DNA of 44,990 nt from Henriciella sp. (lineage in GTDB: Bacteria; Pseudomonadota; Alphaproteobacteria; Caulobacterales; Hyphomonadaceae). A model generated the notes under the pieces. It had not been told where the DNA came from. It did not search any database and saw only the letters and a program-made list of their open reading frames with translations. The position numbers and the translations under genes are program-made. The DNA is taken from positions 1 through 44,990 of the forward strand of contig JABSQA010000009.1 in assembly GCA_013213825.1 (NCBI GenBank). The letters are read 5' to 3'. Below, in pieces: positions 1-44,990 of the stretch; position 1 is the first letter of the stretch, and each line of letters opens with the position of its first letter.

Positions 1-1
1 G

Positions 2-1057
2 GTGATCGATTCTACAGCCTTGCTCGAGCAAGCTGTGCAAGACGTTATCGTTTCGGCGTTCCAAAGCGCAGGACAACGCTGCTCGGCGTGCCGCCTAGTC
101 TGTGTGCAGGAAGATATCACGGATTCCTTCATCGACATGTTGTCCGGCGCGATGAGGACGTTGCGCACAGCCGAACCTTCAAATCTTTCTACGGATCTCG
201 GCCCATTGATTGATGATGCGGCGCGGTCGAAAATTGCTGAGCATGTCACCGAAATGAAACGGCGGCACAAAATAATCGGTGAAGCCCCGGCGCCTGACCG
301 AACCGACGCGCCCTATCTCTCCCCGATTGCTTTTGAGCTCAACGCGATCAGCGACCTTTCTGAAGAGATTTTCGGCCCGGTCTTGCATGTTGTGCGCTTC
401 AAAGCGAATGAAGTTGAACGCGTTGTCGAGCAGGTCAACGCGCTCGGCTTTGGATTAACGATGGGACTGCACACGCGCATTGATGCGCGCATTGCCGCGG
501 TCACGGCCCAAGCCCGCGTCGGCAATCTTTACATCAATCGAAATCAAATCGGCGCCGTCGTGGGCGAGCAACCCTTTGGCGGCGAAGGTCTCTCCGGCAC
601 TGGCCCAAAAGCAGGTGGACCGAACTATTTGAAGCGTCTCTCAACACCAAGTATGGGCTCGCCCGACCTCGCATCGCCTACAACCGTCGACCTCCCAGGA
701 CCAACCGGCGAAACGAATACGCTCTACTATGCACCGCGTGGTCGGATATTATGCTTAGGTGGCGATCAAGCCTCGGATTTGGACGCCCAGCTTCAACGCG
801 TGCGCGAAACTGGCAATGTTCCGGTTCTACTTCGCGATGATGAGTTGAGTGCAGCGCTCGAAGATCAGACGTTGCGGGGCGTGATCGCCGACGGAAAGAT
901 CCGTGAGACCGTGGCTCATGCGCTCGCTCATCGCGACGGCGCAATCTTGCCCCTCCTGTCGCTCAAAGACTCTGCCGCGCGCTTTATGGTCGAACGGGTG
1001 GTAACGATCGACACGACTGCGGCCGGGGGGAATGCCAGTCTTCTGGCCAGCAGTTAG
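2..1057 (+). CDS. putA: Bifunctional proline dehydrogenase / glutamate-semialdehyde dehydrogenase PutA (C-terminal part)
   Basis: This is the 3' end of a gene that enters the window in frame, so the proline dehydrogenase domain and most of the aldehyde dehydrogenase (ALDH) domain are outside. What remains starts just before the ALDH catalytic cysteine (SAGQRCSACR, Cys at about residue 27 of the visible part) and includes the typical PutA segment PFGGEGLSGTGPKAGGPNY near residues 187-205. A tail of about 120 residues follows, ending in a TAAGGNASLLAS motif characteristic of PutA proteins. The family oxidises proline to glutamate in two steps with FAD and NAD+. The stop lies only 14 nt from the convergent glpK stop, with no room for a long terminator. 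Identity is secure; the domain count of the missing part is inferred. Confidence 0.95.
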   Translation: MIDSTALLEQAVQDVIVSAFQSAGQRCSACRLVCVQEDITDSFIDMLSGAMRTLRTAEPSNLSTDLGPLIDDAARSKIAEHVTEMKRRHKIIGEAPAPDRTDAPYLSPIAFELNAISDLSEEIFGPVLHVVRFKANEVERVVEQVNALGFGLTMGLHTRIDARIAAVTAQARVGNLYINRNQIGAVVGEQPFGGEGLSGTGPKAGGPNYLKRLSTPSMGSPDLASPTTVDLPGPTGETNTLYYAPRGRILCLGGDQASDLDAQLQRVRETGNVPVLLRDDELSAALEDQTLRGVIADGKIRETVAHALAHRDGAILPLLSLKDSAARFMVERVVTIDTTAAGGNASLLASS

Positions 1058-1071
1058 ACTCGCTGCTGCGA

Positions 1072-2565
1072 TCAGACCGTGAGCGTGCGGCCAAGCGCGG
1101 ACTTCCAGCCCGCTAATAGAGCTCGCCGATCTGACTCCGACATGCTGGGCTCAAAGCGTCTGCCTGGCGCGGAGCGTGCAGCCCATTCAGCCTCGCTGAC
1201 CCAACCCAGCTGCATGCCCGCGAGCGCGGCTGCACCCAGCGCGGTCATTTCCATAAAGTCCGGTCGCTCCACCGGACGTTCGCAAATGTCTGCAACGAAT
1301 TGCATCAACCAGTCATTGGCCGCCATACCGCCATCCACGCGCAACAGGCCCACATCCGCACCATCCGCGGCGAACGCGTCGAGCAAATCACGCGTTTGAT
1401 AGGCCGCGGCCTCTAAGCCTGCGCGAACGATATGCGCCGCGCTAGCAGCGCGGGTCAGGCCCGAAATCGTCCCGCGCGCATTGGCATCCCAGTGTGGCGC
1501 GCCAAGCCCGGTAAACGCCGGTACCAGATAGACGCCTCCATTCCCATCCAAGGCGGCCGCTTGCTCTTCGCTTGCGGCTGCATTTGCAATCAGCCCCAGA
1601 TCGTCGCGCAGCCATTGGATCACCGTACCTGCATTAAAGATCGCTCCCTCGAGCGCAAAAGCTGAGCTCCCGCCTTCAAGGCCGTAACCAAGCGTCCCCA
1701 ATAAGCGATTGGCCGATCGCGGCGTGTCTTTACCAGTATTGGCAACAAGAAAAGCCCCCGTGCCATAAGTGATTTTGGCCGTCCCAGGCTTCAGACATGC
1801 TTGCCCAACGAGCGCTGCTTGCTGATCGCCGATGGCGGACAAGATCGGGATAGGCCGTCCAAACAGGTCTGGGTCCGTCTCGCCATATTGAGCGCCGCTG
1901 GGCCGCACCTCCGGCAATAGGCTCGCAGGCACATCGAGAAGGCGCATCATCTCAGCCGACCAAGTGCGCTCTTCTGCGAGGCTGAGCGGATATAGCAATG
2001 TCCGAGAGGCGTTTGTAACGTCTGTAGCATGCACGCGCCCGCCCGTTAGGCACCAAATCAGATAAGAGTCGACGGTTCCAAAGGCCAAGTCCCCTGCTTC
2101 AGCTTTGGCCCGCGCACCATCCAGATGAGCCAAAAGCCAGGCTATCTTTGTCCCCGAGAAATATGGATCAACCAGCAGTCCGGTTGCCGCTTGCACCATT
2201 GACTCGTGCCCGCGTTCGATCAGCTGTTCGCACATGTCGGCGGTGCGACGGTCCTGCCAAACAATGGCCGGTGCGATCGGCTCGCCCGTCTGGCGATCCC
2301 AAACCAGCGTGGTCTCGCGTTGATTGGTGATGCCGATCCCTGCAATGCGATCAACCCCACCCGCGCTCTGAATGGCCTGTCGGCAGACTTGGACGGTCTT
2401 GCTCCAAATCTCCACGCCATCCTGCTCAACCCAGCCATCATTTGGATAGGTAAGCGCAACCTCCATTTGGGCTTGGGCGATGGGCTCGAACTGGCGATCA
2501 AAAATGATGGCACGCGTTGATGATGTGCCTTCATCAATGACTAGGATGAGATCTGCGTCTGCCAT
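1072..2565 (-). CDS. glpK: Glycerol kinase GlpK
   Basis: Glycerol kinase phosphorylates glycerol to sn-glycerol 3-phosphate with ATP in the cytoplasm. The 497-residue length is normal for the FGGY kinase family. The N-terminal phosphate-binding motif DEGTSSTRAIIFD is at residues 11-23, followed by the GWVEQDGVEIW, GITNQRETT and DPYFSGTKIAWLL segments seen in GlpK. The catalytic aspartate lies in AIGDQQAALVGQ in mid protein, and the C-terminal half has YGTGAFL and RVDGGMAAND. It is divergent from glpD across about 160 nt holding two GlpR-like operators. No glpF glycerol channel is nearby, which fits glycerol arising inside the cell from a glycoside. A sugar-kinase paralogue is the only alternative and is unlikely given the close GlpK-specific match. 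Confidence 0.96.
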   Translation of the reverse strand: MADADLILVIDEGTSSTRAIIFDRQFEPIAQAQMEVALTYPNDGWVEQDGVEIWSKTVQVCRQAIQSAGGVDRIAGIGITNQRETTLVWDRQTGEPIAPAIVWQDRRTADMCEQLIERGHESMVQAATGLLVDPYFSGTKIAWLLAHLDGARAKAEAGDLAFGTVDSYLIWCLTGGRVHATDVTNASRTLLYPLSLAEERTWSAEMMRLLDVPASLLPEVRPSGAQYGETDPDLFGRPIPILSAIGDQQAALVGQACLKPGTAKITYGTGAFLVANTGKDTPRSANRLLGTLGYGLEGGSSAFALEGAIFNAGTVIQWLRDDLGLIANAAASEEQAAALDGNGGVYLVPAFTGLGAPHWDANARGTISGLTRAASAAHIVRAGLEAAAYQTRDLLDAFAADGADVGLLRVDGGMAANDWLMQFVADICERPVERPDFMEMTALGAAALAGMQLGWVSEAEWAARSAPGRRFEPSMSESDRRALLAGWKSALGRTLTV

Positions 2566-2642
2566 TTTTCCTCCAAAACGATGCGGCTATGGCGCTGTAC
2601 CTCATTTATCCGACAGATGCTAAAAATTTGAACCCTGACTCT

Positions 2643-2683
2643 AATATTCGTTTTCGAAAGATATTTCAGCGTTTACGAACATT
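2643..2683. promoter_or_regulatory. Two tandem GlpR-like operators between glpK and glpD
   Basis: Two adjacent sites resemble the E. coli GlpR operator WATGTTCGWTAWCGAACATW (recalled from literature). The first, AATATTCGTTTTCGAAAGAT at 2643-2662, matches 15 of 20 positions with an exact TTCG-N4-CGAA core. The second, TTTCAGCGTTTACGAACATT at 2664-2683, matches 15 of 20 with a perfect right half. Their starts are 21 bp apart, two helical turns, so two repressor units could bind on one DNA face. They sit between the divergent glpK and glpD starts. The match counts were made by eye; binding is an inference supported by the GlpR-type repressor gene nearby. Confidence 0.65.
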
Positions 2684-2727
2684 CAAAATCAGGCTAAGTT
2701 ACAGTCCAAGAAATGAGGCTGGATCAT

Positions 2728-4260
2728 ATGTACGATATTCTCATCATCGGAGGCGGCATTAATGGCGCTGGCATTGCACGCGACGCAGCTGGCCGCGGCT
2801 TAAAAGTTCTATTGTGCGAAAAAGACGATCTTGCCTCACATACATCTTCGGCGAGCACCAAGCTCATTCATGGTGGGCTTCGGTATTTGGAGCATTATGA
2901 TTTCTCATTGGTTCGCAAAGCACTGATGGAACGAGAGGTTTTGTTGAGAGCAGCGCCGCACATCATCTGGCCACTGCGCTTTGTACTGCCTCACCATAAA
3001 GAGTTGCGACCCAGCTGGCTGATCCGTTTGGGGCTGTTTTTGTATGATCATTTAGGGGGACGAAAACTCCTCCCCGCAACCAAAACGCTTTCCCGACAAA
3101 ACAGCAATGTGTTCGCGCCGCTTCAGGACAAATTCAGCAAAGGCTTTGAGTATTCCGATTGCTGGGTCGAAGACGCAAGGCTGGTGGTCTTGAATGCGAT
3201 GGATGCGGCAGAGCGTGGCGCGACTGTTTTGACCCAAACGGAATGCACTCAACTCGATACGACGAATGGTACGTGGCGGGCCAGATTACGTCGCGCGGAC
3301 GGATCTGAAACCCAGATTGAAGCGAAAACCGTGATCAATGCCGCCGGCCCTTGGGTGGACCAAGTCGCGGCGAGATCGGGAATCAAAACAAATGCCCCTC
3401 AAGTTCGTTTGGTCAAAGGCAGTCACATTATCGTGCCAAAAATGTTCGATGACGAACGGTGTTTCATATTCCAAGCGGGGGATGGCCGAGTCATCTTCGC
3501 CATCCCTTATGAAGACGGTCGATTGACCCTTATCGGCACGACCGACCTCCCCTTCGATCAAGATTTGGATGCTGTGAAGGCCTCACAAGACGAGATTGAA
3601 TATCTTTGTGAGGTTTCAAACACCTATTTCAAAAAAAGCATAAAGCCGGATGATGTCGTCTCGACCTATTCAGGTGTGCGTCCATTGTTCGATGATCAAG
3701 CAGAGGACGCGTCGTCGGTCACGCGTGACTATGCCCTGAAACTTCAAAAAACCAATGATGCCCCAATATTGTCCGTCATTGGCGGCAAGATCACAACCTA
3801 TCGCAAGCTTGCAGAAGATGCGCTCAAACACTTGAGCGAAACCTTCCCAACAGCGCAGATGCGCTGGACGGAAACTGCGCCGCTTCCTGGCGGAGACATT
3901 GACGATGCCGACTTCACCGCATTCGCCTCAAAGTGCGCGGAACAATATCCTTGGTTAAAAAGCGAAATGCGCGATCGTCTTGCTCGAACCTATGGTACGC
4001 GTATCGGCATCGTCTTAAAGGACGCCAAACAGGCATCCGATCTCGGTCATGATTATGGGGGTGGATTGACCCAAAAAGAAGTCGACTACCTCATCGCAAA
4101 TGAGTTTGCCCGTACCGCGGATGATATTCTTTTTCGACGCACCAAGCTGGGCCTGCATTTAAGTTCAACTGAGCAAAACACTTTGAAATATTGGTTTTCC
4201 AACGCATCCATCGCGGACACAAAAGCGCCGGAAACACGGAGTGAGGGAACGCAATCATGA
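2728..4260 (+). CDS. glpD: Aerobic glycerol-3-phosphate dehydrogenase GlpD
   Basis: FAD-dependent, membrane-associated enzyme that oxidises glycerol 3-phosphate to dihydroxyacetone phosphate and passes electrons to quinone. The N-terminus YDILIIGGGINGAGIARDAA is the FAD Rossmann motif, followed by SSASTKLIHGGLRYLEHYDF, a GlpD signature. NAAGPWVDQV and the late IGGKITTYRKLAEDAL motif are also present, and the length of about 510 residues is typical. I chose the ATG at 2728 because GAGG lies 9 nt upstream. The in-frame ATG at 2713 adds five residues (MRLDH) and has no clear ribosome site. Its stop overlaps the start of the symporter gene (ATGA), so the two are probably translationally coupled. 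It takes the product of the divergent glpK. Confidence 0.96.
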   Translation: MYDILIIGGGINGAGIARDAAGRGLKVLLCEKDDLASHTSSASTKLIHGGLRYLEHYDFSLVRKALMEREVLLRAAPHIIWPLRFVLPHHKELRPSWLIRLGLFLYDHLGGRKLLPATKTLSRQNSNVFAPLQDKFSKGFEYSDCWVEDARLVVLNAMDAAERGATVLTQTECTQLDTTNGTWRARLRRADGSETQIEAKTVINAAGPWVDQVAARSGIKTNAPQVRLVKGSHIIVPKMFDDERCFIFQAGDGRVIFAIPYEDGRLTLIGTTDLPFDQDLDAVKASQDEIEYLCEVSNTYFKKSIKPDDVVSTYSGVRPLFDDQAEDASSVTRDYALKLQKTNDAPILSVIGGKITTYRKLAEDALKHLSETFPTAQMRWTETAPLPGGDIDDADFTAFASKCAEQYPWLKSEMRDRLARTYGTRIGIVLKDAKQASDLGHDYGGGLTQKEVDYLIANEFARTADDILFRRTKLGLHLSSTEQNTLKYWFSNASIADTKAPETRSEGTQS

Positions 4261-5816
4261 ACATGTTACAGGTCGGTATCTTCTTTTTCATCACAGCCGT
4301 GATTGGGTTCCTGACATATCTCAGCTGCCGCAATGCGCCCTCAGGTGATCGTGGCTCGGATCACGACTACTTCCTCGCAAATGGTGGTTTGAGTTGGTAT
4401 TTTGTTGCCGGATCGATCACGCTGACCAATCTATCGACGGACCAATTGGTCGGTATGAACGGCAATCAGATGCTGCTTCTCGCTTGGTGGGAATTGGCCG
4501 CCGTCGTCGGTCTGTTCATTCTCGCTTATGTCTTCATCCCGATTTATTATCGCAACAAATGCACGACCACGACGGAACTGCTTCAACGCAAGTATGACAA
4601 TAAGCATATTCGCGCATTGATTTCGGTTCTGTTTCTACTTGGCAATTTGTTCATCTTCCTTCCCGCCATTCTCTATGGCGGTTCGCTGTTTCTGAAATCG
4701 ACCACGGGCGCAGACTTTTCAGGCGTGCTTGGGGAGCGACTGTTCACGGGAACGCCCGTGGAAGTGGACTCGACCATTTTTGTCATGGCGATCACCTTTG
4801 CCATTGTTGGCGCGCTTTATGCCATTCTGGGTGGCTTGCGTGCGGTCGCGGTGTCGGACACGTATAGCGGCGTCCTCATTCTTTCGCTTGCCGTCTTGGT
4901 CGTGATCCTTGCGCTCAATGCCATCAATTGGGACTTTTCTGGTGTTCCCGCCGAACGGCTCGACATGTTTATCGGCAGCAAACTGGAAGATGGCAGCGAA
5001 ACGCCCATCCCCTGGCATACGCTTCTCACCGGAATGATCTTTATCCAAATTTTTTATTGGAGCACGAACCAAACCATCACACAGCGTGCAATGGCCTCTC
5101 CGACGGTTGAGGAAGCCCGCAAAGGCATCCTCGCGGCGGCAGGAATTCGTCTCCTGATTGTCCCTATCATCGCCGTCTTGCCTGGTGTTGTCGCTTACAA
5201 GCTCTACGGAGATGTCGGCGATGCCGCCTATGGAATGATCGTTGGCGATATCATGCCGCCCATCCTTTCCGGCGCTTTCGCTGCTGCGATCGCAGCGGCT
5301 GTGCTGACCACGTTTAACTCTATCCTCAACGCCTCGGCTGCGCTTTATGTCTGCGATATCCATGAGTCTTATATTGAGGAAGCGCGCGATGTGCCGAAGC
5401 TGAGCATGTTCGTCTCGATCGCGATGACGGTCCTGGCCATCCTTTTGGTGCCTGTCTTTGCCTCCCAAGAGAGTATCATCAACACGGTTCAGCAACTTTA
5501 CGGTCTGCTTTCAATGCCCATCTTATCCGCCTTCATTGTTGGGCTGGCCTTTAGAAATGTGAGCGCGTGGGCAGCGATCATAGGTGTCGTAACGGGTGTT
5601 CTCGTCTATGCCATCTTTAGCTTCAAACTCTACCGCCTGCTCGGTATTTCGCCGACGGAAGGTCTCGGTGCGACGCTCGCGAGCGTTCACTATATCCACT
5701 ATATGTTTGTCACCCTCGTGGTCAGCATTGGAACCGCGTTGGCATCGAACTTGGTGGTGTTTGGACGTCGCGCTGAGCTGACCATCGGTCAATCTTCGCC
5801 GGCGCCTGCCGCATAG
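4257..5816 (+). CDS. Sodium:solute symporter (SSS family, sugar/galactoside-type)
   Basis: A 519-residue polytopic membrane protein with about 14 hydrophobic segments, of the solute:sodium symporter (SLC5-like) family. Family marks are the early segment DYFLANGGLSWYFVAGSITLTN, the following STDQLVGMNGNQM (compare ISAEQFIGMSG in the Vibrio galactose symporter vSGLT, recalled from memory), the YAILGGLRAVAVSD loop, and YWSTNQTITQRAMA after the middle. The ATGA overlap with glpD and the flanking alpha-galactosidase, galT and galK genes suggest it brings in a galactose-containing solute with Na+, possibly intact galactosyl-glycerol. Sequence alone does not fix the substrate; free galactose, melibiose or another polyol glycoside are alternatives. 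Its stop is 12 nt from the convergent regulator gene. Confidence 0.85.
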   Translation: MNMLQVGIFFFITAVIGFLTYLSCRNAPSGDRGSDHDYFLANGGLSWYFVAGSITLTNLSTDQLVGMNGNQMLLLAWWELAAVVGLFILAYVFIPIYYRNKCTTTTELLQRKYDNKHIRALISVLFLLGNLFIFLPAILYGGSLFLKSTTGADFSGVLGERLFTGTPVEVDSTIFVMAITFAIVGALYAILGGLRAVAVSDTYSGVLILSLAVLVVILALNAINWDFSGVPAERLDMFIGSKLEDGSETPIPWHTLLTGMIFIQIFYWSTNQTITQRAMASPTVEEARKGILAAAGIRLLIVPIIAVLPGVVAYKLYGDVGDAAYGMIVGDIMPPILSGAFAAAIAAAVLTTFNSILNASAALYVCDIHESYIEEARDVPKLSMFVSIAMTVLAILLVPVFASQESIINTVQQLYGLLSMPILSAFIVGLAFRNVSAWAAIIGVVTGVLVYAIFSFKLYRLLGISPTEGLGATLASVHYIHYMFVTLVVSIGTALASNLVVFGRRAELTIGQSSPAPAA

Positions 5817-5828
5817 GAATTGATGAAA

Positions 5829-6614
5829 TCAACCGTCATCCGCGACATGCAGCTCCATATCTGAATCGCGGATGGCATCCATAAAGGCTTGGGGCGGCGG
5901 CACATCCGTGAAGAGGTGATCGATATCGCCATAATCGCCCAGCCGGATCATCGCACGGCGACCAAACTTTGCGTGATCGGCGACCAAAAATACGGTTCGA
6001 GAGTTTTGGATAATGGCTTGAGCGGAGCGAACCTCTTGATAGTCGAAGTCAAGCAAGGTGCCGTCCTCATCAATGCCGCTAATCCCGATCACACCAATAT
6101 CTAGACGAAACTGTTTCAAAAACTCAGTAGTCGCTTCACCGACAATTCCACCATCAGACTGACGCACAAAACCGCCTGCGATCATCACATCCGATCCATC
6201 GGTCTCACGCATCATGTTCGCGATATTGATATTGTTCGTGACAATGCGCAGATCTTTCCGCCCTACCAATTCAGCCGCCAAGGCTTCGGTCGTGGTCCCA
6301 ATATTGAGAAAGAGGGATGCCCCATCCGGAATGCGATCGACCACCATGCGGCCAATCTTGCGCTTCGCATCCATACCTTCTTGCAATCGGTCCTGGTAAG
6401 GCTGGTTATAGGCATTGCCGATCCGGCCGGCGCCGCCATGGAAGCGCTCAATCAGTTCAAGCTCACAAAGCGTATTAATGTCACGCCGAATGGTTTGTGG
6501 CGTGACACCGAATTGTTTGACCAATTGTTCGGTCGCCACATAGCCATGAGATCGGATCAATTCCAGGATCTGTTTTTGCCGATCTGGCAAATTGGAAACA
6601 TCCGTATCACTCAT
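5829..6614 (-). CDS. glpR: DeoR-family repressor, GlpR type
   Basis: Transcriptional regulator of 261 residues. The N-terminal winged helix includes LPDRQKQILELIRSHGYVA and the recognition-helix region FGVTPQTIRRDINTL (residues about 36-50), which is nearly identical to E. coli GlpR. The C-terminal sugar-phosphate sensor domain carries NIGTTTEALAAEL, IVTNNINIANMM, IAGGFVRQSDGGIVGEAT and GISGIDEDGTLLDFDYQEVR, again GlpR-like along the whole length. GlpR of E. coli is released from DNA by glycerol 3-phosphate. The gene lies 54 nt downstream of the alpha-galactosidase gene on the same strand, so both may share a transcript. GlpR-like operators occur upstream of glpK/glpD and of the galactosidase and galT. 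A general DeoR sugar regulator is possible, but the GlpR match is specific. Confidence 0.92.
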   Translation of the reverse strand: MSDTDVSNLPDRQKQILELIRSHGYVATEQLVKQFGVTPQTIRRDINTLCELELIERFHGGAGRIGNAYNQPYQDRLQEGMDAKRKIGRMVVDRIPDGASLFLNIGTTTEALAAELVGRKDLRIVTNNINIANMMRETDGSDVMIAGGFVRQSDGGIVGEATTEFLKQFRLDIGVIGISGIDEDGTLLDFDYQEVRSAQAIIQNSRTVFLVADHAKFGRRAMIRLGDYGDIDHLFTDVPPPQAFMDAIRDSDMELHVADDG

Positions 6615-6668
6615 TCCGATCGTCCTCTTTCGCGCCGATGATCACTGTCTGCGCATGCAAGTCGCATG

Positions 6669-8810
6669 TCAAACCGCCTCCAAATGGAAGATCAGGCATG
6701 TTTCGGGATGTAAGAGTGGGATCTGTAGCCCAAGTTTTGCCAATGCGTCGCCAGGTAAAACCGCGCCGTTTCCCCCTAAATCAAGCGCCTCAATGATCGA
6801 TGGCTTTGATACGGAACGTGCGGGCGACGGCCAGACAATTTTTGTGCGATAGGATTGGCTTGGATCAAGGCCAGGCAAATACATGCGACCCGGCAATGTC
6901 TGCGCATGACCGGTGAGATTACACCATGAGAACAAGGCTTCAGATTGGTCGCCCGCAACCACACCGACGGCGTTTACATGCTCCGGTGTGTCCAGCCGGT
7001 GAAACGCGCCACCATGGATCAAAGACCGATGCGTCTTATGCAACGCGAGACCCGCCTTCAAAACATCCAAACTCGCTGCGTCTTCTTCCAGCAAATTGAG
7101 CTCCATGCCCATATGGCCAAATAGAGCTGTCGCCACCCTCAAATTCATACTGAGGCGCCGCCCCGTTATATGACACTTGGCCGGCCCGACATGCGCGCCC
7201 ATCACCTGCAAGGGGAAGAAATATGATGCCCCGCTTTGGATGTGCTGACGATCCAGCGCGTCATTGCTGTCCGATGTCCAGATGCGATCGGTTCTGCGCA
7301 GAATTTCATAGTCGCACCGCGCACCGCCCGACGAACACGATTCAATCTCAAGATCTGGGTGTGCCGCCCGTAATCGATCAATCAGCGAATATAGCGCGAG
7401 CGTCTGCTTATGTATGGCGGGACGACCTTGGCTTCCGGGATGATGGACATCTCGGTTCATATCCCATTTGACGTAGCTAATCGCATGCGCGCTGAGCAGT
7501 TTGTGCACGTGATCAAACAGATAGTCACTGACTTCGGGTCGCGACAGATCAAGGACATATTGCTGGCGGAATGGCACTTGCTCAACGCCCTCTGCCTGCA
7601 GAATCCAATCAGGGTGTTGTCTAAACAGGTCACTGTCTGGATTGACCATTTCCGGTTCAAACCAAATCCCAAATTCCATGCCGAGCCCAGTCACATGATC
7701 GATCAGCGGGCCGAGCCCGTCAGGATAGACGTCTTTCGACACCCACCAATCCCCTAATCCAGCTTTGTCATTGCGACGGGCGCCGAACCAACCATCATCG
7801 AGGATGAACCGTTCCGCACCCACGTCTGCCGCTTTTTCCGCAAGCCGGAACAAAGTATCGTGGTCGTGATCGAAATAGACCGCCTCCCAAGTATTATAGT
7901 GAATGGGACGGGGCTTTCGCGCGATGCGTCCATCCATCAGCGTTTGGGTTAAATGCCGATGGAATTGTCGCGAGAGGGTGCTGTAACCGCTTTTGGAATA
8001 GCCTGCATACAGACACGGCGTACGATACGTGGCGCCCGGCGACAAAGATAACTCACCTGAAAAAAACAGCTCCCCCATCTGGACGAAGGCACGACCATCA
8101 CTCAACCGGTCGAGCCGGACACGATGATTACCGCTCCACCCGAGATGGAACGCAAAACAAGCCCCAGATTGCTCACTCGTCGTTTCGGCGCCGACGAGAA
8201 GTCCAGGGAAACTGTCATGACTTGTCCGCCCCTTTTTGTTTTCCCGTAGATACGTTCCCGTAAATGGTGCGATCGGTTGCAGCTGGAACTCATTGGCCCA
8301 ACGCCCGGTAAAACCAAACATTTGAGTGGCCCGCGGATCTATTGGCAAACACATCGCCGCGCAGGCGTCTACCGCAAGGTCCGTTTCGCCGATATTCTCA
8401 ATCTCGGTCTGACAGGTGAGTATTTCGCTCTCTGGATCCAAACTGATTGAATGCGTGGCGCGAATTTTCGAGATCTTGTCTTCGCAGATAATATCCGCGG
8501 CGTTCGAGCTCGGCCGATGAACTTCAGTCACGCAAAACAAAGTTGCCCAATCGGCACCTTGCCGATGCGCCAAAAAGCCGGACCCGCTTTCCATCCCAAT
8601 TCCGGTTTCATTCAGCAGAGAGTCCTGAATATCAATATCGGCATTACCAGGCGCGTGCTGGCGCGTGGTCATCTCGGTCAAAATTTCTGGTGAGTCGAAG
8701 GCCAGTTTTTCGCCCCAATAGACCATCCGCGGACGCGCGCCGAGGGCACATGCCAGCACCAAACTGGTGCTGGCAGCATGAATCGTTACATAGCCAGGTT
8801 GATCGGTCAT
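6669..8810 (-). CDS. Alpha-galactosidase, GH36 family (cytoplasmic)
   Basis: Retaining alpha-galactosidase of about 713 residues, the usual size for bacterial GH36. It has an N-terminal beta-sandwich, then a TIM barrel starting near NTWEAVYFDHD and FILDDGWFGAR. The nucleophile aspartate is in YVKWDMNRDVHH (about residue 450 from this start) and the acid/base aspartate is in IWTSDSNDALDR (about 514). The substrate loop CSSGGARCDYEIL has Ala where most relatives have a third Gly. GAHVGPAKCHITGR and FGHMGMELNL are further family motifs. There is no signal peptide, so it acts on imported substrate. I prefer the ATG at 8810 (MTDQPGYV) with GGAG upstream; the ATG at 8849 lacks a ribosome site and overlaps an operator-like half site. 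Context with glpK/glpD suggests galactosyl-glycerol as substrate; melibiose or raffinose are alternatives. Confidence 0.93.
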   Translation of the reverse strand: MTDQPGYVTIHAASTSLVLACALGARPRMVYWGEKLAFDSPEILTEMTTRQHAPGNADIDIQDSLLNETGIGMESGSGFLAHRQGADWATLFCVTEVHRPSSNAADIICEDKISKIRATHSISLDPESEILTCQTEIENIGETDLAVDACAAMCLPIDPRATQMFGFTGRWANEFQLQPIAPFTGTYLRENKKGRTSHDSFPGLLVGAETTSEQSGACFAFHLGWSGNHRVRLDRLSDGRAFVQMGELFFSGELSLSPGATYRTPCLYAGYSKSGYSTLSRQFHRHLTQTLMDGRIARKPRPIHYNTWEAVYFDHDHDTLFRLAEKAADVGAERFILDDGWFGARRNDKAGLGDWWVSKDVYPDGLGPLIDHVTGLGMEFGIWFEPEMVNPDSDLFRQHPDWILQAEGVEQVPFRQQYVLDLSRPEVSDYLFDHVHKLLSAHAISYVKWDMNRDVHHPGSQGRPAIHKQTLALYSLIDRLRAAHPDLEIESCSSGGARCDYEILRRTDRIWTSDSNDALDRQHIQSGASYFFPLQVMGAHVGPAKCHITGRRLSMNLRVATALFGHMGMELNLLEEDAASLDVLKAGLALHKTHRSLIHGGAFHRLDTPEHVNAVGVVAGDQSEALFSWCNLTGHAQTLPGRMYLPGLDPSQSYRTKIVWPSPARSVSKPSIIEALDLGGNGAVLPGDALAKLGLQIPLLHPETCLIFHLEAV

Positions 8811-8885
8811 GGCGCGGGCGTCTCTCCATATCGAGTGTTCGTTTAGCATATTGCAGAAATCGGCAATGTTGGAAATAGATCACTT

Positions 8886-8905
8886 TATCCTCGTATACGA
8901 AAATA
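8886..8905. promoter_or_regulatory. GlpR-like operator between the alpha-galactosidase gene and galT
   Basis: TATCCTCGTATACGAAAATA matches the E. coli GlpR operator consensus (recalled) at 15 of 20 positions, with the core CGTATACG fully palindromic. It lies about 75 bp upstream of the chosen alpha-galactosidase start and 143 bp upstream of galT, in the divergent control region. A weaker half site, TGTTCGTTTA, is at 8836-8845. Counts were made by eye, and binding is inferred. Confidence 0.55.
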
Positions 8906-8978
8906 TCGGGTTCGTGAAAGCAGCGATACTAAGCGCTTTTTCGACCTATATCGTGAAATCGCATATGGATATTTTTGC

Positions 8979-8998
8979 CGTGATCGAATACGAACTTA
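8979..8998. promoter_or_regulatory. GlpR-like operator upstream of galT
   Basis: CGTGATCGAATACGAACTTA matches the GlpR consensus at 14 of 20 positions, with CG-N4-CGAAC in the core. It is 50 bp upstream of the galT ATG, a position where a bound repressor would block a promoter or its early clearance. The whole 8850-9047 stretch is AT-richer than its neighbours and has no coding signal of its own. Confidence 0.45.
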
Positions 8999-9047
8999 AA
9001 GAACGGGCTTTCCGACAGCAAGCTTGGCGATAGATGGACGAAATGCG

Positions 9048-10130
9048 ATGACTGACATGATGACCGAGCTTTCGCGACACGCCGCCGGGCGCCGCATTCA
9101 TCGTCGTCAGCATCGCAAGACCGACGGGCGCGATCTATTCTTATACGGATACGCCCCCCACACCCTCCCACTAATGGCGGGGGAAGACTTGCAAACTGTC
9201 ACCGGGTCCGAATTACGCTGGCATCCTCTGCGTGGCGAGTGGGCAGTTTATGCCGCCGGGCGACAGAACCGAACCTTCAAACCGAGCGCCGCCGCAAACC
9301 CCCTCGCGCCAAGCAAACCTGGTGCACCACTTACCGAAATCCCATTTGAAGATTTTGAATTGGCCGTGTTCAGCAACCGCTTTCCGAGCCTTTATCCCGA
9401 CGCGCCGGAACCAGGCGTGACGGATATCGAAGCCGTAGCTGCCAAGGGCGCATGCGAAGTCATTGTTTATTCTCCACAAGCGGATGGGTCGCTCGCCACG
9501 CTCACGCAAGATCGTCGCCGCCTCTTGGTCGAAGCGTGGATTGACCGCTACCAAGTGATGTTCGACGCGGGTAGCGCATTCGTATTACCCTTCGAAAACC
9601 GAGGAGATGCTGTGGGCGTGACTCTGCATCATCCGCACGGTCAGATTTATGGCTTCCCCATCGTTCCGAGCCCTCAGCAGCGGGCCGTTCAAGCTTTCGA
9701 AGATGGGTATGACTTGGCCAAAGAAGTTAAAGCGTGGGGCGACGCATACTGGATCAACAAAGCCGGAGGCTTGATCAGTTTCGCGCCGCGCTATGCCCGC
9801 TTCCCTTATGCGGGCTGGATTTGTGCCCGCGACCCCGTATCTGGGCCAGGGGCTTTTGACGAAACACAAGCCGACGGGTTTGCCCACCTGCTCGGCGATA
9901 CTGTTCGGCGTTATGATGCCTTTTTTGGATGCGAGACACCGTGCATGTTATCGTTGCACGCGGCGCCATACGGCCGTGATGGAAAGTTTCAATTCACCGC
10001 TCAATTCTATCCCCTGCTCCGCGCCCCAGATCGCGTAAAATATTTGGCTTCTGTCGAACAAGCCACGGGCGTGTTCACCGTTGACATCATGCCTCGCCAG
10101 GCGGCTGACCAATTGCGAGGCGCAATATGA
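9048..10130 (+). CDS. galT: Galactose-1-phosphate uridylyltransferase GalT
   Basis: Second enzyme of the Leloir pathway: it exchanges galactose 1-phosphate and UDP-glucose for UDP-galactose and glucose 1-phosphate. The active-site motif HHPHGQIYGFP holds the nucleophilic histidine, about residue 197 from this start. ELRWHPLRGEWAVYAAGRQNR and FENRGDAVGVTLHHPH are GalT signatures, and NRFPSLYPD is the conserved central strand. The cysteine pair that holds zinc in E. coli GalT is missing, as in many relatives. The frame is open back to a TTG at 9024; I chose the ATG at 9048 because it is the first ATG, although no strong ribosome site is visible. The stop overlaps the galK start (ATGA). It is divergent from the alpha-galactosidase gene. 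Confidence 0.94.
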   Translation: MTDMMTELSRHAAGRRIHRRQHRKTDGRDLFLYGYAPHTLPLMAGEDLQTVTGSELRWHPLRGEWAVYAAGRQNRTFKPSAAANPLAPSKPGAPLTEIPFEDFELAVFSNRFPSLYPDAPEPGVTDIEAVAAKGACEVIVYSPQADGSLATLTQDRRRLLVEAWIDRYQVMFDAGSAFVLPFENRGDAVGVTLHHPHGQIYGFPIVPSPQQRAVQAFEDGYDLAKEVKAWGDAYWINKAGGLISFAPRYARFPYAGWICARDPVSGPGAFDETQADGFAHLLGDTVRRYDAFFGCETPCMLSLHAAPYGRDGKFQFTAQFYPLLRAPDRVKYLASVEQATGVFTVDIMPRQAADQLRGAI

Positions 10131-11191
10131 CTTTGGAAGCTGAATTCAAAACTGCATTTGATTGCCCCCCATTGGCAATCATGTCAGCACCGGGTCGCGT
10201 CAACTTAATTGGCGAACACACCGACTATAATGGCGGCGCTGTTCTGCCGGCAGCATTAGAACGAAGAATCCAAGTTGCCATTGCCCGAAACGTTTCAGAC
10301 ACTGTGGTGATAAAATCCACCCGCTTCGATGATAAGATCGAGCGCCCCATTGGGGATCCCAAAAGAGGCGACTGGACAGATTATGCGATGGGGGCACTCA
10401 GCAAAGCTAGCGAACTTGGTTGGTTCGCAGGCGGGGCATTCCTTTATATTGAGAGTGACGTCCCAGACGGCGCTGGCGTCTCGTCTTCAGCCGCTCTGAT
10501 TACAGCCATTCTTCGCGCCGTCGCTAAAATCTCCAACATCACAACCTCCGCAGTCGATATTGCGAAACACGCCCGTTCTGTCGAGAATGACTATATTGGC
10601 ATGCCCTGCGGGATCATGGACCAGATGGCGGTCGGACTTGCCGATTATGGTCGCGCTCTCGCACTCGACACGTTGGATCTCAGCTTTGAAGTGGTCGATA
10701 TTCCAGAAGACTGGGTCTTTGCCGTCATCCATTCCGGTGTGCGCAGAGAACTTGCCGATGGCCGCTATAAGAAGCGATTCGAAGAGTGCCAGGCGGCGGC
10801 TGATGCGCTGCAAACGGCACATCTGTGCCGCCCAACGGAAGCGCAGAAAGTCGCGGTAAGTGAGTTGCCAGAAAATCTGCGCAAACGCGCGCAACACGTG
10901 ATCAGCGAACACGAGCGTACCGTTGCAGCCACCGTCGCTTTAAAAACTCAAGACGCGCACACTTTCGGGCGCCTGATGATCGAGAGCCACCGCTCATATT
11001 CTGAAGATTTTGAGGCTTCCACGCCAGTCATCGATGCCCTTGTGACAGACGCCATTGCCCAAGGGGCCTTAGGCGCACGCCTGACCGGCGGCGGATTTGG
11101 CGGGTGCATTGTCGTCCTCTTCCAAGCGCAGAATGCAGATGCCCAAATCCAGAGCCTGCTCGACAAGCACCCGAAGACGTGGCCCGTTTAA
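10127..11191 (+). CDS. galK: Galactokinase GalK
   Basis: GHMP-family kinase of 354 residues that phosphorylates alpha-D-galactose to galactose 1-phosphate with ATP. The galactokinase signature GRVNLIGEHTDYNGG is at residues 23-37, the ATP-binding loop PDGAGVSSSAAL at 113-124, the catalytic aspartate in PCGIMDQMAVG near residue 165, and the GHMP motif 3 LTGGGFGGCIVV near the C-terminus. It overlaps the galT stop by four bases, so the two enzymes are probably made in fixed ratio. With a retaining alpha-galactosidase upstream, the alpha anomer is released directly, the form galactokinase uses. No galE, galM or phosphoglucomutase gene is in the window, so UDP-galactose epimerisation must be encoded elsewhere. 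Confidence 0.96.
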   Translation: MTLEAEFKTAFDCPPLAIMSAPGRVNLIGEHTDYNGGAVLPAALERRIQVAIARNVSDTVVIKSTRFDDKIERPIGDPKRGDWTDYAMGALSKASELGWFAGGAFLYIESDVPDGAGVSSSAALITAILRAVAKISNITTSAVDIAKHARSVENDYIGMPCGIMDQMAVGLADYGRALALDTLDLSFEVVDIPEDWVFAVIHSGVRRELADGRYKKRFEECQAAADALQTAHLCRPTEAQKVAVSELPENLRKRAQHVISEHERTVAATVALKTQDAHTFGRLMIESHRSYSEDFEASTPVIDALVTDAIAQGALGARLTGGGFGGCIVVLFQAQNADAQIQSLLDKHPKTWPV

Positions 11192-11246
11192 CGCATTGAG
11201 GCTCGCGATCTAGACGGGGCGATGGTGAGATGAAATAAGCATCTAC

Positions 11247-12164
11247 ATGCGTAACACCTTCATTTCACTTCTGCTCGCCACCCTGACCAGCGCTTGTGCG
11301 TCGACGCAAGCGCAAACGCCCCCTCAATCAGATTCACCCGTTTGTACACTCGCAGAACAATCCACGGACGTTCTGAACCAATGGCGGGAGAATGGCTTTG
11401 AAGACCAATTGACCGATACCGCCGCCCGAGACTTTGCCAGCTGTTTGGGCGCCGCCTCGCCATTCCTGCGGGATCAAATAGGATATGAGGGCCTCACCGC
11501 GGCCTTGCGCTCCGGCAACGTTTCTGAGGCGACGCGGCGTGACTTGATCGCGGATCTGTCGGTGAATTTGGAGACCATAGACGAGGCCGGATTTCTTGCG
11601 CCATTCTCGGCGCTAGCCCTGTCTGAATTGGCGCGCACAGACCGCGTCGAAGCATTTCTATCTCCGGCAGAGCGCACAGCCCTGGCTCAAACCGCAGCCA
11701 ATTATCTCGCAGGCGTCTCCGACTTTCGCGCTTATTCCGACACGGAAGGTTGGCGCCATGGGGTCGCGCATGGCGCCGACATCGCCATGCAATTGGCGCT
11801 CAATCCGAACGTCGAAACAGCCGACCTGAGAACACTCAAAGGTGCGATCACATCACAAATTACGGCGCGCACAAGTCATGCTTTCTCAGCGGGAGAACCT
11901 GAACGATTGGCGCGCCCGATCTTCTTCATGGCGCCCCGCGAAGTGTTTACAGACGACGAGTGGGCAGATTGGTTTTCTGCGCTCGCAGATCCTGCCCCTA
12001 TGGCAGATTGGTCGGGCGCGTTTAAATCCGAAATCGATCTTGCGCGCCTGCACAATCTGAAAGCCTTTGCGCGCGTGATCTATATCAATGCGAGCTTGAG
12101 CGAGAATGAAGCGCTTATACCTTTGGCGACAGGATCGCTTGAGATGCTCAAGACGCTCCCTTAA
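11247..12164 (+). CDS. DUF2785-like lipoprotein
   Basis: A 305-residue protein of unknown function. The N-terminus MRNTFISLLLATLTSAC is a lipoprotein signal with cysteine 17 as the probable lipid site, followed by a low-complexity linker. The body is all-helical in appearance and carries DFRAYSDTEGWRHGVAHGADIAMQLA at residues about 161-185, which I recognise as the hallmark of DUF2785 (usual form RGY-x5-GW-x-HAVAHGAD). IGYEGLTAALR and FSALALSELARTDR also fit that family. It follows galK by 55 nt on the same strand, but no functional link is visible. Its stop codon shares the sequence TTAA with the stop of the convergent recJ gene. The family assignment is from memory of the motif, not a search. 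Confidence 0.75.
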   Translation: MRNTFISLLLATLTSACASTQAQTPPQSDSPVCTLAEQSTDVLNQWRENGFEDQLTDTAARDFASCLGAASPFLRDQIGYEGLTAALRSGNVSEATRRDLIADLSVNLETIDEAGFLAPFSALALSELARTDRVEAFLSPAERTALAQTAANYLAGVSDFRAYSDTEGWRHGVAHGADIAMQLALNPNVETADLRTLKGAITSQITARTSHAFSAGEPERLARPIFFMAPREVFTDDEWADWFSALADPAPMADWSGAFKSEIDLARLHNLKAFARVIYINASLSENEALIPLATGSLEMLKTLP

Positions 12165-13951
12165 GTCGCGGCTGCCGCATCGATAACCTCGAATTGAGCA
12201 GTGCGGCGTCCGTTCCAGACATTGTCTTTCAAACGCCCGGCCAAATGAACGCGGCCACGCTGCAACAAAGCATCCCCCAAAGGCGTACCAACACAGCGCC
12301 AGACCAAAGCCTCAATCCGCGCCCCGGCATCTTCCACGGTCAGCTTTAAGTGGTTCTCTCCAATCGGGCGGGTATGGGTGATCTCAACATCTTTGATGGC
12401 AAAGACCGGCTCTGGTGCGCCTTGGCCGAATGGCCCTATGGTTTGGATCAGGTCATAAGTCTCGGTGCTGACCTGGCTCGGCGCGAGCAGCGCATCAATA
12501 GCGAGCTCCTTTGCCGCCGCGCGTTCTTCTTTAAACTCAGCCATATGTTCCTGCATCCAGGATTGCAGACCTTCTAGCTGCTCAGGCTCGAGGCTCAATC
12601 CGCCGGCCATGGCATGTCCACCGCCAGAGAGAATAATCCCGGCTTTCGCAGCCGCTGAGATGGCATCGCCGATATTCACCCCGCGCACAGAGCGGGCCGA
12701 CCCTTTCGCGACGGGCCCCAAGCCTTGGCCCCAGCCAATGACAATGGCGGGCAGATGAAAGCGGTCTTTCAACCGCCCAGCAACAATACCGATGACACCA
12801 GGGTGCCAGCCTTCGCCCGCGGCGATGAGAATGCCAGCATCCGGATTGGCCTCGATTTGCTTTTGCGCTTCCGTCGTCGCTTGCTCAAGAATCGCGCTCT
12901 CAACTGATTTACGCTCATCATTGTGCGCATGCAGGCGTTCGGCCAGCGCAATCGCCTCACTACGGTCTTCGGTGGCGAGCAGTTTAGCTGCTAGCCAGGG
13001 GTCCCCAACACGTCCCCCGGCATTCAAACGCGGTCCGAGCACGAATGTGGCGTGATAAACGCTTTCGATTTTGCCGATCCCGGCAATATCCGCCAAAGCC
13101 CGTAAGCCTGGATTCTGACCGCGCTCAAGGATTTTCAAACCCTGTTTCACGAAGGCTCGATTGGCGCCGCGCAAAGGTGACATGTCGCACAGCGTCCCAA
13201 GCGCGCAGAGATCGAGCCAATTCAGAATATCCGGCAATCCACGTGGCGGGGCGACATCACGCTCTCGCGCCAGCTTGTTTAGTGCTGCGGCAAACACATA
13301 GACCACACCTGCCGCCGCCAAATGTCCCTGCCCGCTTGTATCATCCGCACGATTGGGATTGACTAAAGCCGCGCAGGCTGGCGGCGTCTTACCCATTAAA
13401 TGATGGTCGATGACAATGACCGGCAAGCCAATGGCTTCCGCTTCCGCTAAGGCCGCTGTCGCAGCCGCTCCGCAATCCACCGTGATGACCAAGTCCGCAC
13501 CCGTCTCTTTCAGATGACGAAAGGCTTCCGGGCTTGGTCCATATCCTTCGGTCAGTCGGCCCGGCACATATAGGCCAAGCTCTCTACCCCAAGCTCGAAA
13601 GTAACGCGTCAAAATCGCTGAGCTTGTGCCGCCATCGACATCATAGTCGGCGAATACGGTGACATTCCGCCCATCGATAATCGCATCCAAGACCAATTCC
13701 GCCGCCTTCATCATATCTTGAAAGCTCGCGGGGTCGGGGAACAAAGCCCGCAGAGTCGGGTTTAAAAACGTCTCAACTTGGTCGGGCTCGATCCCTCGCG
13801 GGGCCAGCAGACGGGCCAAAAGGTCATCGCCGCCAAGCCGGGGCGTCAGCGCGCGAACGCTGGCATCGTCTGGCGCATTGACGGTCCAAAACCGACCACC
13901 ATGAGATTGAGCCACAAAGGGACTTTGTTCATTCATAGCGTTTTCAACCAT
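12161..13951 (-). CDS. recJ: Single-stranded-DNA-specific exonuclease RecJ
   Basis: RecJ degrades single-stranded DNA 5' to 3' in recombination and repair. DHH-superfamily motifs are clear: FADYDVDGGTSSA (motif I), ITVDCGAAA (motif II), VIVIDHHLMG (DHH motif III), ALVNPNRADD, and SGGGHAMAGGLS from the DHHA1 domain. A C-terminal OB-fold region ends the protein (ENHLKLTVEDAGARIEALVW). The length of about 596 residues is normal. The frame stays open to 14098, but that start would overlap the upstream lipoprotein gene by over 100 nt; the ATG at 13951 (MVENAMNEQ) or at 13936 is more likely. It is the last gene of a minus-strand run with hom and glpX. Confidence 0.95.
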   Translation of the reverse strand: MVENAMNEQSPFVAQSHGGRFWTVNAPDDASVRALTPRLGGDDLLARLLAPRGIEPDQVETFLNPTLRALFPDPASFQDMMKAAELVLDAIIDGRNVTVFADYDVDGGTSSAILTRYFRAWGRELGLYVPGRLTEGYGPSPEAFRHLKETGADLVITVDCGAAATAALAEAEAIGLPVIVIDHHLMGKTPPACAALVNPNRADDTSGQGHLAAAGVVYVFAAALNKLARERDVAPPRGLPDILNWLDLCALGTLCDMSPLRGANRAFVKQGLKILERGQNPGLRALADIAGIGKIESVYHATFVLGPRLNAGGRVGDPWLAAKLLATEDRSEAIALAERLHAHNDERKSVESAILEQATTEAQKQIEANPDAGILIAAGEGWHPGVIGIVAGRLKDRFHLPAIVIGWGQGLGPVAKGSARSVRGVNIGDAISAAAKAGIILSGGGHAMAGGLSLEPEQLEGLQSWMQEHMAEFKEERAAAKELAIDALLAPSQVSTETYDLIQTIGPFGQGAPEPVFAIKDVEITHTRPIGENHLKLTVEDAGARIEALVWRCVGTPLGDALLQRGRVHLAGRLKDNVWNGRRTAQFEVIDAAAAT

Positions 13952-13986
13952 GACTCGCGCGCCGCTGAAATGGTCGAGCTGAACCC

Positions 13987-14562
13987 TTAGCGAAGCTCGG
14001 TCGCGACTTGGTAGTCGAGAAGTTCTGCTTCGCTCATATAATGCATGCCATCCGCCGGTGCAGCTGCGAGCGTAAACCAGTAAAAACCCACCGGACAATC
14101 CACGGCGTTGAAATAGTCCAGATAGATTTGGTGCTCGGCGCTCGCCCGCGGCACGTATCCGCCCTCCAGACCATCTTCATCAGCCCAGGAATGCACGCCG
14201 ATCCGCGCCCCGCGTTCGGCGATGCGATTGTGGCCGGCACAGAACAAATCCACCGCGCCCGATTCAATTATCCCATCTGCAGGCACGAACGTGTCCAGAC
14301 CTGCTTCGTGGATTAGCAAACCCGTCTGTAAATTCACTTCATCATCAATCGAGCCATCGATATGTTCGAGCACGATGGTTTGGAGATCAGGATGGCGTTC
14401 GAGATGGCGCTGAATTTCATCAAACGTCTGCGCATTCAACGTACCGGATATGTATAGGCGATCGCCATCGACCAGCGTATCCGTAATGTCGCGGTCATAC
14501 TCGCTCGCCACACAGCCAGCACAGGCGAGCAACGCAAATCCAAACGTGAAAAGGCGGTGCAC
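13987..14562 (-). CDS. Lipoprotein with ClpP/crotonase-like fold (COG3904-like)
   Basis: A small secreted protein of about 191 residues with no assigned function. I chose the GTG at 14562, which overlaps the glpX stop in TAGTG and gives the signal peptide MHRLFTFGFALLACAGC with a lipobox cysteine. The in-frame TTG at 14577 is the alternative. After the signal, GDRLYISGTLNAQTFDEI and TIVLEHIDGSIDDEVN look like the first strands of a ClpP-like fold, and IIESGAVDLFCAGHNRIAE followed by IGVHSW resembles the nucleophile-elbow region of periplasmic ClpP-like proteins (usual form SAGT-x-IFLAG). A serine is present in that position. The match is by eye, and whether it is a protease is unknown. It probably shares a transcript with glpX and recJ. 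Confidence 0.72.
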   Translation of the reverse strand: MHRLFTFGFALLACAGCVASEYDRDITDTLVDGDRLYISGTLNAQTFDEIQRHLERHPDLQTIVLEHIDGSIDDEVNLQTGLLIHEAGLDTFVPADGIIESGAVDLFCAGHNRIAERGARIGVHSWADEDGLEGGYVPRASAEHQIYLDYFNAVDCPVGFYWFTLAAAPADGMHYMSEAELLDYQVATELR

Positions 14563-15515
14563 TAGACGCGGTGCCAACTCTTAATCTTGCGAACCATACC
14601 GTCAGCGCTGCTCATCACCAGCGTATCCGTTTCGATATGCCCATTGCGGCGGACGACCCCATCGACCAGGCCACCTTTAGTGACGCCGGTGGCGCAGAAA
14701 ACGGTCTCGCCTGAAGCCAGCTCGTGCAGATCGTATTTCTTGTCATAGTCGGTGATGCCCGTGCGATCGGCGCGGCGGCGCTCATCATCATTGCGGAACA
14801 CCAAACGGCCCTGCATTTGACCGCCGACACACTTAAGAGCAGCTGCAGCGAGCACACCTTCTGGCGCGCCGCCAGACCCGACATAAAGATCGATGCCTGT
14901 TGCTGGATTGGTTGTGTTGATCACCCCGGCAACATCGCCATCTGAGATCAGATGGACGCGAGCACCCACCTCACGCAGGCTAGAAATGATTTCTGCGTGG
15001 CGCGGTCGATCGAGCACACACGCTGTCATTTCGCTTACGGCCACGCCTTTAAACTTCGCCATAGCCGCGATGTTTTCCGCAGGCGTTGCATCAAGATCGA
15101 TCACGCCTTCATCATAACCAGGCCCAATGGCGATTTTGTCCATATAGGTGTCTGGCGCGAACAGAAGACCACCGCGTGGGGCAATGGCGAGTACTGCTAA
15201 GGCGTTCGCCATAGCTTTTGCGGTCAGTGTTGTGCCTTCTAATGGGTCAAGCGCAATATCGATTTCTGGACCCGTGCCGGTGCCGACTTCTTCCCCGATA
15301 TAGAGCATTGGCGCTTCATCGCGCTCGCCCTCACCGATGACCACGCGGCCTTGAAAATCAACCGCGTTGAAGGCTGTACGCATCGCATCCACGGCAGCCG
15401 CATCAGCCGCTTTTTCGTCGCCGCGACCTGCCAATGTTTCAGCAGCAATTGCAGCCTTTTCCGTCACTCGAACCATCGCATCCGCCAAATGCGGAATCAA
15501 AACGCTTTCACTCAT
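14562..15515 (-). CDS. glpX: Class II fructose-1,6-bisphosphatase GlpX
   Basis: Hydrolyses fructose 1,6-bisphosphate to fructose 6-phosphate in gluconeogenesis; cytoplasmic and metal-dependent. The 317-residue protein has RVVIGEGERDEAPMLYIGEE, the metal-binding DPLEGTT, HLISDGDVAGVINT and GSGGAPEGVLAAAALKC, all GlpX signatures. It is 37 nt downstream of hom on the same strand and is followed by an overlapping lipoprotein gene (TAGTG). Despite the gene name it is not next to the glp genes here, and the hom-glpX-recJ order is a pattern I recall from related alphaproteobacteria. It would be needed when cells grow on three-carbon units such as glycerol. Confidence 0.96.
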   Translation of the reverse strand: MSESVLIPHLADAMVRVTEKAAIAAETLAGRGDEKAADAAAVDAMRTAFNAVDFQGRVVIGEGERDEAPMLYIGEEVGTGTGPEIDIALDPLEGTTLTAKAMANALAVLAIAPRGGLLFAPDTYMDKIAIGPGYDEGVIDLDATPAENIAAMAKFKGVAVSEMTACVLDRPRHAEIISSLREVGARVHLISDGDVAGVINTTNPATGIDLYVGSGGAPEGVLAAAALKCVGGQMQGRLVFRNDDERRRADRTGITDYDKKYDLHELASGETVFCATGVTKGGLVDGVVRRNGHIETDTLVMSSADGMVRKIKSWHRV

Positions 15516-15552
15516 CTCTCACTCCCCCAGGCCACTCCTGACCCAGCTTGTA

Positions 15553-16839
15553 TTACTCGTTCACCGCGTCAATCGGTATGACTTGCGGCGCTCCCACACT
15601 CGCCTCAAGGGCGGAAACACGCGCGCTTGCGGTCTCTATGTCACCGCGAGAACACACATGCGTGACAATGGCAACAGGTGAGACATCGCTGTCATCAGCT
15701 GATTCCTGCAACAGCTTGTCCACAGACACATCATGCGCGGCAAGCGCCTCTGTTAGACTGGCCAATGCACCCGGTTTGTCTGCCAATTTCACTCGCAAGA
15801 AATATGCCGAACGTTCGGCTTCTTTGGCGGCAATAAAACTGCATGCGGTATGATGTGGTGCTCGTCCGAAGGGGCTACGCGCAGTCGGTGTGAACAGTTT
15901 TGAGACATCGCCCATGACGGCGCTTGCTGTCGGTCCTGGCCCAGCGCCTGGCCCCGTCAGGGTGACCGCGCCGAGCGGATCGCCTTCAACCCGGACTGTG
16001 TTCAGTGCGCCATCGACGCGTGCCAATGGATGGTCCACCGGCATCGCCATCGGACCGACGCGGCAAACGACTCCATCATCGGTCAGAATGCCTTCTGTGA
16101 TGAGCTTAATTCTCAAACCGAGACGGTCGGCCAAATTCAGGTCGATCAGCTCAACCGTATCGACGCCTTTGACGGAAACCTTATTGAAATCGAGATCCGC
16201 GGTGAACGCGATTGAGGCAAGGATGGCCGCTTTGTGAGCTGCATCCATGCCAGAAACATCCAGCGTCGGATCAGCTTCCGCATAGCCCAATCGCTGGGCT
16301 TCTTCCAAAACTTGATCATAAGAGCGGCCCGTGTCGAGCATCTGAGTCGTTAAATAATTGCACGTGCCGTTGAGAATGCCGGAGACGCGGCGGATCGCGA
16401 CGCCGGAAAGAGAGTCGCGCAAAACCCGGACGACGGGCACACCGCCAGCAACCGCCGCCTCAAACATCAGATCGACATCATTGTCCTGGGCCAGCTGTTC
16501 TAGCGCTTGGCCATGCATGGCGATCAGCGCCTTGTTCGCGGTGACAACATGCTTTTTCGCTTTGAGCGCTTCTTCGACGGCGAATTTGGCAGGCCCGTCT
16601 GACCCACCCATGAGCTCGACAAAGACATCGACATCTGGATGTTCGGCCAGCGTGGCGGCATCATCGAACCAAGTATAGCCAGAAATATCGACAGGTCTGT
16701 TACGGCTGCGGCTGCGCGCCGAAACACCGACAATCTCGATCTTTCCCGGCAAACGTAATTCTGCCTGCCGTTCAACCAGCTCTATCAACCCGCAGCCAAC
16801 ATGGCCGAGCCCTGCTATTCCCAATCTGACTGTTTTCAC
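15553..16839 (-). CDS. hom: Homoserine dehydrogenase
   Basis: NAD(P)H-dependent enzyme that reduces aspartate semialdehyde to homoserine, the branch point to threonine and methionine. The 428-residue chain has the nucleotide-binding GIAGLGHVGCGL at residues 7-18, VVTANKALIA, the substrate segment SGILNGTCNYL and EAQRLGYAEADPTLDVSGMDAAHK. A C-terminal ACT domain (YFLRVKLADKPGALASLTEAL) is usual for feedback control by threonine. The start overlaps the stop of the upstream aminotransferase (ATGA), so the two were built as one translational unit. That upstream gene is broken here, which could lower coupled translation of hom. Confidence 0.96.
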   Translation of the reverse strand: MKTVRLGIAGLGHVGCGLIELVERQAELRLPGKIEIVGVSARSRSRNRPVDISGYTWFDDAATLAEHPDVDVFVELMGGSDGPAKFAVEEALKAKKHVVTANKALIAMHGQALEQLAQDNDVDLMFEAAVAGGVPVVRVLRDSLSGVAIRRVSGILNGTCNYLTTQMLDTGRSYDQVLEEAQRLGYAEADPTLDVSGMDAAHKAAILASIAFTADLDFNKVSVKGVDTVELIDLNLADRLGLRIKLITEGILTDDGVVCRVGPMAMPVDHPLARVDGALNTVRVEGDPLGAVTLTGPGAGPGPTASAVMGDVSKLFTPTARSPFGRAPHHTACSFIAAKEAERSAYFLRVKLADKPGALASLTEALAAHDVSVDKLLQESADDSDVSPVAIVTHVCSRGDIETASARVSALEASVGAPQVIPIDAVNE

Positions 16840-17564
16840 GAACCTGTCCTTTGCAGGGAGGCGCTTTGCCCGTCCTGTTCGAGTTTGGCAAGGAAGCGTT
16901 TGATATTTCTAGCCGCTTGGCGGATGCGTTGCTCGTTTTCTACCAGCGCGATGCGCACATGTCGGTCACCATGCTCCCCAAAACCAGCACCGGGCGCGAC
17001 CGCGACCTCCGCCTCATTCATCAATTTGAGCGCAAATTCGAGGCTTCGCATGTCACCGCATTGAGGCGGAATTTCCGCCCAGGCGAACATGGATGCGGAC
17101 GGCGTTGGCACATCCCAACCGGCCCGACCAAAACTCTCAATCAGGACATCGCGGCGTGATTTATAGGTCGCGCGGAACTCATCGACACAATCCTGCGGAC
17201 CATCAAGGGCGGCGCAGGCCGCGACTTGGATCGGCGTGAACGCGCCATAATCGAGATAAGATTTGACCCGAGCTAAGGCCCCGATCAGACGTTCATTGCC
17301 CGCAGCGAAACCGATCCGCCAACCGGCCATAGAGTATGTTTTCGACATGGTCGTGGTTTCCACCGCGATGTCTTTGGCGCCATCGACCTGCAATATAGAG
17401 GGCGTTGGTTCGTCGAAATAGATCTCATTATAGGCGAGATCGGAAAGGATATAGAGGTCGTGCTTCTTCGCCAGCGCGACAGCATCCTTATAAAAGTCCA
17501 AATCACATACATCTGCGGTCGGATTCGATGGATAGCACAGCACCATTGCGGTCGGCGGTGGCAC
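16836..17564 (-). pseudogene. Class I/II aminotransferase, 3' part after two in-frame stops
   Basis: This is the C-terminal two-thirds of a fold-type I PLP aminotransferase. It has VLCYPSNPTADV, the PLP-site lysine in TTTMSKTYSMAGWRIGF, and the arginine region HVRIALVENEQRIRQAARNI. It continues in the same frame as the 5' part (17604-18053). Recognisable protein sequence (SGISKAIRYSVPPPT) is readable right up to the stop at 17598-17600, so nothing is missing and only nonsense codons intervene. An ATG at 17564 could restart translation, but the fragment lacks the N-terminal arm needed for a working enzyme. It overlaps hom by four bases. It resembles the AlaC / LL-diaminopimelate aminotransferase-like group; the substrate is not fixed. 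Confidence 0.85.
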
Positions 17565-17603
17565 TGAATAGCGAATGGCTTTGCTAATGCCTGATAGTTA
17601 GGC

Positions 17604-18053
17604 TTATGGCGTGGGCGCCGGGATCGCCCGGATAGATGCTCCCGCCATAATGAAACCGAAATGGTGCAGCGGGTAAGACGGGTCCGGGGCAAGGATCACA
17701 TCGCCTGGTGCCGTGATGGCTTGCGCGAGATTGGCAAATCCCTCTTTCGACCCCAGCGTGACAATGACTTCGCGATTCTTATCCAATTTTACATCGAAAC
17801 GCCGTTGATAATACTCAACCAAAGCCCGGCGTAGACCCGGAATCCCGCGCGATGCAGAATACCCATGCACGTTCGGATTCGCGGCTGTTTCAGCCAGTTT
17901 CGCAATCACATGCGGGGGCGCCGGCATATCCGGATTGCCCATGCCGAGATCGATAATGTCGGCACCATTGGCCCGTAGCTCAGCTTTTCGTCGGTTTACT
18001 TGCTCAAACACGTAAGGCGGTAATCGCCGGATTTTGTGAAACTCTCCGCTCAT
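17604..18053 (-). pseudogene. Class I/II aminotransferase, 5' part ending at an in-frame TAA
   Basis: N-terminal part of the same aminotransferase. From the ATG at 18053, with GGAG 9 nt upstream, it reads MSGEFHKIRRLPPYVFEQVN, then IDLGMGNPDMPAPPHV, HGYSASRGIPGLRRALVEYY, VTLGSKEGFANLAQA and DPSYPLHHFGFIMAGAS, an unbroken match to the AlaC-like family. It stops at TAA 17604-17606, followed by GCC and a second TAA at 17598-17600, both in frame. Reading through gives IPAPTP-stop-A-stop-LSGISKAIRYS, which has the expected spacing. Two base substitutions (for example GAA and TAT or TAC to TAA) would explain it. Genuine decay or a sequencing or assembly error are both possible; recoding is unlikely because TAA ends many intact genes here. 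Confidence 0.85.
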
Positions 18054-18087
18054 GGTGCGGATCTCCAATCAATATAAAGGCTGTGTC

Positions 18088-18492
18088 TTAGAGGCGGGCG
18101 CGCGCGATGTTGAATCGCGCTTTGATTTCTTCCACCTCAGCGTCGGTCAGAAAATCGGGGGCGGGCAACCGCCCCTCCACCGCTCGCTTCATCTCCGCGG
18201 CCCAAGCTGCAATTTCTTCAGGTGTTTCATCAGCAGGCGCAGACCGCGGATCCTCGTTCAGCAGCGCCAATGCCGCGCGCGTCTCAGCTTCAGAGAGTTC
18301 AAGCTTACGAACAGGATCATAATCCGTGCGCTTTTCGGGAATGGCATTGAGGTCCGGATAGCCCTCGCCACGGAACTCTTGTTTGCGCGCTTCATACCAT
18401 TCTGGAGCGTCCGCGCGCATCGCTTGCACCTTCTCGATCGAGCCTGCGCAGCCCGCTAAAAAGACAAACGTTACGAAAACACCAGTGCGCAT
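18088..18492 (-). CDS. Small lipoprotein of unknown function
   Basis: A protein of about 134 residues starting at the ATG at 18492, which has GAGGGA 8 nt upstream; a TTG six bases earlier is also open. MRTGVFVTFVFLAGC is a clear lipoprotein signal with the lipobox LAGC. The mature part is charged, with PEWYEARKQEFRGEGYPDLNAIPEKR near residues 30-55 and a helical C-terminal half rich in Glu and Ala. I do not recognise a domain beyond the phrase GEGYPDLNAIP, which looks like a conserved motif of small alphaproteobacterial lipoproteins. It lies just upstream of the aminotransferase on the same strand and is divergent from phaC. Confidence 0.72.
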   Translation of the reverse strand: MRTGVFVTFVFLAGCAGSIEKVQAMRADAPEWYEARKQEFRGEGYPDLNAIPEKRTDYDPVRKLELSEAETRAALALLNEDPRSAPADETPEEIAAWAAEMKRAVEGRLPAPDFLTDAEVEEIKARFNIARARL

Positions 18493-18575
18493 AAACAAAT
18501 TCCCTCGCTGGACTCATAATTCCCAAAGCTGTTTAGTCTTATATATGTTAGCATAGAATAGCGAGTGTCGGTCTG

Positions 18576-20504
18576 ATGACCAAAGGTAGAAACTTTGATA
18601 ATTTTGGGGCGAGTACGCTCCCAAACAAGTTCGCGGACGTGAATTCTGAGTCATTGCAAGCGATGACGACGAATTTGGTCGCGGCTGTTCAAGAAGCGCA
18701 GAGCCTTCTGGTTGAGTCATTAAATGGCGCAAATATAGCGCCGCCCGCGCCAGGCCAGGCCGATCCATTTGGCGGCATTGAAGCACAAATGAAACTTGGC
18801 GCAGCCCTCGCCCGAAACCCCGAAAAGTCCAGTCACGCCATGATGACGCTTTTTCAAGGCTGGATGAACCTGTTCCAATCCATGGCCAGTGGAACCCCCT
18901 TGCCGCGCGACCGGCGGTTTGCGGATCCCGAATGGGAAGCCAATCCAGCATTCAATTTCATGCGCCGCGCTTGGATGCTCAATGCGGAATGGCTGCAAGG
19001 TCTGATCGACACGGTCGCAGACGATCTGGACGATGATGTCGAGCTGAAAGCCCGGTTCTATATGAGCCAATTTATCGATGCGATGTCGCCCACCAATATG
19101 ATGGCAACCAATCCGGCAGCCATCCGCGCGATGATCGAAACCAAGGGCGAAAGCGTTCTGGCCGGTCTGCGCAATGCCCGGGAAGACATGCAACGCGGCG
19201 AAGGCCGCCTCGCCATCTCACAAACAGACGAAGACGCTTATGAGATCGGGAAAAACGTCGCCACGGCCAAAGGCAACGTGATTTTCCGGAACAAGCTGAT
19301 TGAGATCATCCATTATAATCCAACCCGGAAGAAGATGCGCGAACGACCGATGCTCATCTTCCCGCCATGGATCAATAAATTCTACATTCTCGACTTGCAG
19401 CCCGAGAACTCAATGATCCGCTGGCTTTTATCAAAGCGTGTGAACACATTTGTGGTGTCTTGGCGGTCTGCAGATGATGAGACCAAAGACTATGATTGGG
19501 ACGATTATATCGAGCACGGTATTTTAGCCGCGGTCGACGCGGTCACCAAGGAGACCAAATCGAAGAAAATCAACACAGTTGGCTATTGTATCGGCGGCAC
19601 ACTGCTCAGCACCGCCTTGGCGCATATGGGCAAAATTGGCGACGAGCGGATTCAATCGGCCACTTATTTTGCTTCGCAATCCGATTTCGAACTCGCGGGC
19701 GAGCTGAAAATCTTCACCGGTGAAGATGGCTTACAACAAGTCGAAAAAGTCATTGAAGAGCAAGATGGGATCATGCCCGGCGAGATGATGGGCGAGACCT
19801 TTAATTGGCTGCGTCCGGCAGACTTGGTCTGGCGCTATGTCGTTGACAATTACATGATGGGCAAACAGCCCCGGCCGTTCGATTTGCTGTATTGGAATGC
19901 CGACCAGACCAATATTCCCGGACAGACGCACCGCCAGTATTTGACCCAGTTCTACAATATGAACCAGCTGTCGCGCGGCAAATTTAAAGTCTTCGGTGAG
20001 CCGGTCTCGATGGCGGATATCAAAATCCCAGTTTTCGTTCAGGCCAGCCGGTCTGACCATATCTGCCCGTGGCACTCTATCTATAAAGGCGCGCAAAATT
20101 TCGGCGGACCGACCCAGTTCACACTGGCCGGATCTGGACACATTGCGGGGGTTATCAATCACCCCGACGCGCAAAAGTATCAGCATTGGCACAATCAGGA
20201 CCTGCCGGACAATCCAGGCCGTTGGCTGTCCAGCGCTGAAGAGCGGCCTGGATCCTGGTGGCCGAGCTGGTGGGAATGGCTACGCCCGCTTTCTGGCGAC
20301 AAGGTCGATTCCGTAAAAGTGAAAGACCGCAAGCTCGGCGCGGCGCCGGGTCAGTATGCTGCGCTAAAGCTCAAAGACATTGCCGCTGGCGCAAAACCGG
20401 CTGGCCCGTATTCCGACGGCACAATGCCGACCCCCGGCAAGCCGATGGTGAAAAAGAAAAAGCCAAGCTATCGCCTACCGGCTGGCTGGCGCCCCCGCGA
20501 CTAG
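18576..20504 (+). CDS. phaC: Class I poly(3-hydroxyalkanoate) synthase PhaC
   Basis: Polymerises 3-hydroxyacyl-CoA into polyhydroxyalkanoate at the granule surface. The 642-residue length fits class I synthases. The lipase-like box GYCIGGT places the catalytic cysteine at residue 338. By position, Asp494 in QASRSDHICPWHS and His522 in GSGHIAGVINHP complete the triad. The N-terminal half contains the PhaC-specific stretch RRAWMLNAEWLQGLIDTV and later RPMLIFPPWINKFYILDL. It is encoded alone here (no phaA, phaB or phasin gene adjacent), divergent from a small lipoprotein gene. Its stop is separated by one base from the stop of the convergent YceI-like gene. Confidence 0.96.
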   Translation: MTKGRNFDNFGASTLPNKFADVNSESLQAMTTNLVAAVQEAQSLLVESLNGANIAPPAPGQADPFGGIEAQMKLGAALARNPEKSSHAMMTLFQGWMNLFQSMASGTPLPRDRRFADPEWEANPAFNFMRRAWMLNAEWLQGLIDTVADDLDDDVELKARFYMSQFIDAMSPTNMMATNPAAIRAMIETKGESVLAGLRNAREDMQRGEGRLAISQTDEDAYEIGKNVATAKGNVIFRNKLIEIIHYNPTRKKMRERPMLIFPPWINKFYILDLQPENSMIRWLLSKRVNTFVVSWRSADDETKDYDWDDYIEHGILAAVDAVTKETKSKKINTVGYCIGGTLLSTALAHMGKIGDERIQSATYFASQSDFELAGELKIFTGEDGLQQVEKVIEEQDGIMPGEMMGETFNWLRPADLVWRYVVDNYMMGKQPRPFDLLYWNADQTNIPGQTHRQYLTQFYNMNQLSRGKFKVFGEPVSMADIKIPVFVQASRSDHICPWHSIYKGAQNFGGPTQFTLAGSGHIAGVINHPDAQKYQHWHNQDLPDNPGRWLSSAEERPGSWWPSWWEWLRPLSGDKVDSVKVKDRKLGAAPGQYAALKLKDIAAGAKPAGPYSDGTMPTPGKPMVKKKKPSYRLPAGWRPRD

Positions 20505-20505
20505 A

Positions 20506-21141
20506 TTAAGTCTGCGCGTCGAAAACCAGGGTAAAAGTGACCGGCGATGCCCCTGTGATGGAGGGCAATGCCGCAACTTCACGCAGTGCTTCCAGCCCGG
20601 CCTCCAATCCATGGTCTGCCACATAGATCACAACCGGCTCCGCCGATGCGACCTCAATCCGCGTCTCTGCGATGCGGGTGATGAAGGTTTCGGCATAAAC
20701 CACGGCGTCGACGCCATGCAGAGATAGCGTGCCCTCAATCTCAGCCTGTGTTCGACCGCCAACCGGCAAGTCGGCATAGGCCTGTGGATCCACTTTGGCG
20801 CTGAGGGTTGCGATAGGGAATTGCGCCGTATCGAAGAACATCTCCCGCATGCGCTCATTCCGTAAATCGATTTTCGTTTCAACCTGATCCAATGGGATGG
20901 AAATGACTGCATCGCCGCTTTCCGAAACTTCACCCGACAAGCCTGGGAAGAAATGAGTTTCGATGACTTCGCCGGCTTTGATGGACGCAAAAGCAATGCG
21001 TGACGCATCCGAATCGAGCGCCCAGTCAGCGGACACAAGATTGGCCGTCACGTCCTCGACGGGCGCGGCATTGCTTTCCGCACCGTTTTGGCCGCATCCG
21101 GTAATCAGGGCCAATCCGGCCGCTATTGCTATTGCTCGCAT
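20506..21141 (-). CDS. YceI-like lipoprotein
   Basis: A protein of about 211 residues with an N-terminal lipoprotein signal, MRAIAIAAGLALITGC. The ATG at 21141 has GGAG 6 nt upstream; the in-frame GTG at 21153 is a less likely start. The mature part matches the YceI family, a lipocalin-like beta barrel that binds isoprenoid-type molecules in characterised members: ADWALDSDASRIAFASIKAGEVIETHFF opens it, LDQVETKIDLRNERMREMFFDTAQFPIATL is the signature, and LSLHGVDAVVYAE follows. The ligand here is unknown. It is convergent with phaC. Confidence 0.88.
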   Translation of the reverse strand: MRAIAIAAGLALITGCGQNGAESNAAPVEDVTANLVSADWALDSDASRIAFASIKAGEVIETHFFPGLSGEVSESGDAVISIPLDQVETKIDLRNERMREMFFDTAQFPIATLSAKVDPQAYADLPVGGRTQAEIEGTLSLHGVDAVVYAETFITRIAETRIEVASAEPVVIYVADHGLEAGLEALREVAALPSITGASPVTFTLVFDAQT

Positions 21142-21218
21142 CACACTCTCCACGCTTCCACCAGCGTATCTAGCACGCTAATGGAGCCTTTGTAGGCACG
21201 ATCTTGTGATTGCGACCG

Positions 21219-22440
<1,222 letters not shown>

Positions 22441-22520
22441 GCGCCTGTGGACAAGTCTGTGGAATTTGTCGCCGAGGCGATTTCACTTGCCTTTCGTGAC
22501 GCACGCGTCATCTTCATTAT

Positions 22521-23873
22521 ATGAGCTCTGCGTCCAACCGCCTTCCGCTGCCCCGAGTCTTAGCTTTTGCCAGCGTGGGCATGCCCTTGGCGGCCGTTGG
22601 ATTGCCGATGGCTGTGTTCGTTGCACCAATGTATGCTGAACAGCTCGGCCTAGGGACGACCATGGTCGGCCTGATTTTTATGATCTTGCGATTTTGGGAT
22701 CTGGGCACTGACCCCGTCATGGGCTGGCTGGTTGATACCCGCCCGACGAAATATGGCCGGATCAAACATTGGCTCATTGGCAGCGTTCCGATCCTCATGC
22801 TTGGGGCGTTTTTTATGTTCATGCCAATGGGTGAGACTGTGTCGCCTGCATATTTGGTCATCTGGCTGACCGTGCTCTGGCTCGGCTTCACTATGCTCCA
22901 GACACCGCACCAGTCCTGGGTGCCGATGATTACGACCGAATATGATGAGCGATCGCGCATGTTTATGTGGCGCGAAATCGTCAACACGATCACGCTGCTA
23001 ACCTTGCTCATTGTCCCGACTCTGCTGGCTTTGAATTACGGCATAGAGCGGCGCGGCCAGGTTCAAGTGATGGGTACTATTCTCCTCATCGTGCTGCCCT
23101 TAACCGTTTTGCTCGCGGTTCTATTCGTCCCGGACCCGGCGCCGAAGCAAGAAGAAGCGCCGATGAAGTTCAGCTGGACCGCGATCAAAACCGCGTTTCA
23201 GGACCCAAACATGGTGCGCATTCTCTTGGTCGAAATCCTTGTCGGAATCGCCATTGCGGGTACAGGCGGGACGTTTCTATTTGCGGCGCAATGGGGTTTC
23301 GGCGTGGTCGGTCTCGCACCCGTCATTCTCATGGTCTTTTTCGTCGCTGGATTTGCCGCCATGCCGCTTTGGGTCCGACTGTCCGAGCGAACCGAGAAGC
23401 ACAGCGTTTTCATCATCACCTGCGTCTGGTCGATCGCGACATATATGGTCTATCTGCCGCTCAGCGCGCTGGGCGGCGGGCCGGTCTTTCTTTTGATCGC
23501 AGCGATCGTTTCTGGATTAGGCTATGGCACGCCTTTCATTCTCGCCCGGTCTATGGTCGCGGACGTGATTGAGGCCGAACAAGCCAAGACAGGCGAGAAC
23601 CGTTCCGGCATGTATTATTCACTGATGTCGGGCGCCTACAAAACCGGCGCCAGTTTTGCCATTGGGATCCCTTATATCCTTCTCGGTGCTTGGGTCGGAT
23701 TTGACCCGTCAGGTGACAATAGCCCGGACGTGGTACGCGGCTTGATGCTGGTCTTTGTTGGCGTACCGGTTGTCTCTTACGCGCTCGCCGCTTGGATCCT
23801 GCGCGACTATCGTTTGACCCGCGCTGAGCAAAAACAGAACGCCGAAAAACTCGCAGCGCAAGCGGCTGAATAG
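22521..23873 (+). CDS. MFS transporter, GPH/MelB-like group
   Basis: A 450-residue membrane protein with about 12 hydrophobic segments. Features of the glycoside-pentoside-hexuronide (MelB-like, COG2211) group are RFWDLGTDPVMGWLVDTRPTKYGRIKHW near residues 55-82, the loop QSWVPMITTEYDERSRMFMWREI, and the second-half SMVADVIEAEQAKTGENRSGMYYSLMSGAYKTG, a close match to the usual ADVVDYDELKTGKRREG arrangement. The substrate is not evident; characterised relatives move melibiose and other sugars with Na+ or H+. It is divergent from ccrM and overlaps its neighbour's 3' end closely (stop 2 nt before the convergent radical SAM gene). Confidence 0.85.
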   Translation: MSSASNRLPLPRVLAFASVGMPLAAVGLPMAVFVAPMYAEQLGLGTTMVGLIFMILRFWDLGTDPVMGWLVDTRPTKYGRIKHWLIGSVPILMLGAFFMFMPMGETVSPAYLVIWLTVLWLGFTMLQTPHQSWVPMITTEYDERSRMFMWREIVNTITLLTLLIVPTLLALNYGIERRGQVQVMGTILLIVLPLTVLLAVLFVPDPAPKQEEAPMKFSWTAIKTAFQDPNMVRILLVEILVGIAIAGTGGTFLFAAQWGFGVVGLAPVILMVFFVAGFAAMPLWVRLSERTEKHSVFIITCVWSIATYMVYLPLSALGGGPVFLLIAAIVSGLGYGTPFILARSMVADVIEAEQAKTGENRSGMYYSLMSGAYKTGASFAIGIPYILLGAWVGFDPSGDNSPDVVRGLMLVFVGVPVVSYALAAWILRDYRLTRAEQKQNAEKLAAQAAE

Positions 23874-23875
23874 AC

Positions 23876-25009
23876 TCACAGATTCATTCGATATTGATCG
23901 CCCTTTAAAACCGGCGGCTGAAACAGATCCGTCCGCAATGCTGTGCGTTGCGGTTGTAAGCCCAGCCGACGAACGGTTTGCGCAAAGCGTTGGCCAATCA
24001 GCTTGGCTCTTGGGCCTTGGCCAGCGCCGCGCGTGTACCAATCAGCGTCATAGTCTTTCCCGCCCCGCATATCCCGCAGCAGATTGATCACGCGCGCCGC
24101 GCGATCAGGATAATGCTCCGCCAGCCATTCATGGAAAATGTCTTTCAATTCGTGCGGCAAACGTAGCAACACATAGCCCGCACCAATGGCACCGTTTTCC
24201 TTTGCCGCTTCGAGCAGCGCTTCCAATTCAGCCTCATTCAGAGCCGGAATGATGGGCGCCGCCATGACCGTCACTGGAACCCCGGCAGCGCTTAAAGCTT
24301 TGACGGTTTCATAGCGCTTATGCGGTGCCGCAGCGCGCGGTTCCATCCGACGTGCCAATTTCGCATCCAACGTCGTGATCGACACACCCACCCGGCACAA
24401 TTGCTTCTCCGCCATGGGGCCAATCAAATCCAAGTCGCGTTGGATCAGCGCCGATTTGGTCAATAAGGAGACCGGGTGATTGTGTTCACTCAGAATTTCC
24501 AGAAACCGCCGCGTCAGTTTCTGCTCACGCTCCACCGGTTGATAGGCATCCGTATTCACGCCAAGCGCAATCGGTCGTGGCACATAGCCCGGTCGCGACA
24601 ATTCTTTCAGCAACAGATCCGGGCCATCCGGTTTGAAGAAGAGCTTGCTCTCAAAATCCAGGCCCGCGGAGAGTCCGTGATAGGCATGCGTCGGTCGCGC
24701 GAAGCAATAGACGCAACCATGCTCGCACCCACGATACGGATTGATCGAGCGATCAAAGTGAATGTCCGGCGACTTATTGAACGTGATAATCATCCGCGGG
24801 GTTTCTTTGGTCAGCGTGGTGACCAGCGGCGGCGCTTTTTCCTCGATCGTGTCCCAGCCATCATCCCAGGCTTCTCTCGTTTCCCGTTCGAACCGTCCCG
24901 TTTGATTGGATACAGCGCCACGTCCCCGATGATGGAAGCGCTCTCGCACTTCCACCACCGCCGTCCGACCCACCCGGCCGTTTTTCCTAAGCTTCTGTCC
25001 CGTTCGCAT
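23876..25009 (-). CDS. PA0069-type radical SAM protein
   Basis: Radical SAM enzyme of unknown substrate, about 377 residues. The iron-sulfur motif is NPYRGCEHGCVYCFAR (Cys-x3-Cys-x2-Cys). RGRGAVSNQTGRFE near the N-terminus, followed by DIHFDRSINPYRGCEHGC, is the mark of the SplB-related PA0069 family. Later motifs are ALGVNTDAYQPVEREQ, LLTKSALIQRDLDLI and VSITTLDAKLARRMEPRA. I chose the ATG at 25009; the frame is open to 25105, but the extra residues have no family match. It is convergent with the MFS gene. The family has been compared with DNA photoproduct lyases, but the residues here do not prove that activity. Confidence 0.88.
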   Translation of the reverse strand: MRTGQKLRKNGRVGRTAVVEVRERFHHRGRGAVSNQTGRFERETREAWDDGWDTIEEKAPPLVTTLTKETPRMIITFNKSPDIHFDRSINPYRGCEHGCVYCFARPTHAYHGLSAGLDFESKLFFKPDGPDLLLKELSRPGYVPRPIALGVNTDAYQPVEREQKLTRRFLEILSEHNHPVSLLTKSALIQRDLDLIGPMAEKQLCRVGVSITTLDAKLARRMEPRAAAPHKRYETVKALSAAGVPVTVMAAPIIPALNEAELEALLEAAKENGAIGAGYVLLRLPHELKDIFHEWLAEHYPDRAARVINLLRDMRGGKDYDADWYTRGAGQGPRAKLIGQRFAQTVRRLGLQPQRTALRTDLFQPPVLKGDQYRMNL

Positions 25010-25324
25010 AGGTACGTAACGAGCACACGAAAGAGAACAAAGCAAGAACTTTTGAGTCTTTTCCACAATCCATTGCGGACAGTCTACCTTACTATGCTGA
25101 CCCACGGCGTGAGCGCATTAGCCTGACGTCTCAGACTGTGGCGATCGCAAAAATGCACTCTGAGATAGTCTTCATTTCTCTATTCAACGAGACCGTGAAA
25201 ATTGGCGCCTCATCCTTAAGACAAGCGCAAGCCGCCATCCCACTACTCCGCCAAACAAATCCCTCACACGCACGGCCATGTTCTTCATCACCTTGCGCAT
25301 TCGGGGCGAAAATCATGGAGAGAA
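25010..25324. other. Non-coding stretch between the radical SAM gene and the ImpA-like gene
   Basis: This 315-nt divergent intergenic stretch has short open frames on both strands, but none has a family match or a ribosome site. I see a GCGATCGC octamer at 25140-25147 and no convincing hairpin or terminator. It presumably carries the promoters of the two flanking genes. Confidence 0.4.
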
Positions 25325-27130
25325 ATGGTGTCAAAGAAGATTGGATGGGTCTCGGCTGCGATCATGGCAGCAGCATGTTCAGGGGGCGGCGGTGGAGGCA
25401 GTGAAACACCTGCACCAGCGCCAGGCGATGTTGGGACCACGCCGCCGTCCGCACCGCCAACACAAAACATGCCGCCTGTGGTGAGTTCTACTGATCTAAC
25501 CGCACAGCTTGATGGCGGCAGCATCTCTGTGCCGATCAATGTCTCAGACCCTTATGGCGACCCGGTTGAGCTTGTTTTGCTAGATGCGCCGGATTGGATC
25601 ACGCTCAATGACGATGGTCAGCTCACCGGCACGCCTGACACAGACCAAACTGGAAGCTTCGACATTTCGATCGAGGCCAGTGATGGTACCAATACAAGCC
25701 AAATCACCCTCACGCTCACTCTGTTCATGGACCCCGTGGAACAGGCCCTCGCAACAGGTGATTACACCTATATCACGCGCGACAGCGATACAGACGTCCC
25801 GACCGTCCTACTCAATGAGATTGAAGCAACGCGGGAGCGCAACAAAGCCGCGTTGAGAGAGATTTATCGCCTCAATGAAGACGGTACGCTCGGCGAAGAC
25901 AGCCTGTCCGCGGTGAGTTGGAATTCGAGCCCTGGCTCCTCCACTTTCAGATTTGCGCCGGTCTTCGGATACAATTTCCCTATCGTAACGACCAATACGT
26001 CAAGCGTTTATTCCTGGCAAAATCGGAAATATCATTTTGCCCTCGCCGGCTTCTACGGTGACACGCGCTATACGGTGATATCCGGGACCGCGATCAATGG
26101 AAGCTTCAACGAAACCTCTCAACGTCATCAGCTGCTGAAAAGTGCAATCGAATGGTCCATCGATAAAGATCCTGTGGATCTGAACATCGTCATCGCACAG
26201 CACCATAGTGACGGTGACAATAGCGGCATTCGGAACTGGCTGAGCAGCGCCTTTCCGGACCAAGTGAGTTTCAATATTCCACGCGCATGCGACAGCATCG
26301 CGTTGAGCATCTGTATGGAAGACAATCCAGATCTATTGGTCCTGTATGAAGACCATTTCAGCGAGCAAGAATTGGACTTGGTGATCCCGCAAATTCAAGC
26401 CGCACTTGAATCTGGCATACCCCTATTTTTCGTTCGCAGCACCGTTCGGCTCCCGGAGACACTGACCAGCACATACTGGCGCTGGGGAGAAAAACCCCTT
26501 GGCAGCAAGGTACAAGAATTTTTGCACTTCTCGACCAATAATTCGAACCAGTATGAGGCGGCCCAAGTCAGCAACGCGTCGCCGCTAGACTATGTCTATG
26601 GCTGGGAACCACAATTTGTGGGCACCATTGAAAACCTGGTCGAGAATATTGAAGCAGAAAGCCTCAACTTCGATCTTTCGGATTGTACAGGACCTGTCAC
26701 CTGCGAAGAGAACCCTGACTTTCAAAATGCTGCGGGTCGCCCGCTTTCTACCCTGCAAAATGCGATCGCGATCGTGGATGAAAATCGGATGGATCCATTC
26801 CTAACTGCGAACCCAAATCGCTACTATGGGGCGATGCTTTTGGTTGGCGACTATTATCGCAGCCTGACCTCGTACCCGATGCCAAAGGCAACAACATCGA
26901 GCAATGATATTGTGCGGGCCCTGTTTGGTGAAAACAGCACCGCGATCTATCGCAAATACACTCCTGCAATGTCAGACTTAGGCAGTTTTTCGCGGAGCAC
27001 ATTCTCGGATGACCTGCTGGAAGACGTGAATGTTTCGCTGACCAGCGCCACACCGTTTAAAACAAGCAGGACCTATGCGCTTCCGGGCGAAATCGTATCC
27101 GTCACGTATTCGCGCTCGGACGATCTCTAA
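25325..27130 (+). pseudogene. ImpA/M60-like secreted protein, 5' part ending at an in-frame TAA
   Basis: N-terminal 601 residues of a large exported protein. MVSKKIGWVSAAIMAAAC is a lipoprotein signal, followed by a Gly-rich then Pro/Thr-rich linker. A putative Ig-like domain (residues about 55-135, with DAPDWITLNDDGQLTGTP) comes next, then a region resembling the N-terminal and helical domains of immunomodulating metalloproteases of the ImpA type. The last residues, TYALPGEIVSVTYSRSDD, are the start of an M60-type beta-sandwich that is cut by TAA at 27128-27130. The next codons in the same frame (SPVWLQVNSLSDESGD) continue the domain, so one nonsense substitution splits the gene. GGAG lies just upstream of the ATG. 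The family call is from motif memory and is moderately sure. Confidence 0.68.
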
Positions 27131-27148
27131 TCTCCCGTTTGGCTCCAG

Positions 27149-28438
27149 GTGAATTCTTTATCAGACGAGTCAGGTGATCCATTCCGAGCAGTGACGGGTG
27201 CGGAATTCGAACGCCCCAGCCGCGTATCTTCGAACCGCGTGCAAGTGAATGTCGGAGAGACGATCGAATTTGCGTCAGCATTTGGCGGCCCGATCCATGT
27301 CTACTTCGCGGATGACGACGGCGCTCAAATAGATCTGGCGTTCAAAAATGTGGCCAAACATCCGGTCTGGAGTGGGCCTGAAGACACAGAAGCCTTCTTG
27401 ATCGATCTGGCCGCGGATGAATTTGATTGGGCCGAATTTGTGCGCCCCAATTTTGAATTGCACTCGACTGTTGAGAATATGCAATCGACGCTCAACAATC
27501 CTCGATATTCTGATCCAACCGACCTCGCCGACGCCATCGATACTTACCTCCGTGGCTGGCAATTCTGGTTGGATGGAAAACTCGGGCCAGGCATCCCTGA
27601 GAACCCTGACCTCGTCGCGTTTCACAAGGATCGTCGGTTTATAACCGATATCCCCACCGACAACTCGCTGACACATATGAATTCCGGGCATGCGGCCTGC
27701 GAAGAGGCATGTACCGGCACCCCTTATGAATCTGTCAGCCCCTTCGACCCAATGTCACTCAGCGATCATAATGTTGCCGCTGCCCGTCTCGCCAATTCTG
27801 CTCTCAGATTTGCAGGCTCCCAGAATGGCGCGATCAACGACCTTTATGCCATCCACTCATATTTTAGACGATTCCAAGCGTCCGGCGAAACCGATGATGA
27901 ATGCCCCGCCCTGCCGCACGAAGCCCTCTATGCGAGAATTCAAGCAGCCCAGCTTACGGATAACCCGTCAGCCAACCTCATGAATCAGGACTTCGCTGCG
28001 CCGGATCAACAGAATGCGATTTACATTCAATTGATGACCGCCTTGCAAAACCAAGGTGCGCTGGATGATGGTTGGAAGTTCTTACCGCGGCACAATCATC
28101 TCATGCATCGAGATGCCCAAGTCATTTATCGAAACTATTTCTGGGAAGGATACACCGAAATAGGCCTCTGTTTTGACGGCTTAGGCCAAGTCGAAGCACG
28201 GCAACTCAAGCGCAACGATTGGCTATTGGTGACCCTATCTTGCGCCGCCAGATACAATCTGACCGCATACTTGGATATTTGGGGCTATGATTTCGGCCAG
28301 AGCATGCGAGATCATGTTGCCAGCTTAGAATTGCCGGAGCTCGAACCCGTCTTCTACGCCATCCCGCCAACCGGCCATTGCACAGGACTGGATCATCCAG
28401 AGCTGCCGATTGATGGCGTGACCACTTGGCCGAATTAG
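27149..28438 (+). pseudogene. ImpA/M60-like protein, 3' part without a visible HEXXH
   Basis: Continuation of the preceding reading frame, with a GTG at 27149 that could serve as a restart. It holds the rest of the beta-sandwich (SAFGGPIHVYFADDDG), then the region where M60/ImpA proteases carry the zinc motif. Here the sequence PYESVSPFDPMSLSDHNVAAARL has no HEXXH (SLSDHN or HNVAA in its place, histidine codon at 27767). The C-terminal part, NYFWEGYTEIGLCFDG followed by TLSCAARYNLTAYLDIWGYDF and FYAIPPTGHC, retains strong family character. Without the leader the fragment would not be exported. The loss of the zinc site and the stop together suggest an inactivated or repurposed protein. Confidence 0.65.
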
Positions 28439-28457
28439 ATCGCATGCTGGGCGGGTG

Positions 28458-28487
28458 GCGGGATCTGCGACATGGCGCAGGTCCCGC
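28458..28487. terminator. Strong inverted repeat between convergent genes
   Basis: GCGGGATCTGCG (28458-28469) pairs with CGCAGGTCCCGC (28476-28487), giving a 12-bp stem with one G-T wobble and loop ACATGG. It sits between the convergent ImpA-like and SDR genes. No T-run follows on either strand, so it may act as a bidirectional transcription barrier or mRNA 3'-end stabiliser instead of a classic intrinsic terminator. Confidence 0.55.
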
Positions 28488-28499
28488 TCTATGAGGAGC

Positions 28500-29270
28500 C
28501 TAGAAATTCACTCGGTTCGAAACTGTGCCATCCACGATCAAATTAGATCCCGTCGTATAGGACGATCTCGGGCTGGCGAGGAAAACGGCCGCATCAGCAA
28601 TCTCTTGCGGCGTCGCACATCGACCGGTGGGGTTGCGCGAGATGGCTTGTTTGAAAAAGTCGGGCATATTCTGCTCAACTTGATGCCAAATGCCGCCCTC
28701 GAAATAGACCATCCCTGGCGAAACAACATTGGTTCGTATTCCACGCTTGGCATGCTGTCGCGCCAAGCCCTTGGCCATGTGAATTAAAGCCGCTTTGATC
28801 GGTCCATAAGAGCCGGCATTATCCGCCACCGCCGCAGAAATTGAAGCGATAATGACAAAGGCTGCGTCGCCGCTCGTGTCCGCAGCTTTTCCTAAGAAGG
28901 GTTCCGCCGCTTCAAACGCATTGACCGCGCCGATCACGTCCAGATTGAAATTCTGCTGCCATGACGCGACATCATTGCCTTGCGCCATCGCACCAGCATT
29001 AGAGACCAGGATATCTATGCCGCCTAGCGCTTCGCCCGCCGATTTGATCCAAGCTTTGAGGTCGTCGCCGGAGGTCACGTCAACGGACCCGCCCGTCGCG
29101 TTCACGCCCTTGGCTTTGAGCTCAGCAACTGCCGCTGCGATTTGCTCGGCGTTGCGCGCACAGATTGCGACATTCGCGCCTTCATCTGCCAATGTATCGG
29201 CAATCGCACGACCAATGCCGCGTGTCCCACCTAAGATGACGCAATTCTTGCCCTTGAGTTTTAAGTCCAT
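28500..29270 (-). CDS. Short-chain dehydrogenase/reductase (SDR)
   Basis: Classical SDR of 256 residues. The nucleotide-binding motif ILGGTRGIGRAIAD is at residues about 12-25, the NAG motif is in ILVSNAGAMAQ, and the catalytic Ser and Tyr-x3-Lys are in IIASISAAVADNAGSYGPIKAAL. PSSPRSSYTTGS-like ending (FLASPRSSYTTGSNLIVDG) is the usual C-terminal strand. The arginine in CARNAEQ after the second strand suggests NADP(H). The substrate cannot be read from sequence; neighbours give no clue. The start ATG at 29270 is well placed against the first strand. Confidence 0.9.
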   Translation of the reverse strand: MDLKLKGKNCVILGGTRGIGRAIADTLADEGANVAICARNAEQIAAAVAELKAKGVNATGGSVDVTSGDDLKAWIKSAGEALGGIDILVSNAGAMAQGNDVASWQQNFNLDVIGAVNAFEAAEPFLGKAADTSGDAAFVIIASISAAVADNAGSYGPIKAALIHMAKGLARQHAKRGIRTNVVSPGMVYFEGGIWHQVEQNMPDFFKQAISRNPTGRCATPQEIADAAVFLASPRSSYTTGSNLIVDGTVSNRVNF

Positions 29271-29349
29271 AGCTCGTCCTCGTTTCGCTGCTGGCGATCA
29301 GTTCTAAGCGCCGGACTCCAAAGACATAAGCCCTGACGTCGGAGCACAG

Positions 29350-30384
29350 TTAGAGTGACAGTTTGAGCGCTTTGGCAAAGACGCTGGGCAAATGATCGAT
29401 CGCGGTCTCAAAAGGCGTCGTCGTCTTCTCGTTCGGCATGTCCGCACGCCAAACGTTCAAGGTCAGTGAGAAGTGCGTGAAGACATGACGCACCTCTCCA
29501 ATCTCTTGCCATGCCAAGGGCTGAGGGAAGTCGGGTGGCGCGAGCGTGTCTGACCAATCTGACGTCGGCAAGCCCATCATCCCGCCAAGTAATCCGCGCT
29601 CGGGACGGGTCTCGGTCAAAACGGTTCGCTCAGCGCCCCGCAGGACATAGACGTGCCCCACGCGATGCGGCTTTGGAGTTTTTTTCGGTTTGATCGGATA
29701 CCGCTCAGGCGTCCCTTCCGCGCGGCCAAGACAATAAGCTTTGACAGGACAGAGCAAACAATTTGGCGATTTCGGCGTACAGATCGTGGCACCGAGATCC
29801 ATCAAACCTTCAGCGAATTCCGCCGGACGATCTTCTGGAACGAGTTCCTCAACCACGTTTTTCAGGCGGGCTTTCTCAAGCTTCCATTCGCCTTTCAAAG
29901 CCATAAGCCGCGCGAAGACGCGATCAACATTTCCATCCACGGCGGCGGCACGGCGCCCAAAGGCCAAAGCCGCGATTGCGCCGGCCGTATAGGGGCCGAT
30001 CCCTGGTAATGCGCGTAAGCCCTCGACCGTGTCCGGCCAGCTTCCGGCGGCAGCAACTTGGCGCGCACATTTTAAGAGATTTCGCGCCCGCGCATAATAT
30101 CCAAGCCCCGCCCAAGCCCCCATCACGTCTGCATCGTCTGCGGCGGCTAAGTCTTCGACTCTCGGCCAGCGCTGGGTGAACGCATGAAAATAGCGAGTCG
30201 CATGCGGCACCGTCGTTTGCTGCAGCATAATTTCTGCCATCCAAACACGATACGGATCGGGCTTTACGCCCTCAGCCCGCTCTGTTGGCCCCACCCGCCA
30301 GGGCAATTCGCGCGCAGCATGCGCGTACCAATCGAGCAATTCCCCGGCAAAGTCTGCAAAGTGTAACTTTTCATCCATGTTCAT
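29350..30384 (-). CDS. mutY: A/G-specific adenine glycosylase MutY
   Basis: Base-excision repair enzyme removing adenine opposite 8-oxoguanine. WMAEIMLQQT carries the catalytic glutamate; the helix-hairpin-helix is LPGIGPYTAGAIAALAFG, followed by the catalytic aspartate in AVDGNVDRVFARL. The 4Fe-4S cluster cysteines are in CTPKSPNCLLCPVKAYC (Cys-x6-Cys-x2-Cys-x5-Cys). A C-terminal NUDIX-like domain (GHVYVLRGAERTVL to the end) recognises 8-oxoguanine. The ATG at 30384 (MNMDEKLHF) or at 30378 is the likely start; the frame is open further upstream but runs across the divergent DUF721 gene. The starts of the two genes are only about 20 nt apart. Confidence 0.95.
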   Translation of the reverse strand: MNMDEKLHFADFAGELLDWYAHAARELPWRVGPTERAEGVKPDPYRVWMAEIMLQQTTVPHATRYFHAFTQRWPRVEDLAAADDADVMGAWAGLGYYARARNLLKCARQVAAAGSWPDTVEGLRALPGIGPYTAGAIAALAFGRRAAAVDGNVDRVFARLMALKGEWKLEKARLKNVVEELVPEDRPAEFAEGLMDLGATICTPKSPNCLLCPVKAYCLGRAEGTPERYPIKPKKTPKPHRVGHVYVLRGAERTVLTETRPERGLLGGMMGLPTSDWSDTLAPPDFPQPLAWQEIGEVRHVFTHFSLTLNVWRADMPNEKTTTPFETAIDHLPSVFAKALKLSL

Positions 30385-30403
30385 GCCGGGCAAAGTGTTG
30401 CGA

Positions 30404-30976
30404 ATGGTAAAACGATCAAGCCTCGATCCTTTGGAAGAAGCCCGCGCGCGCGTCAAACTGCGTTATGCGAAAGCGAAGCCCGTGCATCCAGGTCCAGGCA
30501 CGCTTGGCAAAGCTGCGATGCGGCTGACGCGTAAGAAACTGCCAAACAAAGCTCCGACGCTGTCTCGTCTGAAAGTCCAATGGACAGAGATTGTCGGCGA
30601 ACAATTGGCGCGCTTGTGCCGTCCCGAAAAACTGACGCCGGCCAAAGGTGGACGACGTTTGACCCTGACCGTGATCCCAGCGGCTGCAGGATTGGTTCAA
30701 CACCAAAGCGAAATCATCCGTCAACGCGTCTCTGTCGCCGCAGGCGGCGATATAACGGCAATCAAACTGCTTCAGGGACATTTTGGTCCAACACCAAGCG
30801 CGAAACCGAATAAACAGACCTCTCTTACCCCGGAGCAAAGAGAAGCTTTGCTGCAGAGCGCACAACAGATTGATGATGAAAAACTGCGTGCCGCCCTGGT
30901 CGCTTTGGGCGAAGCCGTGTTATCTGCTGAACCTGAAGAAGATGCACCAGAAAATCCCCCTGCACTTCCATTCTAG
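30404..30976 (+). CDS. DUF721 / DciA-like protein
   Basis: A protein of about 190 residues with a DUF721 domain: the segment LSRLKVQWTEIVGEQLARLCRPEKLTP and then LTLTVIPAAAGLVQHQSEIIRQRV match that family. Some members (DciA) help load the replicative helicase. The C-terminal extension is charged and ends PEEDAPENPPALPF-like, as in alphaproteobacterial members. Start candidates are ATG 30377, 30383 and 30404; I prefer 30404 because the conserved region begins well downstream. The gene is followed by two DsbA-like genes and smc on the same strand. Confidence 0.8.
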   Translation: MVKRSSLDPLEEARARVKLRYAKAKPVHPGPGTLGKAAMRLTRKKLPNKAPTLSRLKVQWTEIVGEQLARLCRPEKLTPAKGGRRLTLTVIPAAAGLVQHQSEIIRQRVSVAAGGDITAIKLLQGHFGPTPSAKPNKQTSLTPEQREALLQSAQQIDDEKLRAALVALGEAVLSAEPEEDAPENPPALPF

Positions 30977-30994
30977 ACCTTGAAAGGTTCGTCC

Positions 30995-31672
30995 ATGCTC
31001 CGCTTCTCTCGTCGTGCGTCTCTTATCGCCTTGGCCGCTATCGCCGTGTCTGCCTGTGGGGCGGCAGACTCGACGAACGCTCAGACCTCCGGCTCCGGCG
31101 AGATTGCGCTGACCGATATCACACTCGGAGCCGATGATGCGCCGCTGACCATGGTCGAATATGCGAGCTGGACTTGCCCGGCTTGTCTGCAGTTTCACAC
31201 AGACGTCATCCCGATGCTGAAAGCCGATTATATCGATGCGGGACATGTGAAATTCGTCTTTCGCGAATTTCCAACCTCGCCAACAAATGTCTCAGTCGCT
31301 GGGTTCGCTTTGGCGCGCTGCGCCGGCGAAGACAATTATTATGATGTCATCGACGACCTATTTGCGGCACAGAACAATGTTCTGAATCTGGCCCGGTCTG
31401 GCGGCGATATAGAAGGCGCGTTGCGCACTTTGATTTCCAGTTATGGCATTGAGGGCGACGGCTTCGGCGAATGCCTCAGCAATCAAGAGGTGACTTATGC
31501 CATCGGCGAGTCCGTGATGAAGGGCGATAGCCAGGGTGTAAACTCGACCCCAACCGTTTTCATCAATGGCGAAAAGCTGCAAGGCTATGAATGGCGTTCG
31601 GCCAACGGCATGAAAGCCCTGCTCGATTCCAAACTCGGTTTGCCGGCGGAGACTGAAACGACTGGAGAATAA
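30995..31672 (+). CDS. DsbA-family thioredoxin-like lipoprotein (copy 1)
   Basis: A 225-residue exported thiol:disulfide protein. The start ATG at 30995 has AAGG 8 nt upstream. MLRFSRRASLIALAAIAVSAC is a lipoprotein signal with the lipobox VSAC. The thioredoxin-fold active site is CPAC (cysteines 61 and 64) in EYASWTCPACLQFH. An inserted helical domain follows, and NSTPTVFINGEKL supplies the cis-proline before the last strands. Such proteins oxidise or isomerise disulfides in the periplasm. It is one of a tandem pair (next gene about 70 nt away), upstream of smc. The close similarity in order and motifs implies a duplication. Confidence 0.9.
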   Translation: MLRFSRRASLIALAAIAVSACGAADSTNAQTSGSGEIALTDITLGADDAPLTMVEYASWTCPACLQFHTDVIPMLKADYIDAGHVKFVFREFPTSPTNVSVAGFALARCAGEDNYYDVIDDLFAAQNNVLNLARSGGDIEGALRTLISSYGIEGDGFGECLSNQEVTYAIGESVMKGDSQGVNSTPTVFINGEKLQGYEWRSANGMKALLDSKLGLPAETETTGE

Positions 31673-31743
31673 TAGTCGTTTCGACGCCGCAACGGCGTTA
31701 ACTTCTTGGCAACCAATCCGACTCAGACTGTTAAGGAAAGGTT

Positions 31744-32430
31744 ATGAGAATGCTTCGATTCACCCGTCGTGGCGCAGTAGGCGCCCTCGCATCCATCGTT
31801 TTGGCCGCCTGTGGGGCGGGCACTGATGATGGCGACTCAAGCGGCGATAATGGGTCTTCCAGTGGCGATGCCGTTGTCTTGCAAGACATTATTTTTGGTG
31901 ACCCTAACGCCCCGGTGACGCTGATCGAGTATGCCAGCTGGACCTGCCCGGCTTGTCTCGATTTCCATGCGCGCGTCATGCCGACAATCAAAGCCGATTA
32001 CATTGATACGGGCAAAGTGCGTCTCGTCTTCCGCGAGTTCCCAACCGCCCCCGCGAATGTTGCTGTGGCCGGGTTCACGCTCGCGCGCTGCACCGAGGGC
32101 GAGGCATATTACAACTTGCTTGATGAGCTGTTCATGCGTCAGGACGCGATTCTGACCCTGGCGCGGCAAGGCGGCCCCGTGGTCGAAGCGCTTAAACAAG
32201 TCGGCGCCAATCATGGCATCGCTACGGATGCTGAATTCGAAGCCTGTCTCGCAAGTGAATCCGGACGCGATGCCATTCGCGCTTCCATCTCGGCTGCGCA
32301 AAGCAAAGGTGTTTCCGCAACGCCGACTTTCTTTTTGAACGGTGAACTCATGGATTCCAATGTCCGTGTATCGCCAGAAGTGTTCGCAGCCGCGCTCGAT
32401 GAAGCGCTTGCGGCGACCACAAGCGAGTAG
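31744..32430 (+). CDS. DsbA-family thioredoxin-like lipoprotein (copy 2)
   Basis: Paralogue of the preceding gene, 228 residues. MRMLRFTRRGAVGALASIVLAAC is a lipoprotein signal, followed by an Asp/Ser/Gly-rich linker (residues about 27-42) that copy 1 lacks. The active site is CPAC (cysteines 68 and 71) in IEYASWTCPACLDFH, and SATPTFFLNGEL gives the cis-proline. KADYIDTGKVRLVFREFPT is nearly shared with copy 1. AAGGAAAGG upstream serves as ribosome site for the ATG at 31744, with a second ATG at 31750. The smc start follows 17 nt after its stop, so co-transcription is likely. Confidence 0.9.
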   Translation: MRMLRFTRRGAVGALASIVLAACGAGTDDGDSSGDNGSSSGDAVVLQDIIFGDPNAPVTLIEYASWTCPACLDFHARVMPTIKADYIDTGKVRLVFREFPTAPANVAVAGFTLARCTEGEAYYNLLDELFMRQDAILTLARQGGPVVEALKQVGANHGIATDAEFEACLASESGRDAIRASISAAQSKGVSATPTFFLNGELMDSNVRVSPEVFAAALDEALAATTSE

Positions 32431-32447
32431 GACCGAATGGGGGCTGC

Positions 32448-35400
32448 ATGCAGTTAACAGAATTACGCATCGCCGGCTTCAAGTCCTTTGTAGACCCCGA
32501 ATCTGTTCCCATTCGCCCTGGGCTGACCGGCATTGTCGGACCCAATGGGTGCGGTAAATCCAACCTGCTAGAAGCCATGCGCTGGGCGATGGGGGCCAAC
32601 TCGGCCAAAGCCATGCGCGGCGGCGAGATGGATGACCTGATTTTCTCTGGTGCAGCCGGCCGCCCGGCCCGCGAACTGGCGGAAGTGACTCTTGTCTTAG
32701 ACAATAGCGCGCGTACCGCGCCGCCAGAATTCAATAGCTCTGATACGCTCGAAGTGATGCGCCGTCTGAAGCGCGGTGCGGGCTCCAGCTATAAGCTGAA
32801 TGGGCGGACGGTGCGAGGCAAAGACATCAAACTGCTTTTCGCCGACGCCTCGACGGGGGCCAACTCGCCATCCCTGGTTCGGCAAGGTCAAATCAGCGAG
32901 CTGATTGGCTCCAAACCACAGAATCGCCGTCGCATTCTTGAAGAAGCGGCGGGTATTTCCGGGCTCAATACGCGTCGGCACGAGGCCGAGCTGAAGCTTC
33001 GCGGCGCTGAGACCAATCTCGAACGCCTGACCGAGGTCTCTGCGGAGGTTGAGCGCCAGCTTGAGAGTTTGAAGCGCCACGCCCGTAAAGCCCGCAAGTA
33101 TAAAGAACTGAGCGAACGCATTTCCGCGCTTGAGGCTTTTTTGGCGCATCTGAAATGGCACACCGCCAAAGCAGATCAGGAAACCGCAGCCGTTTCGCTC
33201 GCGCGCGCCAAAACGGAAGTTGAGCGATTGACCCGCGAAGCGGCTGTCGCTGAAACCAAACGACTCGAAGTCAGCGAAGGGATTGGTCCGTTGCGCACGG
33301 CCGAGGCCACAGCGTCTGGCAAACTTGGCCAGGCACGAATTGAGCTCGCGCGGGTCGAAACCGAACGAAAGAATGCCGCTGACCTGCTCGCTGGATTAGA
33401 GCGCGAAGCTGAACGCTTGGCGGAAGACATTCAGCGCGAGCAAGCGCAGAAAGAAGAAGCCGAACGCACGCTAGCGGATGCCAAAGAGGCCTTAGCAGCG
33501 CTTCCAGTCGAAAACGATACCACCAATAAAGAAAAAGAAGCGGACGCTGAGCGCGTGCTCGCCGAAGCCAAAGCCGGGCTGGATGCAGCACAACGCGATG
33601 CCGATGCGAAAAGCGAGGCGTTTGCCCAAAAACGTGCTGAAATTCAGGCACTTGAAGCCAATGCCAATGCTCATAAGCGGCGCATGGAAAGCTTACAGCA
33701 AGAGGTCGCGCATCTGCGCGCGGCCGTAGAGTCCCTGCCCGATACGTCTGAATTGACGCGCGAGCTCGAGATTGCGCGGGACGCGGAAAAAGAAGCTGAA
33801 ACCGCTTTGCAGACGGCGCAAGACGCGCTGGAAGCGGCCGAACAAGCGATTACGACGAAACAAGAGGCGGAAACCGCGGCCAAAGCTCCCGCTGACGAAG
33901 CGCAAGATACGCTGAGAACCCTTGAAACTGAGATTGCCGGCCTGACCCGCCTTCTGCGCAAAGCGGAAACCAATCAATCACCCCCAGTCGTCGAACAGAT
34001 GCGCACGCGCGATGGGTACGAAAAAGCAGTGGCTGCGGCCCTGGGCGATGATTTGCAAGCCCCAACAGATAAGTCCGCCTCGATCTATTGGGGTGGAAGC
34101 AGTGTGAAGACCCAGGCCCTGCCTGGCTATGCCAAACCGCTGACGGATTTTGTCGAAGCCCCAGGTGAACTGGCGGCCCGCCTATCTCAATGCGGCGTGG
34201 TTTCGCGCAGCGAAGGCGAAGAATTGGCAGGCGAGCTGATGCCGGGCCAACGTTTGGTCACGCTGGATGGACATTTGTGGCGCTGGGACGGATTTACGCG
34301 GACGCCGGCGGCGCCTGTCGCCGCTGCAGAACGTCTGGAACAACAGGCCCGACTCGAAGCGGCGCAATCTGCGCTCGGCCCACAGCGCCAGGAAGTGGCT
34401 GAGCTTCAGGCGAAATATGCTGCGGCACGCGGAGAACGAATTGGCGCTGAGGAAGACATCAAACAGTTCCGCCAGGCTGTCCGAGATGCCAATCAACGCC
34501 TGGAGCTGGCGCGCCGAAACTTGGCCAGCGCCAAGCAGCAGGCGGATCGCGCCAGTTTGAAAGCCGACTCAGCAAAAGAAAACCTTGCCCGCGTCGAATC
34601 CGACCTGGCGATTGCGACAGAAGCCTATCAAACCGCCGCCAAACCCGAAAATACCGAAGTCTTGGGACAACTTGAGCAAGATGTCGTAAGCGCGCGTGAG
34701 CGTTTGACGATCGCCCGTGAACGGGAAACGGAATGTCGCGGCCGCCTCACGGATCTCACGCGCAACCGCCAACAAGCAATGGCACGACGTTCAGCATTAG
34801 AGAATGATGTCGAACGCTGGGTCGGTCGCCTCAATTCATCAACTGAACGGGTTGAACGCCTGGTCAAACGCCGCGCCGAAGCCGCCAGCGAAGCTGGTCA
34901 AGCCAAAGCTCGCCCAGACGCGCTGCAGACACAGCTCGATACTTTGGCCGCTCGAGTTGAAGAACTTGAGGCCGAGCGAAAGACAGCGGCAGACGCTTTA
35001 GCGGCGCGCGAAGCTGAGATTCGCGGCGTTGAAGAAGCCGCCCGCTCATCGAATAATTTGGCGATGAGCGCGCGCGAAACCCTCGCCATTGCGAATGCCA
35101 AGCTTGAAAACGCAACCGAGCGGCTCGCTGAAGCCTCAGAAATTGCCCAGACCCAATTCCAGCGCGCACCAGAAGGCCTGCTCGCCATTGCGAAAGCCGG
35201 CATGTCGGACGAAGAAATGGGTGAGTTGGACGTCAAAGAGGTTGACCGTCAGCTCGACTTCCTTCGCCGCGACCGTGAAAATCTCGGCGGCGTTAATATG
35301 GAAGCGGAAGCGGAAGTCGAGGAAATCTCGGCTCGGCTGGGTCTACAAGCTGAGGAAAAGGCGGATCTGACGGCAGCGATTGCCAAATTGCGCGAAGGGG

Positions 35401-35909
35401 TCGCGGCCCTGAATGATGAAGGCCGGAACCGCCTGCTTGGGGCATTTGACCAGGTCAATGAGCACTTCAAAGCGCTGTTCACGGCCTTGTTCCGCGGCGG
35501 GGAAGCAGAGCTGCGGCTTGTTGACGCGGACGATCCGCTCGCAGCTGGCCTCGAAATCTTTGCGCAGCCTCCCGGCAAGCGTCTGGGCACTCTGTCCTTG
35601 ATGTCGGGCGGTGAACAAGCGCTGACGGCCACGGCGCTCATTTTCGCGGTCTTCTTATCGCGACCCTCGCCGATTTGTGTCCTCGACGAGGTGGATGCGC
35701 CGCTTGATGATGCCAATGTTGACCGGTTCTGCCGCATGCTGGACGAAATGCGCCAGCGCACGGACACACGCTTCATCGTCATCACCCACAATCCGGTGAC
35801 GATGAGCCGTATGGATCGCCTTTTCGGTGTCACAATGCGTGAAAAAGGCGTATCTAAGCTTGTTTCGGTCGATCTCGACACTGCCGAAGAACTCGTCGCG
35901 GCCGAATAG
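32448..35909 (+). CDS. smc: Chromosome segregation protein SMC
   Basis: Condensin ATPase of 1153 residues that organises and segregates the chromosome. The Walker A motif GPNGCGKSNLLEAMRW is at residues 31-46 and the N-terminal head continues to about residue 170 (QGQISELIGSKP and ILEEAAGISGLNTR). Long coiled coils rich in Glu, Ala and Arg follow, with a short hinge near residues 510-625 typical of alphaproteobacterial SMC. The C-terminal head holds the ABC signature LSLMSGGEQALTATALIFA and Walker B PICVLDEVDAPLDD. It sits between the DsbA-like pair and atpI. The complex partners ScpA and ScpB are not in the window. Confidence 0.97.
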   Translation: MQLTELRIAGFKSFVDPESVPIRPGLTGIVGPNGCGKSNLLEAMRWAMGANSAKAMRGGEMDDLIFSGAAGRPARELAEVTLVLDNSARTAPPEFNSSDTLEVMRRLKRGAGSSYKLNGRTVRGKDIKLLFADASTGANSPSLVRQGQISELIGSKPQNRRRILEEAAGISGLNTRRHEAELKLRGAETNLERLTEVSAEVERQLESLKRHARKARKYKELSERISALEAFLAHLKWHTAKADQETAAVSLARAKTEVERLTREAAVAETKRLEVSEGIGPLRTAEATASGKLGQARIELARVETERKNAADLLAGLEREAERLAEDIQREQAQKEEAERTLADAKEALAALPVENDTTNKEKEADAERVLAEAKAGLDAAQRDADAKSEAFAQKRAEIQALEANANAHKRRMESLQQEVAHLRAAVESLPDTSELTRELEIARDAEKEAETALQTAQDALEAAEQAITTKQEAETAAKAPADEAQDTLRTLETEIAGLTRLLRKAETNQSPPVVEQMRTRDGYEKAVAAALGDDLQAPTDKSASIYWGGSSVKTQALPGYAKPLTDFVEAPGELAARLSQCGVVSRSEGEELAGELMPGQRLVTLDGHLWRWDGFTRTPAAPVAAAERLEQQARLEAAQSALGPQRQEVAELQAKYAAARGERIGAEEDIKQFRQAVRDANQRLELARRNLASAKQQADRASLKADSAKENLARVESDLAIATEAYQTAAKPENTEVLGQLEQDVVSARERLTIARERETECRGRLTDLTRNRQQAMARRSALENDVERWVGRLNSSTERVERLVKRRAEAASEAGQAKARPDALQTQLDTLAARVEELEAERKTAADALAAREAEIRGVEEAARSSNNLAMSARETLAIANAKLENATERLAEASEIAQTQFQRAPEGLLAIAKAGMSDEEMGELDVKEVDRQLDFLRRDRENLGGVNMEAEAEVEEISARLGLQAEEKADLTAAIAKLREGVAALNDEGRNRLLGAFDQVNEHFKALFTALFRGGEAELRLVDADDPLAAGLEIFAQPPGKRLGTLSLMSGGEQALTATALIFAVFLSRPSPICVLDEVDAPLDDANVDRFCRMLDEMRQRTDTRFIVITHNPVTMSRMDRLFGVTMREKGVSKLVSVDLDTAEELVAAE

Positions 35910-35927
35910 AACCGCGAGCGACTCACC

Positions 35928-36275
35928 ATGAGCAACCCGGAAAACAATGACTTAGCGGAGCGAATTGCCCGCGCCAAAAGCGCGCAGGAGCAGCTCGAAA
36001 AGAAGCAACGTCAAGCCGCTGCATCGGCGGGCGTGTCCGCTGGCGCGCTCGCTTTGCGATACGGCACAGAGTTCGGAGCGTCCGTATTTGTTGGGATTAT
36101 GATGGGTTTGGGCATCGATCACGTGTTCGGAACGGAGCCCTGGGGCTTGCTGATCATGATGTGCTTCGGACTAGCCGCCGGAATTCTAGGTGTTATTCGC
36201 GCGTACAAAGAGTTGACGGATGCCGCTAATCCGGCCATGAGCCCCGACAAAACGGGCTCTAACCCTGAAGAATAG
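35928..36275 (+). CDS. atpI: ATP synthase accessory subunit I (AtpI/AtpZ-like)
   Basis: A 115-residue membrane protein with a charged N-terminal helix (residues 1-30) and two transmembrane segments (about 42-62 and 70-92; SVFVGIMMGLGIDHVFG and GLLIMMCFGLAAGILGVIRAYKEL). This arrangement and the position directly before atpB identify the AtpI family, which assists assembly of the c-ring or Mg2+ supply in other bacteria. It is 18 nt after smc and 8 nt before atpB. Confidence 0.9.
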   Translation: MSNPENNDLAERIARAKSAQEQLEKKQRQAAASAGVSAGALALRYGTEFGASVFVGIMMGLGIDHVFGTEPWGLLIMMCFGLAAGILGVIRAYKELTDAANPAMSPDKTGSNPEE

Positions 36276-36283
36276 ACGCGAAA

Positions 36284-37072
36284 ATGAATCTCTTTTTCTA
36301 CGGCGCCGCCGACCCAATGAAGCAGTTCGAGGTCCAGAAATGGTTCGAACTCCCACCATTGTTTGGCTACGATATTTCCTTCACCAATGCGGCGGGCTTT
36401 ATGCTCCTGGGCGTGGTTCTGTGTATCGCCTTCTTTGGCTATGCAGCCTCGCGCGGAAAAATTGTCCCGAACCGGCTGCAATCCATGGGCGAGATCGGCT
36501 ATGGCTTCGTCGCCGATATGATTCGCGGCACGGCCGGTGAAGAAGGTTTGCGCTTCTTCCCATTCGTATTCACCCTGTTCTTCTTCATTCTGTTCGCAAA
36601 CTTGATCGGAATGTCGCCTTACGCCTTCACCACAACCAGCCATTTGATCGTGACCGGTCTGTTGGCCTTGCTCGTCATCAGCATCGTTGTGGTCTTCGGA
36701 TTGTGGAAAAATGGACTAAAATTCTTCGGTCTGTTCGCGCCCTCGCTTGGGGATATGCCCATTCTCGGGAAATTGGTGATTTACGCCATTCTGATCCCGA
36801 TCGAAGTGATCTCATTCATCGCGCGTCCATTGACCCTGTCGCTGCGTTTGTTCGCGAATATGCTGGCCGGACACATTCTGCTGAAACTGTTTGCTGGGTT
36901 TGCCGTCACCGGCATCACAGCTGGCGGCATCGGCCTCGTCGTCGCCCCCCTCGCCTTCGGCATGGGTGTGGCGCTGAACGCGCTCGAATTCCTCGTCGCG
37001 GGTCTGCAAGCCTATGTGTTTGCTATTCTGACCTGCGTTTACCTGAACGACGCCTTACACCCGTCACACTAA
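36284..37072 (+). CDS. atpB: ATP synthase F0 subunit a
   Basis: Proton-channel subunit of the F0 sector, 262 residues with about six membrane segments. The essential arginine is Arg188 in RPLTLSLRLFANMLAGH. The N-terminal QFEVQKWFELPP and the C-terminal NALEFLVAGLQAYVFAILTCVYLNDALH are typical of subunit a. It couples proton entry to rotation of the c-ring encoded by the next gene. There is a 110-nt gap before atpE that contains a small hairpin. Confidence 0.97.
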   Translation: MNLFFYGAADPMKQFEVQKWFELPPLFGYDISFTNAAGFMLLGVVLCIAFFGYAASRGKIVPNRLQSMGEIGYGFVADMIRGTAGEEGLRFFPFVFTLFFFILFANLIGMSPYAFTTTSHLIVTGLLALLVISIVVVFGLWKNGLKFFGLFAPSLGDMPILGKLVIYAILIPIEVISFIARPLTLSLRLFANMLAGHILLKLFAGFAVTGITAGGIGLVVAPLAFGMGVALNALEFLVAGLQAYVFAILTCVYLNDALHPSH

Positions 37073-37087
37073 GGAACCCGCTCACTG

Positions 37088-37101
37088 CGGCTATATAGCC
37101 G
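37088..37101. repeat. Perfect 14-bp palindrome between atpB and atpE
   Basis: CGGCTATATAGCCG is perfectly self-complementary and could form a 5-bp stem with loop ATAT in the mRNA, followed by TGTTGTTT. In other bacteria, structures before atpE set its higher expression relative to atpB through partial termination, processing or translation control; a similar role is inferred here. The palindrome could also be a protein-binding site. Confidence 0.5.
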
Positions 37102-37182
37102 TGTTGTTTCATCTTGACGTGCCCTTAGGAACAGGCTTCACGGGGCGCAAATCGAACTAAAGACTTCCCAAAGGAGATTCTC

Positions 37183-37419
37183 ATGGAAGGCGATATCACT
37201 CTCGGTCTTAAGTACGTAGGTGCTGGCCTCGCGACTCTCGGCATGATTGGTGCTGCGATTGGTGTGGGTAACATCTTCGGCTCATTCCTAGACGCTGCGA
37301 TGCGTAACCCTTCTGCTGCTCCACAGCAGACCGGTAACTTGTTCATCGGTATGGCGCTTTCAGAAGCGCTCGGCATTCTGTCATTCCTGGTCGCGATTCT
37401 GATCCTGTTCGTGGTCTAA
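37183..37419 (+). CDS. atpE: ATP synthase F0 subunit c
   Basis: Rotor-ring proteolipid of 78 residues. It forms two transmembrane helices joined by the polar loop RNPSAAPQQ (residues 41-49). The first helix is glycine-rich ([13 protein letters not shown]). The proton-binding carboxylate is Glu61 in [18 protein letters not shown] is an excellent ribosome site 7 nt before the ATG, consistent with the high stoichiometry needed for the c-ring. Confidence 0.97.
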
Positions 37420-37465
37420 ACCACACCTCGATCACAACTTACGACCCATAGGGACCCGATAGGCT

Positions 37466-38008
37466 ATGTATCCGATTATCATCGCTGCAGAGGCTGCTAA
37501 GGACGCTGAAAAAGCGGCGTCTTTCGCACCGTTTGATCCTTGGCACTTCCCCTCCCAGATCTTCTGGTTGGTGGTGCTGTTCGGGACCCTATACATTGTG
37601 CTCTCTCGCATCATCCTGCCGCGCATTGGCAGCACGCTTGAGCGTCGCGAGAGCACGATTGCAAGCGACCTTGATGAAGCGGCGCGCTTAAACGAGGAAG
37701 CCGTGGACGCGCAAAAAGCCGTCGACGTTTCCATCGCAAAGGCGCACGCCAAGGCGCGTGAAACAGCGGACAAGGCGCGTGGCAAGATCGATAAAGAGAT
37801 TGCCACCGAAACCGCGAAAGTGGACGCAGAAGTCGACAAAAAGCTCGCGGAAGCTGAAACCCGCATTTCCGCGCTTCGGGCCGACGCCATGCAGAATGTT
37901 GAAGGCATCGCTGTTGATGCAGCCGCCAGCGTTCTCGGCAAGTTTGGCAGCAAAGCCACAGATGCCAATCTGAAAGCTGCGGTCAAAACGGCGCTTGAAG
38001 AGGGATAA
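37466..38008 (+). CDS. atpG: ATP synthase F0 subunit b'
   Basis: Peripheral-stalk subunit of 180 residues, the b-prime form found in alphaproteobacteria and phototrophs. One transmembrane segment (FWLVVLFGTLYIVLSRIILP, near residues 33-52) is followed by a long charged coiled coil rich in Lys, Ala and Glu to residue 140. It is encoded immediately before subunit b (2 nt gap) and would form a b/b' heterodimer linking F0 to F1. Some annotations name this gene atpF2. Confidence 0.93.
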   Translation: MYPIIIAAEAAKDAEKAASFAPFDPWHFPSQIFWLVVLFGTLYIVLSRIILPRIGSTLERRESTIASDLDEAARLNEEAVDAQKAVDVSIAKAHAKARETADKARGKIDKEIATETAKVDAEVDKKLAEAETRISALRADAMQNVEGIAVDAAASVLGKFGSKATDANLKAAVKTALEEG

Positions 38009-38010
38009 TC

Positions 38011-38562
38011 ATGAGATACACCATTCTCTTTTCCGCCCTGGCTTTGACGCCTGCCGCTCACGCAGCCGACGAGAAGGTCGCTTGGTATGCGGACCCAACC
38101 ACAGCGACAGCGTTCGCAGCGTTAGTCGTCTTCCTATTCATTGTTGGCATGGTTGGCGGCTTCAAAACTATCCTTTCAGCGCTCGACAATCGCGCTGAGG
38201 GCATTCAAAGCCAAATCGACGAAGCCCGCGCGCTACGCGAAGAAGCGGCCAAATTGATGGCCGAAGCCAAAACCAAGGCCAAAGAGGCCGACGATGCCGC
38301 TGAAGACATCATTAAGCGCGCCAAAGCTGATGCGGACGCGATGATGAAGCAGGCCAAAGCCGACTTGAAAGCAAAAGTGGCCCGTCGTGAGGCACAAGCC
38401 GAAGCCCGTATCGCGCGCGCCGAAGCCGATGCCGCGGCTGAAGTTCGCCGCGTTGCTGCGGATGCGGCCACGAATGCAGCCCGGACAATCCTTTCGGGCA
38501 CCGGCGAGGCCGACGACCTGTTCGACAAAGCCCTGGGCGAAATCGACAAGCGTCTGAATTAG
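38011..38562 (+). CDS. atpF: ATP synthase F0 subunit b
   Basis: Peripheral-stalk subunit of 183 residues. MRYTILFSALALTPAAHAADE looks like a cleavable signal peptide (AHA then AD), an additional N-terminal element ahead of the single membrane anchor TAFAALVVFLFIVGMVGGF at residues about 31-49. A long charged helix follows (DNRAEGIQSQIDEARALREEAAKLMAEAK onward). It is the last gene of the F0 cluster and is followed by an intrinsic terminator. The F1 genes are not in the window, as expected for the split atp operons of alphaproteobacteria. Confidence 0.95.
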   Translation: MRYTILFSALALTPAAHAADEKVAWYADPTTATAFAALVVFLFIVGMVGGFKTILSALDNRAEGIQSQIDEARALREEAAKLMAEAKTKAKEADDAAEDIIKRAKADADAMMKQAKADLKAKVARREAQAEARIARAEADAAAEVRRVAADAATNAARTILSGTGEADDLFDKALGEIDKRLN

Positions 38563-38592
38563 ACGGCAAATTCAATAATTGAGTTTTGTGAG

Positions 38593-38618
38593 AACCCGCT
38601 CTTGATGAGCGGGTTTTT
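38593..38618 (+). terminator. Intrinsic terminator of the F0 ATP synthase operon
   Basis: AACCCGCTC (38593-38601) pairs exactly with GAGCGGGTT (38607-38615) around loop TTGAT, followed by a T-run (TTTTT at 38614-38618, overlapping the stem end). It lies 30 nt after the atpF stop and just before the stop of the convergent membrane-protein gene. This is the clearest intrinsic terminator in the window. Confidence 0.9.
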
Positions 38619-38964
38619 ATGTTTTCGGAGTCCGCTTTTCGCGGCCAAAAACGGCTTTCATCATCCAATTCGGCGCGAAGCGTTCGACACGTGGGTGACG
38701 TTCCAAAACGCCTTCCATCCAGCGCCGCCCCCAAAGCGAATTACGCCCGAGCAGGACGACGCCCAGAATCGCAATTGGCAAACCAATGGGCAGCAGTGGC
38801 GTTACGAATGCAATCGGAATCGCGATCGCGATTAAGAGCAGCCCCAGCAGTGCAAATGCCTGGCGAATAAGGGTCTTCACGCTCGCGCCAACAATCCCCA
38901 ATGGGGCAGTCGCGGCATTCTGCTTCAGCGAGTCTTTGTTAAAGGGGGATGATCCGTCGGGCAT
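38617..38964 (-). CDS. Small membrane protein of unknown function
   Basis: A 115-residue protein. A polar N-terminal segment of about 30 residues is followed by a long hydrophobic stretch with two likely membrane helices (FALLGLLLIAIAIPIAFVTPLLPIG and LPIAILGVVLLGR). A basic C-terminal part (NSLWGRRWMEGVLERHPRVERFAP) looks cytoplasmic. Small proteins with a PxPxG-like turn followed by an LxGRNSxWxRR motif are common in alphaproteobacteria, but I know no function for them. It converges on the F0 operon at the terminator. The ATG at 38964 is the probable start. Confidence 0.7.
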   Translation of the reverse strand: MPDGSSPFNKDSLKQNAATAPLGIVGASVKTLIRQAFALLGLLLIAIAIPIAFVTPLLPIGLPIAILGVVLLGRNSLWGRRWMEGVLERHPRVERFAPNWMMKAVFGREKRTPKT

Positions 38965-39117
38965 GGTCGTTATAATATGGTTCTTTTCCGCAACGTTCCA
39001 ACAAAAATTGACTGAATAATGACTCTGGCAAGGAAGTACGGTTTTGCCTACACACTTTCCGTTGAAATGACGTGAATTTCATTGCGAAGTTTCTTGTAGA
39101 ACACACCTGGTGATACT

Positions 39118-40203
39118 TTGAAGCAGTTGCGGACCATCCAAGCTTTACGGGCGATTGCCGCACTCGCTGTGATGTTCGCGCACCTATACGGAATAGAAGT
39201 GCGCCAATCCGGTGGAGACGCGATTATGTCTCCCAATTGGATTACGGGGATAAGCGGCGTTGATCTGTTCTTTGTTATTTCCGGCTTCGTTATGGTCTGG
39301 GTTGCAGGCGATTCTCAGCCGAGCCTTAGTAATTCGGGTGGCTTCCTCTTCGCGCGCGCGCTCCGGATTTATCCGCTGTGGTGGCTCTTTGCCGGTGCGA
39401 TGACCGCCTATCTTTTTGTATCGTATGGAACGCCCTGGGATGCAGAACGCTTGAGTCGGCTCGGTGTGGGAGGCGTCGAACATTTGTGGAAATCATTTTT
39501 ACTGATTCCGCATGACGCCTTCCCAATTCTAACTTTGGGCTGGACGCTGATGCACGAGATTTACTTCTATATCGTGTTCGCGCTTATCCTCTTATTGCCC
39601 AAGGCTTGGCGAATTCCTGCTCTGGTGATTTGGGCTTTGATCATTTTGGCCTCTGTTTCAGCAAGTATGACCGAGCATTTTGCCGATTCATTGATCACCC
39701 TGGCATTGTTCCCCATGACATTGGTATTTTTGATGGGCGCCGCCGCAGCTTACTTGATCAAAGGCGGCCACCTGATCTGGCGTTGGCCGGCTTTGATCAC
39801 AGGTCTCGCCATCCTCATTTGGTCGTGCCTAGAGGTGGATTTTCTCGGCAATACGCCCGATCTCGCAACGGCGCGCACATTCTCATACGGGATTGCCTTT
39901 GCGCTGATCGTCTATGGCCTCGTCGCGCTTGAGCAAGCGACACGATGGGGCGATCGCATCCCCGATTTCCTGATCCATCTCGGCGACTGGAGCTACTCGC
40001 TCTATCTCTGCCATATCCTCGTCATTAGCGCGGTCGGACGCCTATTCTTTCCGGTTTTCGGTCAGCCAGGTTCGATTGATAACCTCGCCTTTCTGGCAAT
40101 AGGTATTGTCCTCCCGATCGTCGTATCGGGCCTGGTCTATACTTGTTTCGAACGTCCGATCTTGAGCTACACGCGGCAGAAGCGAAAGGCTTGGTTTTCC
40201 TAG
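39118..40203 (+). CDS. Acyltransferase 3 family membrane protein (OafA/YrhL-like)
   Basis: A 361-residue polytopic membrane protein with about ten hydrophobic segments. The N-terminal IQALRAIAALAVMFAHLYG has the conserved Arg and His of the family, followed by GVDLFFVISGFVM. WTLMHEIYFYIVFA holds the conserved His-Glu pair, and LGDWSYSLYLCHI near the C-terminus is also typical. Members O-acylate sugars, lipopolysaccharide, exopolysaccharide or other surface molecules. The only start that keeps the full N-terminal helix is the TTG at 39118 (a second TTG is at 39127), which is unusual for this region. About 150 nt of AT-rich DNA upstream have no coding sign. No glycan gene cluster surrounds it. 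Confidence 0.88.
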   Translation: MKQLRTIQALRAIAALAVMFAHLYGIEVRQSGGDAIMSPNWITGISGVDLFFVISGFVMVWVAGDSQPSLSNSGGFLFARALRIYPLWWLFAGAMTAYLFVSYGTPWDAERLSRLGVGGVEHLWKSFLLIPHDAFPILTLGWTLMHEIYFYIVFALILLLPKAWRIPALVIWALIILASVSASMTEHFADSLITLALFPMTLVFLMGAAAAYLIKGGHLIWRWPALITGLAILIWSCLEVDFLGNTPDLATARTFSYGIAFALIVYGLVALEQATRWGDRIPDFLIHLGDWSYSLYLCHILVISAVGRLFFPVFGQPGSIDNLAFLAIGIVLPIVVSGLVYTCFERPILSYTRQKRKAWFS

Positions 40204-40248
40204 CCGGAAAAATCCATCGCCTTTCGATCTACTATGTCTAAATTGCGC

Positions 40249-41817
40249 TTACTCCGCAGCAATCGCCTCAGGCGCAGGCGGTGTCCATTTCAAGATTGGC
40301 TTTCGTGCCGCACGCGTTTCATCGAGTCGCGTCTTGGGCGCGAGATAAGGGGCTGCTTTCAGCGCCTCATCTCCAGCGGCTGCGCGCTCTGCAACCACAC
40401 GCAACGCGTCGCAGAACCGATCCAGCTCCTGTTTGCTCTCCGTCTCCGTGGGCTCGATCAGCATGGCGCCGTGGACGACCAGCGGGAAATACATGGTCAT
40501 CGGATGATAGCCCTCATCGATCAGCGCTTTCGCGATGTCGATCGTCTCGATGCCATCCGCGGTAAACGCATCTGAGAACAAAGCCTCATGCATGCAATAG
40601 CCTTCGAACGCGGGCGTCATCACATCTTTTAGGCGTGCTTGAATATAATTGGCATTGAGCACCGCATCTTCTGCGACTTGTTTGAGCCCATCCGCACCAT
40701 GGCTGAGCATATAGGTCAGCGCCCGTACAAACATGCCCATTTGGCCATGAAAGGCGACCATGCGGCCAAAGGCTTCCGCGCCCTCGCCTTCGACGTCTTC
40801 AACGAGGTGAAAACCATCCGCGTCTTTGACCACAAAGGGGACCGGTGCAAATGGCGCGAGCGCATCTGACAGAACCGTTGGACCAGACCCTGGCCCGCCG
40901 CCGCCATGTGGCGTCGAGAAGGTCTTGTGCAAGTTGATATGCATCGCATCCACACCGAGATCGCCTGGGCGCACGCGCCCGACAATCGCGTTGAAATTGG
41001 CGCCATCGCAATAGAAATAACCGCCTGCCGCGTGGATCAGGTCAGCGATCTCTTTAATGTCCGTCTCAAACAGGCCGCACGTATTCGGGTTGGTCAGCAT
41101 GATCCCAGCAATATCGTCAGTGGATTCGAGCTTGCCTTTCAAGTCCGCCATGTCTACGCGACCGCGCGCATCCGCGGCGATCTCGTCGACGATGAATCCA
41201 CATTGGATCGCGGTCGCTGGATTAGTCCCGTGCGCGGATGCTGGCACCAATACGCGTTTGCGCGTCTCGCCTTCACCGCGCGAGATGAGCGCTTGGCGGA
41301 TCGCAAGCAGCCCGCACAGCTCGCCATGCGCCCCGGCTTTGGGACTCATTGCAACAGCCGGCATGCCGGTAAGCGTTTTCAGCCAGGTGGCGAGTTCGTT
41401 AATCAGTTCGAGAGCCCCCTGCACCGTGCGTTGCGGCTGCATCGGGTGAATGTCGGCAAAACCTGGCATCCGCGCAGCTTTCTCATTGAGCCGTGGATTA
41501 TGCTTCATGGTGCACGACCCCAGCGGGAACAGGCCAAGGTCAATCGCATAGTTTCGCTGGCTCAGCCGCATATAATGGCGCACCGCCTCAGGCTCGGTTA
41601 GCCCTGGTAGCCCAGTGGCGTGCTGACGCGTGACGCCGCCGAGCCGATCTGCACGACCAGATGGGACGGGCAAGTCCACACCGGTCTTTTCGGCATCGCC
41701 AATCTCAAAGATCAGGTCTTCGTGTTGCAAGAGACCTTTTGATCCGGAAACGGTTTGGACTGAGCCTGATTCCGAAACGACGGGCGCTGTTGGTCGTCCA
41801 ATCGTTTGCATACCCAT
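40249..41817 (-). CDS. gcvPB: Glycine dehydrogenase (decarboxylating) subunit 2
   Basis: PLP-bearing half of the two-subunit P protein of the glycine cleavage system, 522 residues. The PLP lysine is in MHINLHKTFSTPHGGGGPGSGP. Other family marks are SQRNYAIDLGLFPLGSCTMKHNP, TGMPAVAMSPKAGAHGELCG, PASAHGTNPATA and LTNPNTCGLFE. It decarboxylates glycine and passes the aminomethyl group to the lipoyl arm of GcvH. The start overlaps the gcvPA stop in TAATG, so the two subunits are translationally coupled. Confidence 0.96.
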   Translation of the reverse strand: MGMQTIGRPTAPVVSESGSVQTVSGSKGLLQHEDLIFEIGDAEKTGVDLPVPSGRADRLGGVTRQHATGLPGLTEPEAVRHYMRLSQRNYAIDLGLFPLGSCTMKHNPRLNEKAARMPGFADIHPMQPQRTVQGALELINELATWLKTLTGMPAVAMSPKAGAHGELCGLLAIRQALISRGEGETRKRVLVPASAHGTNPATAIQCGFIVDEIAADARGRVDMADLKGKLESTDDIAGIMLTNPNTCGLFETDIKEIADLIHAAGGYFYCDGANFNAIVGRVRPGDLGVDAMHINLHKTFSTPHGGGGPGSGPTVLSDALAPFAPVPFVVKDADGFHLVEDVEGEGAEAFGRMVAFHGQMGMFVRALTYMLSHGADGLKQVAEDAVLNANYIQARLKDVMTPAFEGYCMHEALFSDAFTADGIETIDIAKALIDEGYHPMTMYFPLVVHGAMLIEPTETESKQELDRFCDALRVVAERAAAGDEALKAAPYLAPKTRLDETRAARKPILKWTPPAPEAIAAE

Positions 41818-43160
41818 TACACCACCTCCTTCAGCGCCGCCGCATAGGCCGCGATATCATCCTGCGTCGTACATTCTGTGGCCGCGGCGATAATGACTTT
41901 GCCCATGCCCGCGTCCGGCAGCATCCGGCTGACCCGAACGCCGCCTAGGACGCCGCGCTCGTCCAGCATGGCGAGCACCGCCTCCGCATCGACCGGTGTT
42001 TCAAAAGCGAACTCATTGAAGAAGCGTGGCGTCAGGATATTCACACCCGGCACCGCTTCTAACGCATCGGCCAAATCACAAGCGGTCTCATGATTAAGCT
42101 GCGCCAATTGCGCAAATCCTTTGCCGCCAAGCAAGGTCATATGCGCCGTGAAGGCCAAGGCGCAAAGGCCCGAATTTGTACAGATATTTGATGTCGCTTT
42201 GTCGCGTCGAATGTGTTGCTCGCGGGTTGAAAGCGTCAGCACGAAGCCGCGTTCGCCATCGGCATCGACGGTTTCACCACAAAGTCGTCCTGGCATTTGC
42301 CGAACAAGCTTTTGAGTGCAAGCAAAGAGGCCAACATAAGGTCCACCAAAGGTCAGCGGATTGCCGATCGACTGGCCCTCACCGACGGCGATGTCCGCGC
42401 CCATTTCGCCCGGCGGCGTGACGAGGCCGAGCGAGACCGCTTCAGTGAACACGCTCACCAAGAGGGCTTTTTGCGCGTGCGCCGCATCAGCCACGGGACT
42501 GAGATCGGTGACGGTGCCAAATACGTTCGGCGATTGGCCAATGACGCAAGCTGTCGCATCATCCACATGATTGGCCAGCTCCAGCTCGCCATCAATCGCA
42601 GGCTCCAACTCAATCACTTCAATGCCTTGCGCTTCGCAGAGCAAACGGGTTGCCGCGGCATAGTGAGGGTGCAGTCCGCCAGACAAAACGACTTTCTTAC
42701 GACGTGTCACGCGGCATGCCATGACGGCCGCTTCGGCACAGGCGGTCGAGCCATCATACATGCTGGCATTGGCCACATCCATCGCCGTCATCGCGGCGAC
42801 CTGGGTTTGGAATTCAAACAGCGTCTGCAGCGTGCCTTGGGCGATTTCCGGCTGATACGGTGTGTACGTGGTGAGGAATTCAGAGCGTTGGATGATCATA
42901 TCAACGCTGGCCGGCACATGGTGTTTATACGCCCCCGCTCCCACAAAGAAGGGACCGTCGCTGGCGGTTCTATTCTTCCCGGCGAGCGCCGCCATATGGC
43001 GCTCCACGGCAAGCTCGCCTTGATGATTAGGCAAGCCTTCAATCAAGCCGCTAAGACGCGCACTGATCGGCACATCTTGATAGAAATCGTCGACAGAGGC
43101 GGCGCCGATTGTGTTCAGCATCGCAGCCCGGTCTTCAGGGGTTAAAGGGAGATATCTCAC
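41817..43160 (-). CDS. gcvPA: Glycine dehydrogenase (decarboxylating) subunit 1
   Basis: Partner subunit of the P protein, 447 residues. [19 protein letters not shown] is the usual opening, followed by [61 protein letters not shown] and [14 protein letters not shown]. It lacks the PLP lysine, which is in subunit 2. A good ribosome site, AAAGGAG, is about 7 nt upstream. It follows the small membrane-protein gene by 12 nt and is part of the gcv operon. Confidence 0.96.
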
Positions 43161-43172
43161 TAGGTCACTCCT

Positions 43173-43553
43173 TTAGAATGAACGCGCCCAAGGTTGGCGC
43201 ATGAAGAGAATTAAAAGGGGCAGAAGGCCGATGGCATCCACGATTACGATTCTTTGGAGATTTCCGAAAAGCTCTCGATTAATCGTCGCGATCAGCAAAA
43301 ACGTAGTCATGCTGATCGACCCAATGATCATCGCGTGCCATGCCGCTGACGAATCCGGTCTGAAAACCGCCACAGAAAACGCAAAACCGACAATACCCAG
43401 CAGAACAGCGCGGTGTTGTAATAACGTTATCAGGGCTGAGTCTGACGCATCCACGCCGTACAGTTTCGAAATCTGCTGGGGTGCAATCGCTGCCAAAGCA
43501 GGCAACAAATGGATCAGAGCAAGGAATCCGAAAAGGAGGCGATCAATCGTCAT
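43173..43553 (-). CDS. Four-helix membrane protein inserted in the gcv operon
   Basis: A 126-residue protein with four predicted membrane segments (FGFLALIHLLPALAAIAP, AVLLGIVGFAFSVAVF, AMIIGSISMTTFLLIATI and IVIVDAIGLLPLLILFM). Between the first two is LYGVDASDSALITLLQHRAVLLG, a motif seen in small uncharacterised membrane proteins. I know no function. It lies 3 nt after gcvH and 12 nt before gcvPA on the same strand, so it is almost certainly co-transcribed with the glycine cleavage genes. A role in glycine or one-carbon membrane transport or in sensing is possible but unsupported. Confidence 0.75.
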   Translation of the reverse strand: MTIDRLLFGFLALIHLLPALAAIAPQQISKLYGVDASDSALITLLQHRAVLLGIVGFAFSVAVFRPDSSAAWHAMIIGSISMTTFLLIATINRELFGNLQRIVIVDAIGLLPLLILFMRQPWARSF

Positions 43554-43556
43554 CTA

Positions 43557-43928
43557 TTAAAGGCCGTCGCAATAGGTCTTGTAAGCCGCCGCATCCATCA
43601 ACCCAGACAGTTCACCTTGATCAGCGATTTTGAGTTTGCAGAACCAGCCCCTGCCTTCGGGATCTTCATTCACAGTCTCAGGTGCGTCAGCGAGATCGCC
43701 ATTGCCTTCGGTGACTTCACCCGCAATCGGCGCATATACATCTGAGGCCGCTTTAACGCTCTCGACGACCGCCATATCATCGCCTTTGCCAAAGCTGGCA
43801 CCGGCTTCAGGCACCTCGACGAAAACAACATCGCCGAGCTGTTCTGCTGCGTATTGAGTAATCCCGACTGTGCCAATGTCGCCATCAACAGCAATCCATT
43901 CGTGATCTTCCGTAAAATAAGTGCTCAT
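43557..43928 (-). CDS. gcvH: Glycine cleavage system H protein
   Basis: Lipoyl carrier of 123 residues shuttling the aminomethyl group between P, T and L proteins. The lipoylated lysine is Lys59 in [36 protein letters not shown] is the typical N-terminus and [13 protein letters not shown] the next strands. I chose the ATG at 43928; the frame is open to 44012 but would overlap gcvT. It follows the gcvT stop by 13 nt. Confidence 0.96.
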
Positions 43929-43941
43929 TGCTCTCACCCCG

Positions 43942-44990
43942 TTAGCGTTTGTAATTTGGTTGAATGAAGGGCAGATCGCAGACCTCTGCCGGGCGCGCTT
44001 TGCCACGCACAATTAAGTCGATTTTCGTTCCTGGCACCGCAAGGTCCGCGCGGACATAGCCCATCGCAATCGGGCGATCGACGCTCGGTCCAAAGCCACC
44101 AGAGGTGACGACGCCCACGGTCTCTTCGCCGATCTGAATCTCCGTACCTTCGCGGGCCGGTGCCCGTTCAAGCGGTTGGATGCCAACCCGCTTCTGTGCG
44201 GGGCCATCTGCATAGTCTTTCAGGATTTGCGCTGCGCCAGGGAAATCAGCCCGCTCGCGGCGAGATTTTTGGATGACCCACGCAAGGTCAGCTTCGACCG
44301 GGTTTCGGGTCGTGTCCATGTCATGGCCATACAGACAAAGACCGGCTTCCAACCGTAAACTATCGCGCGCGCCAAGCCCGATCGGTTTCACCCGCTCATC
44401 TGCGAGCAGCGCGTCGATGATACCTAGGCCATAAGCACTGTTCGGCAGCAGCAGTTCAAATCCGTCTTCTCCGGTATATCCGGAGCGCGACAGCATGATC
44501 TTCTCGTCATCGCGTTGAAGATACGCACAGCGCATGAAGGTGAGATCCGCCGCTTCAGGGAAATGCTCGACCAGAACCGATTCCGCTTTCGGTCCCTGCA
44601 AGGCCATCAAGATACGATCATCGGCTTTCTGCAAGCCAGCCTCGTCGCCAAGTTCGCGTTCAATATGCGCCCAATCCTGAGCCTTCACGGCGCCATTGAC
44701 GACGATATAGAGCATACCATCCAAGCCAGGCATACGGGTGATGATGAGGTCATCGAGAATGCCACCCTCTGCGTTGCGCAAAACGGAGAGCCGTCCCTGC
44801 CCTGGTTTTAACCCGGCAATATTGCTGGGCACCAAGCGTTCCATCAGCGCTGCAATCTTCTCATGCGCACCATCTTCGCCGAGGCCGTCTTTGAGGAATA
44901 GAAAGCATGGCCCCATATGGGAGACGTCAAACAGTCCCGCATGTTCGCGGGTCCATAAATGTTCCGGCTTCACGCCTTCGAACTGCACCG
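43942..44990 (-). CDS. gcvT: Glycine cleavage system T protein, aminomethyltransferase (5' end outside window)
   Basis: T protein, transferring the methylene group from the H protein to tetrahydrofolate with release of ammonia. About 349 residues are visible. The conserved [23 protein letters not shown] starts the visible part, so only about 20-30 N-terminal residues are missing beyond the window edge. [34 protein letters not shown] and [19 protein letters not shown] are family motifs. It is the first gene of the gcv run seen here; any glycine riboswitch would be upstream of it, outside the window. Confidence 0.96.

Follow-up and report, generated by a model that had tools for sequence, protein, structure and literature searches.

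We identified a block of seven genes (positions 1072-11191) in a 44,990-nucleotide stretch of a Henriciella sp. contig (the whole of which is here called the window) that may well function as a single module, controlled by GlpR, for the catabolism of a soluble alpha-galactosyl-glycerol compound. The galactoside and glycerol halves of this block bear control sites that match, an organization that suggests feeding on an algal galactose-glycerol compound, be it an osmolyte of red algae or the head group of a lipid from photosynthetic membranes. In the proposed pathway, an SGLT-like symporter would import the intact galactosyl-glycerol and a cytoplasmic GH36 enzyme would cleave off alpha-galactose. 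The galactose would enter the Leloir pathway via GalK, GalT and a GalE encoded elsewhere, and GlpK would phosphorylate the glycerol for oxidation by GlpD. Glycerol-3-phosphate derived from the substrate would free both divergent promoters (glpK/glpD-symporter and GH36-glpR/galT-galK) of repressor, so that the glycerol half would induce the galactoside half. With an alpha-galactosidase switched on by glycerol-3-phosphate, cultured strains would offer a direct test of the question. The substrate would be either floridoside/isofloridoside or digalactosylglycerol from DGDG, whose second galactose, in beta linkage, would be split off by an unlinked GH2 enzyme. We lean slightly toward the latter.

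A sequence-only reading had placed all seven genes together with nothing unrelated between them, and profile searches agreed, matching each family at its place. Glycerol kinase (glpK, 1072-2565, minus strand; TIGR01311, 633.8 bits versus a cut-off of 590) is separated by a divergent promoter (2566-2712) from aerobic glycerol-3-phosphate dehydrogenase (glpD, 2713-4260, plus strand; NF009906, 758.6 bits versus a cut-off of 352), which is followed by the SGLT-like sodium:solute symporter, the proposed importer (4257-5816, plus strand; PF00474 (SSF), E 1e-32). The GlpR-type DeoR-family repressor (5829-6614, minus strand; HTH_DeoR and DeoRC domains) lies downstream of the GH36 alpha-galactosidase on the same strand (6669-8849, minus strand; N-terminal, catalytic and C-terminal GH36 Pfam domains). 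A second divergent promoter (8850-9023) leads to galactose-1-phosphate uridylyltransferase (galT, 9024-10130, plus strand; PF01087, E 1e-19) and galactokinase (galK, 10127-11191, plus strand; TIGR00131, 258 bits versus a cut-off of 227). The cluster is flanked by putA (2-1057, truncated by the contig end) and by genes for a DUF2785 protein, recJ, glpX and hom. A galE gene was found outside the cluster, and the Leloir set of GalK, GalT and GalE is present in the genome, the GalT domain scoring above its cut-off and full-length GalT models below theirs. The cluster copies were the sole glpK (E ≤ 1e-60) and the sole glpD found in the genome and may, against the module, simply serve free glycerol. 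No GlpF-like glycerol facilitator was found in the genome, and its single detected MIP channel is presumably of the AqpZ type, judging from its signature.

Translation of GH36 probably starts at Met14 (about base 8810), where its homologues begin, and a cytoplasmic location is predicted from a reading of its N-terminus. In addition to its three domains, the enzyme showed the GH36 fold in a predicted model (pLDDT 86.6) that matched solved GH36 enzymes (TM 0.88). Asp463 and Asp527, which we take from the alignment to be the retaining Asp pair, were invariant among 21 aligned sequences. A search of the same genome for a Melibiase_2 (PF16499) enzyme gave no match.

The solved structures nearest to the symporter were SGLT-family sugar transporters. 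We aligned 57 symporters, including that of the window, with the sodium/galactose symporter of Vibrio, vSGLT, with which they share N64, Q69, E88 and Q428 (57/57) as well as Y263 (56, with one gap), whereas N260 was replaced by Gln and K294 by Arg in all 57. Among the five sugar contacts listed for vSGLT, Q69, E88 and Q428 are thus identical, and N260 and K294 have conservative replacements, which would fit a vSGLT-like galactose carrier acting mainly in free-galactose uptake while GH36 sees little substrate. We consider such a role quite improbable, as the two replacements, fixed in every sequence, indicate a changed pocket, and in 47 of 53 genomes holding both (7+18+22) no more than 15 kb separated the symporter from GH36.

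The best NCBIfam match of the repressor was GlpR, at 306 bits, which is below the GlpR equivalog cut-off of 331. Exact TCGWWTWCGAA sequences occurred three times in 45 kb (0.31 expected), a number reached in none of 100 shuffles, and all of them fell in the two divergent promoters, one in glpK/glpD (2648) and two in GH36/galT. With one mismatch permitted, the excess was weak (13 versus 6.6 expected). A matrix trained only on sites of the glpK/glpD promoter, which has putative GlpR-type sites at 2644-2661 and 2665-2682, gave scores of 20.2 (training site) and 14.4 there and picked up the putative sites of the GH36/galT promoter (8887-8904 and 8980-8997) with scores of 16.9 and 19.9. Its top-ranked sites in E. 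coli were upstream of glpD and glpF, and the glpT/glpA region was missed. GlpR-type operators are thereby predicted at the glp promoters. When 18 distant loci of our own choosing were scanned, seven of the eight with glpR carried sites at promoters of the symporter, GH36, galT, TonB receptor or glpR, and a single match, at an unrelated gene, was found among the ten loci without glpR. Against the module, the matrix also matched unrelated genic positions in three loci (L042, L206 at 20.0 bits, and L211), and related regulators adjoin galT with no nearby glp gene in L206, L210 and L211.

A different explanation is that ordinary alpha-galactoside/galactose and glycerol operons became neighbours and kept two separate uses under one regulator, GlpR being a general carbon-status switch. 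Some clusters with no glpK/glpD nearby have GlpR-type sites at galT and at TonB receptor genes, which fits this explanation, as does the finding of no further glp copies in the genome; E. coli GlpR also acts on operons outside glycerol metabolism (PMC7567609). We regard this explanation as unlikely, since the linkage recurs in several lineages and in different gene orders, which accidental neighbourhood explains poorly.

Seven mapped relatives of the genus kept the gene set between variable flanks, with three differences: G269 had no symporter of this kind, and between symporter and glpD a TonB-receptor-like gene was present in G150 and a 254-aa reading frame in G056. Across a wider set of loci, the neighbourhood comparison called for by the sequence-only reading gave a divided picture. 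Of 41 loci whose GH36 was at least 45% identical to that of the window, 23 had glp genes no further than 10 kb away, versus one of 92 loci below 45%. The loci are related, nine being from the Henriciella genus and seven from one other genus. The remaining 18 close loci had no nearby glp gene, which goes part of the way toward refuting the reading on its own terms, although at least four of them lie on short or truncated contigs. Close GH36 relatives adjoin glpK/glpD in rearranged gene orders in several lineages, and along the GH36 tree the glp-neighbour label switches at least nine times. Within the genus, 9 of 29 genomes had glpD: the eight known as GH36 carriers, plus G302, in which the cluster was likewise present on its contigs. 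The 14 members shown to be without GH36 all lacked it, a pattern that may represent a single event. The close clade contains 23 genomes from other genera; eight had glpD, within 15 kb of GH36 in four of them. One genome with a 61% identical GH36 (G195) had no glpD match genome-wide at E ≤ 1e-60. One substrate for the galactose and glycerol genes is supported by their repeated linkage, by their co-distribution and by the GlpR-type operators predicted in both promoters, and further by the retained or conservatively replaced sugar contacts of the symporter and by the failure to find a GlpF-like facilitator.

Other recurrent neighbours of GH36, which we set aside, were flagellar export genes and genes for a histidine kinase, a BCCT carrier, a sulfotransferase and an acyltransferase. 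A 600-aa neighbour in g10 clusters was considered as a hydrolase and rejected as LepA. An alpha/beta hydrolase that could be a lipase adjoins GH42 in two clusters (L059 and L060) and was absent from the other mapped clusters.

The identity of the substrate was approached through beta-galactosidases. Among 299 genomes of the order, 65 had GH36, and GH42 was present in 54 of these versus 7 of the 234 others. In 26 of the 54 it was within 15 kb of GH36, and G165, G250 and G293 had SSS, GH42, GH36, glpD and glpK clustered together. The 11 GH36 genomes without GH42 were eight of the Henriciella genus and G152, G157 and G214. GH42 was not found in our own genome. GH42 occurred in 4 of 29 genus genomes, none of the four being among those examined for GH36. 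However, a LacZ-type GH2 was detected in 10 of the 29, including all eight GH36 carriers and none of the 14 members without GH36. These data fit digalactosylglycerol at least as well as floridoside, suggesting, tentatively, that what the cluster degrades in nature is DGDG stripped of its acyl chains, alpha-Gal-(1,6)-beta-Gal-glycerol. GH36 would act first and a beta-galactosidase second (GH42 in relatives, GH2 here), yielding two galactose and one glycerol. Alpha-1,6 bonds are the usual target of GH36 enzymes, galactolipids predominate among the lipids of photosynthetic membranes, and carriers of GH36 relatives include a Caulobacter and Candidatus Phycosocius, which came from a green alga. On the other hand, the GH2 gene is unlinked to the cluster in our genome and had no GlpR-type site upstream there or in eight of nine relatives (G026 had one loose match), the cluster contains no lipase, the co-occurrence within the genus may be one event, and alpha- and beta-galactosidases may coincide merely because both serve galactose eaters.

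The sequence-only reading had favoured floridoside or isofloridoside, in which an alpha bond to glycerol is the only linkage. Its galactosyl-glycerol proposal is supported insofar as both gene halves appear to serve one substrate, but floridoside is not singled out, the beta-galactosidase pairing of relatives pointing equally or better to digalactosylglycerol. A floridoside/isofloridoside substrate of red-algal source appears doubtful. The genes sharing operator-like sites in the window are just those for alpha-galactosidase, galactose and glycerol, with no beta-galactosidase among them, and Catenovulum agarivorans and Thalassotalea algicola carry GH36 relatives (49% and 47% identical); yet relatives nearly always add GH42, and at least one carrier, Candidatus Phycosocius, is associated with a green alga from fresh water, in which floridoside would not be expected. 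One report names alpha-galactosyl-glycerol as the chief product of red-algal photosynthesis and describes a GH36 enzyme that accepts glycerol and forms isofloridoside in reverse hydrolysis (PMC8509150).

Returning to digalactosylglycerol, we propose, with slightly more reserve than for the substrate itself, a dispersed and so far undescribed GlpR-controlled pathway for this compound from phototroph membranes in Caulobacterales-type, sphingomonad and marine gammaproteobacterial lineages. It would combine SGLT-type uptake with GH36 followed by GH42 or GH2, glycerol being both carbon source and inducer. Among the literature matches listed, none described a bacterial catabolic gene set for floridoside or digalactosylglycerol. 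A related idea is that of Egel, who reportedly proposed galactolipid-derived galactosylglycerols as the substrates for which the lac operon exists (cited in PMC8333865). There, too, a galactosidase acts on the galactolipid head group, but the proposal involves a beta-galactosidase only, no linked glycerol genes, and the gut rather than algae. The E. coli glp regulon resembles the cluster in its GlpK and GlpD, its GlpR-type repressor and the form of its operator, but in the Henriciella genome GlpF was not found and the same sites are also present at the alpha-galactosidase and galT. Finally, melibiose/raffinose and Leloir operons share GH36, GalK and GalT with the cluster and are regulated by a galactoside activator or a GalR-type repressor, whereas the Henriciella cluster has glycerol genes and a GlpR-type repressor.

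The seven genes that the sequence-only reading placed at 1072-11191, i.e., glpK, glpD, an SSS symporter, glpR, a GH36 α-galactosidase, galT and galK, were all recovered as reading frames with domain and family profile matches, and the gene map confirmed that no unrelated gene lies among them. Judged from the coordinates, the cluster would comprise four transcription units, glpK and glpD-symporter on either side of one divergent promoter (2566-2712) and GH36-glpR and galT-galK on either side of another (8850-9023). The GH36 structure model had a pLDDT of 86.6 and a TM score of 0.88 against solved GH36 enzymes. Each part of the cluster belongs to a known family; the papers listed by our literature search did not describe their combination or its control by a GlpR-type repressor. 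The cluster is a real, recurrent module that is apparently under one control. Recurrent linkage and GlpR-type sites at both promoters suggest that its galactose and glycerol halves most likely converge on a single galactosyl-glycerol compound as substrate, as had been proposed. Elsewhere in the window, a DUF2785 protein with a lipoprotein-like N-terminus (by eye) directly follows galK (11247-12164) and had no match in the maps of seven genus relatives, and a class I polyhydroxyalkanoate synthase is encoded at 18576-20504.

A GH36 protein search of 299 genomes of the order (G numbers) gave matches at E ≤ 1e-50 in 65. Neighborhoods (L numbers) were mapped for 40 regions, 80 loci (kept from at least 595 confirmed relatives in GTDB genomes) and 20 further regions. 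Once four duplicates and all loci lacking a 600-aa GH36 reading frame had been removed, 133 rows including the window were left. The label glp was given to rows in which a glpK or glpD within 10 kb shared 45% identity or more with its counterpart in the window. It applied to 23 of the 41 rows whose GH36 reached 45% identity with that of the window (close rows) and to 1 of the 92 rows below this value (L205). The 23 rows comprised nine of the window's genus, seven of genus g10, and L042, L043, L055, L058, L109, L113 and L108, the last labeled by hand as the start of glpD lies at a contig end. In a quick maximum-likelihood tree of 52 GH36 rows, one clade (SH-aLRT 99) held 39 of the 41 close rows, and the glp label switched at least nine times. 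Gene orders also differed: glpK-SSS-GH36-galT-galK-glpR-glpD-GH42-galM (L042), SSS-GH42-AraC-GH36-glpD-glpK (L043), SSS-GH36-galT-galK-glpR-glpD-TonB receptor (L055), SSS-GH42-GH36-TonB receptor-glpR-glpD-glpK (L058), GH36/SSS-glpK (L049-L054) and glpK-SSS/GH36 (L109). Recurrent re-assembly in new gene orders is usually a sign of shared function. On the other hand, no glp gene was nearby in 18 of the 41 close rows, among them L041, L044, L045 and L056, which lie on a short contig or at the end of one; homologous clusters without the glycerol genes, which the sequence-only reading had named as a refuting outcome, were seen in part. In L205 and L210, tryptophan-halogenase-like and SapC genes adjoin a TonB receptor and GH36, and GlpR-type sites precede the receptor gene.

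Within the genus, a single glpK (E ≤ 1e-60) was present in 28 of 29 genomes. Ten carriers had the cluster-type gene, and the other 18 (L072-L089) had a different glpK, 50-55% identical, located elsewhere and with no adjacent glpD. Nine of the 29 genomes contained glpD (eight GH36 carriers and G302); genome searches found it neither in any of the 14 members without a GH36 match nor in those with the other glpK. In G301, whose assembly is 87% complete, the cluster-type glpK adjoins putA and no glpD match was found. This pattern may reflect a single event in one subclade. Among seven mapped relatives, the cluster of G269 lacked only the symporter, and no such symporter was found elsewhere in that genome. 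G150 and G056 had an additional reading frame between symporter and glpD; that of G150 is TonB-receptor-like (about 970 aa), and through its product the substrate might cross the outer membrane.

In some close clusters, De Ley-Doudoroff genes were present and galT/galK absent: L043 contained a galactonate dehydratase gene, and neighbors in L107, L114, L115 and L116 read, by eye, as aldolase, kinase, dehydrogenase, dehydratase or lactonase of this route. Such replacement supports galactose as the likely product, whatever its source.

GH42 was detected in 54 of the 65 genomes with GH36 vs 7 of the 234 without it, although these genomes are related and a Fisher p-value is therefore uninformative. 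Outside the genus, it occurred in 22 of 23 genomes of the close GH36 clade (within 15 kb of GH36 in five) and in 32 of 34 more distant GH36 genomes (close to GH36 in 21). GH36 genomes without GH42 were the eight carriers of the genus, G152, G157 and G214; a LacZ-type GH2, unlinked to the cluster, was found in 10 of 29 genus genomes (the eight carriers, G302 and G301). Use of digalactosylglycerol, the DGDG head group, would need an α- and a β-galactosidase, one sugar symporter, and galactose and glycerol genes, which is the set found, and carriers include Candidatus Phycosocius bacilliformis, which is described as living ectosymbiotically on Botryococcus, a green alga (PMC12700997). However, GH2 in the window's own genome is neither linked to the cluster nor preceded by an operator (of nine relatives, only G026 had a match before GH2, a loose one), and for one GH36 glycerol is reported to act as acceptor, with isofloridoside as the product (PMC8509150). 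Both observations favor floridoside or isofloridoside, which the sequence-only reading had put forward. We retain both as good candidates, floridoside not being singled out; across the whole family, the β-galactosidase partner tips the balance slightly towards digalactosylglycerol. A third possible source is galactose oligomers of the algal matrix: the Phycosocius authors name galactose as a main component of this matrix and such oligomers as likely food (PMC10008586). In L059 and L060, an alpha/beta hydrolase, possibly a lipase, lies between GH42 and the symporter; its PAF-acetylhydrolase-like matches were weak (L059 tested).

The window's own genome (draft assembly of 3.6 Mb, 276 contigs, completeness 93.8%) encodes no obvious facilitator for free glycerol; the sole MIP protein found reads NPARS and carries the His typical of AqpZ. 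The solved structures most similar to the symporter were vSGLT and human SGLTs. Five vSGLT residues (Q69, E88, Q428, N260 and K294) are listed as galactose-binding (PMC8037263). Q69, E88 and Q428 were retained in all 57 symporters at least 50% identical to the window's, itself included, whereas N260 was replaced by Gln and K294 by Arg in all 57.

A palindrome, TTCG-NNNN-CGAA, was found by eye in both divergent promoters in intergenic regions of the window and its relatives, and the operator pattern tested was derived from it, i.e., not chosen blind. Exact TCGWWTWCGAA occurred three times in 45 kb (0.31 expected; three or more in 0 of 100 shuffles), once in glpK/glpD and twice in GH36/galT; with one mismatch the excess was weak (13 vs 6.6, equaled or exceeded in 4 of 100 shuffles). 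In the window and mapped relatives, TCGNNNNCGA was approximately 10 times denser in the two promoters (8.8 and 7.5 per kb) than elsewhere (0.8), with zero density in the glpR-GH36 gap. With a matrix trained only on glpK/glpD sites (13 sites, window and six relatives), the four highest-scoring sites of the window (20.2, 19.9, 16.9 and 14.4; next 13.2) all fell in the two promoters. The best sites of L032, L033, L034 and L036 were all within these promoters; in L035 the GH36/galT site (13.9) scored below one inside glpD (14.8), in L037 one high-scoring site fell just outside, probably owing to the called galT start, and L038 labels are unreliable as start calls overlap. Among 18 hand-picked distant loci (threshold 13 bits), seven of the eight with glpR, all except L058, had sites at symporter/GH36, galT, glpR or TonB receptor promoters, three of these seven also matching an unrelated genic place (L206, 20.0 bits); only one of the ten without glpR had a match (L113, at an unrelated gene). 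A GlpR-type site also lies some 440 bases past one galE gene of the window's own genome (L204:2915).

Applied to E. coli as an independent test, the matrix found nothing notable at glpT/glpA, a difference from the known glp regulon. Its highest-scoring match in 11 kb, however, was ATGTTCGATAACGAACAT, which lies upstream of glpD (24.8, with the runner-up at 13.5), and in a 10-kb stretch a site preceding glpF came out on top (13.9, the runner-up reaching 11.9). Together, these results suggest that the galactoside genes belong to a GlpR-type regulon. The effector of E. coli GlpR is given as glycerol-3-phosphate (PMC5493358, PMC7567609), and by analogy the cluster repressor would respond to the same compound.
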